NCBI GenBank assembly: GCA_021775005.1
Contig: JAJFIK010000063.1
Coordinates: 1-50,150, forward strand
Direction: 5' to 3'
Length of the DNA stretch: 50,150 nucleotides
Source: Rhodospirillales bacterium
GTDB lineage: Bacteria > Pseudomonadota > Alphaproteobacteria > JAJFIK01
Part shown: piece by piece, positions 1 through 50,150 of the stretch
How the letters are laid out: each line of letters opens with the position of its first letter
Position numbering within the stretch: the stretch's first letter is position 1
Notes under the pieces: generated by a model
The model's database searches: none
Told to the model about the DNA's origin: nothing
Seen by the model: the letters and a program-made list of their open reading frames with translations, nothing else
Position numbers and translations under genes: made by a program

Positions 1-962
1 GGGCTGGGTTCACCATCGACGCTTACAATACAACGGAGAACGCCGCCGATGTTGCTACGCTTCGGGTAGCACTTGGGCTGGAGACAATGGACATCTGGGC
101 GGTGTCTTATGGCACGATATTGGCGCAGGCCTACATGCACATTGAACCCGACGCCATTGGCGCGCTGGTTCTGGACGCTGCCGTGCCCATTGATCACGTC
201 CTTGCATCGGGGCTGGCGGAAAACATGCGGCGCACGCTCGATCTTTACTGGCACGATTGCATTGCCGCGGGGGAGTGTGTTGACGGCACGATTTCGTATG
301 AAGACCGGCTATTGGACCTCATCCCCGCCTATGATCGCTCGCCCCTTCGGCTTATTGGATTCTCGCCGGAACCTGATGTGGTGGTGACCTACGTTTATGT
401 GACCGGACAGGATTTGGCGCAAATCGTATTCAGCCTTTTGTACACGCCAACAAACTACAGCCAAGTTGAACGCCTGCTGGGATTACTTGAACGGCGCTCC
501 ACGTCATTTTTACGGTCCCATTATCAACGCCTCGCCATACCCGGATTTAGCTTTGGCATGCACTACGCGGTGAATTGCCGTGGGCCGTTTCTCGACGCAG
601 ATGCCGCCGCAGCCCAGATCGCCCAAGACCCTATTTTAGCGCGGGCTTTGTCAGTGGGTTTTTACGGAGAATTTTGCCCGGTCTCCGGCCTTACCCAACC
701 CGTGGCCAGCGAGAACGATCCGGTGGCATATCCGCGTCGGGTGTTGGTGATCTCAGGCGACCGCGACCCCATCACGCCGCTCTCGCTTGCCGACCCTTTG
801 CGCGAGCGGTTTCCTGCTGCTGGGTTTCTTGAAATTCGCGGGGGCGGGCATGGCCCCAGCCGCGAGGTTCCTTGCGCCCAGGAAATTGTCCGCGCCTATT
901 TTGCCGATCCCAACGCCCCAGTGATCGACTATTGCTCGCCCATATTCGCGTCCAGCGATTAG
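1..962 (+). CDS. alpha/beta hydrolase, S33/TAP-like peptidase family (5' partial)
   Basis: The reading frame is open from base 3 and ends at TAG 960-962; the true start lies outside the window. It encodes the C-terminal part of an alpha/beta-hydrolase resembling proline iminopeptidase / tripeptidyl aminopeptidase-like proteins. The nucleophile elbow A-V-S-Y-G has its Ser codon at 105-107. An acid-residue segment reads VLVISGDRDPITP (about 733-771), and a late GGGHG (about 840-855) supplies the histidine. The last strand and His lie in a region like the TAP C-terminal domain of this family. Two Cys flank the cap region. Substrate cannot be told from sequence; family members cleave small peptides or esters, often in the periplasm. 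It is separated by 91 bases from the valine-degradation operon and is probably not part of it. Confidence 0.8.
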   Translation, partial: AGFTIDAYNTTENAADVATLRVALGLETMDIWAVSYGTILAQAYMHIEPDAIGALVLDAAVPIDHVLASGLAENMRRTLDLYWHDCIAAGECVDGTISYEDRLLDLIPAYDRSPLRLIGFSPEPDVVVTYVYVTGQDLAQIVFSLLYTPTNYSQVERLLGLLERRSTSFLRSHYQRLAIPGFSFGMHYAVNCRGPFLDADAAAAQIAQDPILARALSVGFYGEFCPVSGLTQPVASENDPVAYPRRVLVISGDRDPITPLSLADPLRERFPAAGFLEIRGGGHGPSREVPCAQEIVRAYFADPNAPVIDYCSPIFASSD

Positions 963-1053
963 GCACAACGACCCCAAGCATGAAATTACCGCCATTTGAC
1001 AGCCCCAGGCCCCCGGCCTATCACGCCTGAAAAGAGCTTTAGGGAGTGCCCCC

Positions 1054-2193
1054 ATGGACTTTGAATTGAGCGAGGACCAGCGCGCCGTACAGGATATGGC
1101 GCAGAGGTTCGCTGAGGAACATCTGACCCCCTTTGCAGCGGAGTGGGACGAGTCTGAGGAGTTCTCTGTTGAGACCCTTCGCATGGCAGCCGACCTCGGC
1201 TTTGCCTCAATCTATGTGCGCGACGATGTGGGGGGCTCCGGCTTTGGCCGCATGGAAGCAGCGCTGATATTTGAAGCGCTTTCGGCTGGCGATGTCTCCA
1301 TCGCGTCCTTCCTGTCCATCCATAATATGGCGTCGTGGATGATTGATCGTTTTGGCACTGAGGAACAGCGCCAGGAATGGCTGCCGCCGCTGACCAATAT
1401 GGAATTAATCGCAAGCTATTGTCTGACCGAGCCCGGCTCCGGTTCCGACGCTGCCGCGCTCTCCACAAAGGCGGTGCGCGAGGGCGATGACTATGTGCTC
1501 AACGGCACCAAACAATTTATCTCAGGCGCAGGGCTTTCAGATGTCTATGTCACTATGGTGCGCACAGGCGACGATAGCCCCGGCGGCGTGTCATGCCTGA
1601 TCATTCCCAAATCCACCCCCGGAGTTTCCTTTGGCAAGCTTGAAAAGAAAATGGGTTGGAAGTCGCAACCAACCGGACAGGTGATATTTGAGAATGCGCG
1701 CGTTCCTGTTGCCAATCGTATCGGCGCAGAAGGTGAGGGTTTCAAAATCGCTATGCAGGGCCTTGATGGCGGACGCATCAATATTGGCGCGTGCTCGTTG
1801 GGGCCCGCGGGCAAAGCCATTGAGATGACCAAAGACTACATGAAAGAACGCAAGCAGTTTGGCAAACCGCTGGCTGCGTTTCAAGGTTTGCAATTCATGC
1901 TCGCCGATATGATTGCAGAATTTGAGGCCTCGCAGCTACTGATCTATCGCGCAGCTCATGCGCTTGATAACAGCCTGCCCAACACCACCATGAAGTCCGC
2001 CACCGCAAAGCGGTTCGCCACCGACATGTGCTCCAAGGTGGTCAATGATGCGTTGCAGCTTCATGGCGGCTATGGCTACACCAAAGATTATCCGTTTGAA
2101 CGCTGGGTGCGTGATCTGCGCGTGCATCAAATTCTTGAGGGGACCAACCAAATCATGCGCGTCATTACCGCACGTGACGCGTTGAGGCAGTAA
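1054..2193 (+). CDS. acyl-CoA dehydrogenase, isobutyryl-CoA dehydrogenase type
   Basis: This 379-aa flavoprotein has normal acyl-CoA dehydrogenase length. The signature YCLTEPGSGSDAA is at residues 122-134. The C-terminal helix carries LEGTNQI with Glu362, placed where the catalytic base of isobutyryl-CoA dehydrogenases lies, and LHGGYGY precedes it. The enzyme oxidises a short branched acyl-CoA to the 2-enoyl-CoA using FAD, passing electrons to ETF. The substrate is inferred from context: the next enzymes are 3-hydroxyisobutyryl-CoA hydrolase and 3-hydroxyisobutyrate dehydrogenase, which together with this one form the middle of valine catabolism. AGGGAG lies upstream of ATG 1054. It is the first gene of a four-gene cluster. 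A 2-methylbutyryl- or short-chain acyl-CoA specificity cannot be excluded. Confidence 0.9.
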   Translation: MDFELSEDQRAVQDMAQRFAEEHLTPFAAEWDESEEFSVETLRMAADLGFASIYVRDDVGGSGFGRMEAALIFEALSAGDVSIASFLSIHNMASWMIDRFGTEEQRQEWLPPLTNMELIASYCLTEPGSGSDAAALSTKAVREGDDYVLNGTKQFISGAGLSDVYVTMVRTGDDSPGGVSCLIIPKSTPGVSFGKLEKKMGWKSQPTGQVIFENARVPVANRIGAEGEGFKIAMQGLDGGRINIGACSLGPAGKAIEMTKDYMKERKQFGKPLAAFQGLQFMLADMIAEFEASQLLIYRAAHALDNSLPNTTMKSATAKRFATDMCSKVVNDALQLHGGYGYTKDYPFERWVRDLRVHQILEGTNQIMRVITARDALRQ

Positions 2194-2214
2194 CGACCTA
2201 CGGGGGACGTATCC

Positions 2215-2628
2215 ATGCACGGTAACTTACGACTTGGGCTCTTCGTGCTCAGAATTTCCATATTCGTATTTTTTGCGATCTGGGTGGGTGAAAAATTTTT
2301 CAACCCGGAAATGACCATCGCTATTTATGCTCACTTTTATTTCCTGGATGGTGTGCCCGTCTGGGGCGCGTATGTGACAGGAATTGTGCAGGGCGTAATT
2401 CTTCTTGGGTTCCTGTTTGGCGCCCTCAAATTCTGGAGCTATGGCGCGCTTTTGGCGATGCATACGTTCTCAACCCTTTCCAGTTGGCAACAGATCATTA
2501 CGCCATATGAATCCAACCACCACCTTTTCGTAGCAGCCATTCCGGTATGGGGAGCCTTATTGTTTCTTTTTCTCATGCGTGATGAGGATTCCATGCTCAA
2601 TCCCTTTAGCCGAAGTGAGATCTCGTGA
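2215..2628 (+). CDS. small four-helix integral membrane protein, unknown function
   Basis: A 137-aa hydrophobic protein with four likely membrane spans (about residues 7-24, 48-68, 72-90 and 104-122). It ends in a short charged tail. It looks like the DoxX/DUF-type small membrane proteins, but I do not recognise a specific family. It lies between the acyl-CoA dehydrogenase and the 3-hydroxyisobutyryl-CoA hydrolase. Its TGA overlaps the GTG start of the next gene by four bases, so it is translationally coupled inside a valine-catabolism operon. GGGGGACG lies upstream of ATG 2215. No catalytic residues are evident. Its role in the pathway is unknown. Confidence 0.75.
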   Translation: MHGNLRLGLFVLRISIFVFFAIWVGEKFFNPEMTIAIYAHFYFLDGVPVWGAYVTGIVQGVILLGFLFGALKFWSYGALLAMHTFSTLSSWQQIITPYESNHHLFVAAIPVWGALLFLFLMRDEDSMLNPFSRSEIS

Positions 2629-3683
2629 GCGCCGCCGCCGACATTATTTTCACCCAGCGCGGCGCGTTGGGGCATGTTTTGCTCAACCGCCCTAAGGCAC
2701 TCAATGCCCTGACTCTGGAGATGGCGCTCGCCATGACTGAGCAGCTGCTTGTCTGGGCCGACGACGACGGCGTGCAGGCGGTGCTGGTTGAAGGCGCAGG
2801 CGAAAAAGGGTTTTGCGCAGGCGGCGATATTCGTGCGCTCTATGAGTCCGGCAAAGCGGGTACGCCATATTGGTATGAGTTTTATTCCAATGAGTACCGT
2901 CTCGACACTTTGATCCAAGAATTCCCAAAACCCTATGTGGCTCTCATCGACGGCATCACCATGGGCGGAGGCGTGGGGATTTCGGTCAATGGACGCTATC
3001 GTATCGCCAGCGACCGCACCGTGTTCGCTATGCCTGAAACCGGCATCGGCCTTATTCCCGATGTGGGCGGGTCTTACTTCTTGCCGCGCATGCCGGGTGC
3101 CATGGGTATGTATTTAGGGCTCACCGGTGCAAGACTGAAAGCTGCCGACGCCACAATGCTTGGCATTGCCACGCACTATGTACCTGATATTGCGCTTGAT
3201 GCCTTACGTGCTGATCTTGGCGAAATCACTAGTAGCAGCGAAGTGGATGGAATTCTTGCAAGTCACGCTGAGGCCATTACAGAGGCCCCCAGCGATGCGA
3301 TCTGCGGCCATGTCAATGCGCACTTTGCAAAGCAAAATATAGCCGCGATCATTTCCTCTCTAGAGGAGGCCGAAAACGATTGGGCCGTAAAAACCCTTGG
3401 AACTCTTCGCGCCAAGTCACCGACATCGGTGCTTGTTACATTCGAACAACTTAGCCGAGGTGGTGCCCTGTCCTTTCGTGAGGGCATTGCCCAGGAGTTG
3501 CGCTGCGTTATGCGCGTGCGTGATGGGCATGATTTCTTTGAGGGCGTAAGGGCCGTCATCGTTGACAAAGACAATGATCCGAAATGGAAACCCGCCCGCA
3601 TTGAAGACGTGGACCCGGTTTATGTCGCGGCGCATTTTGACAACCTTGGTCCACAAGAACAAACATTTTTGGAAAGAAAATAG
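2625..3683 (+). CDS. 3-hydroxyisobutyryl-CoA hydrolase (crotonase superfamily)
   Basis: This 352-aa crotonase-fold protein is clearly longer than ordinary enoyl-CoA hydratases (about 260 aa), which is typical of the HIBCH subfamily. The oxyanion-hole segments are FCAGGD (63-68) and DGITMGGGVG (109-118). The segment PETGIGLIPDVGGS (137-150) contains Glu138 and Asp146, matching the acidic pair conserved in human HIBCH. It hydrolyses 3-hydroxyisobutyryl-CoA to free 3-hydroxyisobutyrate, the step that removes CoA in valine breakdown. GTG is the start, overlapping the previous stop (GTGA). The product feeds the dehydrogenase encoded 11 bases downstream. Confidence 0.92.
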   Translation: MSAAADIIFTQRGALGHVLLNRPKALNALTLEMALAMTEQLLVWADDDGVQAVLVEGAGEKGFCAGGDIRALYESGKAGTPYWYEFYSNEYRLDTLIQEFPKPYVALIDGITMGGGVGISVNGRYRIASDRTVFAMPETGIGLIPDVGGSYFLPRMPGAMGMYLGLTGARLKAADATMLGIATHYVPDIALDALRADLGEITSSSEVDGILASHAEAITEAPSDAICGHVNAHFAKQNIAAIISSLEEAENDWAVKTLGTLRAKSPTSVLVTFEQLSRGGALSFREGIAQELRCVMRVRDGHDFFEGVRAVIVDKDNDPKWKPARIEDVDPVYVAAHFDNLGPQEQTFLERK

Positions 3684-3694
3684 GAGCATCTCCC

Positions 3695-4585
3695 ATGGCA
3701 ACCATCGGATTTATCGGGCTTGGCAATATGGGGGGACCCATGGCGCAAAACCTCTTGAAAGCAGGTCATGGGTTGAAAGCGTTTGATCTGTCCGCGGCCG
3801 CATTGGACGCAGCGAAAGCCGCAGGGGCCACTATTGCCACAAGTGCAGCCGATGCCGCCACCGGGGTAGACGTTGTCGTGACCATGTTACCGGCCGGGCA
3901 ACATGTGCGCAGTGTCTATCTTGACGGGGACAAGATCCTTGAGGCCGCCGACAAGGGGACGCTTTTCATCGACAGCTCCACCATTGATGTTGATACAGCC
4001 CGTGCGGTGGGTGAAGCAGCGGGCGCCAAGGGGTTGACCATGGTGGACGCACCTGTCTCCGGCGGGACCATGGCAGCGGAAGCGGGAACACTGACTTTCA
4101 TGGTCGGCGGCAGCGATGAGGGTTTTGCCAGCGCGAAACCCATCCTTGATGTCATGGGCAAGAATGTTTTTCATGCCGGCGGTTCGGGAACAGGGCAGGC
4201 GGCTAAGATCTGTAATAATATGTTGCTCGCGATCTCCATGGTGGGGACATGCGAAGCATTTGTCTTGGCGGAGAAGCTGGGGCTGGATGCGCAAAAACTC
4301 TTTGAGATTTCATCCACCGCATCAGGTCAATGTTGGTCGCTGACCTCCTACTGCCCGGTGCCAGGCCCGGTGCCTGCCGCTCCGTCAAATCGCGACTATA
4401 AGCCAGGGTTTTCGGCTGCGATGATGCTCAAAGACCTGCGCCTCTCCCAGGAAGCGGCTCAAAACGTGCGCGCCGCAACGCCCATGGGGGCGGAAGCTGC
4501 TCAGCTTTATGGCCTGATGGAGTCCCTTGGCAAGAGCGACCTCGACTTCTCCGGTATCATCAAGTTGATCCGCGGTGATCTATAA
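3695..4585 (+). CDS. mmsB: 3-hydroxyisobutyrate dehydrogenase
   Basis: A 296-aa beta-hydroxyacid dehydrogenase. The N-terminal Rossmann motif GFIGLGNMGGPMA is at residues 5-17, the substrate-binding DAPVSGG at 118-124, and the catalytic Lys171 in GQAAKICNNM. The segment near 215-230 (SSTASGQCWSL) is typical of 3-hydroxyisobutyrate dehydrogenases. It oxidises 3-hydroxyisobutyrate to methylmalonate semialdehyde with NAD+. It closes the cluster begun at 1054. The later enzyme, methylmalonate-semialdehyde dehydrogenase, is not in the window. The ATG at 3695 follows GGAGCATCTCCC. Confidence 0.93.
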   Translation: MATIGFIGLGNMGGPMAQNLLKAGHGLKAFDLSAAALDAAKAAGATIATSAADAATGVDVVVTMLPAGQHVRSVYLDGDKILEAADKGTLFIDSSTIDVDTARAVGEAAGAKGLTMVDAPVSGGTMAAEAGTLTFMVGGSDEGFASAKPILDVMGKNVFHAGGSGTGQAAKICNNMLLAISMVGTCEAFVLAEKLGLDAQKLFEISSTASGQCWSLTSYCPVPGPVPAAPSNRDYKPGFSAAMMLKDLRLSQEAAQNVRAATPMGAEAAQLYGLMESLGKSDLDFSGIIKLIRGDL

Positions 4586-4669
4586 GCCGCCCTCGCGGGG
4601 TGGACCCAAAAGGGCAAGCCATGCAAGCCTCGTCCCCATGCCACGTCAGCAGCGGAGCCCATTTGTATC

Positions 4670-6196
4670 ATGCGTAATTTAGGATTTGTCGGCCTCGCGG
4701 TCGCCGCCCTTATCGCCATAGCCGCCACACTCTGGTTTGTGCTTTTGGATCGGGGGGAGGACTTTGCTGTCGCCGGTTTGGAGCGCGCCATAACCGAAGC
4801 GGGCGGCAGCTTCGCATCCATCGAAGTTGACGCGAGCCTAGGTGAGGTGGTGATTACCGATCTCAGCCTTCCGGACATCCAATTTGATGGCGGTGCCGAA
4901 CAGCTTGATCTCCTGGAAATTGAACGGTTGTCTGCGCGAGGCGTAGCGCGACGTTCGTTTGCGGAACTGGTACGGCTGAATTCTGAGCAACACCTATTTG
5001 ATCAAGTCATCCTTGAAGGCGTGACATTGGTAGAAGCGGGGCAACGCATCTCCATTCGCCGTGTCCAGGTCAGCGATGCTCGCATTGTGCCCAGCGCAAC
5101 GAGATCGCCCATGGGAGACACGGTGACCCGGGAACAGGAAACCGCTTATAACGCGCTGCTGGTTCACCTGGGCGAAGTTGAGATCAGCGGCTTTGCCTCA
5201 CCACGCGAAGGGATTACCGGCGCGGAAATGGAGCTTGCGACGCTGACCGGCTACGCTGGTGGAAGGTTTGAAAGTTTTGACGCATCCGGATTGCGCCTTT
5301 GGGACAATGGTCAGACCGGAACCGTTGGTGATTCCATATTACTGCAAATTGGTGCCCTGCGTCTGGCCGATGTGGATATGACCCGCGCCCTGAATAGGGT
5401 TGTTGCAGGGCAGGCACTGACCTTTGAGCGCCAAAGTGAAATTCCCACGTTTGCGGAGCTGTCTGCAGAGGTCATCGAAGCCGAAGATGAACTGGGCACC
5501 GCGATCCAGATTGCGCGTATGAGCTTTACCAACAGCGCCTACGTCGGTGCGCTTGCAACTGAATCCAGCGTCACTGTTAATGAGTTGCATTTCCCCTTGG
5601 ACACCGACGCGGTTGAGTCAGCGCAAATCAATACGCTCCGGCGTCTCGGCTATGATGATCTGATTATTGATTTCAACTACCACTCGCAATTCGACATGGC
5701 GACGGGGGTTGCCAACCTGGATCGCATGCAGGCGGCGGTTCGTGACATGGGGGAGCTCAGTCTGGATCTCTCTCTGCATGATGTGCCCTTTACCGAAGAT
5801 ATGGTGGAGATGACCGGGGCCACGCTTGCGGAATCGGGCTTTATTGATCAAATGCTGGCGGAAGCGACCTTTGCCAGTGGCACAATTCGTTTTCAGGATA
5901 TGGGCATTGTTGATCGCTTGATCGATTTCCAAGCGCTTCAAGAGGACAAAGCGCCCGAGGATGTGCGCGCCGAAATTCAGGCGCAACTATTGGCTTCCCG
6001 CGCAGAGATGGCGGCGTCACCCTTGGCGCTGGAGGCGATGGATGCGCTGCTCGCTTTTGTTGAGAGCCCTGGCAGCATTACAGTTGCAGCAAATCCAACA
6101 GAACCAGTGCCTGTGAGCCAAGTGCTTGTCGCAGCACAGATTAATCCCGCACTTTTATTGGAAATCTTAAACTTGCGTGTTTCCGCACAAGACTAA
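4670..6196 (+). CDS. membrane-anchored protein of unknown function, AsmA-like architecture
   Basis: A 508-aa protein with an N-terminal membrane segment (about residues 5-25) and a large, presumably periplasmic, beta-rich acidic body. Short repeated strand-turn-strand units (for example VVITDLSLPDIQF, VEISGF, IRFQDMGIVD) give it the look of AsmA/DUF748-like periplasmic proteins, but I find no diagnostic motif. The C-terminal third has a helical Glu/Ala-rich stretch. The gene starts 84 bases after mmsB and ends convergently with ppk2: the TAA at 6194-6196 overlaps the last codons of ppk2 by four bases. I do not recognise the family with certainty and assign no function. Confidence 0.8.
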   Translation: MRNLGFVGLAVAALIAIAATLWFVLLDRGEDFAVAGLERAITEAGGSFASIEVDASLGEVVITDLSLPDIQFDGGAEQLDLLEIERLSARGVARRSFAELVRLNSEQHLFDQVILEGVTLVEAGQRISIRRVQVSDARIVPSATRSPMGDTVTREQETAYNALLVHLGEVEISGFASPREGITGAEMELATLTGYAGGRFESFDASGLRLWDNGQTGTVGDSILLQIGALRLADVDMTRALNRVVAGQALTFERQSEIPTFAELSAEVIEAEDELGTAIQIARMSFTNSAYVGALATESSVTVNELHFPLDTDAVESAQINTLRRLGYDDLIIDFNYHSQFDMATGVANLDRMQAAVRDMGELSLDLSLHDVPFTEDMVEMTGATLAESGFIDQMLAEATFASGTIRFQDMGIVDRLIDFQALQEDKAPEDVRAEIQAQLLASRAEMAASPLALEAMDALLAFVESPGSITVAANPTEPVPVSQVLVAAQINPALLLEILNLRVSAQD

Positions 6197-7152
6197 TCGT
6201 CATGGCGACGAAGATCTGGGTGTAAACTGCGACCAATTATATGATCATTTCTACTGATCACATGATGGCTTGATCCCACCAGTAATGGATCAGGACCGTG
6301 CACGACATGCTCGTTTTTCCCCGGGTAGGGAAGCTCAGCCAAGAAGTGGCGCATGCAGTTCAGTCGCGCGCGTTTTTTGTCGTCTGACTTAATGACTGTC
6401 CACGGCGCATCCGCGGTGTCGGTATAGAAGAACATGGCTTCTTTGGCTTCGGTGTAATCGTCCCATTTATCAAGGGACGCCATATCAATCGGTGAGAGCT
6501 TCCATTGCTTGAGCGGATCAGACTTGCGAGAGTCAAACCGACGTCTTTGTTCTTTTTGTGTGACTGAGAACCAATACTTGAACAATCTTATGCCGCTCTG
6601 AACGAACATGCGTTCAAGTTCAGGGGTTTGGCGCATGAAGTCGAGATATTCATTAGGTGTGCAAAAACCCATAACACGCTCAACACCTGCGCGATTATAC
6701 CAGGACCGGTCGAACATGACGATTTCGCCGTTGCTGGGCAGATGTTCAACGTAGCGTTGAAAGAACCATTCTCCCTGTTGGCGATTGGTGGGCTTGGGCA
6801 GCGCCACGACGCGAGCGCCGCGCGGATTAAGGTGCTCCATAAATCGCTTGATGGTGCCGCCCTTGCCGGCCGCGTCGCGCCCTTCAAAGAGCATTACAAT
6901 TTTTTGGCCGGTATCTTCGACCCAATGTTGGACTTTCAGGAGTTCGACTTGAAGCTCAGCCTTAGTCTTTTCATATGCCGCGCGCTTCATCTTGGTCTTG
7001 TAGGGATACTTGCCAGTTTCAAATGCCTGGCGAATAGCCTCAGGATTCTGACGCATCTGAGCCAACTGATGGCGAAGATCACCGCCAGTTTTGGCCGAAG
7101 TCATTTCCGTCGCGCGGAATTGTCCATTCTTCTTTGGCGTTTTGTCAGGCAT
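6193..7152 (-). CDS. ppk2: polyphosphate kinase 2 (PPK2 class I type)
   Basis: A 319-aa P-loop kinase. The Walker A motif GRDAAGKGGT is at residues 91-100 and the Walker B/lid segment FDRSWYNRAGVE at 147-158, both hallmarks of PPK2. A single kinase domain with an N-terminal extension of about 50 residues fits class I enzymes, which phosphorylate nucleoside diphosphates using polyphosphate, or run the reverse. The protein is cytosolic. The gene is read toward the unknown gene at 4670 and is divergent from the MarR-type regulator at 7389. A sigma70-like promoter is visible at 7204-7233. The last residues run SLHPDLRRHDD, a charged tail. Confidence 0.93.
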   Translation of the reverse strand: MPDKTPKKNGQFRATEMTSAKTGGDLRHQLAQMRQNPEAIRQAFETGKYPYKTKMKRAAYEKTKAELQVELLKVQHWVEDTGQKIVMLFEGRDAAGKGGTIKRFMEHLNPRGARVVALPKPTNRQQGEWFFQRYVEHLPSNGEIVMFDRSWYNRAGVERVMGFCTPNEYLDFMRQTPELERMFVQSGIRLFKYWFSVTQKEQRRRFDSRKSDPLKQWKLSPIDMASLDKWDDYTEAKEAMFFYTDTADAPWTVIKSDDKKRARLNCMRHFLAELPYPGKNEHVVHGPDPLLVGSSHHVISRNDHIIGRSLHPDLRRHDD

Positions 7153-7203
7153 TGCCGTCTCCCCGTATCTGACGAGAGCGTAATTCGATCTGCTTTATAC
7201 AGC

Positions 7204-7233
7204 ATTATGGGTTTTAGTGCGGAACTGCGACAA
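7204..7233 (-). promoter_or_regulatory. putative promoter of ppk2
   Basis: Read on the minus strand: TTGTCG (7228-7233), an 18-base spacer, and CATAAT (7204-7209). The ppk2 start codon lies about 50 bases downstream. Position and match are good for a housekeeping promoter; it is inferred from sequence only. Confidence 0.5.
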
Positions 7234-7263
7234 TCTGATCCGCCTGTGCCTCGGAAAAAAGGT

Positions 7264-7275
7264 TTTGTTAACAAA
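7264..7275. promoter_or_regulatory. perfect 12-bp palindrome in the ppk2/marR divergent region
   Basis: TTTGTTAACAAA is self-complementary and lies in the 236-base divergent region between ppk2 and the MarR-type gene. MarR proteins commonly bind palindromes in their own divergent promoter region, so this is a candidate operator. No experimental consensus was compared. Confidence 0.3.
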
Positions 7276-7326
7276 CAGGCAACTTCAAAGCGCGACAACT
7301 CAAGAAGAGCTTTGCCCATTAACTCT

Positions 7327-7372
7327 GTCGCAATCCCTCGTGGGTAGAGTTGGCGCTTAGATTTGTTGCGAC
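7327..7372. repeat. inverted repeat upstream of the MarR-type gene
   Basis: GTCGCAA (7327-7333) faces TTGCGAC (7366-7372). Nested beside it, AACTCT (7321-7326) faces AGAGTT (7346-7351). The pair ends 16 bases before the chosen ATG at 7389. It may be an operator or a leader hairpin. The same GCGACA core also occurs at 7227-7232 and 7292-7297. Confidence 0.3.
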
Positions 7373-7388
7373 CAAGCGAGGACGTGCC

Positions 7389-7898
7389 ATGACCATGGCT
7401 AATCAGGCTCAAGGGCTATCGACCGAAGATCAGGTTGGGGCCATCGCGTCCGAATACCACCGCTCTCTCAATCTGGTTGAGCGGCTGCACCGGCAATTGC
7501 TGGATGTCATCAAAGATGAACTTGATCGGCAAGGGCAAAAAGACATCAATTCTGTGCAAGCGTTGCTCATCCATAATATTGGAGACCAGGAGCTGACCGC
7601 CGGCGAGCTGCGCACCCGCGGACATTATTTAGGGTCCAATGTCTCATATAATCTCAAGAAACTTGTTGAGTCCGGATATATTGATCACAAACGCTCTGAC
7701 GTGGATCGGCGCTCTGTTCGCGTAAGCCTGACCCAGTCGGGCCGGGACGTGCGGGACATACTTTCTCACCTATATGAACGTCAATTGGAGTCCATTGAGC
7801 CCGTTGGTGGTATCACCGCCGATGATTTTCATCAGATGAACGTGGTATTGCAGCGTCTTGAGCGTTTCTGGGGGGACCAGATTCGCTATCGCCTCTGA
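7389..7898 (+). CDS. MarR-family transcriptional regulator, LdtR-like
   Basis: A 169-aa winged-helix protein. The segment running from NSVQALLIHNIG through ELTAGEL and the recognition region YLGSNVSYNLKKLVESGYI, followed by the wing RSDVDRRSVRVSLT, is the MarR DNA-binding core. The wording is close to LdtR of Liberibacter and its rhizobial homologues, which control L,D-transpeptidase genes; that is from memory, not a search. I chose ATG 7389 because GAGG lies seven bases before it. An in-frame TTG at 7350 has no ribosome binding site, and the ATG at 7395 is an alternative. An L,D-transpeptidase gene is present in the window at 34780, but not adjacent. Divergent from ppk2. Confidence 0.82.
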   Translation: MTMANQAQGLSTEDQVGAIASEYHRSLNLVERLHRQLLDVIKDELDRQGQKDINSVQALLIHNIGDQELTAGELRTRGHYLGSNVSYNLKKLVESGYIDHKRSDVDRRSVRVSLTQSGRDVRDILSHLYERQLESIEPVGGITADDFHQMNVVLQRLERFWGDQIRYRL

Positions 7899-7905
7899 TT
7901 GGGGA

Positions 7906-7921
7906 TGTCGCTTCGGCGACA
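7906..7921 (+). other. UUCG tetraloop hairpin
   Basis: TGTCGC-TTCG-GCGACA is a perfect 6-bp stem closed by a UUCG tetraloop, eight bases after the MarR-type stop codon. It has no T tract, so it is more likely an mRNA 3'-end stabiliser or part of the tandem terminator region with 7938-7973. Confidence 0.5.
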
Positions 7922-7937
7922 GGGGGATGAAGGAAAA

Positions 7938-7973
7938 GGTCTGACTGGTGCTTTATGGCCAGCCGGGCCTTTT
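7938..7973 (+). terminator. rho-independent terminator after the MarR-type gene
   Basis: An 11-base arm GGTCTGACTGG (7938-7948) pairs with CCAGCCGGGCC (7959-7969) with one mismatch and two G-T pairs. TTTT follows (7970-7973). It separates the regulator from the phosphodiesterase gene. Confidence 0.6.
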
Positions 7974-8096
7974 CTGTATTGAGTTAGCACCGTCAACATT
8001 GTTTCGGCTCTTCCCGCCCAAACCCGATTGTCTAAGCTCGACGGGTCGGGAACTATGCCGCCTACAATTCATATCGAATCAAAACTCGAGGACTGC

Positions 8097-8861
8097 ATGC
8101 ACAATTTTTTAGGAGACGGCAGCGTTCTGGCCATGGCTCATCGTGGCGGTGCCCGTGAAAATCCGGAGAACACCCTTGAGGCATTCGAGCACGCCATAAA
8201 CCTTGGAATTCGCTACATCGAATCTGACGTACAGGCCACCGCCGACGGTGTCTTAGTTATGTTCCATGATTTCACGCTTGATCGCTTGGCGGGTCGGCCT
8301 GGGCGTATTGCTGATCTGAGTTGGGCGGAAGTGCAGGAGCTCAATATTCTTGAGTCTGGGACAGTTCCTCGCTTTGAGGATGTGCTCACGGCGTGGCCAG
8401 AGGTTTGTTTCAATCTCGACGCCAAGACCGCTGACGCCGTTACGCCCCTTTGCCGTTTGATGAATGAGCGCAATTGTTTTGACCGTATTTGTCTGGCCTC
8501 GTTTTCGGATAAAAGCATTACGGCCATTCGTGAGGAGTTGGGCTCGCAACTGTGCACAGCTGCGGCGCAAGGGGAGGGACTACGGTTTATGATGGAAGCG
8601 CGGCTTGGTCTGACCCCGGCACCGCTTAAAGCTGACTGCCTTCAATTGCCCCCCAAGGCTGGCCCACTTTCGATTATCACGCCACGTGTGCTTGCAGCTG
8701 CATCACAGGCGGGCATTGCCGTTCATGCTTGGACTATCGATCAACAAGAAGAAATGCAGCGCTTGCTTGATCTCGGCATCGGCGGGATCATGACCGACCG
8801 GCCAACGCTTTTGATGAGTGTTCTTGAGGCTCGGTCAGCAGGGCAATTGGTGCCCAATTGA
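8097..8861 (+). CDS. glycerophosphodiester phosphodiesterase family protein
   Basis: A 254-aa GDPD-type TIM barrel. The N-terminal LAMAHRGGARENPENT carries the catalytic HR and the metal-binding Glu. ESDVQATADGVLVMFHD follows with the ExD and HD residues. The C-terminal AWTIDQQEEMQRLLDLGIGGIMTDRP is the usual final barrel strand. It hydrolyses glycerophosphodiesters to glycerol 3-phosphate plus an alcohol. No signal peptide is seen, so it is likely cytosolic. I chose ATG 8097 because GAGGA lies four bases upstream and the barrel starts directly after. In-frame ATG 8055 and TTG 8028 would add 14 or 23 residues unlike the family. Confidence 0.85.
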   Translation: MHNFLGDGSVLAMAHRGGARENPENTLEAFEHAINLGIRYIESDVQATADGVLVMFHDFTLDRLAGRPGRIADLSWAEVQELNILESGTVPRFEDVLTAWPEVCFNLDAKTADAVTPLCRLMNERNCFDRICLASFSDKSITAIREELGSQLCTAAAQGEGLRFMMEARLGLTPAPLKADCLQLPPKAGPLSIITPRVLAAASQAGIAVHAWTIDQQEEMQRLLDLGIGGIMTDRPTLLMSVLEARSAGQLVPN

Positions 8862-9065
8862 TCCTGTTGTTGAGAATCTCTCGCAACTTGAAAGACCGCT
8901 GGAAAATCAACCATTGATTTTGCTGCCCATCCGGCTGAATCTTGGTAGAGTTCGGCAGCTACAGGGTGGTTCTTGCGACAATTTGCGCCGCATCCTGCCG
9001 GTCATAGGCATGGTTTAGTCGCCTAAATCAGTTATGAGTTCACTTACGGGTTTCGGGAGAGGTAC

Positions 9066-10361
9066 ATGGCGGTTGGTTCGGACAAGTCGGGTGGCAACAC
9101 CCAGGCTACCAATGTTGCTCCGCTTGGCCATAATGAGCCGCCTTATCGGCGCATGTACAACAAGGCTGTCTCCGATGCTCTCGCTGCGGTGAGATCCGAA
9201 GGCCGCTATCGTGTATTTGCTGATATCAAGCGGAATTTGGGGGATTTCCCAAACGCTCGTTACTTCAAAGACGGCGAGACCCACGATATCACCGTCTGGT
9301 GCTCCAATGACTATTTGAGCATGGGACAGCACGCCGTCGTTGTTGAAGCCATGCACAAGGCCATTGATGATGTGGGGGCTGGGTCCGGCGGCACGCGCAA
9401 CATTTCCGGCACAACGCATTATCACGTTGAACTCGAGCGCGAACTAGCCGATCTCCATCAAAAAGAAGCGGCGCTGCTTTTCACCTCCGGGTTTATTTCC
9501 AACGATGCGACGCTTTCAACTTTGGCGAAGATTTTGCCGGGGTGTGTGATGATTTCTGATGAGATGAATCACGCTTCGATGATTGACGGCATTCGCCGAG
9601 GCGGGGGCCCCAAGCGGATTTTCCGCCACAATGACATGGATGAGCTGGAAGGCATTCTGGCCAGCGTGCCGCTCGAAACGCCCAAGATCATCGCCTTTGA
9701 GTCCGTATATTCTATGGACGGGGACTTTGCGCCGATCGCCAAAATTTGCGATCTGGCTGAGAAATACAATGCCCTGACCTATATGGATGAAGTGCACGGC
9801 GTTGGTCTTTATGGCCCCAATGGGGGCGGTGTTGGCGAACGCGATAAGGTCATGGATCGGGTCGACATCATCGAGGGCACCTTGGCAAAGGCCTTTGGTG
9901 TTATGGGCGGCTACATCGCAGCCACTTCTGAGCTAATAGATGTAGTGCGCTCCTATGCGTCAGGATTTATCTTCACCACATCTCTTTCGCCTGTCTTGGT
10001 GGCAGGTATTTTGGCCAGTGTGCGCCACCTCAAATCAAGCTCCCGGGAGCGCGATGCTTTACATGAGCGGGCCGACGCGCTGAAGGCGGCCTTGACCAAA
10101 GCGGATCTTCCGGTAATGCCATCGCCGAGCCACATCGTGCCCATACTCGTCGGCGATCCGGTGCTTTGTAAGCAAGTCACGGACAAGCTGCTGGACGAGT
10201 TCGGGATTTATGTGCAGCCGATCAATTATCCCACAGTTCCAAAAGGCACCGAACGGTTGCGTCTAACGCCAGGACCGTTTCACAGTGACGAAAAGATTGC
10301 CGAACTGGTTTCCGCCCTGGAAACGATTTGGATTGATCTCAAGCTGCGACGTGCCGCATAG
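9066..10361 (+). CDS. hemA: 5-aminolevulinate synthase
   Basis: A 431-aa PLP enzyme of the alpha-oxoamine synthase family. CSNDYLSMG is at residues 79-87, the PLP-stacking region DEMNHASMI near 165-173, DEVHGVG at 241-247, and the PLP lysine Lys275 in GTLAKAFG. It condenses glycine and succinyl-CoA to 5-aminolevulinate, the first step of heme and tetrapyrrole synthesis (the C4 pathway found in alphaproteobacteria). GGGAGAGG lies just upstream of ATG 9066. The chosen start gives about 29 extra N-terminal residues compared with the usual start, which would correspond to Met30 at 9153. Glycine for it is made by GlyA, encoded next. Confidence 0.95.
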
Positions 10362-10566
10362 CAAAGTCCCATTTATCGACGAATTAGAGTACGAGTTCGA
10401 GCAAATTGGCGAATCCATAAAGATAACGGCTAAGGACCCCGCCACGGGCCTTGAGGTATCGCTCGTTGCCCCCCAGACCGTGACCCAAGCTGAAATGAAG
10501 CGTGAGGCTGCAGCGAAGCTGGCCTATGTGCTGTCGTCCCAGGCCACCGAGGGCGGGGACGCCTGA
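10351..10566 (+). CDS. small acidic protein between hemA and glyA
   Basis: A 71-aa frame starting at GTG 10351, overlapping the end of hemA by 11 bases. The segment [35 protein letters not shown] reads as beta strands, followed by a helix ([15 protein letters not shown]). Its composition looks like a real protein, and I recall similar small proteins in alphaproteobacteria at this position, but I cannot name a function. The upstream part of the open frame (from 10285) merely lies inside hemA. There is no strong ribosome binding site, so translational coupling to hemA is likely. Confidence 0.6.
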
Positions 10567-10705
10567 TTTAGCGTCCAAAAGGAAGCCCTTGCGTCTCTCT
10601 TGTGACAATTCCACGAAATATGGTACGACGCCAACCAAATATGGGCGGGCGCCAGGTGGCGCTCGGCCAAAGTTCAACCAGTTAAGATTTGGGGATATTG
10701 GACGG

Positions 10706-12031
10706 ATGACCGCCACCCACGAAACCGGACTTTCTGCGCCGGAAGATGACTTTTTCTCTCAATCGGTCGCGGCGCGCGATCCGGAGCTGGCAAACGCGCT
10801 AACTGAAGAATTACATCGCCAGCAAAACCAGCTGGAACTCATCGCGTCAGAAAACATTGTGAGCCAAGCCGTGCTCGAAGCACAAGGCTCGGTCCTGACG
10901 AATAAATACGCCGAAGGTTATGCCGGGCGCCGTTACTATGGCGGCTGCGAATTTGTCGACAAGGCCGAAGTGTTGGCCATTGAGCGCGCCAAGAAACTCT
11001 TCTCATGCGGATTTGCCAATGTGCAGCCCCACTCAGGCGCACAGGCCAATCAGGGGGTCTTTCAAGCCCTCCTAAAACCCGGCGCCACGATCATGGGGAT
11101 GAGCCTTGCTGCCGGCGGGCACCTCACTCATGGCGCACCACCCAATCAATCGGGCAAATGGTTCAACGCGGTTCAATACGGTGTGCGTAAAGACAATCAC
11201 CAGATTGATTTTGATGAGGTCGAAAGCCTTGCGCTTGAACACAAGCCGGAACTTATTATTGCAGGGGGCTCAGCCTACCCGCGCTTTATCGACTTCAAGC
11301 GCTTTCGTGAGATCGCAGACAAAGTGGGTGCCTACTTCATGGTCGATATGGCGCACTTTGCAGGATTGGTTGCCGGCGGCGTTCACCCCAACCCCATTGA
11401 CAGCGCCCATATCGTCACAACAACCACACACAAAACCCTTCGCGGCCCCCGCGGCGGTATGATCCTCACCAACGACGAGGTCATTGCCAAGAAGATAAAC
11501 TCAGCTGTGTTCCCAGGTCTTCAAGGCGGCCCGCTGATGCACGTGATTGCGGCCAAGGCTGTGGCCTTCGGTGAAGCCCAGCGGCCGGAATTTAAACTCT
11601 ATGCACAAGCTGTGGTCGACAACGCCAAGGTTCTTGCCAACACCCTCAAAGACGAGGGCATGGACATTGTTTCTGGTGGCACTGACACCCACGTGATGTT
11701 GGTTGATTTGCGGCCCAAAAACGTTACCGGCAATATTGCGGAAGCGGCATTGGAGCGCGCGAACATCACCTGCAACAAGAACGGCATTCCGTTCGATCCA
11801 GAGACGCCAACCATTACCTCTGGTGTGCGTTTGGGATCGCCAGCGTTGACTACGCGTGGTCTCGGCGGCGCTGAATTTGCGGAAGTAGGCCGGCTCATTG
11901 CCAAAGTTTTGGACGGTGTTGCCGCCAACGGCCCGGAAGGGGACCAAGCCGTTGAGGCAGAGGTGCGCGCCAACGTGGCGACAATCTGTGCCGCCTATCC
12001 GATTTATCCCGACACGGAGTACACCGGCTAA
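10706..12031 (+). CDS. glyA: serine hydroxymethyltransferase
   Basis: A 441-aa PLP enzyme. LIASEN is at residues 45-50, [15 protein letters not shown] at 68-82, and the PLP lysine Lys243 in [14 protein letters not shown]. It interconverts serine and glycine with tetrahydrofolate, providing one-carbon units and glycine, the latter a substrate of the hemA product. ATG 10706 is chosen; the open frame to 10502 upstream has no family similarity. The TAA overlaps the ATG of nrdR (TAATG), a tight coupling seen in many alphaproteobacteria. A GGCGCC-AGGT-GGCGCT hairpin lies about 35 bases upstream in the leader. Confidence 0.97.
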
Positions 12032-12498
12032 TGCGTTGCCCTTTTTGCCAATCGGACGACACCCAAGTTAAGGACTCGCGTCCTGCCGAAGATGGCGCTG
12101 CCATTCGCCGCCGCCGTTACTGCAATGATTGCGGCGCGCGGTTTACGACCTATGAACGGGTGCAGCTTCGCGAACTGATGGTAGTCAAGAAAACCGGCCG
12201 CAAAGTTCCCTTTGATCGCGATAAGCTAATGCGGTCATTGCAAATAGCCTTGCGCAAACGTCCCGTAGAGCCAGACCGTATTGAGCGTTTGGTTAGCGGC
12301 ATCGTCCGCCGCCTTGAAAGCCTTGGTGAAACGGAAATCCCATCGGACCTTATCGGCGAGATGGTGATGGAAGGACTCAGCTCCATTGATGCCGTCGCCT
12401 ATGTGCGATTTGCCTCGGTCTATAAAAACTTCCGCGAGGCTCGCGACTTTGAGCAGGTTCTGGGGGAGCTGCGCGGCGACGACGAAAAAGCGGGTTAG
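12031..12498 (+). CDS. nrdR: NrdR transcriptional repressor of ribonucleotide reductase genes
   Basis: A 155-aa protein with the N-terminal zinc ribbon (Cys3, Cys6, Cys31, Cys34) and an ATP-cone domain (about 49-139), the standard NrdR layout and length. NrdR senses ATP/dATP and represses ribonucleotide reductase operons through NrdR boxes. It sits between glyA and ribD, its usual alphaproteobacterial location. Its start codon overlaps the glyA stop by one base. Confidence 0.97.
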
Positions 12499-12499
12499 G

Positions 12500-13639
12500 G
12501 TGGAACATCGCGCTCAAGATATCGCACATATGAAATCGGCGCTGGCCCTCGCGCGGCGGCATCTGGGCAATACGGGGGAAAACCCATCTGTGGGCTGTGT
12601 CATCGTAGATACGGCAGGGAATGTATCTGGACGCGGCTCCACCGCCCGTGGCGGCCGCCCCCATGCCGAAACCTTGGCGCTCGCTCAGGCCGGACCGGCG
12701 GCAAAAGGAGGTAGTGCCTATGTCACGCTTGAGCCGTGTGCCCACAGAGGCGCGACGCCGCCTTGCGTTGACGCTCTGATCACAGCTGGCGTGTCTCGGG
12801 TAGTCATCGGCACCAAAGATCCTGACCCTCGAACCGCAGGCAAGAGCATTTCCAAGTTAGAAGGGTCTGGCATAGAGGTCGTGAGCGATACATGTCGCGC
12901 GGACGCCCAAGAGGCCATCCTGGGATTTACCTCACGCATCAAACGGGGGCGCCCGGCGGTTACGTTGAAAATGGCCACATCCCTTGACGGCAAGATCGCG
13001 ACCCACAGCGGCCACAGCCAGTGGATCACCGGGGAAGCCGCCCGCAAAGCTGCCCATCTGCTTCGCAGCGAACATGATGCCATCATGGTGGGCTCAGGCA
13101 CTGCGGTGGAGGACAACCCTGATCTGACCTGTCGCATTGAGGGGCTTGAAGATCGCTCCCCCGTGCGCATTGTGGCTGATGGCCGCTTACGTTTGCCGCT
13201 AACATCAAATCTGGTGACATCAGCCGTTGACCACCCCACATGGGTGATCACAGCAAAAGCCGAGAACAAACCGCGCCAAAAAGCCCTTAAGGACGCCGGG
13301 GTCGAGATCATCGAAGTTGGGCGCAACCCCACCGGAGAACTTGATTTGAGTGAGGCTCTCAACGTGTTGGGCGCGCGCGGATTAAACCGTGTTCTTGTCG
13401 AGGGCGGATCACACCTTGCCGCTTCGCTTCTGCGAACCCATTTAGTAGATCGAGTGATTTGGTACCGCGCGCCGTTGGTTATCGGCGGCGACGGTCGACC
13501 AGCATTTGAGGCGATGGCTGTAGGGCAATTGAACGACGCCGTGGGGTTAAAACGCATTTCGTTGGAGACAATCGGCAAAGACGTTACGGAAACCTATGAA
13601 ATCCATGGGGTTACGGATGCGCTGTTTGGGGTAGACTAG
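12500..13639 (+). CDS. ribD: bifunctional diaminohydroxyphosphoribosylaminopyrimidine deaminase / 5-amino-6-(5-phosphoribosylamino)uracil reductase
   Basis: 379 aa. The N-terminal cytidine-deaminase-like domain has the zinc site His55-Ala-Glu57 and Cys80...Cys89 (PCAHRGATPPC). The C-terminal reductase domain begins near residue 150 and contains SLDGKIA (161-167) and VGSGTAVEDNP (197-207). It carries out steps two and three of riboflavin synthesis. I chose GTG 12500, two bases after the nrdR stop, because the resulting DIAHMKSAL matches the usual RibD N-terminus before the first Met. ATG 12530 is the alternative. Part of the glyA-to-thiL cluster. Confidence 0.95.
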   Translation: MEHRAQDIAHMKSALALARRHLGNTGENPSVGCVIVDTAGNVSGRGSTARGGRPHAETLALAQAGPAAKGGSAYVTLEPCAHRGATPPCVDALITAGVSRVVIGTKDPDPRTAGKSISKLEGSGIEVVSDTCRADAQEAILGFTSRIKRGRPAVTLKMATSLDGKIATHSGHSQWITGEAARKAAHLLRSEHDAIMVGSGTAVEDNPDLTCRIEGLEDRSPVRIVADGRLRLPLTSNLVTSAVDHPTWVITAKAENKPRQKALKDAGVEIIEVGRNPTGELDLSEALNVLGARGLNRVLVEGGSHLAASLLRTHLVDRVIWYRAPLVIGGDGRPAFEAMAVGQLNDAVGLKRISLETIGKDVTETYEIHGVTDALFGVD

Positions 13640-13643
13640 AACT

Positions 13644-14234
13644 ATGTTCACAGGAATTGTCACAGATAAGGGCCGTATCAGGTCCATTGAGGCCAGGGGT
13701 GACACCCGCGCCATTGTTGAAACAACCTTCGACATGTCGAAGGTCGATGTCGGCGCGTCTATTGCCTGTTCCGGCGCGTGCCTTACAGTTGTTGAGAAGG
13801 GCGAGGGCTGGTTCGCCGTCGACATCTCAGCAGAAACACTCTCCAAGACCGCACTGGGATCCTGGGTTGAGGGAACGCCGGTTAATCTTGAACGCTCTTT
13901 ATGTCTCGGTGAAGAACTTGGTGGACATATCGTGCTTGGTCATGTTGATGGCGTCGCGAATGTGGAGCGCATCATACCGGAAGGCGACTCTGTCCGCTTT
14001 GAGTTTCATGTGAGCGATGAGTTGGCGCGCTTTATCGCACCCAAAGGGTCGGTGACTTTGGATGGCGTATCGCTGACCGTAAACGAAGTGCAGGGTAATC
14101 GCTTTGGCGTCAATATTATTCCGCACACACAGCAAATCACGACATTTGGCGACCTCAAATCTGGCCACAAAGTCAATCTTGAGATTGATGTCCTCGCGCG
14201 CTATGTGGCGCGCCTACAAGGAACAGCCGCATGA
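13644..14234 (+). CDS. ribE: riboflavin synthase alpha subunit
   Basis: A 196-aa protein beginning MFTGIV, with two tandem lumazine-binding barrels (about 1-95 and 96-190). The second repeat has GHVDGVA and the GVSLTVNEV segment. It dismutates two 6,7-dimethyl-8-ribityllumazine molecules into riboflavin and the pyrimidine precursor. It follows ribD by four bases and overlaps ribBA by four bases (ATGA). Confidence 0.96.
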   Translation: MFTGIVTDKGRIRSIEARGDTRAIVETTFDMSKVDVGASIACSGACLTVVEKGEGWFAVDISAETLSKTALGSWVEGTPVNLERSLCLGEELGGHIVLGHVDGVANVERIIPEGDSVRFEFHVSDELARFIAPKGSVTLDGVSLTVNEVQGNRFGVNIIPHTQQITTFGDLKSGHKVNLEIDVLARYVARLQGTAA

Positions 14235-15337
14235 GCATGTACCGCGACTATCTCTCCAGCGCAGAGGAAATCATTGAGGACGCGCGCAACGGGCGCATGT
14301 TCATTCTTGTGGATGCAGAAGATCGCGAAAACGAAGGTGACCTCATCATCCCCGCTCAAATGGCGACCCCTGAAGCGATAAATTTCATGGCTCGGTATGG
14401 CCGTGGACTTATTTGCCTGGCCCTAAGCCAGACCCGCGCCAAGGACCTCGATTTGGAGCTTATGTCGCGCAATAATCAAACGCGGCATCAAACTGCCTTT
14501 ACGGTTTCTATTGAAGCGCGCGAAGGGGTTTCCACTGGCATTTCCGCGCATGACCGCGCGCTGACTATTTCCGTGGCCATTGATCCCACCAAAGCTGCGA
14601 CAGATATTGTGTCACCGGGACATGTGTTCCCGCTGGTTGCGCGGGATGGCGGCGTTCTGGTGCGCACCGGGCATACCGAAGCAAGTGTGGACATCGCGCG
14701 GCTTGCAGGCCTCAACCCCTCAGCGGTGATTTGCGAGATTATGAATGATGATGGCACCATGGCCCGGTTGCCTGATCTAGTAACATTCGCCCAGCTTCAT
14801 GGTTTAAAAGTGGGCACCATTGCGGACTTGATCAGTTATCGCCGCAAGAATGATCACTTCTTGCATCGCGCCATTGAGACCACGTTCGAGACCGAAGAGG
14901 CCGGCACCTTTGATCTTAAGGTCTACATCAACAAGATTGAATACGCCGAACATATCGCGCTGGTAAAGGGCGACCTCTCTGGACCTGAGCCTGTCCTTGT
15001 GCGCATGCATGCCATGAATGTCTTTGAAGACGTGTTGGGCAAAAAGGGCGGCCGCGCGCATCAATTGCAGCGCTCGCTGGAGCTCATCAACGAAGCTGGT
15101 CGCGGTGTTGTCGTGGTCATTCGCGATACCCGCAGCACCGTCGTCTCTGACATGTTACGGGGGCAAAGCGCACAGCCCGGCGACGAGCCGCGCCGCTTGC
15201 GCGAATATGGCGTTGGCGCTCAAATCCTGCTTGACCTTGGCATTCATGAGATGGAACTGCTCTCTAATACACCGACAAAAATTGTAGGCCTTGATGGCTA
15301 TGGCCTTAAAGTCGTAGGACACCGTTCGATCGACTAA
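14231..15337 (+). CDS. ribB: 3,4-dihydroxy-2-butanone-4-phosphate synthase fused to a degenerate GTP cyclohydrolase II domain
   Basis: 368 aa. Residues 1-205 are a complete DHBP synthase: [10 protein letters not shown] (28-37) binds the metal and GHTEASVD (147-154) is the active-site loop. It converts ribulose 5-phosphate to the four-carbon precursor for lumazine. Residues 210-368 align with GTP cyclohydrolase II (the late [14 protein letters not shown] and GLDGYGL are kept). However, the zinc site is gone: where the family has a Cys followed by a CDC-type pair, residues 261-279 contain no cysteine at all. The second domain is therefore predicted not to open GTP, and a separate ribA should exist elsewhere in the genome. 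Such fusions are common in alphaproteobacteria. Confidence 0.93.
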
Positions 15338-15352
15338 CGCGAAAGTAAATCC

Positions 15353-15796
15353 ATGAGCCCTGCGCCTCGTATCCTCGTTGTTGAAGCCCGCTTCTACGAT
15401 GACATTGCCGATATGTTATTTGCCGGTGCTGAGTCAGTTCTGGCAGCGGTCGATGCCACTGTCGAGCGCGTCTATGTACCTGGTGTATTGGAAATTCCCG
15501 CGGCCGTCGCCATGGGGGTTATGTCCGAACAATTTGATGGTGCGGTGGCCTTGGGCTGCGTTATTCGTGGCGAGACAACCCACTACGACACCGTCTCTGA
15601 AGAAAGCGCACGGGCGCTGATGGATATATCTGTTGTTGAGGGCCTTCCCCTTGGCAATGGGATCCTCACCGTAGAAAACCGCGATCAGGCGGTTGTGCGG
15701 GCTGATCCTACTCAAAAAGACAAAGGCGGAGACGCGGCGCGGGCCTGCCTCGCCATGCTCGACGTGAAACGCAAATTTGAAAGTATGGACGCGTGA
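15353..15796 (+). CDS. ribH: 6,7-dimethyl-8-ribityllumazine synthase
   Basis: A 147-aa lumazine synthase. It has the substrate segment GVLEIP (44-49), GCVIRGETTHYD with catalytic His77, and GILTVENRDQA. It condenses the products of the RibB and RibD branches. It starts 15 bases after ribBA and overlaps nusB by four bases (GTGA). Confidence 0.96.
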   Translation: MSPAPRILVVEARFYDDIADMLFAGAESVLAAVDATVERVYVPGVLEIPAAVAMGVMSEQFDGAVALGCVIRGETTHYDTVSEESARALMDISVVEGLPLGNGILTVENRDQAVVRADPTQKDKGGDAARACLAMLDVKRKFESMDA

Positions 15797-16266
15797 GCAA
15801 ACGATCCCAGCAAAGAGCTCAAGAGCGTAGTGCCACGCGCCTTGGTGTGGTGCAGGCGCTCTATCAGATGGAAGCCGGCGAGACCCCCCTCGACAAAGTC
15901 ATTGAAGAATTTCAAATGCACAGGTTTGGCATTGATGTAGATGGCATCGAGCTGCCATTGGGTGACGAAGCCTTGTTCGAGGGGATCATGCGGGGCGTGA
16001 TCGAGTTTCAGGTTGAGATTGATCGCGGTATCGATGGGGTGTTGAAAGAAGGTTGGCGTCTCGACCGCTTGGACAGCACCTTGCGCGCCATTCTTCGCGC
16101 CGGTGCCTATGAACTACTTCACCGCAAAGACATTCCGCCAAAAGTATCCATCTCTGAATATGTCCACATTGCCGAAGGTTTCTTTGGTAAAGACGAAGTG
16201 GGTTTCGTCAACGGTGCCCTTGATCGTTTGGGCCAGGCCCACCGTGCGGCGGAACTTTCCAACTGA
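15793..16266 (+). CDS. nusB: transcription antitermination factor NusB
   Basis: A 157-aa all-helical RNA-binding protein. The N-terminal RSATRLGVVQALYQMEAGE and the C-terminal PPKVSISEYVHIAEGFFGKDEVGFVNGALDRLGQ are the two conserved NusB regions. With NusE it binds boxA in rRNA leaders and supports antitermination. The GTG start overlaps the ribH stop. ribH-nusB-thiL is a widely conserved trio. Confidence 0.96.
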   Translation: MSKRSQQRAQERSATRLGVVQALYQMEAGETPLDKVIEEFQMHRFGIDVDGIELPLGDEALFEGIMRGVIEFQVEIDRGIDGVLKEGWRLDRLDSTLRAILRAGAYELLHRKDIPPKVSISEYVHIAEGFFGKDEVGFVNGALDRLGQAHRAAELSN

Positions 16267-16270
16267 GCCC

Positions 16271-17239
16271 ATGAACGAGTTTGAGCTTATTGCTGACCTC
16301 TTCGCGCCGCTGGCAACGACGCCGGGGGCCTTTGGGCTCAAGGATGACGCCGCTGTATTCCGTGCGCCTGAAGGCTTTGAGACCGTTATCACAAAGGATG
16401 TGATGATTGAGGGGGTCCATTACCTGTCAGGCACCAACCCGGCCCGTGTGGCGCAAAAACTGCTGCGCGTAAATCTATCTGACTTGGCCGCCATGGGGGC
16501 AGAACCCCAGAGCTATTTGCTGGGGTGTCAGTTTCGCGAAGACGTCTCCCAAAACTGGTTGCATGAATTTGCCCAAGGGCTGACGGAGGATCAGACAACG
16601 TTCGGTATTTCGCTCCTGGGCGGGGACACCACAAAAACGCCCGGACCCAATGCATTTTCGCTGACGGCCATCGGGGCTTTGCCTCAAGGCACCGCGATCC
16701 GTCGCAGCGGCGTGCAGCCCGGTGATGAGATTTGGGTCAGCGGCACCATTGGCGATGGGGCAATGGGGCTCATGATGGCCAAGGGTGAGTATACACCGAA
16801 GGACGCCAGTGACGCCCCGTTCCTCAAAGATTGTCTTGAATTGCCGACGCCGCGCATAGGCCTGGGGCAACGCCTCCGAGGCATTGCCAGCGCTGCAATT
16901 GATGTCTCCGACGGGTTGATCGCCGATCTGGGCCATTTGGCCCGCGCGTCCGGTGTGGGCCTGACCCTTGCCGCTGATGCCGTGCCCCTTTCAGATCCTT
17001 GCCGCCGCGCCTTGGCCGAGGGCGCTTCAGATTTGGCAACCTTGCTTACCGGGGGGGACGACTATGAATTGGCGTTTAGCGCACCGGCTGGGTCTCGTGA
17101 TGGGCTCCTGAGCGCGGCAGATGATGCTCATGTTGCCATTACCTTGGTGGGCCTGGCCAGTGACGGGGAGGGCACTGTGCGGGTCTTAAATGAGGGCCAG
17201 CCTATGGCCGTCAGCCAATCAGGCTACCGCCATTTCTGA
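16271..17239 (+). CDS. thiL: thiamine-monophosphate kinase
   Basis: A 322-aa member of the PurM/ThiL fold. The N-terminal GLKDDAAVF carries the acidic metal ligands, VNLSDLAAMGAEP is the family signature, and GGDTT and IDVSDGL are the nucleotide-binding regions. It phosphorylates thiamine monophosphate to thiamine pyrophosphate. ATG 16271 lies four bases after nusB. The open frame extends farther upstream but overlaps nusB and is not family-like. Probably the last gene of the cluster. Confidence 0.95.
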   Translation: MNEFELIADLFAPLATTPGAFGLKDDAAVFRAPEGFETVITKDVMIEGVHYLSGTNPARVAQKLLRVNLSDLAAMGAEPQSYLLGCQFREDVSQNWLHEFAQGLTEDQTTFGISLLGGDTTKTPGPNAFSLTAIGALPQGTAIRRSGVQPGDEIWVSGTIGDGAMGLMMAKGEYTPKDASDAPFLKDCLELPTPRIGLGQRLRGIASAAIDVSDGLIADLGHLARASGVGLTLAADAVPLSDPCRRALAEGASDLATLLTGGDDYELAFSAPAGSRDGLLSAADDAHVAITLVGLASDGEGTVRVLNEGQPMAVSQSGYRHF

Positions 17240-17421
17240 CGCCAACTGGCGCTGATTGCCGAGCGAGATTGCTTGGCAAAGGTTTATTGCGCTGGCTGTT
17301 GCCTTTGGAGGGCACATTTGGCATGTTCCCGCCGATTTTCGTTCCTTACGAATCTTTGAAGACGGGGCCGGGGACGGGCCGCATCAATCGCCGTCGCACC
17401 TAACAATAAAAGGACATCACA

Positions 17422-19539
17422 ATGAGCACACTCTTGTGGGCTGTGATCGCATCAGGACTTCTCGCCATTATCTATGGCGCGATGACCACACGTAGTATTC
17501 TCGCTGCCCCAGCGGGCAATGAGCGCATGCAGGAAATTGCTGCGGCGATTCAAGAAGGCGCAGGCGCCTATCTCAACCGCCAATACACCACTATCGCCAT
17601 GGTCGGCGTGGTTTTGTTTGTAGCGATCATTTTCTTGCTTTCATGGCAAGTAGCCATTGGCTTTGCCATCGGTGCGGTTCTTTCCGGCGCTGCTGGCTAT
17701 GTCGGTATGTTGATTTCGGTCCGCGCCAATGTGCGCACCGCCGAAGCTGCGCGCTCCAGCCTTGCAGCTGGGCTCAATATTGCCTTCAAGTCAGGTGCTG
17801 TGACCGGGATGCTGGTCGCCGGGTTCGCACTTCTGGGCGTTACTGGCTACTACGTGATCCTCACTGAGCTTATGGGCTTTGGCCCTGGTGATCGGATGCT
17901 GGTGGACTCGCTGGTCGCGCTGGGCTTTGGTGCTTCGCTCATCTCCATTTTTGCTCGTCTAGGCGGCGGTATCTTCACCAAGGGCGCAGACGTCGGCGGT
18001 GATATGGTCGGCAAGATCGAAGCAGGCATGGCCGAAGACGACCCTCGCAACCCAGCAGCAATTGCTGACAACGTTGGTGACAACGTGGGCGATTGCGCCG
18101 GGATGGCCGCAGACCTTTTTGAAACCTACGCCGTGACCATTGTTGCGACGATGATTTTGGCGGCGATTTTCTTCGCTAATGCAGAGTATGTAACCAACAT
18201 GATGCTCTATCCCCTGGCCATCGGCGGTACCTGCGTTATTACCTCAATCATTGGTACATTCGCCGTACGCCTCGGCAAAAGTCAGAACATCATGATGGCG
18301 CTTTACAAAGGCCTTATAACCACTGGCGTTCTTTCTGTGATCGCATTGTGGCCGGTGACTGAGTACGTCGTAGGCTGGAACAATGAGTTTACCGTGAACA
18401 GTGCCAGCTTCACTGGTCAGAGCCTCTACTACTGCGGCCTCATTGGTCTTGGTGTGACGGCGTTTTTGATTTGGGTTACCGAGTACTACACCGGGACCAA
18501 CTTCCGTCCGGTGCGCTCCATTGCCGAAGCGTCAGTTTCCGGTCATGGCACCAACGTGATCCAGGGCCTGGCTGTTTCCATGGAAGCCACAGCAATTCCA
18601 GCAATTATTGTTGTGGTTGGCATTATTGCGACCTACAGCCTTGCTGGTCTTTTCGGCATAGCCATTGCGGTATCCACCATGCTGGCCCTTGCTGGAATGG
18701 TTGTCGCGCTTGATGCCTTTGGTCCGGTGACAGATAACGCCGGCGGCATTGCAGAAGGTGCCGAGCTGGAAGAAGGCGTGCGCAAAATTACTGACGCGCT
18801 TGACGCTGTAGGTAACACCACCAAAGCGGTGACCAAAGGTTACGCCATTGGCTCAGCAGGCCTTGGCGCACTTGTGCTCTTTGCAGCCTTTACTGAGGAC
18901 CTGAATTACTTTGCCGGCAACGCGACGGAGTTTCCGTTCTTTGAAGGCGTTGTCGCGGACTTCAGCCTGACCAACCCGTGGGTCATCGTGGGGCTTCTGA
19001 TTGGGGGCATGTTGCCCTACCTCTTCAGCGCCATGAGCATGCAGGCCGTGGGCCGTGCTGCACAAGGAATCGTTGAAGAAGTCCGGCGTCAGTTCAAGGA
19101 AAAACCAGGCATTATGACCGGCGCTGATCGCCCTGATTATGCCCGTGCCGTGGACATGCTCACCAAGTCAGCGATCAAAGAGATGATCGTGCCGTCATTG
19201 CTGCCGGTCCTTTCACCAATCGTGTTGTTCTTTGTGGTGATGTTTGTTGCCGACAAGTCAGCAGCCGTGTCCGCCTTGGGTGCTATGCTATTGGGTGTCA
19301 TCGTGACCGGGCTTTTTGTTGCCATCTCCATGACCGCCGGTGGCGGGGCGTGGGATAATGCCAAGAAGTACATCGAAGATGGTAACTTTGGCGGCAAGGG
19401 TTCTGAAGCTCACAAAGCATCAGTAACCGGCGATACAGTTGGCGATCCTTACAAGGATACAGCCGGCCCCGCGGTGAACCCCATGATCAAGATCGCGAAC
19501 ATTGTGGCGCTGCTTCTGTTGGCGGTGCTTGCGCATTAA
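17422..19539 (+). CDS. hppA: membrane-bound proton-translocating pyrophosphatase, K+-independent type
   Basis: A 705-aa protein with about 16 membrane spans. The pyrophosphate-binding core starts DVGGDMVGK (190-198) and continues with [17 protein letters not shown]. The second acidic cluster near the C-terminus has [15 protein letters not shown]. It couples PPi hydrolysis to proton export across the inner membrane. Residue 468 is Lys in GNTTKA; Lys here (rather than Ala) is the known marker of potassium-independent enzymes. AAAAGGACAT precedes the ATG. It stands alone after a 182-base gap and ends before a strong terminator. Confidence 0.97.
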
Positions 19540-19562
19540 GTCACGTACTCAGACATAAAGAA

Positions 19563-19598
19563 GGGCCGTGGGATCAGATCCTGCGGCCCTTTTTCTTT
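19563..19598. terminator. bidirectional rho-independent terminator between hppA and bamE
   Basis: The arm from 19563 (GGGCCGTGGGATC) pairs with GATCCTGCGGCCC ending at 19589, with two mispaired positions. TTTTT follows at 19590-19594. On the other strand the hairpin is followed by TTCTTT. It serves the convergent hppA and bamE-like genes. Confidence 0.8.
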
Positions 19599-19616
19599 GT
19601 CGCCCAAGCGGTGAGA

Positions 19617-20075
19617 TTATTGCGGCGTTGGAATGGAAGCTCGTCCAATGTTGCCAAGCAATTGCTCTAGGATAGTGAGCTCTCGGCCGCGCGTTGGTGT
19701 GCGACGATTGGAATAGCTCACAACCTGTCCCTGCTCGATGCCATAGTGCGCAATATCTTCAACTTTGTTTTCGTCGTCGAAGTAGATTGCAACAACTTCC
19801 CGATCGATGACTTCCTCGCGGAAGAAGGCGACGCGTTCGTGACGAGAGCGAATGTAATACCAGGCTGAATCGTCAAAGGTGCCGATCGCTGAGGGGGAGC
19901 CCAAGCTGTCCTGAACGGTCTGGCGGGAATCAGTGCCAATCGCGATTTGAGCAAGTTCTGATGCGTCCGGGACATATCCCCGGTTCCGCTCAATGGTGGA
20001 ACACCCCGCAAGGGTGGCAGCGACACAAGTGGCCACTGCGATGGCTTTAAGTCCCCCCAAGGGATGCTTGATCAT
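19617..20075 (-). CDS. bamE: BamE/SmpA-family outer membrane lipoprotein
   Basis: A 152-aa lipoprotein with a signal peptide ending in the lipobox TLAGC (Cys25), followed by the BamE domain. The segment IAIGTDSRQTVQDSLGSPS is the typical start of that domain, and WYYIRSRHERVAFF and VVAIYFDDENKVEDI continue it. It belongs to the beta-barrel assembly machinery of the outer membrane. Start at ATG 20075 is chosen because GGAGAGC lies about six bases before it; an in-frame TTG at 20090 has no such site. It is divergent from the bc1-chaperone gene, a conserved alphaproteobacterial arrangement. Confidence 0.9.
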   Translation of the reverse strand: MIKHPLGGLKAIAVATCVAATLAGCSTIERNRGYVPDASELAQIAIGTDSRQTVQDSLGSPSAIGTFDDSAWYYIRSRHERVAFFREEVIDREVVAIYFDDENKVEDIAHYGIEQGQVVSYSNRRTPTRGRELTILEQLLGNIGRASIPTPQ

Positions 20076-20185
20076 CAAATTGCTCTCCAAACCGATAACG
20101 CGACAAAGTCGGACGTTGACCTAACCCGGTCCGACGCTTAGTTCAAGCGCGCTATTGCTCTGATTTTGAAGGATATTGTCAAGAG

Positions 20186-20749
20186 ATGTTTGGCTGGGTA
20201 AGCGCACGTCTGCGAGATCGTCGCCAACGCAGAAAGGCGGCAGTGGCCCTTGTCCATAGGGTCTTTGAGGCTGCACGTCAGCCAGCGCTCTACACCAAGG
20301 GCGGCGTGGCAGATACCTTCACGGGGCGCTTTGACCTTTCCTCACTCCATGCGGGGCTGGTGCTGCGGGTTTTGCGGCGGCGTCCGGGGCTCGAGCGCTT
20401 GGCCCAGGCATTTGCCGATGAATTCTTTGCAGAAATCGATGATTCCTTTCGCCGGTTGGGCGTAGGGGACGCCGCCATTGCCCGGCGGGTGAGGGGATCA
20501 GCGGAGGGGTTCTATGGCCGCCTGAAGGCCTATGACGACGCCCTTAATGCTGGTGGCATCGACACGCTTGGCGTTGCCCTTGCGCGCAATCTCTATGCCG
20601 CCGAGGAGCCAAGTGCCGAGTGTCTTGGCGTCATGGCAGAATATGCTTTGCGCATTGTGGGCATGCTCAATGTTGTTGAGCGCTCTAGCTGGCAGCAGGG
20701 TGAGATAGAGTTCCTATGCTTTGAGGGAGGTATGGATCATGGCGCCTAA
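20186..20749 (+). CDS. ubiquinol-cytochrome c chaperone family protein (CBP3/UQCC1-like)
   Basis: A 187-aa helical protein. The signature regions LYTKGGVADTFTGRFDLSSLHAGLVLRVL, FADEFFAEIDDSFRRLGVGDAAI and FYGRLKAYDDAL match the bacterial ubiquinol-cytochrome c chaperone family, homologous to yeast Cbp3, which helps cytochrome b assembly in the bc1 complex. It is basic at the N-terminus. It overlaps the DUF177 gene by 11 bases in a different frame, so the two are coupled. Confidence 0.88.
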   Translation: MFGWVSARLRDRRQRRKAAVALVHRVFEAARQPALYTKGGVADTFTGRFDLSSLHAGLVLRVLRRRPGLERLAQAFADEFFAEIDDSFRRLGVGDAAIARRVRGSAEGFYGRLKAYDDALNAGGIDTLGVALARNLYAAEEPSAECLGVMAEYALRIVGMLNVVERSSWQQGEIEFLCFEGGMDHGA

Positions 20750-21275
20750 AGAGGACTTCTCCCGGCCGGTTCAAATTGGCGAGATTGGTGTTGGGGGGCT
20801 TGAATTTGCCATCGAGGCTGATGCGGATGAGCAGAACTTATTGGCAACGCTTCTTGGAGTTGTCACTGTCAACTCTTTGTCCGGACTGGCGCATGTCCAA
20901 CGCTGGCGAAAGGGCGGGGCGCATTTGATTGTCGAGCTGAATGCCAACATCAGACAGACCTGTGTCGCTACTCTTGAGGATTTTGACTCAGACTTTCAGT
21001 GTCGAATCGAACGCCACTTTGCCGATCCTCGCGACAAGATTCTTACTGCCATAGACGAAGCGGAGCTGGTGGTGGAGCCGGATGGGGACGATGGGCCAGA
21101 ACCGTTGTCGGGCCCTGGGTTTGATGTCGGCCACGTCATCATTGAGCATCTCGCGCTGATCCTTGACCCCTACCCAAGGCGCCCGGAGGCGGAATTTGTG
21201 GAGCATCAAGAGGGGCCAGCCAAAGTCTCGCCCTTTGCTGCGCTCCAGGCCTTAAAAAACGAGAAAGATCAATGA
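20739..21275 (+). CDS. yceD: YceD/DUF177 family protein
   Basis: A 178-aa acidic protein of the DUF177 family. It has the central ANIRQTCVATLEDFDSDF segment, which in relatives carries the conserved CVRCL-like region, and a C-terminal VDLG-like stretch (FDVGHVIIEHLALILDPYPRRP). YceD homologues are tied to 23S rRNA metabolism and are usually encoded just before rpmF or plsX, as here. ATG 20739 is supported by GAGGGAGG eight bases upstream. Confidence 0.87.
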   Translation: MAPKEDFSRPVQIGEIGVGGLEFAIEADADEQNLLATLLGVVTVNSLSGLAHVQRWRKGGAHLIVELNANIRQTCVATLEDFDSDFQCRIERHFADPRDKILTAIDEAELVVEPDGDDGPEPLSGPGFDVGHVIIEHLALILDPYPRRPEAEFVEHQEGPAKVSPFAALQALKNEKDQ

Positions 21276-21295
21276 TTTAGCCAGATACCAATTGA

Positions 21296-21307
21296 CCCTC
21301 GCGAGGG
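21296..21307. repeat. 12-bp perfect palindrome upstream of rpmF
   Basis: CCCTCGCGAGGG lies 20 bases after the yceD stop and about 125 bases before rpmF. It could form a short hairpin or be a binding site. No T tract follows. Confidence 0.3.
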
Positions 21308-21433
21308 TGTTGTGTTTGGCGAAAATATCTGTATGTTCCGCGACCTTACGACTGGGAGGCGGCTTTGAGCTGACCTCGCGCGCCCGGTTCAAAGAGTTTA
21401 GAGCTTCAACACCTTTAGAGCAGAGACAAGACG

Positions 21434-21619
21434 ATGGCCGTTCCTAAGAGGAAAACTACTCCTTCGCGCCGCAACATGCGCCGTGCCCATGATGCACTGG
21501 TCGCAACGGCAACCAACGAGTGCCCCAATTGCGGTGAAATCAAACGCCCGCACCATATTTGCGCCTCATGCGGCCATTATGACGGCCGTGAAGTGATTGA
21601 GGCGGAAGGGTCGCTCTAA
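21434..21619 (+). CDS. rpmF: 50S ribosomal protein L32
   Basis: A 61-aa basic protein starting [20 protein letters not shown], the universal L32 N-terminus. The zinc-ribbon cysteines CPNC...CASC lie in the second half. The order yceD-rpmF-plsX-fabH links ribosome and fatty-acid/phospholipid synthesis genes. The 158 bases upstream probably contain its promoter. Confidence 0.97.
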
Positions 21620-21647
21620 ATCCCTTGCGCCCGGCGGGGGCCAAACA

Positions 21648-22730
21648 TTGAGCAATGAAATCAAAATAGCTGTTGATGCCATGGGCGGCGACCACGCCCC
21701 CGGTAGTGTCATCGACGGTTGCGCCATTTCCTATGAGCGCCATCCCTCCGTTCGTTTTTTGTTGTTTGGGGACGAGGCAAAAATCAGAGCTGAGCTTGCG
21801 CGCCACCCCGGGCTTGAAGCTCACGTCGAAATTCACCACACCCCCGACGCTGTTCCCATGGATGCCAAACCGGCCCAGGCGGTCAGGCAGGGCCGCAAAT
21901 CTTCCATGGCCATGGCGATTACATCGGTGAAGGTCAAGCGCGCGGCAGCAGTAGTTTCTGCTGGCAGCACAGGCGCGCTCATGGCCATGTCGCTGATTCA
22001 ATTGCGCACCTTCCCAGGCGTGAGCCGCCCAGCCATTGCTGCCATCTGGCCCACCATTACCGGCGAGACGCTGGTTCTTGATGTCGGCGCCAATGTGGAA
22101 TCCACCATCAAGCAGCTGGTTGATTTTGCTGTCTTGGGTGAGGCTTTTGCCCACGCGGTGATGAAACGGGAGCGACCAAAAGTGGGGCTGTTAAACATCG
22201 GCTCCGAAGATCTCAAAGGCAACGATGTCGTTAAAGCTGCCGATACCTTACTGCGCGCCGCCAATCTTCCCATCGACTATGTGGGCTACGTTGAAGGCGA
22301 TGACATTAGCGGCGGCGAGATTGATGTGGTTGTGACCGATGGCTTTAGCGGCAACATTGCGCTTAAAACCGCTGAGGGGACCGCCAAGCTTGTGGCGCAT
22401 TATCTACGCAGCGCGATGCAATCATCTTTGCTGTCAAAGATTGGCGCCGTGCTGGCCTCCGGCGCGTTTAATATATTACGCAAGAAGATGGATCCCCGCA
22501 GTGCCAACGGCGGTGTGTTTCTTGGCCTTAATGGTCTGGTGGTGAAAAGCCACGGCGGCACGGACGGCCTTGGCTATGCCAGCGCGCTTGATCTGGCCAT
22601 TGAGCTTGCCGATAGCGATTTTAATGATGACATTACCCATGCGCTTTCGCTTGTGAACGAGAAGGTCGTGGTCGCTGAAGCGGAACTTAAGGCAGAGAAA
22701 GCACGCAAGAAGGACGCAGCAGTACAGTGA
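21648..22730 (+). CDS. plsX: phosphate acyltransferase PlsX
   Basis: A 360-aa protein. [12 protein letters not shown] near the N-terminus and [18 protein letters not shown] and VVTDGFSGN further on are PlsX hallmarks. It makes acyl-phosphate from acyl-ACP for phospholipid synthesis. The start is uncertain: I choose TTG 21648, preceded by a GGGGG tract at the right distance. The open frame to TTG 21597 would overlap rpmF. Its stop overlaps fabH (GTGA). Confidence 0.94.
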
Positions 22731-23704
22731 GCGTTATTAGATCCATTCTAACGGGGGTCGGGTCCTACCTCCCTGACCGCATTTTGACCAACGCTGAAAT
22801 GGCCGAATTGGTCGATACAAGCGATGAGTGGATTCAGGCGCGCACGGGCATCAAGCAACGCCATATTGCAGCCCAAGGCGAGCTGACCTCAGATCTTGCC
22901 CTGGCTGCAGCAAGAGAAGCGTTGACGGATGCAGGGCTTGAAGGCCGCGACCTTGACCTTATCATCGTTGCCACCGCGACCCCTGACCAAACCTTCCCGG
23001 CCACAGCGACCAAAGTACAGGCCGCCCTTGGCATGACCACTGGCGCCGCCTTTGATCTTCAAGCGGTATGCAGCGGTTTCATATTTGCCCTTGCCACCGC
23101 AAATAGTTTCATCAGAACGCAGCAGGCCAAGCGAGTGTTACTCATTGGCGCTGAAACCTTTTCTCGCATTCTCGATTGGGAAGATCGCAGCACCTGTGTG
23201 CTTTTTGGCGATGGCGCGGGCGCCATGGTTTTTGAAGCGGGCGAGGGCGAGGGCAGCAACGAAGACAAAGGCATCCTTGCCACTCATTTACGCTCTGACG
23301 GGCGTCAGCATGATCTTCTTTATGTGGATGGGGGGCCTTCTTCAACCCAAACCACGGGGCATCTGCGCATGAATGGCCCTGGCGTGTTTCGCCATGCCAT
23401 TACCAACATAACTGAGGCGGTAAACTCATCCCTTGACGAGACCGGCCTTAACGCGGCGGACATCGACTGGTTCGTCCCTCACCAGGCCAACCAACGCATT
23501 TTGGATGGCACGGCCAAGAAGCTCGGCATCAGCACCGACAGAATTATTTCCACGGTGGGACTTCACGGCAATACATCCGCCGCATCGGTACCACTGGCCT
23601 ATGCAGTGGCGCGGGCCGATGGGCGCATTAAAGACGGCGACCTTGTGCTCATGGAGGCCATGGGCGGGGGCTTCACCTGGGGCTCGGCGCTGGTTCGCGT
23701 CTAA
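22727..23704 (+). CDS. fabH: 3-oxoacyl-[acyl-carrier-protein] synthase III
   Basis: A 325-aa thiolase-fold enzyme with the catalytic triad Cys115 (LQAVCSGF), His252 (VPHQANQRI) and Asn282 (LHGNTSAAS). It condenses acetyl-CoA with malonyl-ACP to start fatty-acid synthesis. The GTG start overlaps the plsX stop by four bases. The [14 protein letters not shown]-terminus is complete. Confidence 0.97.
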
Positions 23705-23768
23705 GCCTTGCCTGTGACATGCGCGCCACGGGGCACATGCCCACCATCCCTTTGATTTCATTTACTTA

Positions 23769-23797
23769 TTGACCTCCTGCGAGGTGATCCTTAGGGT
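23769..23797 (+). promoter_or_regulatory. putative promoter of ihfA
   Basis: TTGACC (23769-23774), a 17-base spacer and TAGGGT (23792-23797), 34 bases before ATG 23831. The -35 is strong and the -10 weak. Confidence 0.4.
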
Positions 23798-23830
23798 TTT
23801 CCACCTTGGGGATGACGAAGGAGCGGTCTG

Positions 23831-24145
23831 ATGACCAAGCGTACGCTCACGCGCGCTGATTTGGCTGAAGCGGTCTATCAAGAGGTAGGTCTTTCAAGAA
23901 GCGAGTCGGCACAGCTGGTAGAATCGGTGCTCAATGAGGTTGCCGATACGCTGGTTAAAGGCGAGACCGTAAAGCTTTCTTCTTTCGGGTCTTTTCAGGT
24001 TCGACAGAAAAGCGGACGCGTGGGCCGCAACCCCAAAACCGGGGAAGAAGTGCCCATTGAACCACGCCGCGTTCTTGTCTTCCGGGCCTCGCATGTTTTG
24101 AAGGACCGCATAAACAGCACCTTGTCGGCCGACGCCGCGGAATAA
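23831..24145 (+). CDS. ihfA: integration host factor subunit alpha
   Basis: A 104-aa DNA-bending protein of the HU/IHF family. It has the ordered segments [38 protein letters not shown] and [12 protein letters not shown], where the last carries the intercalating-loop Pro region (RNPKTGE). It has the usual alpha-subunit length. It works with IHF-beta in nucleoid structure, recombination and promoter bending. The fabH-ihfA-merR order is conserved in alphaproteobacteria. Confidence 0.95.
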
Positions 24146-24182
24146 CCCGCCGGCGCGCATAAGCCGATAGGGGTATGATAAG

Positions 24183-24752
24183 GTGAGCGCTCTGAGGAAG
24201 TCTCCGGACGCATTCCGGACCATCAGCGAAGTGGCCGACGATCTCGACGTGCCGCAGCATGTCTTGCGTTTCTGGGAAACGAAATTCGCTCAAGTCAAAC
24301 CTCTCAAACGTGCCGGCGGACGGCGCTATTATCGCCCTGAGGACATTGATCTTCTGCGCGGTATCCGCACGCTTCTCTACAGCGATGGCTTCACCATCAA
24401 AGGGGTGCAGCGGGTGTTTCGGGAGCAGGGTCTGCGTTATGTCATTGAAACCGGCCGCATGGCTGCGCGCGAAAGCACGGCGGCAGCTGCGGAGCGTCCT
24501 TTGCCGGTCTCGCGCACCCATTCAGGAACCGCAACCGGCGACACTGAGGCACCGCCCCAAGCCACCATTGATCCGCTTGCAGCGCCCATCGTAGCGACAC
24601 CAATAGAAGTGCCTGACGGCTCCTTGTCGTCACGGCAACGCTCAGCGCTCAGCTCCATTCTTGATGAGCTTGAAGACATGCAAAACCAACTGGCCAAGGG
24701 TCGCACAAGGGCGCAGGCCGTTGTCTTCAAGCTGGATCAAGAGATCGCCTGA
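24183..24752 (+). CDS. MerR-family transcriptional regulator
   Basis: A 189-aa protein with an N-terminal MerR winged helix-turn-helix ([25 protein letters not shown], then [17 protein letters not shown]). A Pro/Thr/Ala-rich linker (about 100-145) leads to a C-terminal helix likely to be a coiled coil ([18 protein letters not shown]). No effector-binding cysteines are present. It starts with GTG 24183. This ihfA-adjacent MerR protein is widespread in alphaproteobacteria, but its regulon is unknown to me. Confidence 0.88.
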
Positions 24753-24769
24753 AAGCCGGTCATCATGGC

Positions 24770-24798
24770 TTGCGGGCCCGAGGGGCGGTCGATATAGT
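24770..24798 (+). promoter_or_regulatory. promoter of tRNA-Pro(GGG)
   Basis: TTGCGG (24770-24775), exactly 17 bases, then TATAGT (24793-24798). The mature tRNA starts 41 bases after the -10. A good sigma70-type match. Confidence 0.6.
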
Positions 24799-24839
24799 CC
24801 GCGCCCTTAGTCGACCCCCCAACTTAATCGACCAATGAT

Positions 24840-24916
24840 CGGAACGTAGCGCAGCCTGGTAGCGCACTTGTCTGGGGGACAAGGGGTCGTGGGTTCGAAT
24901 CCCGCCGTTCCGACCA
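24840..24916 (+). tRNA. tRNA-Pro (anticodon GGG)
   Basis: A 77-base cloverleaf. The acceptor CGGAACG pairs with CGTTCCG, followed by A and an encoded CCA (24914-24916). The anticodon stem CTTGT/ACAAG encloses the loop CTGGGGG, giving anticodon GGG. The T arm GGTTCGAAT is normal. It reads CCC and CCU codons. Confidence 0.95.
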
Positions 24917-25233
24917 TTTCTCCCTCGAAAAATAACGTTAATAGGTTTGGATCAACAGGCGTTGCCGTCGGGCCACACCATTCATTTGTATGGCGCCTTT
25001 ATTTGCATAAACCGGGCCTTTCCGTTGATTTCGCATGGTTGTCCGACGTCGTGAACGATCAAGTACAGGCCGTAATTGGCGCAATCACGAAGCCCTCGGC
25101 GGAAGAATAACTTGTAAGCCCAGCACCGCGGCACAAAACTAGTCCCGACCAATGCAACCGAGCGCGGGGGATGTCGGTTGCACGCCAAAATTATATTTCG
25201 TCGTCCCCCACAGCTGAAGCTCGGGAGGCGAAC
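24917..25233. other. 317-base interval without a convincing gene
   Basis: Between tRNA-Pro and the RTX gene. Open frames exist on both strands (for example to 25110 on plus), but the plus frame runs through the tRNA and neither has a ribosome binding site. The last bases hold GGGAGG at 25223-25228, the ribosome binding site of the RTX gene. No terminator or promoter of clear quality was seen. Confidence 0.5.
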
Positions 25234-26973
25234 ATGGCAGTATTCAATGGGACAAGTGGTAATGACTTTATTAGTGGCGGGGCTGGTGATGATGAAATAA
25301 ATGGCTTTGCCGGTAATGATGGACTTCGAGGTTTTGGTGGTAACGATGTCTTGAATGGCGGCGACGGAGACGACCGTCTGGAAGGTCGCGACGGAGATGA
25401 TATTTTAACCGGAGGAGACGGCAGAGACATCTTTGTATTTCGGCAATTCGGCGGCGATGGTGTCGACACAATTACAGACTTTGAAGTTGGTGTGGATCTT
25501 ATAGAACTTCCATTTGGTGGCATTCAGTTTGATGACCTAACCATCACACAGGTTGGCAGTGACACCGTCATCAGCCATAGTAATACGTTTTACTCCGTCA
25601 ATATCACCCTCTTGAATGTTGATGCCTCAACAATTGATGGGACTATTTTCACCACCCCTTTGTTCACCGATGGGGACGACGTTGTTACGCTCACCCAACA
25701 GCCGGGTTTTTTCTCTGGTTATTTCGTACAGACCGGTGCCGGGAATGATGTCATAACCATGGAAGCATTGCTCGGATATGCCGCACTGGGCGCGGGCGAT
25801 GACACCATTTTTGTTAGCTCAGTGTTCGATTATGGTACGACGATTTTTGGTGACGATGCCGACCTTTTGAACGACACAAATGATGGCAATGACACCATCT
25901 ACATTGCCGGCCTATATGCAGAAGTTCAAGGGGAGGGGGGTGACGACTTCATCGATATTGGTGCTGCTCAGTTTTCGCCATTTAATAATTGGTCAACCTC
26001 GGGCGTTTTCGGCGGATCTGGCAACGATACCATCATCAGTGGTCTATTCGACGATTTCATCAGTGGCGGGTCCGGCGCGGATGTGTTCGCCTTCCGCACC
26101 ATATTTGGCAAGGACATCATTCGCGATTTTGAAGACGGCGTGGATATGCTCGACATGACAGAGGCTGGCGTGACGGCCTTTGAGGACATGTCCATATATC
26201 AGCTGGGCTCTGACACTGTCGTTCAAGTGGGCAACAATGCTGTCATCCTTGCCGGCATTGACGCCGCTGACATTACCGCAGACGACTTCGTCGGCCTTGG
26301 TGCTGGCGGCGGCGGCGGCGGCGGCGGTGGCGGAGGTGGCAACGAGCTTATCGGCACGCCGGACGCAGAGGTCCTTGATGCCTCGGCCGAAACCGATGGC
26401 TTTATCATTTCCGGCCTTGGGGGCAACGACACGCTGATCGGCGGCAGTGGCGGGGACACCCTTTCAGGCGGTCCCGGCACGGACGATGTTACCGGCGGGG
26501 CGGGCGCAGATACATTTGTCTATGTTGATGGCGACGGTGTTGAACGCATTTCCGATTTTGATCCCAGCAGCGGTGATGTCATTGATCTGACCGGCGCGAC
26601 CGGTGTTTCATCCTTTGCTGACCTTCAGGCTAGCTGGACCGCGCGCGCAACATTAACGCGCATCAATTTGCCCGATGGCGGGACTATCGTTCTGACTGGC
26701 GTCACGTCCGATCAACTGAGCGCCGATGACTTCATTTTTTCCGGTGGGGCGGGGCCGTTATCGGTTCCAAATAGCTCCGAGAGCGACGATGGGGGTGCGT
26801 CGATCATTGGTGATCTCCTCGCTCCCAGCCTTCCAGATCTTGGTAGCCCCGGCGATATTACCGGAAGTGCAGATAATGTATGGGCAATAGAGGACCGGGC
26901 CGAAGGATTTGACGGGCATCAACCGCTTGGCGATTTTGTGTCATTCCAGATATGGGATGATTTTTTGCTCTAA
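25234..26973 (+). CDS. RTX (hemolysin-type calcium-binding repeat) secreted protein
   Basis: A 579-aa acidic protein. Nonapeptide repeats GGxGxDxhx form at least three blocks: residues about 10-70 (GNDFISGGAGDDEINGF and following), a central block about 265-290, and a C-terminal block about 385-430. Each block is followed by a module of the type DxITDFExGxDxIEL found in serralysin C-terminal regions. A run of about a dozen glycines near residues 358-369 links two halves. There is no N-terminal signal peptide, and the hydrophobic/acidic C-terminus (FQIWDDFLL) fits a type I secretion signal. ATG 25234 is chosen for its GGGAGG site; 21 in-frame codons upstream are not RTX-like. No ABC exporter genes are adjacent. 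No catalytic domain is visible, so a structural or adhesive surface role is likely but unproven. Confidence 0.85.
   Translation: MAVFNGTSGNDFISGGAGDDEINGFAGNDGLRGFGGNDVLNGGDGDDRLEGRDGDDILTGGDGRDIFVFRQFGGDGVDTITDFEVGVDLIELPFGGIQFDDLTITQVGSDTVISHSNTFYSVNITLLNVDASTIDGTIFTTPLFTDGDDVVTLTQQPGFFSGYFVQTGAGNDVITMEALLGYAALGAGDDTIFVSSVFDYGTTIFGDDADLLNDTNDGNDTIYIAGLYAEVQGEGGDDFIDIGAAQFSPFNNWSTSGVFGGSGNDTIISGLFDDFISGGSGADVFAFRTIFGKDIIRDFEDGVDMLDMTEAGVTAFEDMSIYQLGSDTVVQVGNNAVILAGIDAADITADDFVGLGAGGGGGGGGGGGGNELIGTPDAEVLDASAETDGFIISGLGGNDTLIGGSGGDTLSGGPGTDDVTGGAGADTFVYVDGDGVERISDFDPSSGDVIDLTGATGVSSFADLQASWTARATLTRINLPDGGTIVLTGVTSDQLSADDFIFSGGAGPLSVPNSSESDDGGASIIGDLLAPSLPDLGSPGDITGSADNVWAIEDRAEGFDGHQPLGDFVSFQIWDDFLL
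26305..26326 (+). repeat. GGC trinucleotide repeat coding polyglycine
   Basis: Consecutive GGC codons inside the RTX gene, extended on both sides by other Gly codons (26299-26340). As an in-frame triplet repeat it may vary in length without breaking the gene. Confidence 0.7.
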
Positions 26974-27020
26974 GTCGGACTTGGCGGGCGAGTTGTTTGG
27001 CTCCCAACAAATCTGCCGGT

Positions 27021-27036
27021 CTTAACCTCCGTTAAG
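27021..27036. promoter_or_regulatory. inverted repeat CTTAAC-N4-GTTAAG upstream of the DUF2334 gene
   Basis: Arms at 27021-27026 and 27031-27036, 30 bases before ATG 27066. It resembles the alphaproteobacterial CtrA box (TTAA-N7-TTAA), but the spacing between the TTAA units is six rather than seven. It may be an operator of another kind. Confidence 0.3.
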
Positions 27037-27065
27037 GTTTCTGTGGTCCTCTCAGCCTCAGAGCC

Positions 27066-28868
27066 ATGAGACACAGATTCGACATATCCCGATGGGGGGG
27101 CGTAGGGCTGGTCCTTGCCGCCTTGATAAGTTTGCCGCCCGCGTCGCTGGCGCGGGATTACGGACCCTATTCGCAAGCCGATCTGATCTCCCTTGAGCTG
27201 GCGCATATGGCACCCAGCGCTACTCAACCTTTCGCAGATGCCTTGGCGCGCTCAGAGCTCTTTGAACAGCGCATGCAGGTCAACTTTATTCATCAAAACC
27301 CACAGCGCGCTTTGGTGCTCTATGACTGGTCCGGTGATCCACACACCGCGCGGCGGGCGCGGCTCTCAGCAATCATGATCCGTAACTTGTTGGGGCACTT
27401 CAATTTGGAAGTCCATCTGCACCGCGTAAACGACTATGAAGCAGGGCAGATGGAAGGTTATGACGCGACCATCTATGTGGGAGAGATTTTCGACAATCCC
27501 TTGCCATCTGCGTTTCTTCGCGATGCCTCGCGCACGGAAAATACGCTCATATGGATGCAGTATAATTTGCATCAGCTCGAACAATTTCGCGCTGGGTCGG
27601 TTCGCGCGCGCGGGCTCATCCTCGAAGGAAGCGGGGACGAAGTAGTCGCCAGCGGCGCCCAGGTGCGCCCAGCGTTTTATGACACGGTGTTCTATCGCGG
27701 GTTGCCATTTGTAAAATTTTTTGCGCCTGCTACGGATGAACATCATGCTCTATATGATCCGGCGATGGTGCCGGTTTATGCCACCGCCGAAACTCAAACC
27801 CTTGTTGAAATAGGAAACAGCCAGACCGGCGAAGTACGGCCCTACATTACGCGGCAGCGCAATTTTTGGTTTGTTGCCGAAATACCGCTGAGTTTTACCG
27901 GGGCGCGAGACCGTTATCTTGTTTTCGCAGATATTCTTCATGACATGCTGGGACTCTCTCACGATGCGACTCACCAAGCGATGGTGCGGATCGAGGACCT
28001 TCACGCACAAGTTGGTCTTCAGGGGTTTCATCGTTTGACAGGTCTTCTTGAGCGATACGATGTGCCTTACTCCTTGGCTGTCATTCCAGAGTTTCGAGAA
28101 GTTCGTGCAGACGGCACTGTTTTATCTGTGCCAGTGGATTCCGCCCCCGCAACTCAATTTCGAGAGGCAATGGCCGATGCCGTCGATCAAGGCGCGCAGG
28201 TCATTATGCATGGGGTGACGCACCAATATGCGGATCGGCCCAATCCTGACCGGGGCACGTCAGGCGAAGACTTTGAATTTTGGGATGCCGCCAACGACGG
28301 GCCGGTTGAGGACAACAGCATCGAATGGGCCATGCGGCGCACGCAGCGAGGGTATGACACCATGGTTCGCGCTGGGTTTCGGCCGACCATCTTTGAAACT
28401 CCACACTACCTTGGCTCGCCCAACGCCTCATTAGGCGCGCGCTTGGTCTTTCCTTACACATACCAACGTGTGGCCTATTATGGTGCAGATGACCTCAACC
28501 CCTTCGCAGAGGTGCTTCGTGACGAATACGAAATTCAGTTCTTTCCCTACATGATTTATCAAGATCACTACGGCCAAGTCGTGGTGCCGGAAAACCTGGG
28601 CAACCTTCAGTACACGCCACCGGTCCAATCAGCGGATTACCTTTTGCGAAATGCGGCTTATGGATTGGCGGTTCGCGATGGCGTCGCCTCGCTGTTCGTG
28701 CACTCGTTCTTATTTGTGCCCTATATGGGCGTGCCGGCCTATTCAGACTTCACAAGTGTCATCGAAGGCATTTCAGCCATGGGATACGACTGGGTCGGGG
28801 TGGATGAGTATTTGACCCAACATGGGATGGACCCGGACGCCAGAGTTGGCAACACGACAAGCGACTAA
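27066..28868 (+). CDS. DUF2334 / polysaccharide deacetylase-like secreted protein
   Basis: 600 aa with a signal peptide (about 1-29, ending SLARD). The N-terminal half (about 80-280) includes LVLYDWSGD and DATIYVGEIFDN, resembling the part of YdaL-like proteins before the catalytic fold. The C-terminal half (about 300-590) is a deacetylase-type barrel: MVRIEDLHAQVG provides the acidic metal region and VIMHGVTHQY the His pair, with ETPHYLGS and LFVHSFLF later. The family is related to carbohydrate esterase 4 enzymes; the true substrate is unknown, possibly an exopolysaccharide. It follows the RTX gene by 92 bases and is probably expressed separately. Confidence 0.82.
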   Translation: MRHRFDISRWGGVGLVLAALISLPPASLARDYGPYSQADLISLELAHMAPSATQPFADALARSELFEQRMQVNFIHQNPQRALVLYDWSGDPHTARRARLSAIMIRNLLGHFNLEVHLHRVNDYEAGQMEGYDATIYVGEIFDNPLPSAFLRDASRTENTLIWMQYNLHQLEQFRAGSVRARGLILEGSGDEVVASGAQVRPAFYDTVFYRGLPFVKFFAPATDEHHALYDPAMVPVYATAETQTLVEIGNSQTGEVRPYITRQRNFWFVAEIPLSFTGARDRYLVFADILHDMLGLSHDATHQAMVRIEDLHAQVGLQGFHRLTGLLERYDVPYSLAVIPEFREVRADGTVLSVPVDSAPATQFREAMADAVDQGAQVIMHGVTHQYADRPNPDRGTSGEDFEFWDAANDGPVEDNSIEWAMRRTQRGYDTMVRAGFRPTIFETPHYLGSPNASLGARLVFPYTYQRVAYYGADDLNPFAEVLRDEYEIQFFPYMIYQDHYGQVVVPENLGNLQYTPPVQSADYLLRNAAYGLAVRDGVASLFVHSFLFVPYMGVPAYSDFTSVIEGISAMGYDWVGVDEYLTQHGMDPDARVGNTTSD

Positions 28869-28878
28869 CGAAATGCCT

Positions 28879-28893
28879 TTAGGCAGTGCCTAA
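28879..28893. repeat. 15-base palindrome TTAGGCA-N-TGCCTAA
   Basis: A perfect inverted repeat with one central base. It lies between the DUF2334 stop and the small minus-strand peptide, and overlaps the peptide's stop codon. It may act as a weak terminator or protein site. Confidence 0.35.
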
Positions 28894-28970
28894 TCGATGC
28901 GGCCTTTTTCGATCAGATTGAAAAGGCCAAAAATACCAATAACAATGCCAAGTGCGATAAGCGCAGCCAT
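28890..28970 (-). CDS. 26-residue single-span membrane peptide
   Basis: A short frame read MAALIALGIVIGIFGLFNLI followed by EKGRID and TAG. The first twenty residues form one membrane span and the tail is charged. GGGAGA sits seven bases before the ATG. A promoter-like pair TTGCGA/TATAAC with a 16-base spacer lies at 29000-29027 on the same strand. These three signs together make a real small gene likely. The pattern of a hydrophobic helix followed by N-x-I-E-x-G-R-x-D resembles tiny inner-membrane peptides I have seen in alphaproteobacteria, but no function is known to me. GGCCTTTT and AAAAGGCC within the frame can also form an 8-bp hairpin. Confidence 0.65.
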   Translation of the reverse strand: MAALIALGIVIGIFGLFNLIEKGRID

Positions 28971-28999
28971 AGGTTAATCTCCCGAATTCATCTAAGCGC

Positions 29000-29027
29000 G
29001 TTATACCGAAATAAGCCGTTGTCGCAA
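29000..29027 (-). promoter_or_regulatory. putative promoter of the 26-residue peptide gene
   Basis: On the minus strand TTGCGA (29022-29027), 16 bases, TATAAC (29000-29005). The predicted start of transcription is about 22 bases before the peptide's ATG. Confidence 0.55.
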
Positions 29028-29050
29028 GTTATTTGGGCTGGCCACAGAGG

Positions 29051-29260
29051 CTATTGCTCAGGATCGGATTGGTTCATCCAGGCCATAAAGGGCCGCAAGG
29101 GCAGCGCCCAGGCAACGCCGGCGACGATGTAGAAGGGGATTTCAAAGGTCCAGTGAGCTGGCAGCAATGTGGTCGCGATGGTCACCACCACGGCAATGTA
29201 GAAAAAAAGCCCCAGGAGCAAAATGATCATGCCGATAAACTTGCGTAAAGGTGCGCTCAT
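29051..29260 (-). CDS. DUF2842 family small membrane protein
   Basis: 69 aa with two membrane helices (about 8-30 and 41-58). RKFIGMIILLLGLFFY and FEIPFYIVAGVAWALPLRPFMAWM fit the alphaproteobacterial DUF2842 family. It is divergent from the heme A synthase gene, with start codons 70 bases apart. Its role is unknown. Confidence 0.85.
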   Translation of the reverse strand: MSAPLRKFIGMIILLLGLFFYIAVVVTIATTLLPAHWTFEIPFYIVAGVAWALPLRPFMAWMNQSDPEQ

Positions 29261-29330
29261 GAGGCCTCAAATGTCTCTCAGCGTAACAAGCAAGCTTGCC
29301 CCGCGCCGTGCTGACCGCTAAATCAGCGCC

Positions 29331-30386
29331 ATGACCGCGAACTCTAGTGCATCACAAAGCGTTTCCCAAACCCACCATCGCCTGGTGGGGGGATGGCTGC
29401 TTATTGTCGCCCTGTTGGTGGGTCTCATGGTGATCGTAGGCGGAGCAACGCGGCTCACCGATTCAGGACTTTCCATCACTGAATGGAATGTGGTGACCGG
29501 TATCGTCCCACCGCTTTCAGATGCCGCGTGGGAGGCCGAGCTCGATAAGTATCGCACCATTCCTGAGTACCGGTTGATCAATCGCGGCATGACACTAGAC
29601 CAATTCAAAGCAATCTATTGGTGGGAGTGGGGGCACAGGCTCTTGGGCCGCTTCATTGGCCTTGTTTTTTTAGTCCCGTTTGTTTTTTTCATATGGCGCG
29701 GATGGATTGAACGCGAACGTTTGCCGCGCCTGGCGCTGCTGTTTGTATTGGGCGGCGCGCAAGGGGCGCTGGGGTGGTTCATGGTCATGAGCGGCCTTGC
29801 TGATCGAGTGGACGTAAGTCAGTACCGCCTTGCGGCGCACCTGGGATTGGCCTTTTTGATTTATGGCGCGTTGCTTTGGACCGCGCTGGATTATTTCAAA
29901 GGCTCCTGGAGTGGTGTCACGCTTCACAAGCGCGGCGTCACCATAGCGCTCGCGCTAACGACCCTTGCATTTCTGCAAATTGTCATCGGCGGGTTTGTCG
30001 CCGGGCTTGATGCCGGATTTGCCTATAACACCTGGCCATTGATGGATGGCGGCATTGTTCCGTCAAACCTATGGGTGCAAAGCCCCTGGGTCAGTAATCT
30101 GTTTGAAAACCCGGCGACGGTGCAATTCGCCCATCGCATAATGGCTTATGTGCTATTGGTGGCTGCACTTATGGTTTGGTTTCAAAATCGCGGGCGAGGC
30201 GGAGACGTCGCGCGTGCAAGCATCATCACAGCGGCGGCTGTTTTGCTTCAAGCCGTGTTGGGGGTTTGGACATTGGTTGCTGTGGTGCCCATCGCACTGG
30301 GGTTACTCCATCAAGCCGGTGCGCTGATTGTCATTGGCAGTTGCGTCTTTTTGCTCCACACCGCTAACCGCAGCTCAGCGGTCTGA
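29331..30386 (+). CDS. ctaA: heme A synthase, COX15 type
   Basis: A 351-aa protein with eight membrane helices. The N-terminal half has GGATRLTDSGLSITEW and WWEWGHRLLGR. HLGLAF, FAHRIMAY and LHQAGAL provide the conserved histidines for heme binding. It converts heme O to heme A for cytochrome aa3-type oxidase in the inner membrane. The end overlaps the convergent enoyl-CoA hydratase gene by 12 bases. Confidence 0.95.
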   Translation: MTANSSASQSVSQTHHRLVGGWLLIVALLVGLMVIVGGATRLTDSGLSITEWNVVTGIVPPLSDAAWEAELDKYRTIPEYRLINRGMTLDQFKAIYWWEWGHRLLGRFIGLVFLVPFVFFIWRGWIERERLPRLALLFVLGGAQGALGWFMVMSGLADRVDVSQYRLAAHLGLAFLIYGALLWTALDYFKGSWSGVTLHKRGVTIALALTTLAFLQIVIGGFVAGLDAGFAYNTWPLMDGGIVPSNLWVQSPWVSNLFENPATVQFAHRIMAYVLLVAALMVWFQNRGRGGDVARASIITAAAVLLQAVLGVWTLVAVVPIALGLLHQAGALIVIGSCVFLLHTANRSSAV

Positions 30387-31172
30387 CCACTCCGGATCGC
30401 GCTTTTCAATAAAGGCGCCGATACCTTCCTCTGCATCGCTGTGCAGCAGGTTCGCCGTCATAACCTGGGCGGTATATTCATAGGCATCCTCTAGCCCCAT
30501 ATTGAGCTGACGATAAAAAGCTTCCTTGCCAATACGAACGATGGGGCCCGGCTTCTGCACGATCTGGCCGGCTAGCTTGCGCGTTTCTACTTCAAGTTGG
30601 TCCGGGGCCACAACGCGATTGATCAGCCCGATGCGCTTGGCCTCTGTGGCATCAATGGCATTGCCGGTGAGTAACATCTCCATGGCGGACTTTTGCGGCA
30701 CGTTTCGAGAGAGCGCGACCATAGGCGTTGAACAGAACAGCCCTATGTTGACGCCGGGGGTGGCAAAGGTCGCCGTGTCCGCTGCCACCGCCAAATCACA
30801 TGTCGCTACAAGCTGACACCCAGCGGCGGTGGCCATGCCTTGCACCTGCGCTATAACGGGAACAGGGCAGGCGAGGATCGCCTTCATAAGCGCCACACAC
30901 GCGGCGAAGAGGATGCCATAGGCAGCCTCACCCCGGTCCGGCTCCTGACGTTCGGCTTCAATCTCCTTGAGATCGTGACCAGCGCAGAAAACCGGCCCCT
31001 CAGCGGCCAGGATGATCACCCGGACCCCATCGGCCTTGGCAGCGCTCTCAATGTCCCCCCGAAGCACCCTCATCATCGCTGTAGATAGGCTGTTGCGAGA
31101 GGCGCCACGCGCCAGGGTGATGGTCCGGATCGGCGCTTTCAGATCGTTTCTGAGGTAGGTTTCCATGTTCAT
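30375..31172 (-). CDS. enoyl-CoA hydratase/isomerase family protein (ECHDC3-like)
   Basis: A 265-aa crotonase-fold protein. FCAGHDLKEI supplies the first oxyanion segment, and VQGMATAAGCQLVATCDLAVAAD the second. Residue choice at the catalytic positions (GLFCSTPMVALSR rather than a Glu-containing segment) differs from classical hydratases and fits the ECHDC3-type subgroup whose reaction is unclear. It is convergent with ctaA and divergent from rplM. The true substrate is not predictable. Confidence 0.88.
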   Translation of the reverse strand: MNMETYLRNDLKAPIRTITLARGASRNSLSTAMMRVLRGDIESAAKADGVRVIILAAEGPVFCAGHDLKEIEAERQEPDRGEAAYGILFAACVALMKAILACPVPVIAQVQGMATAAGCQLVATCDLAVAADTATFATPGVNIGLFCSTPMVALSRNVPQKSAMEMLLTGNAIDATEAKRIGLINRVVAPDQLEVETRKLAGQIVQKPGPIVRIGKEAFYRQLNMGLEDAYEYTAQVMTANLLHSDAEEGIGAFIEKRDPEWSDR

Positions 31173-31195
31173 GTTGCCGAGGGTGCCTTTTTTGA

Positions 31196-31209
31196 GGTAT
31201 CACTATACC
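31196..31209. promoter_or_regulatory. inverted repeat GGTAT-CACT-ATACC between the hydratase gene and rplM
   Basis: A perfect 5-bp-arm inverted repeat, 24 bases before the hydratase start on the minus strand. A candidate operator for the hydratase gene; nothing further can be said. Confidence 0.25.
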
Positions 31210-31256
31210 GCGAATGTATCACGTTGGTTTCATTGCGAAATTGGAGCCAATATGTG

Positions 31257-31285
31257 TTGACAGAGTCATTTGCCCCCCTTATACC
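31257..31285 (+). promoter_or_regulatory. promoter of rplM-rpsI
   Basis: Consensus TTGACA (31257-31262), a 17-base spacer, then TATACC (31280-31285). The rplM ATG is 41 bases downstream. One of the best promoter matches in the window, as expected for ribosomal proteins. Confidence 0.7.
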
Positions 31286-31326
31286 CCGCGCCTTCAGATA
31301 TGAATACCGGTTCGGGATTAGGAACA

Positions 31327-31791
31327 ATGAAAACATACTCAGCCAAACCTTCCGAGGTTGAAAAGAAGTGGCTGCTGATCGATGCCGAGGGCCTTGTTGT
31401 TGGTCGTCTCGCCAGTTTGATCGCCACTCGCCTGCGCGGCAAGCACAAGCCCATGTATTCGCCAAATATCGATTGCGGCGACAACGTTGTGGTGGTGAAT
31501 GCGGAAAAGGTCTTGTTCAAGGGCAAGAAGCGCACTGACAAGATTTACTACTGGCACACAGGCTATCCTGGCGGCATCAAGTCCCGCACAGCTGACAAGA
31601 TCCTTGACGGCAAGCACCCAGAGCGCGTGCTTGAATTGGCCGTGCGCCGGATGTTGCCCAGCGGCCCCTTGGCCCGCGAGCAACTGAAGAAACTGCGCGT
31701 CTATGCCGGCGCCGAGCATCCCCATGAGGCACAGCAGCCCGTGAAGCTGGATGTTGCGTCTATGAATCCTAAGAATACGGCGAGGGCATAA
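31327..31791 (+). CDS. rplM: 50S ribosomal protein L13
   Basis: A 154-aa protein beginning [20 protein letters not shown], the standard alphaproteobacterial L13 N-terminus. [13 protein letters not shown] and [23 protein letters not shown] complete it. The first in-frame ATG of the open frame (31270) precedes the real start and lies at the promoter. Cotranscribed with rpsI three bases downstream. Confidence 0.97.
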
Positions 31792-31794
31792 CCC

Positions 31795-32310
31795 ATGGCT
31801 GATGAAATCAAATCACTGGAAGACCTGGGCGAGTTGAGCAAGACGGCTGCTGGCGCGGATGCTGAAACCGGCGATGTGGCCGTGCAAGAAGTTGATGCCC
31901 CGCGCGAACCTGTGCGGGACGAGCAGGGGCGGTCCTATGCGACCGGCAAGCGCAAGGACGCCGTCGCTCGTGTATGGATCAAGCCTGGCACCGGCGCTAT
32001 CGTTGTGAACGGTCGCGACTACAAGCAATATTTTGCGCGTCCTGTGCTGCAAATGCTACTGCTTCAACCGCTTAATGTGGCACAGCGTGATGGTCAATTT
32101 GACATCATGTGCACGGTTAAGGGCGGCGGTCTTTCCGGCCAAGCTGGTGCCGTGCGCCATGGCCTTTCCAAGGCGCTGACGCTTTTTGAACCGGATCTTC
32201 GCGGCGTCTTAAAGCAAGGCGGCTTCCTCACGCGCGACAGCCGCGTTGTGGAGCGCAAGAAATACGGTCGTGCCAAGGCCCGCAAGAGCTTCCAGTTCTC
32301 CAAGCGCTGA
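31795..32310 (+). CDS. rpsI: 30S ribosomal protein S9
   Basis: 171 aa. Residues about 45-171 are the S9 core ([19 protein letters not shown] ... ending [11 protein letters not shown], the tail that reaches the P site). The first 40-odd residues are an acidic, Glu/Ala-rich extension absent from E. coli S9 but common, in shorter form, in alphaproteobacteria. It follows rplM directly. Confidence 0.97.
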
Positions 32311-32344
32311 GAAGAGCATTCGGGAATATGGGGTCAGAATTGAG

Positions 32345-32378
32345 CGGCGGGTGCCTTATGGCCCCGCCGTTTTTCTTT
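32345..32378 (+). terminator. rho-independent terminator of rplM-rpsI
   Basis: CGGCGGG (32345-32351) pairs with CCCGCCG (32363-32369), with further pairing past a bulge. TTTTTCTTT follows. The ribosome binding site of the acetyltransferase gene begins directly after. Confidence 0.75.
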
Positions 32379-32391
32379 GGGAGGAGCAATC

Positions 32392-32835
32392 ATGGAATTC
32401 AGAGAAGCAACCACTGAAGACCTCAGCGCTATTGTTGCCTTGCTTGCTGATGACGCGCTTGGGCAGGCACGCGAAGCAGAAACCTCGCACGATGCTTATG
32501 GTGACGCATTCGCTGCGATTACGGCCGACCCCAATAATTTTCTCCTGGTGGGAGAAAATGCTCGCCATGTGGTCGCCACCTGCCAGCTCACTATCATTCC
32601 GAATTTGACATTCACCGGCGCGACTCGCGGTCAGATCGAAGGGGTGCGCGTGGCAAGCAGCCAACGCGGGGAGGGGACGGGCAAAGACCTTATCGCCTTC
32701 GCTATCGAGCTGGCAAAGTCAAAGGGCTGCACCATCATGCAGCTGACCACCAACAAATCACGTCGTGATGCGCTGCGCTTTTATGAGGGGCTCGGATTTG
32801 AAGCCAGCCACGAAGGCATGAAGCTCTATCTCTGA
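32392..32835 (+). CDS. GNAT-family N-acetyltransferase
   Basis: A 147-aa acetyltransferase. The acetyl-CoA-binding motif A region is VRVASSQRGEGTGKDLIAFAI, and motif B has NKSRRDALRFYEGLGFEASHEGMKLYL. The start ATG 32392 follows GGGAGGAG. It lies just after the rpsI terminator and three bases from the convergent phaC stop. The substrate is unknown. Confidence 0.9.
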   Translation: MEFREATTEDLSAIVALLADDALGQAREAETSHDAYGDAFAAITADPNNFLLVGENARHVVATCQLTIIPNLTFTGATRGQIEGVRVASSQRGEGTGKDLIAFAIELAKSKGCTIMQLTTNKSRRDALRFYEGLGFEASHEGMKLYL

Positions 32836-32838
32836 GGC

Positions 32839-34644
32839 TTAGCTTTTGACCATGACATAGGAGCCCGGTGCGTCCTCGATGGGCTTGAGCTTGCCATCAC
32901 CCGGCAGGCGTGCCGGAACCTTCTTACCAGATTTTGGTTTCAGCCAACGATGCCAATCGGGCCACCATGATCCTGCATGCTCGGTTGCCCCAGCGACCCA
33001 GTCCTCCACATCCGTCGGTGTCTTGGCGTTGGTCCAATGCTGATACTTTTTGGCGTCAGGGTGGTTGATGACACCGGCAATGTGGCCCGAGCCCGCCATC
33101 AGGAACTTCACTTTGCCGCCGAAAAGCTGCGTCGCTTTATAGACGGAATTATAAGGCGCGATGTGATCGCCTTGAGAGGACTGCAAATAGATCGGGATTT
33201 TAACGTCTGCCAAATTGAGTGTCTTGCCGCCCATCACCATCTCGCCCTTGGCTAACCTGTTGTGGCGATAGCACTCTCGCAAGTAAAACAAGTGCATCGC
33301 CTTCGGCATCCTCGTGGTATCGGAATTCCAATACAAAAGGTCGAATGGAAAGGGCTCCTTCCCCAGCATGTAGTTCTTGATCACAAACGACCAGATGAGA
33401 TCATTTGACCGCAGCATGTTGAAGGTGCTCGCCATCTTGGCGCCAGACAGAACACCGCCTTCCGCGTCCATCAATTCTTCAAGTGCATCTAGTTGCTCAT
33501 CATCAATGAAGACTTGCAGGTCCCCGGCCTCAGAGAAATCCATTTGTGCAGCAAAGAACGTGGCGGACTTGATGCGGCTGTCCTTGGTGGCGGCCATATA
33601 GGCCAGCGTGGACCCCAGCAGGGTTCCGCCGATGCAATATCCGATGGCATTCACTTCCGCCACACCGGTGGCTTGTTCCACAGCATCAACAGCGGCCAGA
33701 ACACCTTCTGTCATGTAATTTTCAAAAGATTTGTCGCCCAAGCTTTGATCTGGATTGACCCAAGAGACCACAAATACGGTGTAGCCTTGTTCGGTCGCCC
33801 ATTTGATGAATGAGTTATCCTGGCGCAAATCCAGGATGTAGAACTTGTTGATCCATGGCGGAAAAATCAGCAGCGGCCGCTCAAACACTTCATCAGTGCG
33901 CGCATCATACTGAATGAGCTGCATGAGATCGTTTTGAAACACGACCTTGCCCGGACTGATAGCGATGTTCTCGCCAACTTGGAACTGATCCTCGTCAGTT
34001 TGCGATATCTCAATGGAACCGCCGCCGCGCTTTAGATCTTCAAGCAGATTATCAAGACCATGCACCAAGCTTTCACCATTGCTGTGAAGGGCGGTACGTA
34101 AAACTTCCGGGTTGGTCAAAACAAAATTGGTCGGGCTAAGGGCGTCGGCGAATTGCTTGGTATAAAAGTCTACCTTGCGGCGCGTGTCGGCATCGAGCCC
34201 GTCCACATCGCCGACCGTATCCTGCATCCATTTTGCGGTGAGCAAATAGGATTGCTTGATAAAATCAAACACGGCTTTCTCAGCCCAATCTGTATCGCGA
34301 AATCGCTTGTCGCCGCGCTCAGGCGCTGCAACAGGCGTAACATCTTCCCCCAGAAACCGTTTCCAGGTGGATTGCCAGAGCTGCGTTTGTGCTTGCCAAA
34401 GATTGAGCTGCGCTTGCATGAGGCGCGCTGGGTCAGCGGAGAATTGTTTGAGAAGATCCAGAAACGCTGATCCCACATTGAGAGGGTCAGAGGTTCCCCC
34501 TGATCCTGGCTTGGCTTGGGCCTCAAGAAATTCCGAAAGGATTTCCCGGCTCTTTCCTGCCACGCGCACCATGTTGCGGCCAAATTCAACCGGATCAGTG
34601 ACCTGATAGCGGTTTTCCTGATGCTCGTTGGGGCTCTTGGTCAT
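32839..34644 (-). CDS. phaC: class I poly(3-hydroxyalkanoate) synthase
   Basis: 601 aa, the normal length for class I. The PhaC N-terminal domain (about 60-230) precedes an alpha/beta-hydrolase core. The lipase-like box GYCIGG carries the catalytic Cys337, and the late GSGHIAGVINHP has the catalytic His. It polymerises 3-hydroxyacyl-CoA into storage granules. It runs divergently from the L,D-transpeptidase gene; no phaA, phaB or phasin gene is next to it. Confidence 0.96.
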   Translation of the reverse strand: MTKSPNEHQENRYQVTDPVEFGRNMVRVAGKSREILSEFLEAQAKPGSGGTSDPLNVGSAFLDLLKQFSADPARLMQAQLNLWQAQTQLWQSTWKRFLGEDVTPVAAPERGDKRFRDTDWAEKAVFDFIKQSYLLTAKWMQDTVGDVDGLDADTRRKVDFYTKQFADALSPTNFVLTNPEVLRTALHSNGESLVHGLDNLLEDLKRGGGSIEISQTDEDQFQVGENIAISPGKVVFQNDLMQLIQYDARTDEVFERPLLIFPPWINKFYILDLRQDNSFIKWATEQGYTVFVVSWVNPDQSLGDKSFENYMTEGVLAAVDAVEQATGVAEVNAIGYCIGGTLLGSTLAYMAATKDSRIKSATFFAAQMDFSEAGDLQVFIDDEQLDALEELMDAEGGVLSGAKMASTFNMLRSNDLIWSFVIKNYMLGKEPFPFDLLYWNSDTTRMPKAMHLFYLRECYRHNRLAKGEMVMGGKTLNLADVKIPIYLQSSQGDHIAPYNSVYKATQLFGGKVKFLMAGSGHIAGVINHPDAKKYQHWTNAKTPTDVEDWVAGATEHAGSWWPDWHRWLKPKSGKKVPARLPGDGKLKPIEDAPGSYVMVKS

Positions 34645-34779
34645 GAGGTCGATCCTGCCTGCGCTCGCTTCCTGGCTGCGTTCTATACACGAATTCCCGC
34701 CCAGATTGCCAGCCTTGAGCGCTTGGGCCTTGGCTAAGACTCTGCCACACTATTGTTCCAACAAGCCATGGAGGGGGCC

Positions 34780-35646
34780 ATGCAAAAGTTCACGGCTCTT
34801 GCGGCAGGTGTTGCTGCCGTCTTTGTGTTCTCAGTTGCTTATGCGTCCCAACCACCACCTGATTTTTCAGATGCAGCGCCGCTTGAGCGGTTGCTGAGCC
34901 CTGAAGAATTGGAAATGGAATTTGGCCCTGCCTCGCGGTTTGACCGCGACGGCTTTGAGAACCCCTGGGCCGAGCGCGGCGGGCTCGTCTCCAAAGCGCA
35001 CCCCGCACGATACGATCGCACGCGCGATCTCTCGCTCATGACGAACAGCCCCATCGCGCGGGTGGAGCGTCTTCTGCCCGATCATCTCAATGAGTTCTAC
35101 GATCTCATTTTGTATGTCAGCAAAGCGCCGGAGGGGCCCTTTGCGCAGCAGATGTTTGTTTTTGAACGCGATGAGGCACGCGCTTTGGAGCTAACAGATC
35201 GGTGGCTGATCTCCACCGGCCGCGAACGGCGGGAGCGCTATTTCACCACCACACCGCCGGGGCTCTTTATGCTTGATCCCAATCGCATGGTGCCGGCGGC
35301 CTATTCAGCGCAATGGGATGGCTCAGCCATGCCCTGGGCGATGTTCTGGAACTATTCCTATACAACACGCATGTCAGGCTATGCCATTCACGGCATAGCG
35401 CCCCGCTATCAGCAGTATCTCGGCAGCCGCGCCTCAGGCGGCTGCGTGCGTTTACCCCTTGCACAGGCCGAAGGACTTTTCCGCAGAGTGCAGTCCGAAT
35501 TCCGCGGCAATGTTCCCATCTTCCCTTTCAACCATGAGCGCGGCACGACATCTCGTGATGGCTCCGTTGTCAGAGACGAAAACGGCGACGTGCAAACGGA
35601 ATGGGGCTATCGTGTTCTTCTGATAGTCGATACCTTTGCCGGATAG
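34780..35646 (+). CDS. L,D-transpeptidase (YkuD domain), periplasmic
   Basis: 288 aa with a signal peptide (about 1-23). The YkuD catalytic region runs from the HGI histidine to SRASGGCVRLP with Cys222. GLFMLDPNRM and FWNYSYTTRMSGYAIHG lie before it. It should make 3-3 peptidoglycan cross-links or attach proteins to peptidoglycan. ATG 34780 is chosen because GGAGGGG precedes it; TTG 34753 lacks a site. The MarR/LdtR-like regulator at 7389 could control genes of this kind; the link is inference. Confidence 0.87.
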   Translation: MQKFTALAAGVAAVFVFSVAYASQPPPDFSDAAPLERLLSPEELEMEFGPASRFDRDGFENPWAERGGLVSKAHPARYDRTRDLSLMTNSPIARVERLLPDHLNEFYDLILYVSKAPEGPFAQQMFVFERDEARALELTDRWLISTGRERRERYFTTTPPGLFMLDPNRMVPAAYSAQWDGSAMPWAMFWNYSYTTRMSGYAIHGIAPRYQQYLGSRASGGCVRLPLAQAEGLFRRVQSEFRGNVPIFPFNHERGTTSRDGSVVRDENGDVQTEWGYRVLLIVDTFAG

Positions 35647-35667
35647 CCCATTGGAGAGCCAGACCCC

Positions 35668-35976
35668 GTGTTGCGTTTGATCGTCATAACCGTTGCTGCC
35701 GTTCTGCTTGCCGCCTGTACAACAGGGGAGACAGAGGCATACCCGCGGCTGGGCGATGCACCCGCGCCGCCCGAAACCACACTGAGCCCGGAACGCTCTG
35801 CCCAAATCACCAGAGAGCTTGAACAAGCACGCGATGAGGCGATTGATTTTGCCGCGCAGGGGCGTCGCTCGGGCACAGGCCCTGCGGTTCCTGTGTCAGA
35901 CCCCGAACCTGAGCCCGAGATTGAGTCCGATGATGCCCTTGAGGCGGAAATAATTACAGAGCCCGTCACCGAATGA
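35668..35976 (+). CDS. small acidic lipoprotein
   Basis: A 102-aa protein starting at GTG 35668. Its signal peptide ends in the lipobox VLLAAC (Cys17). The mature part is Pro/Glu-rich and unstructured in appearance (PEPEPEIESDD). Its TGA overlaps the hom ATG by four bases (ATGA). No family is recognised. It sits between an L,D-transpeptidase and homoserine dehydrogenase, and an envelope role is plausible. Confidence 0.7.
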   Translation: MLRLIVITVAAVLLAACTTGETEAYPRLGDAPAPPETTLSPERSAQITRELEQARDEAIDFAAQGRRSGTGPAVPVSDPEPEPEIESDDALEAEIITEPVTE

Positions 35977-37265
35977 GGCATTCTCTTCGACTTGGGATCG
36001 CTGGCCTTGGCACCGTCGGCGGCGGTGTTATGAAACTTCTTGCGCGAGAGGGCGATCAGCTCAAGGCGCGCTGCGGGCGCGCCATCGAAGTCAGCGCCGT
36101 GAGTGCCCGTGATCAAAACAAACCCCGCGCCTTTGAACTTGGGCAAGCCCAGTGGGTGAATAGTCCGCTTGATCTCGCTGCCCGCGATGATGTCGATGTG
36201 GTGGTTGAACTCATCGGCGGTGAGGACGGTATCGCCCTTGAGCTTGTGCAAAGAGCGCTTGAAGCAGGCAAGGATGTGGTTACCGCGAATAAGGCGCTGC
36301 TTGCGCACCATGGCCCAGCGCTCGCCGCCTTGGCCGAGGCAAAGAATTGCACCATTGGATATGAAGCCGCTGTTGCAGGCGGCATTCCCATCATCAAGTG
36401 TTTGCGTGAGGGGCTTGTAGCCAATCGAATTGAGCGCCTCTACGGCATTCTCAATGGCACCTGCAATTACATTCTTACGGACATGGAAGAAACCGGGCGC
36501 GAGTTTGCAGAGGTTCTCAGCGAAGCCAAGGCGTTGGGCTATGCAGAAGCTGATCCAAGCTTTGACGTGGGCGGCACCGATACCGCGCATAAGCTTGCCA
36601 TTCTTGCTGCTCTGGCCTTTGGGGCGCATGTGCCATTTGGCGATCTCTTCGTTGAAGGAATTGAGCGGATCCGCCCTGCAGATATGGAGTTTGCCTGGGA
36701 TCTTGGCTATCGCATTAAGCTTTTGGGGCTCGCCTCTCGTGAAGGCTCAGGGGTCGCCGCCAGGGTGCATCCGGCGCTGGTGCCCCTTACCGCCCCCATT
36801 GCGGAGGTGGGGGGCGTGATGAACGGCATCACCGTCGAAAGCGATCCGGTGGGCACCACCGTGCTGGAGGGGCCGGGAGCGGGCGAGGGCCCTACAGCTT
36901 CTGCCGTTGTTGCCGATATTGCAGACATCGCCCGCGGCAACCGGCAGAATTTCTATGTGAAAGGCGCAAAGGACCTCGAAAACGCCGGTCTGGTTCCTTT
37001 TAGCAGCCTCATCTATCGCTACTATTTACGGCTAAATGTCATTGACAAACCTGGCGTAATCGCCTCGATCACTGCAATTATGGCAAATGCTGAAATCTCG
37101 ATTGAGAGCCTCATCCAGCCCGCACGCGCGCCTGATGAGGCCGTGCCTATTGTTATTCAGACCCACGAAACCACCGAATCGGCTATGGCGAGCGTCATGC
37201 AGCAAATTGACGCTCTTGATGCAGTGATTGAAAAGCCTTGCCTCATTCGCATTGAGGCGGTTTAA
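35973..37265 (+). CDS. hom: homoserine dehydrogenase
   Basis: 430 aa. The N-terminal NAD(P)-binding motif GIAGLGTVGGG opens it. GEDGIALELV and ANKALLAHHG lie in the first half, and GILNGTCNYILTDM is the family signature. A C-terminal ACT domain (KPGVIASITAIMANAEISIESLIQ) allows feedback control by threonine. It reduces aspartate semialdehyde to homoserine for threonine and methionine synthesis. Confidence 0.96.
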   Translation: MRHSLRLGIAGLGTVGGGVMKLLAREGDQLKARCGRAIEVSAVSARDQNKPRAFELGQAQWVNSPLDLAARDDVDVVVELIGGEDGIALELVQRALEAGKDVVTANKALLAHHGPALAALAEAKNCTIGYEAAVAGGIPIIKCLREGLVANRIERLYGILNGTCNYILTDMEETGREFAEVLSEAKALGYAEADPSFDVGGTDTAHKLAILAALAFGAHVPFGDLFVEGIERIRPADMEFAWDLGYRIKLLGLASREGSGVAARVHPALVPLTAPIAEVGGVMNGITVESDPVGTTVLEGPGAGEGPTASAVVADIADIARGNRQNFYVKGAKDLENAGLVPFSSLIYRYYLRLNVIDKPGVIASITAIMANAEISIESLIQPARAPDEAVPIVIQTHETTESAMASVMQQIDALDAVIEKPCLIRIEAV

Positions 37266-37320
37266 CCGCTGTCCGAACCAGAATTTTGCCAAGAACAATA
37301 ATGTCCGCGGGGAGACATCC

Positions 37321-38295
37321 ATGCCCAAAGCCAACAAATCAGCCTTGGCCGGCCTTGATCTCGACATCGTTCGTGTCACTGAGGCAGCAGCCTTTGCGGC
37401 ATCAAAATTGGTCGGCCGCGGCGATCAGAAAGAAGCCGATCAAGTGGCTGTGGACGCTATGCGCACTGCACTCAATAACCTCAACATGGATGGTGAGATT
37501 GTCATTGGCGAAGGCGAGCGCGACGAAGCGCCCATGCTGTTCATTGGTGAGAAGGTTGGGAACGGCGAAGGTATCGCTGTTGATATTGCGCTCGACCCCT
37601 TGGAAGGCACCACGTTAACCGCCAAAGGCGGCGCCAACGCGCTTGCGGTTATTGCGGTTGCGGAAAAAGGTGCGCTGCTTAACGCGCCTGACACCTACAT
37701 GGAGAAGATCGCCATCGGCAGTGGGTACGCTGCTGGCATCGTTGATCTCGATAATGACCCGGCGGACAACATTCGCGCCGTGGCAAAAGCCAAAGGGGTC
37801 GATCCGCGCGATGTTAAAGCATGCATTTTGGATCGCCCGCGCCATGCGGAGATGATTGAAAAAGTGCGCTCCACCGGTGCGGCCATTATGCTTATTACCG
37901 ATGGCGATGTGGCGGGCGTGATTGCGGCCACAACGCCTTCCACTGGCATTGATATCTATATGGGCACCGGCGGTGCCCCTGAGGGCGTTCTTGCGGCAGC
38001 TGCTTTGCGCGCCATTGGGGGGCAAATGCAAGGCCGTCTTGTGTTCCGTAACGATGACGAACGCGGGCGTGCCGCACGCATTGGCATCACCGATTTTGAC
38101 AAGAAGTATGACCTCACAGATATGGCCCGCGGCGACATCATTTTTGCCGCCAGCGGTGTGACCGATGGTTCACTCCTTAACGGTGTGCATGTAGAGGGCG
38201 ACGGGGTTTCCATTGAGACGCTGCTCATTACCTCCACACCACAAGAAATGCGTGTCATCCAAAGCGATCTGCCCCTGAGCACTTTTGAGGGCTAA
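37321..38295 (+). CDS. glpX: class II fructose-1,6-bisphosphatase
   Basis: A 324-aa GlpX-type phosphatase. The metal-binding motifs IGEGERDEAPML (62-73) and DPLEGTT (92-98) are intact, and ITDGDVAG and GTGGAPEGVLAAAAL are conserved later. It hydrolyses fructose 1,6-bisphosphate in gluconeogenesis. GGGGAGA precedes ATG 37321. The hom-glpX-recJ order is conserved in many alphaproteobacteria. Confidence 0.96.
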   Translation: MPKANKSALAGLDLDIVRVTEAAAFAASKLVGRGDQKEADQVAVDAMRTALNNLNMDGEIVIGEGERDEAPMLFIGEKVGNGEGIAVDIALDPLEGTTLTAKGGANALAVIAVAEKGALLNAPDTYMEKIAIGSGYAAGIVDLDNDPADNIRAVAKAKGVDPRDVKACILDRPRHAEMIEKVRSTGAAIMLITDGDVAGVIAATTPSTGIDIYMGTGGAPEGVLAAAALRAIGGQMQGRLVFRNDDERGRAARIGITDFDKKYDLTDMARGDIIFAASGVTDGSLLNGVHVEGDGVSIETLLITSTPQEMRVIQSDLPLSTFEG

Positions 38296-38297
38296 GT

Positions 38298-40076
38298 GTG
38301 AGCCAGACCCAACCGCCAATGCTTGATCTCTCAGTTCTGGGACGGCAATGGCAGGTACGGCAAAGCGGCGGCGTCGCGGTAACAAAACTTGCCCAGAAGG
38401 GCGGGCTCTCAGAGCTTGTCGCAAGTATCTTGCTTACCCGCGGTGTCACCGATGACACCATTGCTGCCTATCTAGACAACACCATCAAAAGCCAAATGCC
38501 GGATCCCTTCTCGTTGGTTGATCTGGAAGCGGGCGCACGGCGTATTGCCGATGTCCTGCGCGCTGGGGGCCGTGTGGGTATCTTTGGCGACTACGACGTG
38601 GACGGCGGCACGGGCACGGCGATCCTTGTGCGCACCTTGCGCAGCTTGGGCATGACAGCCCTCACCCATATTCCTGATCGCCGCACAGAGGGCTATGGGC
38701 CCACAGCTGCTGCCTTTGAGAAACTGGTGGATGGCGGTGCCAATCTCATTATCACTGTTGATTGCGGCACGACCTCCTTTGACGCTCTTGAATGGGCCAA
38801 GGGGCGGGGCATTGATGTGGTGGTTGTGGATCACCACCTGCCCACCGGCGCTCTGCCGCCTGCTTATGCCCTTATCAACCCGCAACGCAGCGAAGATGAA
38901 AGCGGCCTTGGGCATTTGAGCGCGGCAGGGGTGGCGTTTCTCCTCGCCGTTGGGTTGGTCAAAGTTTTGCGCAGTGAGGGATTCTTTGAGGGCGGCGATG
39001 TTGCCGTGCCCGATCTTTTGGCGCTGCTTGATCTCGCCGCCTTGGGCACCGTTTGCGATGTGGTGGACCTCAAAGGTCTCAATCGGGCTTATGTTTCTCA
39101 AGGGTTGAGAGTTTTGGGTGCGGGGCGCAATCCCGGGCTTGCGGCGCTTTCCAAAGTCGCCCGCGTCAACGGTGCGCCATCGACCTATCATTTGGGCTTT
39201 GTCTATGGCCCTCGGCTCAACGCCGGGGGGCGATTGGGGCCACCGGACCATGCGCTGCGCCTTCTCACCACCGATGATGATGTTGAGGCCATGCAAATCG
39301 CGCGGGAACTTGATGCCCTCAATGCTGAACGCCGCGTGGTGGAGCAAGGGGTGCAAACTGAGGCCCTTGCCCTGGCCGAAGACCAAGTGGCCCGCGGCGC
39401 GCGCGTTGTTGTTGTTGCCGGGGAAGGCTGGCACGAAGGTGTCATCGGCATTGTTGCGGGGCGCCTCAAAGACAAAGTGCAACGCCCCACGCTGGTCTTG
39501 GCCATTGGCGAGGATGGCATCGCCAAGGGCTCCGGGCGGTCACTGAAAGGTGTTGATCTAGGCTCTGCCATTGTGCAGGCGGCAAGCGATGGCGTGGTGC
39601 TGAAAGGCGGCGGACATGCCATGGCCGCGGGGCTTTCCATCGCCGGCACGCGCATCGATGAGTTTCGCAGTTATCTGGAAGCTGCATTGGGCAGCGAAGT
39701 GGAAGAGGCTCTCGCGCACCGGGTCTCTCACCTTGATGGTGTTGTCGGCATTGGTGCCATCGATGAGGCCCTCAGCGACGATCTTGCCAAGGCAGGGCCG
39801 TTCGGGGCAGGCAATCCGGAACCCATGGTGATCTGCCGCAATGTGCAGGTGAGTTATGCGGACAGGGTAGGGCAGGACCATGTGCGCGCGGTGCTCAAGG
39901 ACAAGGCTGGCGCGCAACTTAAGGGGATTGCCTTCCGCGTCGCCGACAACGCCCTTGGGGCAGCCCTCATGGAGGGCACGGGTAGGCCGCTTCATCTGAT
40001 TGGGCGAATCAAGGAAGACAGCTGGAATGGGCGGCGTCAGGTGCAGCTCCAGATCGAGGACGCTATTCGCGTCTGA
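38298..40076 (+). CDS. recJ: single-stranded-DNA-specific exonuclease RecJ
   Basis: 592 aa. The DHH phosphoesterase motif FGDYDVDGGTGTA (96-108) and the DHH triad Asp178-His179-His180 (VVVDHH) are present. The DHHA1 domain has GEGWHEGVIGIVAGRLKDK, and KGGGHAMAAGLS follows. It degrades single-stranded DNA 5' to 3' in recombination and repair. The start is GTG 38298, two bases after the glpX stop. Confidence 0.96.
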   Translation: MSQTQPPMLDLSVLGRQWQVRQSGGVAVTKLAQKGGLSELVASILLTRGVTDDTIAAYLDNTIKSQMPDPFSLVDLEAGARRIADVLRAGGRVGIFGDYDVDGGTGTAILVRTLRSLGMTALTHIPDRRTEGYGPTAAAFEKLVDGGANLIITVDCGTTSFDALEWAKGRGIDVVVVDHHLPTGALPPAYALINPQRSEDESGLGHLSAAGVAFLLAVGLVKVLRSEGFFEGGDVAVPDLLALLDLAALGTVCDVVDLKGLNRAYVSQGLRVLGAGRNPGLAALSKVARVNGAPSTYHLGFVYGPRLNAGGRLGPPDHALRLLTTDDDVEAMQIARELDALNAERRVVEQGVQTEALALAEDQVARGARVVVVAGEGWHEGVIGIVAGRLKDKVQRPTLVLAIGEDGIAKGSGRSLKGVDLGSAIVQAASDGVVLKGGGHAMAAGLSIAGTRIDEFRSYLEAALGSEVEEALAHRVSHLDGVVGIGAIDEALSDDLAKAGPFGAGNPEPMVICRNVQVSYADRVGQDHVRAVLKDKAGAQLKGIAFRVADNALGAALMEGTGRPLHLIGRIKEDSWNGRRQVQLQIEDAIRV

Positions 40077-40105
40077 GGCCATAAAAGGGGCGGGTCTTAG
40101 CCCTC

Positions 40106-40134
40106 TTGCGCTCCCACTCACGGGCGTTTATAAG
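40106..40134 (+). promoter_or_regulatory. promoter of tRNA-Glu
   Basis: TTGCGC (40106-40111), 17 bases, TATAAG (40129-40134), about 31 bases before the mature tRNA. Confidence 0.6.
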
Positions 40135-40165
40135 CCCCGTTCGGCAAATCAACCGCCGTCTCAGC

Positions 40166-40240
40166 GCTCCCTTCGTCTATCGGTTAGGACGCAAGGTTTT
40201 CAACCTTGAAAGAGGGGTTCGACTCCCCTAGGGAGCGCCA
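40166..40240 (+). tRNA. tRNA-Glu (anticodon TTC)
   Basis: 75 bases. The acceptor GCTCCCT pairs with AGGGAGC, then G and an encoded CCA. The anticodon stem CAAGG/CCTTG encloses TTTTCAA, giving anticodon TTC. The T arm is GGTTCGACT. Confidence 0.96.
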
Positions 40241-40250
40241 TTTTCCCTGC

Positions 40251-41315
40251 TTAGAACTCATACAGCGCGGCGCATAGAGGCGTTTCATAGTCGCCTACGT
40301 CGTAGTCGCCATAGTAATCGTCATCGCGGTAGTCGACGCCGTTGCAATCAAATTCGTTGTAGACATAGATGTCACCGTCGAGACTAAACGGCGCGAATGC
40401 GCCAACGGGATTGCCGGCAATGATGTTGCCGCTGACCAGGATCGGCTCTCGTTCCAGCAAAAACAAACCCGTTTCACTTCGGTAAATGCGATTGCCTCTG
40501 ATTTGGCCTTCCCCCGACAGCAAGTAAATACCAAATTGCAAATTGCGGAAGAACATGCTGTCGCTGATCTCGAATGTGGCACCGGCTTCCACTACGAGGC
40601 CCGTGGTGTTGTAGAGGACCCGGCTATTGCGCAACGAAAATATAGTTCCGGGCGCACTGCCATAGGTGACGACAATGCCGTCGCGGTGATTTCTGATCTC
40701 ACTGTCGACAATGGTCGTGGCGCTATTGCGCACCCTGACCCCAACGCCGCCCCCGTCACCGGCGATGGTGACATGATCCAATGTTAGCGCTCCACCCTCG
40801 GCATTCAGGCAACTTGTGCCATGAATCCCCATGTTGCGAATGGTGACATCGCCGCTGGCATAGATGTTTATGCATCCCGCATTGGCCGGGCCTTCGACCA
40901 CCGGTTGCGCCAACCCCCCAGCGCTGTGATCAATACCCCAAAGGGTGACACCGCGGTAAATATTGAAGTGTTCTGCATAGACGCCGGGATGGATATAGAC
41001 CGTACCATTGGCGGCTACGGCGCAAACCGCGCGGGCAATGGAGTCGTAGCGCCCAGCACGGTTCGCCGCGCCCGGTTGCACCACCGCCGAAGCGAGAGAA
41101 TGGGAACAATTGCCGTCGCTGGGATGGTCCGCGCTGCCACCGGTCGAGCCGCCGCCGTGGGACCCGCCACCGTGAGAGCCGCTGCCATGGCCCCCTGGCC
41201 AAGTGGATAGCCCTTCAAGGCGATAATCCTCATCAGCTTCTTCTGCGAAGACGAAAGACGCGGGCGCCATAAGCACCAAACCTAACAGGCCAAGGATGAA
41301 CATCATCCGACGCAT
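40251..41315 (-). CDS. secreted right-handed beta-helix protein
   Basis: 354 aa with a signal peptide (about 1-24, cleaved near VFAEE). A low-complexity Gly/His/Ser stretch (about 41-66) reads GGHGSGSHGGGSHGGGSTGG and could bind metal. Then follows a parallel beta-helix domain (about 85-320) of the pectate-lyase/NosD-like type: VTLWGIDHSAGG, VTIRNMGIHGTSC and ISDSMFFRNLQFGIYLLSG are helical rungs. The C-terminus is Asp/Tyr rich (YRDDDYYGDYDVGDY). Four or more cysteines suggest disulfides outside the cytoplasm. No catalytic motif is recognised. It is followed 33 bases away (upstream on the minus strand) by the Sel1 protein gene, perhaps as one transcript. Confidence 0.8.
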   Translation of the reverse strand: MRRMMFILGLLGLVLMAPASFVFAEEADEDYRLEGLSTWPGGHGSGSHGGGSHGGGSTGGSADHPSDGNCSHSLASAVVQPGAANRAGRYDSIARAVCAVAANGTVYIHPGVYAEHFNIYRGVTLWGIDHSAGGLAQPVVEGPANAGCINIYASGDVTIRNMGIHGTSCLNAEGGALTLDHVTIAGDGGGVGVRVRNSATTIVDSEIRNHRDGIVVTYGSAPGTIFSLRNSRVLYNTTGLVVEAGATFEISDSMFFRNLQFGIYLLSGEGQIRGNRIYRSETGLFLLEREPILVSGNIIAGNPVGAFAPFSLDGDIYVYNEFDCNGVDYRDDDYYGDYDVGDYETPLCAALYEF

Positions 41316-41348
41316 AAGTATGTCCTTCCTGTTGCTACTGCTCGCGCC

Positions 41349-43007
41349 CTAAAAAGTGGGGCACGCGATTTGCGGGTGTCCCAAGCTGCGCGCATCGCTG
41401 AAGTGATCTCGAGCGATGGCTTCACGCGCCTGGGGTCTTAGGTTCATGTATTCTTCGTCGTCCCGCCGAATGTTGGTGGCGCCGCCCTCGTTGATGTCCA
41501 CGTCACCTTCAAGCCCGACGTTTGCAGAATACAAACAACCCAAATTGAAGTGCGCTGCGGCGGAGTTTTGACTTGCAGCTTCCTCAAGCCAGAAATGCGC
41601 TGCGCGAAGGTCGCGCCCAACGCCGATGCCGTTCACATACATAATACCAAGGGCGTTCTGGCTTTCCGCGTCGCGCACCATTTGAGCCGCCTGACAAATC
41701 AGCTCAACCACTTCGCGTGACTTTATGCGTCCGTCGGCATCCACATTGAGATCGTTTTGAAATTGCGCCACCGCAGCGCGCGTGCGCGGTCCCATATCGC
41801 CATCTATGTGACCTCGGTAGAGGCCCAGTGCATAGAGCGCGCGTTGAATAACGTTGACATCAATGCGCCCCACAAGTGACAGCGGGTCACGGTAGGCGAC
41901 ATCTTGATAGACAAAACTTTGGCGACGCTCCGCACTGCAGGTTACCGTCAGCCCCTGTAAGGCCCATTGAGATTCAAGTCCCGCTTGCGTGGTTGGTCCC
42001 GCGACGATTGAATTTTGAAACGCCACCCGCGCTGCCGCGATGTCACCGCTGGTAAGGTGGGCTTGCCCTGCATTCAACCATGCGCGGGATTGGTCAGGGG
42101 TCTCCGCCAGGGCCGCGCGATTTTCCTGAAATGCACTACCACGGGTGAGCGCTTGAGAGTTCTGAAATGGCGTGGGATCAAACTCATCGGTGTCGCCGTA
42201 AGAATAGCGTTGCCAGTCGGACGCCAGCGCTTCGGCGTGGCCCACTTGACGATCAGTTAGGGGTACGATGAAATTCGCAACACCGGTGCGCAATTCACGC
42301 AAGCGCCGGTCAGCCTCGCCATTGCCGCCATACCGCGCCACAAGAAATGCCGCATAGGCGCGGACATCATTGGGTAAGGCATCGCGCTCTACAACAGCGG
42401 GGAAGTATTCCGGATCAAGGAACAGCTCGCCAAGGCGATATTGCGCTGCCGGTCCCCCATCCAAATAGATCTCAATCACGCGCGAATAGGCTGCGATGAT
42501 ATCGTCCTGGCCAAGAGCGTCTGCCTGGTATTCGCGAGAACTTTGCCCGGGCAGGGACATGTTGGACAGCTCGCGGCGGCGATAATCTGCAGGCTGATAA
42601 CCTTGCGCAGCGGCGAGATTGTACCACACCAATGCTTCGACAAAATTGGAATGCACAACGAACGTGCCTTCCTCATAGATGCGGCCCAGATGAAATTGAT
42701 AATAAGGTGTGCCGTTGTAGCCAGCCGCCTCCGTGTAAAGTTCTTGCAGTTGGCGCACATTGCGCAGCTCGGTTGATTGACTTGCACGCGCGCCAGGGTC
42801 GCCAACACCAAGGAAATCATATAATGATCCGAGCACTGACTGTCGTGTGCCATCTTGCGCTGAAGCGACGCTGCCTTGTCCTGTTGGGCCGAAGATCACA
42901 AAAACCAACACGCCCAAAACAATGGCGCCAATGCCGACGATAGCGAGCAAAGGCCGACCTCGAGATGGCACTTCGTTCACCGCTAGATCCGAATGTCGCC
43001 AAGACAT
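41349..43007 (-). CDS. inner-membrane protein with Sel1 repeats and a peptidoglycan-binding domain
   Basis: 552 aa. A single membrane anchor is at about residues 20-41. Sel1/TPR-like repeats begin near residue 80 (YYQFHLGRIYEEGTFV...ALVWYNLAAAQGY). A peptidoglycan_binding_1 motif follows near 385-430 (VIQRALYALGLYRGHIDGDMGPRTRAAVAQFQNDL). Further Sel1 units (NALGIMYVNGIGVGRD, HFWLEEAASQNS, AHFNLGCLYS) close the protein. It is probably periplasmic and may scaffold envelope complexes. Met 43007 is chosen because GAGGAGGT lies upstream; the open frame runs 23 codons farther without a site. Confidence 0.8.
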   Translation of the reverse strand: MSWRHSDLAVNEVPSRGRPLLAIVGIGAIVLGVLVFVIFGPTGQGSVASAQDGTRQSVLGSLYDFLGVGDPGARASQSTELRNVRQLQELYTEAAGYNGTPYYQFHLGRIYEEGTFVVHSNFVEALVWYNLAAAQGYQPADYRRRELSNMSLPGQSSREYQADALGQDDIIAAYSRVIEIYLDGGPAAQYRLGELFLDPEYFPAVVERDALPNDVRAYAAFLVARYGGNGEADRRLRELRTGVANFIVPLTDRQVGHAEALASDWQRYSYGDTDEFDPTPFQNSQALTRGSAFQENRAALAETPDQSRAWLNAGQAHLTSGDIAAARVAFQNSIVAGPTTQAGLESQWALQGLTVTCSAERRQSFVYQDVAYRDPLSLVGRIDVNVIQRALYALGLYRGHIDGDMGPRTRAAVAQFQNDLNVDADGRIKSREVVELICQAAQMVRDAESQNALGIMYVNGIGVGRDLRAAHFWLEEAASQNSAAAHFNLGCLYSANVGLEGDVDINEGGATNIRRDDEEYMNLRPQAREAIARDHFSDARSLGHPQIACPTF

Positions 43008-43100
43008 AACCAACACCTCCTCAGATCTCAGGGGAGAGCGTTCATTGCGAACAACATGTCCGGTTAGAGCCCCCATACGCCAAGGCCCCCGCGCTCGCCC

Positions 43101-43120
43101 CTTGAGCCGCAGGCCTCAAG
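43101..43120. repeat. inverted repeat CTTGAG-N8-CTCAAG
   Basis: Six-base arms in the 228-base leader region of the Sel1/peptidoglycan-binding gene. Three TTAA elements follow at 43123, 43141 and 43147, without the 7-base spacing of a CtrA box. Confidence 0.3.
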
Positions 43121-43235
43121 CGTTAACGATACGCCAGTTGTTAAGGTTAATGTGTCACGTTCTTACAACAAATCTGGGCAATCCCTGTTTGCTAGCGAAT
43201 TCAGCACGTTGCAGCGCAATAACTTGGTGAACCGA

Positions 43236-43964
43236 CTAGGCCCATCCGCCTGCTAGCGGAATGATATGGCCGGTCATAAACCCACACCCATCACTGGCGA
43301 GAAAAGCCACAATGTTTGCAGCCTCTGATTGTTTGCCCAGACGACGAAGGGGTATGCGGCTGAGGATTCTTTCACGCACCTTTTCGTCCTCCATAAGCGA
43401 GGCGGGAAAATAGGTTGGGCTCTCAATGAAATTTGGGGCGAGGGCGTTCACTTGAATATTCCAGCGGGCCAACTCCTGCGCCAGCGAGACCGTCAGCGCA
43501 TTCGCAGCCCCGCGCGCAGCGACATAAGCACTATAGTTTGGCAAGCCCCGAAGCGGCGCAGCTGAAGTTACGAATATAATCTTGCCGCTGCCTTGCGATT
43601 TCATCAGCGGGACCAGCGCGCCGGTCCGCAAGACGGCGTTATGGACCAAGCGGGTCATGGTTTCTGTGAGCAGCTCTGCGGTGATGTCCTCAATGGATGC
43701 CTTGTGTGCGGGGTAGGCGTCATTATTGACAATGGCGTCAATGTGCCCATGAAGGGACATAACCGCGTCATGTAATTCAGCCGGCGATTGGGCGGCAATT
43801 GGGGCGAGTGCAGGATGCTCATCTTGAAACACCTCGCGTACCTTTTGGTCCTCAAATGCAGCATCATGGCAAAGCACGGTGAACCCATCGTTGGCCAAAG
43901 CGAGGGCCGAAGACGTGCCGACAAAGTGGAGGACGTCTGTCACCAGCGCGACGCGGGGGGCCAT
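43236..43964 (-). CDS. halohydrin dehalogenase (HHDH), short-chain dehydrogenase-like fold
   Basis: 242 aa. It looks like a short-chain dehydrogenase but lacks the glycine-rich NAD(P) motif and the catalytic Lys. Instead it has both halohydrin dehalogenase signatures: T-x4-F-x-G at residues 9-16 (TDVLHFVG) and S-x12-Y-x3-R with Ser134, Tyr147 and Arg151, equivalent to Ser132-Tyr145-Arg149 of HheC. HHDHs convert vicinal halohydrins to epoxides and release halide, and run backward with azide, cyanide or nitrite. The segment APNFIESPTYFP matches the HheC halide-pocket strand. Start at ATG 43964 is supported by AAGGAGAT four bases upstream; the open frame extends farther without support. No epoxide hydrolase or haloacid enzyme is adjacent. 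The activity is predicted, not shown. Confidence 0.88.
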   Translation of the reverse strand: MAPRVALVTDVLHFVGTSSALALANDGFTVLCHDAAFEDQKVREVFQDEHPALAPIAAQSPAELHDAVMSLHGHIDAIVNNDAYPAHKASIEDITAELLTETMTRLVHNAVLRTGALVPLMKSQGSGKIIFVTSAAPLRGLPNYSAYVAARGAANALTVSLAQELARWNIQVNALAPNFIESPTYFPASLMEDEKVRERILSRIPLRRLGKQSEAANIVAFLASDGCGFMTGHIIPLAGGWA

Positions 43965-44274
43965 TGGGATCTCCTTGGGGCGAGGCGGTTGTGATGTCCT
44001 TGTGGCATATCTCAGGGTGGGAATGCGATCCCGAAGGCAAAATTGGCTCAATCTATGGGTTTGGGGGCCATTGGGATGCCGCAAGGGGCCTGAGTCGCCC
44101 TTGACGGGAATCCACTTTTCCCAATACTCTTATGTGGTTAACCAGCGCTCTTTGCGTTGCGGGTGTGCACCAGCCTGAGAAAAGGTTTTCTGAGGGCCAT
44201 CAAGGGCAACCACATCCCCAGCGCATTGTGATATGGTTAACAGCGAGGCCATTGACGGGGCGGGCTGACCAGGG
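43965..44274. other. 310-base divergent region between the dehalogenase and cold-shock genes
   Basis: Holds the ribosome binding site of the dehalogenase (minus strand), a promoter-like pair at 44101-44130, and two similar elements TGGTTAACCAGCG (44134-44146) and TGGTTAACAGCG (44233-44244), roughly 100 bases apart. No convincing gene. Confidence 0.5.
44101..44130 (+). promoter_or_regulatory. putative promoter of the cold-shock gene
   Basis: TTGACG (44101-44106), 18 bases, TACTCT (44125-44130). This would give a long leader of about 140 bases before ATG 44275, as seen for cold-shock mRNAs. Confidence 0.35.
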
Positions 44275-44820
44275 ATGAGTGACAGCGTTACTGAATCTAT
44301 CGCAGCAACCGATGAAGACGCGCGGAAAATCACCGGCGCGATCAAATGGTTTGACCCCAAAAAAGGCTATGGCTTCATCATCCCGGCGGATGGCACGGGT
44401 GATGTTCTTCTGCACCAGACCCATCTCAGCGAATCCGGTTTTGAAAGTGCACCGGAAGGGGCCACCGTGGTTTGTGATATCGTCGAGCGCAGCAAAGGCC
44501 TTCAGGCCATCAAGATTTATGAGATCGACATCACTACGGCGGTGGTCCACGAAGACAATCCCGAAACCACTGCAAAGAATGTGCGGCAACATGTGCAGGC
44601 CGAAAGCGACTCCGTTGAAGTCGAAGTGAAGTGGTTCAACCGTTCTAAAGGCTTTGGCTTTGTCACCCGTGGCATGGGCACCCCGGACATTTTTCTCCAT
44701 ATGGAGACCTTGCGGCGCCTGGGTATCAAGGAATTGGCCACCGGCGCGAAACTGATTGTCAAATTCGGCACCGGGCCCCGCGGCTTGATGGTTACTGAGA
44801 TCATCGAGCACGTCTCCTGA
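44275..44820 (+). CDS. two-domain cold-shock protein
   Basis: 181 aa with two cold-shock domains. The first (about 19-88) has RNA-binding KGYGFI (30-35) and DVLLHQ. The second (about 114-180) has KGFGFV (125-130) and DIFLHM. An acidic linker joins them. Double-CSD proteins are typical of alphaproteobacteria and bind single-stranded nucleic acids. ATG 44275 follows AGGG. Confidence 0.93.
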
Positions 44821-44870
44821 TCGCCAATCATTGACTTGATTTGGGGCCAATCACGAGCCATCGTCCTATT

Positions 44871-45341
44871 ATGTTGAGAATACTCATCGTCTCCCTTGTT
44901 GCAGGGCTCATGGCCTGTAGCCCCCTGAGCGATAGCGCCGCGAGCGGGCCGTGGGATCAGGTGACCGTGGTCACCAGCGCGGGCGCCCATACTTTCCATG
45001 TGGATATCGCAGATGATCCAGATGAGCAGCGCCGGGGCTTGATGTTCCGCCGCGAGCTGGCCGAAGATGCCGGTATGCTGTTCCTCTACGAGCGCCAGCA
45101 ACCGCTCAGCTACTGGATGCGCAATACTTATATCTCGCTGGACATCATTTATATCGACCAAGAAGGGCGCATTGTCAGTATCGCGGAGCGCACCACGCCC
45201 TTGTCTGAGCGATCTATCCCCTCTGCTGGTCCGGCCATCGCCGTTTTAGAGGTCCTGGCAGGAACCTCGGCGCGGTTGGGCTTTACCCCGGGGGACGAAG
45301 TGAGGCACCCCTTTTTTGACGGTATTGCCACCTCAGAATGA
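44871..45341 (+). CDS. DUF192 lipoprotein
   Basis: 156 aa. Signal peptide with lipobox GLMAC (Cys16). The DUF192 domain has DDPDEQRRGLMFRRELAEDAGMLFLY, then SYWMRNTYISLDIIYIDQEGRIV and a GFTPGDEV ending. The family is of unknown function and exported. ATG 44871 is chosen because it begins a proper signal peptide; a TTG at 44841 in frame adds ten residues. It is encoded 50 bases after the cold-shock gene. Confidence 0.85.
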   Translation: MLRILIVSLVAGLMACSPLSDSAASGPWDQVTVVTSAGAHTFHVDIADDPDEQRRGLMFRRELAEDAGMLFLYERQQPLSYWMRNTYISLDIIYIDQEGRIVSIAERTTPLSERSIPSAGPAIAVLEVLAGTSARLGFTPGDEVRHPFFDGIATSE

Positions 45342-45345
45342 TCGA

Positions 45346-45374
45346 TTGATTTTCAATCCGGTATGGGGTTAAGT
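45346..45374 (+). promoter_or_regulatory. putative promoter of tRNA-Pro(TGG)
   Basis: TTGATT (45346-45351), 17 bases, TTAAGT (45369-45374). The mature tRNA begins 12 bases later, so the 5' leader would be very short. Confidence 0.4.
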
Positions 45375-45386
45375 CCGCGCCCTGTT

Positions 45387-45463
45387 CGGGGCGTGGCGCA
45401 GCCTGGTAGCGCATCTGCTTTGGGAGCAGAGGGTCGCAGGTTCGAATCCTGCCGCCCCGACCA
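45387..45463 (+). tRNA. tRNA-Pro (anticodon TGG)
   Basis: 77 bases. The acceptor CGGGGCG pairs with CGCCCCG, then A and encoded CCA. The anticodon stem TCTGC/GCAGA encloses TTTGGGA, giving anticodon TGG. Its D and T arms are close to those of the tRNA-Pro at 24840. Confidence 0.96.
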
Positions 45464-45473
45464 CAGGAGCTTA

Positions 45474-45517
45474 CTTCTCAGCGGTGGCTAGAGCATCTCT
45501 TGAGCTAGCCGCAGAAG
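45474..45517 (+). repeat. imperfect hairpin after tRNA-Pro(TGG)
   Basis: CTTCT (45474-45478) pairs with AGAAG (45513-45517), and GGCTAG (45486-45491) with CTAGCC (45505-45510). No T tract follows, so termination or tRNA 3' processing is possible but unproven. Confidence 0.4.
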
Positions 45518-45725
45518 CCCTCAAGCCTCCCAGCGCAGGGCAAGCCCAGCCGCCTTAGCCATTAGCACACGAGCCTTGCGGCTGGTGATGCTCCGGTCGA
45601 TGCTTCAGTCGTTCGCAGCAGGAATTGGGCTCAAGGCCGACCTCCAGTCCCACAATGCCCCGCCATTGATTTTAAACCAAAATGGGATAGGACTTGGCGC
45701 CAGATCGAAAGAGGTACTCAGAACC

Positions 45726-46040
45726 ATGCTCGCCCGCATTTACAAACCGGCCAAAACGGCCATGCAATCTGGCCACGGCAATACAAAACGCTGGGTGCTT
45801 GATTTTGAGGGTGCCTCGCCGCGAGAAATTGAGCCCCTAATGGGCTGGACTTCGTCCGCAGATACCTTGGGCAGCCAGGTGCGCATGTACTTTGAGAGCA
45901 AGGATGCGGCGGTTGCTTTTGCCAATCGCAATGACATTCCCCATGAGGTCCAGACGACGGAGTCCGAGAGCGCTCCGCGCAAGGGCAAGTCCTACTCCGA
46001 CAATTTTGCCTTCAGACGAAAAGAAACCTGGACACATTAG
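45726..46040 (+). CDS. complex I accessory subunit, NDUFS4 family
   Basis: A 104-aa protein of the ETC complex I subunit family. KRWVLDFEG, PLMGWTSSADTLGSQVRMYF, and the ending YSDNFAFRRKETWTH are the family's conserved blocks. It is the bacterial homologue of the 18-kDa NDUFS4 accessory subunit, found in alphaproteobacteria and mitochondria. ATG 45726 is chosen by homology; the open frame continues upstream to 45576 with no family resemblance. tRNA-Arg follows 38 bases later. Confidence 0.92.
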   Translation: MLARIYKPAKTAMQSGHGNTKRWVLDFEGASPREIEPLMGWTSSADTLGSQVRMYFESKDAAVAFANRNDIPHEVQTTESESAPRKGKSYSDNFAFRRKETWTH

Positions 46041-46078
46041 CCGGGGCCTTTGCCCGAGTCGGCTATCATCGCGCCACC

Positions 46079-46155
46079 GGTCCCATAGCTCAACTGGATA
46101 GAGCAGCTGCCTTCTAAGCAGCAGGTTGCAGGTTCGAGTCCTGCTGGGATCACCA
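46079..46155 (+). tRNA. tRNA-Arg (anticodon TCT), integration target
   Basis: 77 bases. The acceptor GGTCCCA pairs with TGGGATC (one G-U pair), then A and encoded CCA. The anticodon stem GCTGC/GCAGC encloses CTTCTAA, giving anticodon TCT. Its last 46 bases are repeated at 48799-48844, marking it as the attachment site of the following island. Confidence 0.96.
46110..46155 (+). repeat. att-like direct repeat, left copy (in tRNA-Arg 3' half)
   Basis: 46 bases from the anticodon loop to CCA. The copy at 48799-48844 is identical except for one base (G46143 versus A48832). Confidence 0.9.
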
Positions 46156-46218
46156 AAAGTATATTTAAAAACAATTAGTTACAACAAAGAGTTTAATTGA
46201 TTTAGTTCTAGCTAGACA

Positions 46219-46239
46219 GTCTAACCGGAAAAGTTAGAC
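46219..46239. repeat. inverted repeat GTCTAAC-N7-GTTAGAC at the left island end
   Basis: Seven-base perfect arms (46219-46225, 46233-46239). The same TTAGAC/GTCTAA core returns at the right end (48706-48713, 48762-48769). Confidence 0.6.
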
Positions 46240-46330
46240 ACTTTGTTCCTGCTAAGTCCTTGATCTGACTCATTTCCCTGCTGCCCGCCGGTTAGAGGGG
46301 TTTATCTCAGTAGTGGTTGCGAATCGTGTT

Positions 46331-46346
46331 GATACTGTACAGTATC
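46331..46346. promoter_or_regulatory. HipB operator O1
   Basis: GATACTGTACAGTATC is a perfect 16-bp palindrome. It is the most divergent in the core of the four sites (consensus GATACCG-NN-CGGTATC). Confidence 0.7.
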
Positions 46347-46386
46347 AGACCTCGGTGTGGTCTTTCTGTGCACACCCATTTAGTGG

Positions 46387-46402
46387 GATACCGTACGGTA
46401 TC
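46387..46402. promoter_or_regulatory. HipB operator O2
   Basis: GATACCGTACGGTATC, a perfect palindrome (18 bp with flanking G and C), just upstream of the -35 element at 46408. Confidence 0.75.
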
Positions 46403-46407
46403 CTATA

Positions 46408-46436
46408 TTGACATTTTGGAAGCAAGCCCATATATG
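46408..46436 (+). promoter_or_regulatory. promoter of hipBA
   Basis: Consensus TTGACA (46408-46413), exactly 17 bases, TATATG (46431-46436). Operator O2 ends five bases before it and O3 begins immediately after, so bound HipB would block it from both sides. Confidence 0.7.
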
Positions 46437-46452
46437 GGTACCGAACGGTATC
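46437..46452. promoter_or_regulatory. HipB operator O3
   Basis: GGTACCGAACGGTATC, two changes from O2; it covers the predicted transcription start. Confidence 0.7.
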
Positions 46453-46461
46453 ACAAGAGAA

Positions 46462-46477
46462 GATACCGAGCGGTATC
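46462..46477. promoter_or_regulatory. HipB operator O4
   Basis: GATACCGAGCGGTATC, palindromic except at the centre; 25 bases centre to centre from O3, and 32 bases before the hipB ATG. Confidence 0.7.
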
Positions 46478-46509
46478 AAGTTGGTCGCCTAGCCAGATAG
46501 GATAGTAAG

Positions 46510-47358
46510 ATGAGTAACAAGAAAAAGAGCAAAGACAGTGCGGTCACTGGCGGAGTGTTCGGAGAAGATCACTTTGAGCCAATAAACAGGCATCTCACGC
46601 CGGGTGGTTTTTCGGTGTCTGATTTGCCGTTAGATCGCACCCTCAACGCTATCCAGTCATTGAACATGCCCTATAGCGAAACGGATAGAATTTCCAACCT
46701 GCTTGGCAATATTGATCCATTAGGTTCAGTAATGCGTGACCAAATGGGAACTTTGCCACCCACTGAGTACAATTCACTTGGAAGTGTCCTTGGACGGCCG
46801 TCTTACATTGATGAGATTTTTACTCCTGGGTCGTCGTCACTTTCCAATTACAGCCCGGAAGCTCGTATCTCTACGCTCGCTGATGATCTTGCCGCGCAGA
46901 TAACGTCAGCAGGTTTAACGCTTGCTGAAATTGATCCGTTCAAGTCGCTTTTGGCAGACCAAGTGGGAACTTTGCCATCCACTGAGTGCAATTCACTTGG
47001 AAGTGTCCTTGGACGGCAAATTCATGCTGGGGCAAATGATTTTCTTTCTTACGTTGGCTCAGAAAAATATGCACCAAGTTCATTTGATTCTAATGCACAT
47101 GAATATGCGCCCACTTCGAAACCGATAAGCAAGCCTTCGGCAAAAAGTACTCGAATAAAAAATTTGGAAATTTTGGGTTCTATGGTGCGTGCACGACGCG
47201 ATGAACTGGGGCTTTCGCAGCAAGAACTTGCTGACATTGCTGGTGTTGGGCGTCGGTTTATTTCCGAGTTTGAGAGGGGTAAGATCACAATTGAGTTCGG
47301 GAAAGCAATTGATGTCTTGAATGCTTGCGGTATCGATTTGGGTGCAAGCTGCCGATGA
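46510..47358 (+). CDS. hipB: HipB-type antitoxin with a long N-terminal extension
   Basis: 282 aa. Only the last 65 residues (218-282) form the HTH_3 repressor expected of HipB: MVRARRDELGLSQQELADIAGV and RRFISEFERGK. HipB proteins are usually 70-100 aa. The first about 215 residues are Ser/Gly/Pro-rich and contain two copies of DQ-x-GTLP-x-TE-x-NSLGSVLGR (residues 77-96 and 150-169), produced by a 60-bp duplication. The extension has no fold I can recognise. The gene overlaps hipA by four bases (ATGA), the normal coupling of antitoxin and toxin. It should repress its own promoter through O1-O4 and neutralise HipA. Confidence 0.85.
   Translation: MSNKKKSKDSAVTGGVFGEDHFEPINRHLTPGGFSVSDLPLDRTLNAIQSLNMPYSETDRISNLLGNIDPLGSVMRDQMGTLPPTEYNSLGSVLGRPSYIDEIFTPGSSSLSNYSPEARISTLADDLAAQITSAGLTLAEIDPFKSLLADQVGTLPSTECNSLGSVLGRQIHAGANDFLSYVGSEKYAPSSFDSNAHEYAPTSKPISKPSAKSTRIKNLEILGSMVRARRDELGLSQQELADIAGVGRRFISEFERGKITIEFGKAIDVLNACGIDLGASCR
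46738..46797 (+). repeat. 60-bp intragenic direct repeat, copy 1
   Basis: Matches 46957-47016 with three substitutions, in frame, offset 219 bases. It codes the first DQ-GTLP-NSLGSVLGR unit of HipB. Confidence 0.9.
46957..47016 (+). repeat. 60-bp intragenic direct repeat, copy 2
   Basis: Second copy of the repeat at 46738-46797, 57 of 60 bases identical. The near identity suggests a recent duplication or recent gene conversion. Confidence 0.9.
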
Positions 47359-48692
47359 CAATTGAGTTAGATGTGTTTCTTGAAGGATATCAAGAACCAA
47401 TTGGGGTAATTGTTGGTGATGAAATCACGAACAACCTGGAGTTCAAATACAGCGACGCTTATTTAGAACGCGAAGACAATGTGCAGTTATCGCTTTCGCT
47501 GCCGATCCAAGAAAAGGAATACAAGGACTCAGAATGCAAAAGCTATTTCACAAATCTAATACAAGAGAACAACTCGCTTGAGACATTAATTGATCAACTA
47601 GGTATTGATAGAAACAACACTGCCGGCATCCTCTATCACATCGGTGCCGATTGCGCTGGCGCAGTATCGTGCGTCCCAAAGGGTTCACCAGCTCCAAAAC
47701 GTCCGGGAGATCTAAGAACTGACTACGATGTGATCGAAAAGGACCAAATTGTAAAAATCATTCACGAACTGAGCGAATACGGTAGATTGCCGGACGGGAC
47801 GAGAGACCCATCACCCGTTGCAGGCGTTCAACCCAAACTAGCTTGCGTATATACTGGTGGCGTATTTCTCCAACCGAAGCCCGGACTCGGCGTACCTACG
47901 ACCCATCTGCTCAAGGTGGTTAAGCGTGGGAGTATCTTAACAAGTAAGCATGAATCCATTGCGCTCAATGTAGCCAAGTCAGTTGGATTAGAAATTCCAG
48001 ATTTTGTTGAAGGTGACTTTAGCGGAGCGATCTCAACAATCTTGCTAGAGAGATACGATAGAACCTTCGACGGCAGCACAATATCGCGAATTCATCAAGA
48101 AGACTTCGCGCAAGCACTAGGACTCCCTCCGCGCCTTAAATATGAAAGGAATGGTGTGATCGGCCGTCGTTTTGACGCGCGATCCATTGTACGAATTCTG
48201 AAAGAGACAACGGCGCCAGCAATTTCAATGCGCAAATTCATCAAGGCGACCTTTGTAAACCTCGCGCTCGGCAATGTAGACAACCATGGCAAAAACCATG
48301 CGTTGCTGTATCGGAAACCAGGGTATCCGACACTCGCTCCATTTTACGATATCGTACCTACCCGGCTAGACAAGCGATATGCAGATCAGTTCTCGTTCAA
48401 TATTGGGTCAGCTGAGAGAATTGACAATCTGACGCCCGAGGACGTTGCAGAGTTCCTAGGACAATTTGGTTTGAAAGCGAGCCAATCTAAGGCGATACTC
48501 AAAAACGAAGTCAAACCTGCAATTGCCTCAATTTCGGAACAAATCGAACACGTAGCTGCCGACGGCCATAAATTGCTGGCTGACTTGATCGCTCAGAATA
48601 CGTCCTACATCTGCAATATCCTTGAATGGGGTGATATAAAAATACCTGTTCGGGATTTATTCGCGCATGATGTTGGCGGCTGGATCGACTAA
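47355..48692 (+). CDS. hipA: HipA-type serine/threonine kinase toxin
   Basis: 445 aa with the HipA N-terminal couple domain (about 1-100) and kinase core. Lys187 in THLLKV is the ATP-binding lysine. GNVDNHGKN (306-314) holds catalytic Asp309, and PFYDIVPT holds metal-binding Asp332. LERYDR and HQEDFAQALGLP are conserved HipA segments. Family members phosphorylate aminoacyl-tRNA synthetases (GltX for E. coli HipA), causing growth arrest. The P-loop region reads SPVAGVQPK, with Ser153 one place off from the autophosphorylated serine of E. coli HipA. ATG 47355 overlaps the hipB stop. Codon use and A+T content differ from the core genes, fitting transfer. Confidence 0.92.
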   Translation: MTIELDVFLEGYQEPIGVIVGDEITNNLEFKYSDAYLEREDNVQLSLSLPIQEKEYKDSECKSYFTNLIQENNSLETLIDQLGIDRNNTAGILYHIGADCAGAVSCVPKGSPAPKRPGDLRTDYDVIEKDQIVKIIHELSEYGRLPDGTRDPSPVAGVQPKLACVYTGGVFLQPKPGLGVPTTHLLKVVKRGSILTSKHESIALNVAKSVGLEIPDFVEGDFSGAISTILLERYDRTFDGSTISRIHQEDFAQALGLPPRLKYERNGVIGRRFDARSIVRILKETTAPAISMRKFIKATFVNLALGNVDNHGKNHALLYRKPGYPTLAPFYDIVPTRLDKRYADQFSFNIGSAERIDNLTPEDVAEFLGQFGLKASQSKAILKNEVKPAIASISEQIEHVAADGHKLLADLIAQNTSYICNILEWGDIKIPVRDLFAHDVGGWID

Positions 48693-48705
48693 CCAAAGGA
48701 ACGGC

Positions 48706-48769
48706 TTAGACACCCATGCTCTGTAACCCGCAGTTTCCGGTCACATCCCAACTGGCCAAAAGTGTCTAA
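48706..48769. repeat. inverted TTAGACAC / GTGTCTAA pair at the right island end
   Basis: TTAGACAC (48706-48713) and GTGTCTAA (48762-48769) flank 48 bases directly before the right tRNA copy. They share their core with the inverted repeat at 46219-46239. Confidence 0.55.
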
Positions 48770-48798
48770 CCCCCTTGAACCTGCTTACTTTGTTTGTT

Positions 48799-48844
48799 CC
48801 TTCTAAGCAGCAGGTTGCAGGTTCGAGTCCTACTGGGATCACCA
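48799..48844 (+). repeat. att-like direct repeat, right copy (tRNA-Arg 3' fragment)
   Basis: 46 bases equal to 46110-46155 with a G-to-A change at 48832 that breaks a base pair of the T stem. It has no D arm or acceptor 5' half, so it is not a functional tRNA. Confidence 0.9.
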
Positions 48845-49048
48845 TTGCGATCTTGATCACACCGCCAAATCGGACTTGGCTGTGCCCGTGCGGAAGCGGG
48901 GCATTCCAGCGAGCTCGAATGTTCCTAACAGGCCAATTTGTGCCAAATCATGTTCTATTCCGCTAGCCACTGGTTGCTCGCATCTAGCAGCGCATCTACG
49001 CTAACCAAAGTGAACGATGCCCAATGCCGCGCAGACTTGGAGAATTAA
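48845..49048. other. 204-base interval after the island
   Basis: No gene seen. Together with 48693-48844 it makes a 356-base stretch without a coding region. GGAGA at about 49037 is the ribosome binding site for the next gene. Confidence 0.4.
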
Positions 49049-49831
49049 ATGCAACTTCTTGATGGAATGAAGACCCGCCTGATCCTGCCGTTGGGATTGG
49101 CGCTTTCTCTCGTTGCTTGCGGTGACAGTGATACCTCGGCGACCTCTGAGCTTCCGCCGCCCGATGCCGTTGCCGATTTGGCCGTGCCGGAGGAGCCTGC
49201 GGTGGAGAGCGCTGACATCCCGCCCGCCTTTGCCGATTCAGAACCGGCCCAAAACGCGACCTCCGAAGGCCTGCATCAAGGCGGTGATCCCGGTGAGAGC
49301 CTCTACCGCAGAGGGCTCTATCGTGAGGCGCTTGAGTATTGGGAGGTCGCCGCTGAGGACGAAGACAACGCCTACGCCGCTTACCGTCTTGGCGTTGAAT
49401 ACTACGACGCTCAAATTGTCGAGCGAGATATTCCCACTTCCGTGCGCTACCAGCAGATGGCAACTGAGTTTGGCAGTGCTGCGGGCATGTTCGAGCTGGC
49501 CGGATTTTATGAGGCTGGTCTTGGCGTGCCGCCCGACCTTCCTCGTGCCGCGCAGCTCTATCTTCAATCGGCGTTGCGGGGCTTTCCGCCGGCGCAACAC
49601 AATGTTGCAACCATGTTTGAGGAAGGCGCCGGACTAGAGCGCGATCTTGTGCGGGCCTATCTGTTTTACCATCTCGCCATCGAACAGGGTTTCCGCGTGA
49701 ACTTTGAGCCTGTGGGCGACGGCAGCTCGGCCGTCTTTTCAGACCCGCGCCGGCGCCTTGATCAGGAACTCAGCGATGAAGAAATCGCATTGGTACAGGA
49801 CCTGATTGCCAATTTTGAGCCGATTGAATAG
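49049..49831 (+). CDS. Sel1-repeat lipoprotein
   Basis: 260 aa. Signal peptide with lipobox LSLVAC (Cys24), then a Pro/Glu/Ala-rich linker to about residue 80. Sel1-like repeats begin near 85 (SLYRRGLYREALEYWEVAA, AGMFELAGFYEAGLGVPPDLPRAAQLYLQSA, ATMFEEGAGLERDLVRAYLFYHLAIEQG). It is probably an outer-membrane or periplasmic lipoprotein acting in protein interactions. ATG 49049 follows GGAGA; ATG 49067 is an alternative start. Confidence 0.82.
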   Translation: MQLLDGMKTRLILPLGLALSLVACGDSDTSATSELPPPDAVADLAVPEEPAVESADIPPAFADSEPAQNATSEGLHQGGDPGESLYRRGLYREALEYWEVAAEDEDNAYAAYRLGVEYYDAQIVERDIPTSVRYQQMATEFGSAAGMFELAGFYEAGLGVPPDLPRAAQLYLQSALRGFPPAQHNVATMFEEGAGLERDLVRAYLFYHLAIEQGFRVNFEPVGDGSSAVFSDPRRRLDQELSDEEIALVQDLIANFEPIE

Positions 49832-49834
49832 GCA

Positions 49835-50150
49835 ATGGCGAATTGGTCAAATTGGTCCGGCTGGGTAACGTGTGAGCCAACGCAGATTGCCACCCCTGGC
49901 AGCGAAGAAGAACTCGCCGCTCTCATGGCGACAACCGATGGGCCGATCCGGGTGATCGGAACCGGACACTCCTTTACACCTCTTGGGGCCACCTCGGGCA
50001 CGCTCATCACGTTGGAAAACCTCACTGGTCTTGTCAGCGTCGACATCGAGCGCATGGAAGCAACCGTTTGGGCCGGCACGCCGATACACGAGTTGACGCG
50101 CGCGCTCCATGCCCAAGGGGTAGGGCTCATCAACCAAGGCGACATTGATC
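49835..50150 (+). CDS. FAD-linked sugar-1,4-lactone oxidase family protein (3' partial)
   Basis: The first 105 codons are present; the gene continues past the window. WSNWSGWVTCEPTQIATP is the start typical of D-arabinono-1,4-lactone oxidase/L-gulonolactone oxidase-like proteins. IRVIGTGHSFTPL is the FAD-binding PCMH loop, and LINQGDID matches the family's NxGDID. It begins three bases after the Sel1 lipoprotein gene stop. Substrate is not determined. Confidence 0.85.
   Translation, partial: MANWSNWSGWVTCEPTQIATPGSEEELAALMATTDGPIRVIGTGHSFTPLGATSGTLITLENLTGLVSVDIERMEATVWAGTPIHELTRALHAQGVGLINQGDID

Follow-up and report, generated by a model that had tools for sequence, protein, structure and literature searches.

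The analyzed window, a stretch of 50,150 nucleotides from a Rhodospirillales bacterium, contains an open reading frame for a protein, P0001, which a preliminary description assigned to the halohydrin dehalogenases (HHDHs). These enzymes act on small chlorinated or brominated alcohols, from which they remove the halide with formation of epoxides. The locus raises two questions: is P0001 an HHDH or a cofactor-using short-chain dehydrogenase (SDR), and which role may it have in the cell? The features of the gene are as follows.

43236..43964, minus strand: predicted HHDH gene (P0001, 242 aa) of an A/C-related alphaproteobacterial clade, from open reading frame, motifs, tree and fold
43971..43976, minus strand: ribosome-binding site AAGGAG, 6 bases 5' of the P0001 ATG, read from the sequence
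43917..43940, minus strand: motif 1 codons, T9-x4-F14-x-G16, putative nucleophile pocket
43512..43565, minus strand: motif 2 codons, S134-x12-Y147-x3-R151, predicted catalytic set

The frame is intact from the ATG at 43964 to the stop codon at 43236-43238. Both motifs named in the preliminary description were found at the residues given there: motif 1 (T-x4-F/Y-x-G) reads T9-DVLH-F14-V-G16, and motif 2 (S-x12-Y-x3-R) carries Arg, not Lys. They are the motifs published as diagnostic for HHDHs (PMC4989007; PMC11976700). Together they occurred in only 4 of 20,000 shuffled P0001 sequences, and neither was detected in six paralogous SDRs encoded by this genome or in one SDR from outside. Among 50 homologs S134, Y147, R151 and G16 were invariant, T9 was kept in 47 and F14 in 49. 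The GC content of the gene (0.569) is close to that of the window (0.556) and its composition resembles that of its neighbors; a recent import into the genome is unsupported by this native composition. A plasmid origin was also considered and discarded, a single distant plasmid match being all that was found.

The closest relatives of solved structure were all dehalogenases, ahead of any dehydrogenase: 6A41 (4e-61), HheC (to 6e-43) and HheA (4e-38 to 3e-40). A maximum-likelihood tree of 51 rows was calculated with seven SDRs and with HheA, HheB, HheC and HheD2; HheA3, HheA5 and the G-, E- and F-type HHDHs were left out. P0001 and all other HHDHs, these four included, were separated from the seven SDRs by a branch with 100/99 support; hence the tree, a test proposed in the preliminary description, places P0001 outside the cofactor-using SDRs. 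Its nearest neighbors are a sequence from a congener and one from a metagenome-assembled genome (MAG) labelled Acidobacteriota, in a clade which includes 6A41. In this tree, without HheA3 and HheA5, P0001 joins HheA and HheC at only 89/85 support. The SDR outgroup branches are long and the G, E and F types are absent; therefore, we claim no deep order among the HHDH subtypes. P0001 is part of a large clade of alphaproteobacterial proteins close to the A and C subtypes.

An AlphaFold monomer model of P0001 had a mean pLDDT of 93.9. Foldseek TM scores were 0.96 for 6A41, 0.93-0.94 for HheC and 0.92 for HheA, as compared to 0.84-0.89 for the listed cofactor-using SDRs. The G-type HHDH 8H8Y scored 0.85-0.86, as the SDRs do, and the fold score therefore speaks for the A/C lineage only.

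Of the known enzymes, 6A41 (a 'dehalogenation enzyme', Reyranella-type as judged by its tree position) is most like P0001: both align end to end without gaps at 42% identity and share both motifs and a short C-terminus, but T133, P177 and F179 of P0001 are S, S and Y in 6A41. HheC of Agrobacterium radiobacter AD1 (1PWX, C subtype) is 37% identical and has the Ser-Tyr-Arg set and equivalents of the pocket residues; in contrast to HheC, P0001 has neither the 3-residue insertion in the 178-186 loop nor the C-terminal extension, and its gene shares no operon with an epoxide hydrolase. HheA/HheA2 (4Z9F, 1ZMO, A subtype) share both motifs and the short C-terminus, although identity is only about 35%. 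HheD2 and HheB (7B73, 4ZD6) also carry both motifs and lie on the same side of the HHDH/SDR split, but they form a separate starred clade and their N-terminal half is shorter. On a plasmid of Microbacterium sp. J1-1 (NZ_CP089591.1, L118 2835-7415), a haloalcohol dehalogenase gene almost identical to HheA (4Z9F) adjoins genes for an epoxide hydrolase and a glycerol kinase (glpK) between insertion sequences, an arrangement in which the P0001 gene does not stand.

Comparison of alignment columns paired F12, N176, F186 and Y187 of HheC with F14, N178, Y185 and F186 of P0001, whereas the SDR controls have G, G, and a gap or an unrelated residue there. N176, F186 and Y187 line the halide pocket in HheC structures. 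For F12 this position is documented (PMC11976700). Furthermore, the SDR glycine-rich loop (T-G-x3-G-x-G) is replaced by D10/F14, the catalytic Lys of the Ser-Tyr-Lys set by R151 and the SDR 'PG' by PN, so that P0001 lacks the signature of cofactor-using SDRs. Judged from alignment and model, a nucleophile pocket appears to replace the NAD(P) site. Tree, predicted fold, search of solved structures and pocket residues all support the earlier assignment, and P0001 is very probably a cofactor-independent HHDH of an A/C-related lineage. P84, F86, W139 and L142 of HheC correspond to A86, K88, L141 and Y144 in P0001; as these residues and the C-terminal extension are missing from P0001, neither its substrate range nor its selectivity can be read off from HheC, and the substrate range may differ.

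The dehalogenation reaction is inferred from the family. By analogy with HheC chemistry (PMC4989007), Tyr147 would take the proton from the hydroxyl group of a vicinal haloalcohol, with Arg151 lowering the pKa of Tyr147 and Ser134 holding the substrate oxygen. This oxygen would then displace the halide to give an epoxide, and the halide would leave into the pocket at the position of the SDR NAD(P) site, lined by Phe14, the Asn178 loop and Tyr185/Phe186. In the reverse reaction, the epoxide would be opened by halide, azide, cyanide or nitrite.

The preliminary description had placed the gene alone in a core-like locus. This is true for the neighbors, which include hom, glpX, recJ, a cold-shock protein, NDUS4 and tRNAs; on both sides the genes are unrelated ones, among which we recognized neither an epoxide hydrolase nor a haloacid dehalogenase. 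Two neighbors, context only, are conserved in the genus.

44275..44820, plus strand: two-domain cold-shock protein, divergent neighbor of the P0001 gene
44841..45341, plus strand: DUF192 protein, next beyond the cold-shock gene

For the gene itself the term core-like does not hold. Three genomes of the order, all of one genus, were compared. In one congener (G001), a 63% identical ortholog stands divergent to this cold-shock/DUF192 pair. In the other (G002), recJ, cold-shock and DUF192 genes share a contig but no HHDH is present at that site, and the gene found beyond the cold-shock gene is lipoprotein-like and resembles the gene following the HHDH in G001. Hence, the HHDH gene was either gained or lost here in the course of the history of the genus; it is an accessory gene in a core-like locus. 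The source organism and the congener lacking the gene offer a natural comparison for the role of HHDHs.

Elsewhere in the window, an HTH/HipA pair (46510-48692) with a GC content of about 0.465, lower than the 0.556 of the window, follows just after a tRNA-Arg (46079-46155) and looks like an imported toxin-antitoxin module. Two 600-aa proteins are encoded at 25171-26973 (with RTX-type calcium-binding repeats) and at 27066-28868 (a DUF2334 protein).

Additionally, 385 genomes sampled evenly across Alphaproteobacteria were searched at a match threshold of E 1e-28; not every weak match was read. Matches were obtained in 46 genomes, one of which (G185) proved to be a plain SDR, leaving 45 genomes (about 12%) with an HHDH. 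A few of these HHDHs are B/D-like; most lie in or close to the P0001 clade. Among the named members are Sneathiella, Tepidicaulis, Reyranella and Vineibacter, together with many metagenome-assembled Rhodospirillales. The family, previously described as small, can no longer be called so, and P0001 is an ordinary new member of it, not a rarity. A 62% identical HHDH (L039 6001-6726), whose contig also carries an ECF-sigma-like gene, comes from a MAG labelled Acidobacteriota; this may reflect horizontal transfer or a binning error.

Clustering of flanking genes from 80 clade loci revealed no neighbor common across families. The neighbors are lineage-specific (gene names read from the sequences): purE/purK in Sneathiella, ubiB/coaBC in Reyranella and Sir2 in Rhodobiaceae/Parvibaculaceae. 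An operon partner or conserved neighbor was rejected on these grounds; hence, gene context gives no function.

The view that the gene stands without accompanying enzymes is correct locally but not genome-wide. On other contigs the genome encodes an EHN-domain epoxide hydrolase (contig C27, adjoining secA), whose solved relatives are epoxide hydrolases, and two haloalkane dehalogenases, one of the PRK03592 family (377 bits, cut-off 241) with a lipoprotein-like leader and one of the DhlA/DppA type (327, cut-off 265). In a family search of this genome, no candidate type II haloacid dehalogenase exceeded its cut-off. The haloalkane dehalogenase on contig C5 (L135) is closest to DmmA (3U1T); with its lipoprotein-like N-terminal leader, its predicted location is unusual for an enzyme of this kind.

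Co-occurrence was analyzed in the same 385 genomes; to control roughly for genome size and lifestyle, urease was counted as well. EHN was present in 33 of 45 genomes with an HHDH and in 59 of 340 others (OR 13.1), as compared to an OR of 4.4 for urease. Counted by family (171 in total, inferred from group codes), EHN occurred in 18 of 22 families with an HHDH and 28 of 149 others, urease in 14 of 22 and 40 of 149. Within urease-positive genomes the HHDH-EHN association fell to an OR of 2.3 (p 0.07); lineage and genome size act as confounders. The association suggests, but does not prove, a shared epoxide metabolism with turnover from haloalcohol to epoxide to diol. HLD-II reached an OR of 4.6, no better than the urease control, and the link between haloalkane dehalogenases and HHDHs was dropped as evidence.

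What HHDHs do in nature is still under debate (PMC4989007), and their co-occurrence with epoxide hydrolase genes across Alphaproteobacteria bears on this question. For P0001, a role in turnover or detoxification of natural haloalcohols or epoxides, in which the EHN hydrolase encoded elsewhere in the genome would take over the epoxide, is conceivable, and we put its chances somewhat below even. It is rather unlikely that the widespread clade and the separately encoded EHN hydrolase, joined in some genomes by haloalkane dehalogenases, form a pathway for natural organohalogens whose genes are dispersed over the chromosome; if true, HHDHs would have a native role that goes beyond the breakdown of pollutants.

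A natural job of another kind has perhaps one chance in three: the protein could dehalogenate in vitro and yet serve in the cell to close or open physiological epoxides with a non-halide nucleophile, or in a lyase reaction on some metabolite. Such a job would fit a locus with neither partner gene nor conserved neighbor and the presence of HHDHs in about 12% of the sampled genomes. Moreover, only two known HHDH genes share an operon with an epoxide hydrolase gene, other physiological functions being considered possible (PMC4989007), and the substrates tested on HheC are probably not the natural ones (PMC11976700). The EHN hydrolase and haloalkane dehalogenases of the same genome, and a co-occurrence of HHDH and EHN above the control, argue instead for the turnover of haloalcohols or epoxides.

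That P0001 is an inactive relative, retained by chance and heading for loss, is very improbable: one congener lacks the gene at this locus, but the frame is intact, the ribosome-binding site and all catalytic residues are present, the composition is neighbor-like, and a second species keeps the ortholog in place. A cofactor-using SDR oxidoreductase matching the motifs by chance is scarcely credible and was rejected: every Pfam and NCBIfam match of P0001 is indeed to an SDR model, but the tree split, the motifs, the pocket and NCBIfam scores far below the cut-offs contradict it.

These matches bear out the warning that P0001 would easily be mis-annotated as an SDR: Pfam returned only the generic domains adh_short_C2/adh_short, and NCBIfam only SDR models. 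P0001, one more candidate in a family of biocatalytic interest, illustrates why annotation misses HHDHs. Motif variants were also observed. Three proteins of the HHDH clade (L024 1501-2217, L032 1501-2217 and L117 6001-6717) have T-x4-W-x-G with S-x12-Y-x3-R intact; with Trp in place of F/Y in motif 1, they would escape a standard motif search. Ser replaces Thr in the motif of four others (L035, L042, L098 and L131). Tandem pairs of HHDH-like genes occur in three genomes of one family (L120, L132 and G295:C32:13782-15239), where at least one copy is without the Thr of motif 1.

Follow-up and report, generated by a model that had tools for sequence, protein, structure and literature searches.

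How does a toxin-antitoxin operon come to lie between a tRNA gene and a displaced copy of that gene's 3' end, with no recombination gene beside it? The question is raised by the tRNA-Arg(TCT) locus in a 50,150-nucleotide stretch of DNA from a Rhodospirillales bacterium (the whole stretch is called the window). The locus had been described from sequence, in what is here called the original prediction, as a hipBA mini-island inserted by tRNA-directed site-specific integration, and as either a satellite-like cargo or a reduced remnant.

The tRNA-Arg(TCT) insertion and its hipBA cargo

Two copies of the tRNA 3' end in direct orientation bound the insert, and a functional tRNA has been restored, as in tRNA-targeted site-specific integrative elements. 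The two 46-nucleotide core sequences are 98% identical with a spacing of 2689, and a chance origin is excluded for a one-mismatch repeat that runs from the anticodon stem-loop to CCA. A repeat search recovered the predicted 46-bp copy 2,689 bp downstream, and the ARAGORN call and a reading of the sequence agree with the prediction of an intact left tRNA and a decayed right copy. The single change, of a G to an A, turns CCTGC into CCTAC at the cost of one T-stem pair, and because the displaced copy differs by this one base the insertion is not brand new.

Table. Features of the hipBA island in the window, with the tRNA-Lys array of the same genome in the last row. Arm positions are counted from the tRNA 3' end on the left (+) and from the 3' end of the tRNA copy on the right (-).
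Feature	Position	Strand	Basis or comparison
Intact tRNA-Arg(TCT), integration target	46079-46155	+	ARAGORN
attL core, anticodon stem to CCA, 3' end of tRNA-Arg(TCT)	46110-46155	+	46-nt direct repeat
Left (proximal) arm, +57, CTAGACAG	46212-46225	.	same position as TTAGACAG at +57 in G334 prophage
Left (proximal) arm, +79, GTTAGACACTT (contains TTAGACAC)	46233-46243	+	10-mer count; G334 has TTAGACAG at +80
Four GATACYGNNCRGTATC-like palindromes	46331-46346, 46387-46402, 46437-46452, 46462-46477	.	palindrome scan and sequence reading
hipB-like antitoxin, 282 aa	46510-47358	+	Pfam HTH_3 4e-11; TIGR03070 couple_hipB 6.6e-20
hipA-like Ser/Thr kinase toxin, 445 aa	47355-48692	+	HipA_C 2.9e-34, Couple_hipA 4.8e-19
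Right (distal) arm, -139, TTAGACAC	48706-48713	+	G334 -138, tRNA-Lys islands -138
Right (distal) arm, -83, inverted TTAGACAC	48762-48769	-	same place in both tRNA-Lys modules
attR core, displaced tRNA-Arg 3' end, one mismatch	48799-48844	+	46-nt direct repeat
tRNA-Lys array, L004 (G000:C81:15000-34999)	copies ~8674-8712, 14485-14525; tRNA-Lys(CTT) 19104-19179

The 2,643 bp between attL and attR hold two genes, hipB-like and hipA-like, at a GC content of 0.461 against 0.560 +/- 0.016 in segments of the same length from the window (z = -6.2). This composition and the gene and Pfam calls bear out the claim of an A+T-rich interval (GC 46% versus 56%) with a HipBA pair as its sole content, and gene calls and tblastn, which found neither an integrase gene nor a trace of one in the interval, bear out the claim that no integrase is present.

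By sequence the pair is a HipBA type II toxin-antitoxin system, with HipA kinase N-terminal and HipA_C domains, catalytic motifs and an adjoining Xre/HipB helix-turn-helix (HTH) protein. The HipA structures 4pu3-4pu5 in the PDB match the toxin at 5.7e-29, with the VAGVQPKL, N-x-D-x-HGKN and YD motifs aligned; the protein is ordinary, and its best plasmid matches (40-43%) are in rhizobia. The antitoxin has its HTH at C-terminal residues 221-277 and scores 70.8 bits with TIGR03070 couple_hipB, slightly below the 71.65 cut-off. Missing from the original prediction was its N-terminal extension of ~207 aa (window 46510-47130), which includes an internal 98-nt duplication (46701-46798 / 46920-47017) with the duplicated segment DQ(M/V)GTLPxTExNSLGSVLGR, and for which no match was found in plasmids or profile libraries. 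Operon order, the overlap of the hipA start with the hipB stop by ATGA, the HTH antitoxin, the HipA kinase motifs and palindromic operators are those of the Y4mF/HipB - HipA family; the extension, with no database match, is the difference. The four upstream palindromes, of the type GATACCG-NN-CGGTATC, are probably HipB operators, by analogy with known hipBA autoregulation. The one case in which HipBA is shown to stabilize a mobile element is a Klebsiella plasmid (PMC11487325), and by analogy the toxin may hold the present element in place.

In both congeners tRNA-Arg(TCT) is present with neither copy, hipBA nor motif, an empty site whose exact junction is not alignable at the ~70% DNA identity of these genomes; the genes that follow the tRNA differ between the two. 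Possession of hipBA and the repeat by all close relatives, which would speak against the original prediction, did not occur, as two of two congeners lack both.

Arm-type sites and the TTAGACA integrases

The motif TTAGACA, which had escaped the original prediction, is present at both ends of the hipBA island. On the left, an inverted GTCTAAC (46219-46225) overlaps the +57 site. In the 2.85-Mb genome the 10-mer TTAGACACTT has four occurrences, each at an end of a tRNA-flanked island, either that of hipBA or one of two units at tRNA-Lys(CTT); because a reversed control of the pattern likewise gives four matches, what is notable is where the 10-mer lies, not how often it is found. The distal pair, TTAGACAC-N(30-60)-GTRTYTAA, is found at three places in the genome (control 0), and a covariance model built from these three modules detected no further ones there. 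By sequence, arm-type sites lie on both sides of the core (shuffle p 0.008).

A counterpart of this arrangement is a 41-kb prophage in the tRNA-Arg(TCT) gene of G334 (loci L095-L098), a genome from an unrelated family within the same class. The prophage shares the tRNA gene, the arm motif and the arm positions with the hipBA element, and differs in size and in encoding many more genes, together with its own integrase (366 aa), which adjoins the tRNA. Its repeat GGTTAGACA sits at +57, +80 and -138 around the core, and TTAGACA occurs four times in 43 kb, the fourth inside the element. The two elements have in common the positions +57, +79/80 and -138/139, and coincidence at all three would have a probability of ~1e-5 by a simple placement estimate. 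Relatives of the G334 integrase, 33% identical over their full length, adjoin tRNA-Thr(CGT) in G042 and G168, where two TTAGACAC repeats lie between integrase and tRNA. Members of the wider integrase family in phages and plasmids carry other repeats, e.g., GTTTTACA and GTTTGCAA, so that the TTAGACA motif appears to be specific to the sub-clade. Binding of arm sites by the N-terminal domain of integrases is established for lambda-type systems (PMC2951348), and TTAGACA is best read as the arm-type site of the G334/G042/G168 integrase sub-clade, given its positions in G334, the repeats in G042 and G168, and the other repeats of distant members.

With empty sites in both congeners, and arms that flank both cores in the G334 geometry, the predicted tRNA-directed site-specific integration is strongly supported, and that the integrase belonged to the TTAGACA sub-clade can be called close to demonstrated so far as comparison of sequences allows. 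In public genome and viral contigs, strict scans for the motif yielded matches at chance level only, without a tRNA; the module has no match in plasmids; searches of viral contigs with the integrases gave no matches; and a pattern of T-arm, spacing and TTAGACAC gave one match, judged to be chance, in 384 other genomes of the class (reversed control ~16). An integron attC origin, considered because GTTAGAC/GTCTAAC fit the core consensus, was rejected since the arm order is opposite.

A helper integrase was sought in the host genome, a draft in 97 contigs that is 97.8% complete and contains eight PF00589 matches. Six of these (XerC, XerD, a third Xer and those on C13, C33 and C87) were compared with the G334 integrase and resemble it at most in the shared catalytic region, and a search of the whole genome and the two congeners with the G334 integrase returned nothing at 1e-20. 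The host XerC, XerD and third Xer (C62), and the plasmid- or IS-like integrases of short contigs, were accordingly rejected as helpers, none falling in the G334 clade. A helper integrase could lie in an assembly gap of the 97-contig draft; present-day activity is unsupported because none is seen in the host genome.

Other recombinase genes of this genome are recorded here as observations in their own right. The third Xer-type recombinase (L062, G000:C62, 2041-6070) lies next to a relaxase-like gene at a contig end, possibly as part of a mobilizable element. A serine recombinase gene (L083, G000:C46, 8000-9569) stops near a contig end that is the 3' part of a tRNA with a CGC anticodon, and probably belongs to another tRNA-integrated element, cut by assembly. 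Four short contigs (L014, L015, L016 and L017 on C33, C38, C87 and C13) carry transposon- or plasmid-like recombinases, have odd composition and are possible binning contaminants.

Integrase-less islands at other tRNA sites

The same genome holds two further integrase-less units, in tandem, that the original prediction did not include. On contig C81, the tRNA-Lys(CTT) gene has two further copies of its 3' end behind it (C81:29485-29524 and near C81:23675), both of which carry the distal module of the hipBA island at the same distance. One unit has an AraC/methyltransferase/MFS/fatty-acid-hydroxylase set and the other a MerR/RND-efflux set, and in a cassette-like manner the cargo begins almost directly at the tRNA end. 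Unlike the hipBA island, these units have a host-like GC content (0.58), and no proximal arms are recognizable at them; for both reasons the three islands may lack one common history. The hipBA and tRNA-Lys units have arms in common and cores that are not, which implies either two helpers with similar arm specificity or one with relaxed core choice. Tandem cargo units between tRNA-end repeats are also a feature of the additive flexible genomic islands of Methylophilaceae, whose repeats are tRNA-Lys(ctt) ends; the difference is that no arm module is described in the portions of that work consulted (PMC10872708). In one congener the AraC/methyltransferase/MFS operon of the first unit is present (L082, G001:C63, 9620-12789) near the same nar/crp cluster, there in the opposite orientation and not flanked by a tRNA.

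When 385 genomes of the class were scanned for the 3' half of tRNA-Arg(TCT), at least five proved to have two same-strand copies on one contig. In all five listed islands, 8-mers common to both ends exceed the shuffled expectation (p 0 to 0.01). Larger integrase-bearing islands at the same tRNA gene, which the original prediction had proposed to look for, are represented among the matches listed by the prophage of G334, from another family, and by a 25-kb, P4-type island in G347, whose integrase is near the distal tRNA copy instead of adjoining the tRNA. Three of the five intact islands among the matches listed are small and integrase-less: that of hipBA, a 4.0-kb island in G090 (L091, C39, 2012-6050) with a complete Eco47II-type restriction-modification (R-M) pair, and a 5.1-kb island in G057 (L092, C5, 1683-6885) with a 1015-aa two-partner-secretion protein. 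GGGTAGCA repeats occur at both ends of the G090 island and ACAATCAC repeats, two per end, in that of G057; these arms are unrelated to those of the hipBA element. No tblastn trace of an integrase was found in the C81, G090 or G057 islands. Addiction-type cargo is carried by two of the three small islands among the matches listed, a very small sample.

A probable borrowed integrase and its alternatives

The hipBA element lacks an integrase gene of its own, which sets it apart from autonomous elements, ICEs, IMEs and prophages. It is also distinct from phage satellites and tycheposons, as only hipBA is inside, with no genes for packaging, replication or capsid interference and no recombinase. 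Its attachment sites match those of the integrase-carrying G334 prophage, spacing included, and this, together with the lack of an integrase, is why movement with a borrowed integrase is probable on the sequence evidence. The explanation we favor, with moderate confidence, is that the hipBA unit is non-autonomous and was integrated by a helper integrase acting in trans. Its circular form would have one attP, comprising the core of the tRNA-Arg(TCT) 3' end flanked left and right by TTAGACA arms. A prophage or island outside this assembly would have provided, in trans, a tyrosine integrase of the G334/G042/G168 clade that bound the arms and recombined the core with the part of the tRNA gene between anticodon loop and CCA; the tRNA would thereby have been rebuilt on the left, and its former 3' end have come to lie on the right. 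As sole cargo, the autoregulated HipBA operon would select against loss of the element. The core repeat, the arm sites and their matching geometry, the cargo, the lack of an integrase and the congeners without the element are observed; the helper in trans, excision and transfer, and addiction we infer. The integrase-less islands of G090 and G057, with repeats at both ends, are further evidence for mobile mini-elements.

The principal alternative, which we regard as unlikely though deserving of weight, is a CIME-like remnant: integration of a prophage or island with an integrase of the same clade was followed by a deletion in which everything but attL, hipBA and attR was lost, the integrase included. 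Deletion of an integrase would leave nearly the same picture, which counts against the helper reading. CIMEs (cis-mobilizable elements) are defined in exactly this way, by retention of attL and attR without genes for recombination or transfer (PMC5704250), as is found here with a tRNA 3' end as target; the G334 prophage exemplifies a full-size parent in the same site, and the tRNA-Lys tandem resembles the site-specific accretion of CIMEs. The hipBA element differs from CIMEs in its compact single-operon cargo without trace of a larger parent, and the host genome in having several elements with one end module across two tRNA genes. No integrase fragment, phage gene or other remnant of an ICE or IME is left in the island, and the material searched yielded no larger hipBA-bearing relative. 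The operon is closely bordered by two intact sets of arms, with hardly any DNA to spare, and the same compact design is seen three times or more in the host genome and, with unrelated arms, in two other genomes; every case would need a tidy deletion ending just before the arms. With both arm sets complete, no relic and a recurring compact form, a foreign integrase is favored over later loss. Of the two possibilities in the original prediction, then, the satellite-like cargo is preferred in the form of a trans-mobilized element, and the reduced remnant is retained as its rival.

An origin without any integrase, in which ordinary recombination or duplication produced the tRNA copy or hipBA brought it along, is very improbable: tRNA loci are generally recombination-prone, and no alignment with the congeners is obtained for the flank past the copy, but the prophage-like arm distances on both sides and the tRNA-Lys module would be left unexplained. 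Scarcely credible is a regulatory or terminator element, or a miniature transposon, placed near tRNA copies by chance, since the TTAGACAC palindromes, two copies of which do make a 62-64-nt imperfect inverted repeat, are absent elsewhere in the genome, fixed in position relative to the tRNA 3' end and without target duplications, and since three other genomes have the same motif in the interval from integrase to tRNA.

Mobilization by a borrowed integrase would make the hipBA element akin to hitcher genetic elements, non-autonomous DNA with recognition sites for a helper recombinase; in the parts consulted, a review of these names MITEs (dependent on transposase) and CALINs (on integron integrase) and describes no integrase-less mini-element at tRNA sites (PMC11389934). 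No description of such an element was found among the open-licence papers searched, which is weak evidence of novelty. Tentatively, there may be a MITE-like class of compact integrase-less units, spread by helpers, in which complete tRNA-integrase attachment sites enclose a self-maintaining cargo (toxin-antitoxin or R-M), with tRNA-Arg(TCT) as a recurrent landing site across the class of bacteria (hipBA here, Eco47II R-M in G090 and the two-partner-secretion protein in G057).

It is important to emphasize that an integrase-less island has here been tied to a specific integrase clade through its arm sites, and not through a neighboring gene, so that the idea of a borrowed integrase is now directly testable with two purified components. 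The results suggest that many small islands dismissed as decayed for want of an integrase may be hitchhikers, and that toxin-antitoxin and R-M operons can make up nearly the whole of such an element.

Follow-up and report, generated by a model that had tools for sequence, protein, structure and literature searches.

A HipB antitoxin with a long N-terminal tail, and an apparently undescribed alphaproteobacterial branch of tailed HipBs

What is the long stretch of protein that precedes the DNA-binding domain of the HipB antitoxin encoded on a Rhodospirillales contig (JAJFIK010000063.1, assembly GCA_021775005.1), is it translated, and what may it do? We analysed the first 50,150 nt of this contig, hereafter the window, in which an original prediction made from the letters alone had described a HipB enlarged about threefold by an unrecognised N-terminal extension (Table 1). 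The size claim was borne out: the protein is 282 aa long, and the best matches to the couple_hipB model TIGR03070 in our sample of the class lie in open frames of ∼70–145 aa, apart from the window frame (285) and one other (348). The helix–turn–helix (HTH) domain is confined to the end of the protein, as had been proposed, falling within the last 62 residues; this is not the short, HTH-only protein that the 58-position TIGR03070 model describes. The TIGR03070 match has an E-value of 6.6e-20 and scores 70.8 bits with the protein and 74.0 bits in a whole-genome search against a cut-off of 71.65, and HTH_3 matches residues 226–277 (E 4e-11). In an AlphaFold model the HTH core reaches pLDDT values of 92–98; a fold search with the HipB model returned HTH proteins, and the best Foldseek matches of the HTH were the HipBs of Legionella and Shewanella, with that of Escherichia coli also close. 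An AGGA sits 7 nt before the hipB ATG and the junction with hipA is an ATGA overlap, placing the two genes in one operon with the HTH antitoxin gene upstream of the kinase.

Table 1. Features of the hipBA locus and its surroundings, in window coordinates
Feature	Position	Strand	Remarks
tRNA-Arg (TCT)	46079–46155	+	Intact (ARAGORN); integration target
Left 46-bp direct repeat, presumed attL	46110–46155	+	3' part of tRNA-Arg
Degenerate operator-like palindrome ATACTGTACAGTAT	46332–46345	.	2 mismatches to ATACCGNNCGGTAT
Operator-like palindrome ATACCGTACGGTAT	46388–46401	.	Exact; CCGNNCGG core
Operator-like palindrome GTACCGAACGGTAT	46438–46451	.	50 bp from site at 46388
Operator-like palindrome ATACCGAGCGGTAT	46463–46476	.	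Exact
hipB	46510–47358	+	ATG start; antitoxin of 282 aa, N-terminal tail and C-terminal HTH
N-terminal extension	46510–47160	+	Residues 1–217; mostly low-confidence structure, with a few weak helices
Internal in-frame duplication, copy 1	46701–46798	+	Encodes ...MGTLPPTEYNSLGSVLG
Internal in-frame duplication, copy 2	46920–47017	+	219 nt further on; encodes ...VGTLPSTECNSLGSVLG
HipB-type HTH	47170–47340	+	Residues 221–277 (TIGR03070); protein ends with HTH
hipA	47355–48692	+	445-aa HipA-family Ser/Thr kinase; Couple_hipA and HipA_C; Ser150 position is Pro preceded by Ser
Right tRNA-Arg 3' repeat, presumed attR	48799–48844	+	45/46 identical (98 %)

That the locus is a tailed variant of hipBA is close to certain. 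Its HipA matches Couple_hipA (E 4.8e-19) and HipA_C (E 2.9e-34) and, when aligned to solved HipA, keeps the catalytic Asp and Asn and the Mg-binding Asp, a D, N, D set present in 50/50 kinases of the clade described below, the window included. Just before hipB, matching to the pattern ATACCGNNCGGTAT found two exact sites, one site with a single mismatch and one with two; one further two-mismatch site lies elsewhere in the window, where ∼1 is expected per window at that mismatch level. Judged from the letters, this palindrome array before the operon fits the hipBA type, and no sigma-70-like promoter was found in the operator region of the window. With the hipBA systems of E. coli K-12 and Shewanella oneidensis (HipA main clade I) the locus shares the gene order, both HipA domains, the kinase residues, the HipB HTH and the presence of several palindromic operators; it differs from them in a HipB tail that is N-terminal and long, with the HTH at the end and not a single Trp in the protein, in the residues at the HipA Ser150 site and in the operator core CCGNNCGG. 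An N-terminal stretch is also found in the HipB of E. coli O127, where residues 1–35 are unseen in the crystal (PMC10627512), but this belongs to HipBST (E. coli O127, Legionella), whereas the locus here has two genes and not three, and its HipA is full length and unsplit into HipS and HipT. HigA2 of Vibrio cholerae is alike only in how it works, having a disordered region beside the antitoxin HTH (PMC11006873); its toxin is HigB2, and the window system is not a member.

The extension itself was as featureless as had been predicted. No Pfam family matched residues 1–217, no plasmid relative was found, scans of genome and viral contigs (which find close kin only) returned none, and among 385 genomes of the class there was no relative beyond one weak match of 42 aa. 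This last (genome G178, residues 10–51, E 4e-4, 33 % identity, within a 769-aa frame) was judged to be chance, and a known domain in the tail was likewise rejected, as Pfam gave no match and the PADLOC and NCBIfam matches all fell on the HTH region. AlphaFold block means of pLDDT are mostly 38–71 over the window tail, with 69–82 around residues 111–150, and 37–77 over the tail of a Mesorhizobium homologue, low over much of its length; as the input alignments were shallow (18–36 rows) and HipA was absent, such low confidence may reflect poor data and not disorder. The window tail has a net charge of −6. It also contains a duplication of 98 nt, on which the original prediction was silent, as it was on the tRNA-flanked island considered below. 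The two copies are 81 % identical, their 3' parts are far more similar than their 5' parts, and the last 19 codons show a few non-synonymous and zero synonymous differences, with dN/dS for the duplication near 0.8; the sequence GTLP occurs twice in the tail, both times inside the duplication.

Is such a tail peculiar to this locus? Scans of genome and viral contigs with HipB alone, which find close kin only, gave nothing, whereas a HipA alignment run against the genome contigs succeeded, yielding 80 further loci. A tblastn search of plasmids with HipA found homologues of 38–43 % identity in Rhizobium, Sinorhizobium, Agrobacterium and others, and at several of these plasmid loci the HipB is 112–203 aa long with its HTH at the end. 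Our comparison set comprised 116 HipA–HipB pairs from genome-contig, genome-search and plasmid loci, in which the HipBs were divided into two sorts by HTH score, 50 of the window type and 66 others. Extensions of at least 40 aa were present in 46 of the 50 window-type HipBs and in 6 of the 66 others. They measure about 40–235 aa (median 97) in the tail clade, again with the HTH at the protein end, although start codons were set by rule, partly guided by sites near operators, and individual tail lengths are uncertain. The four short exceptions comprise one sequence in which a base immediately before the HTH is ambiguous, one that is masked there, and two, from Pelagibacterium and a Phyllobacteriaceae MAG, that depend on start choice. 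The window HipB clearly goes with the tail clade by its HTH sequence: the 25 best BLAST matches of this domain are all tail-clade, and it scores 95.5 bits against a tail-clade HMM built with the window excluded versus 53.9 bits against that of the sister clade. On the HipA tree the tail label requires 11 changes compared with ∼38 in shuffles, and the window forms a long branch that is unplaced.

The tails have diverged fast, with 35–81 % identity in most pairs compared with 79–98 % for the HTH, and they share short motifs: [ST]LP occurs in 14/32 tail clusters (4.0 expected) and [DE][LI]A[KR] in 13/32 (0.8 expected), the clusters being diverged but homologous tails and not independent samples; the second motif is absent from the window tail. 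The window HTH belongs with the Y4mF/couple_hipB antitoxins (TIGR03070) of rhizobial plasmids. Some of the nearest rhizobial homologues (Rhizobium, Agrobacterium, Sinorhizobium) are also N-terminally tailed, and at least one is annotated Y4mF, but the window tail, with 219 aa before the HTH, is among the longest and bears no detectable resemblance to the others in sequence. Some tail-clade HipBs already have database entries, under the name 'helix-turn-helix domain-containing protein' or that of 'Y4mF family antitoxin'. An N-terminally tailed HipB was not described in the literature searched, which for the HipA family survey with its 11 clades and ten gene organisations (PMC8262856) means the main text, so that an earlier mention is possible. 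Tail-bearing HipBs are apparently an undescribed, widespread alphaproteobacterial branch of HipB antitoxins; the extension in the window is no one-off but its own version of a tail common to these hipBA loci. As a separate observation, the tail-type hipBA pairs on plasmids of Rhizobium indigoferae (locus L071) and Agrobacterium (locus L073) adjoin an integrase gene, and the former is also near repC and repB.

The branch carries further marks in its DNA and its kinase. The core CCGNNCGG lies before 43/45 tail-type hipB genes, the window included, but before only 4/37 short ones, against a chance expectation of 0.04–0.46 per locus, and 45 of the 73 spacings between neighbouring sites measure 49–51 bp, the distance met most often in the clade. 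In HipA, every one of the 87 rows aligned for the branch (50 from the tail clade, 37 from the sister clade) has Pro at the Gly-rich-loop position equivalent to Ser150 and a Ser directly ahead of it, and Ser occupies the position in 28/28 outgroup rows; Ser-Pro is thus common to the long- and short-HipB clades of the HipA branch. In E. coli HipA, Ser150 is the autophosphorylation site, and HipA-related kinases without such a Ser (HipG) are described in the family survey (PMC8262856). The loss is on that account taken as variation and no bar to hipBA membership, and the phosphosite has possibly shifted to the neighbouring Ser. The window HipA ends in Gly-Gly-Trp-Ile-Asp (48648–48689), and a C-terminal GGW is common in tail-clade HipAs and rare in outgroups. 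Across clades it is strongly associated with HipB tail length (33/42 versus 14/43, p 3e-5). Inside the tail clade no such association is seen (p 0.34), and for that reason it may be mere descent.

In order for any role to be assigned to the tail it has to be made. Since the window tail is without a detectable sequence relative, selection on it was read from relatives and not from the window itself. In 13 of 15 computable pairs of relatives, tail dN/dS was 0.14–0.72 with few gaps, the remaining value being 0.90, from one 39-codon comparison that occurs twice; several pairs, such as L071/L073 and L138/L128, gave 0.14–0.3 over 80–137 gap-free codons. For the HTH, dN/dS was 0.02–0.2 in all pairs but one. 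Depending on the locus, 91 to 701 nt separate the HTH from the last operator. In 43/43 loci with operators the frame, followed upstream from the HTH, stays open to a point no more than 53 nt from that operator, a test that is independent of start assignments; at the base composition of the window, 219 open codons have a chance of ∼5e-6. On this sequence evidence the tail is a translated protein in the branch, under purifying selection in relatives. The original prediction had named as its own refutation a short HipB initiated inside the frame, the part upstream being left untranslated, and this is contradicted by the purifying selection, the few gaps and a frame open to the operators at any tail length. 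Such a protein could begin in frame from TTG at residue 219 or 222 or from ATG at 225, but with the HTH match starting at 221 the latter two already lie within it, and TTG 219 has no AGGA-like site ahead of it. As the AGGA and the operators instead lie just upstream of the long start, and the tails of relatives are under coding selection, we regard a short HipB from residue 219–225 as the sole product as extremely improbable.

The surroundings of the operon set this locus apart within its clade. Direct repeats of a tRNA 3' end on either side of foreign-looking DNA are a feature of integrative elements at tRNA genes, be they decayed or cis-mobilizable. The window island (46079–48844) resembles them in its tRNA 3' repeats around such DNA, with a GC content of 44–50 % between the repeats compared with 54–62 % outside, but differs in being only 2.7 kb long, with no integrase and a single toxin–antitoxin pair as cargo; hipBA is all that lies between the repeats. 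Eight integrase matches occur in the genome, none of them on the window contig and none linked to the island. In two congeners (G001, G002) the same tRNA-Arg and the downstream Sel1-repeat gene are kept at the syntenic place and hipBA is absent; both carry other genes at the tRNA-Arg site, and no clean empty site was seen. These observations fit an insertion in the window species that has decayed or was moved in trans. What lies between tRNA-Arg and the Sel1-repeat gene differs within the genus: a Lon-like protease gene in one congener (L171, G002:C64) and several genes, including one for a metal-type P-ATPase, in the other (L172, G001:C280). A tRNA island as a habit of the tail clade was rejected, as only 4/49 other loci have a tRNA in their fetched flanks, each time of a different type. 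Elsewhere in the window genome (L185, G000:C81), a 4.6-kb stretch without an integrase match lies between a tRNA-Lys gene and a second, 87 % identical copy of the 3' part of that tRNA (984–1046, 5602–5664); its genes look ordinary, metabolic and transport.

What, then, may the tail do? We put at about even the chance that it is a fast-evolving, largely disordered region whose role is to bind HipA, to expose HipB to proteases, or both. HipB would dimerise through its HTH and, together with HipA, repress its own promoter at the palindromes, and the N-terminal tail would take over the jobs of C-terminal tails in other antitoxins. It is a natural candidate for degron and HipA-contact functions because the HTH ends the protein, leaving no C-terminal tail. 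The tail may grip HipA via short motifs that take on structure once bound (the repeated [ST]LP and the helical Leu-Ala segments are candidates), and, being exposed and unstructured, it would make free HipB a protease substrate; if the island were lost, HipB would decay first and HipA would be left active, and the island would thereby be kept in place. In E. coli HipB, a disordered 16-residue C-terminal tail is the Lon degron, and its removal leaves HipA affinity unchanged (PMC3376134), so that an antitoxin tail need not bind its toxin; this C-terminal tail also holds the Trp for which a reach to HipA has been proposed (PMC10627512). In V. cholerae, a single disordered region of HigA2 serves both to neutralise the toxin and to tune its own binding to the operator (PMC11006873). 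Even for E. coli, the way in which HipB inhibits HipA is incompletely understood (PMC8262856). A bolder proposal, which we think rather unlikely, is that neutralisation of HipA by a long N-terminal disordered tail is branch-wide and in step with the remodelled kinase (Ser150 phosphosite lost, often a C-terminal Gly-Gly-Trp), and would amount to a distinct mode of HipA control.

The same data allow other roles. The tail could act mainly on DNA, bridging or tuning HipB dimers on operators 50 bp apart, with the HTH dimer neutralising the toxin as in E. coli HipBA. Tail-bearing HipBs do accompany CCGNNCGG arrays at that spacing, the HigA2 region can act on operator DNA (PMC11006873), and E. coli HipB leaves the HipA active site unblocked (PMC10627512); we nevertheless consider this unlikely, as the negative charge of the window tail disfavours DNA contact and the association of tail with operators may be common descent only. 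The great range of tail length and the fast divergence relative to the HTH, together with the dN/dS near 0.8 of the window duplication, would also suit a filler under weak constraint, lengthened and shortened through internal duplication, with the function residing in the HTH. Against this, several pairs of relatives have the low dN/dS given above over long gap-free stretches, and short motifs recur among tails, making mere filler improbable in our judgement. Finally, a separate functional domain, such as a signal sensor, may have been fused to HipB and be absent from profile libraries. The region of residues 111–150, predicted to be helical, is what could be expected of one, but there is no confident fold over the tail, no relatives were found outside HipB and tail lengths differ widely in the clade, and we hold such a domain to be very unlikely.

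The reading of the tail as a disordered HipA-binding or protease-exposing region, and its alternatives, can be approached through the branch itself. With a different tail, a different phosphosite and a fixed operator spacing, these loci are natural variants with which neutralisation, degradation and repression could be separated. The tRNA island, with just two genes, is also a very small example of an element whose only cargo is a toxin–antitoxin pair, and it could be tested for self-preservation.
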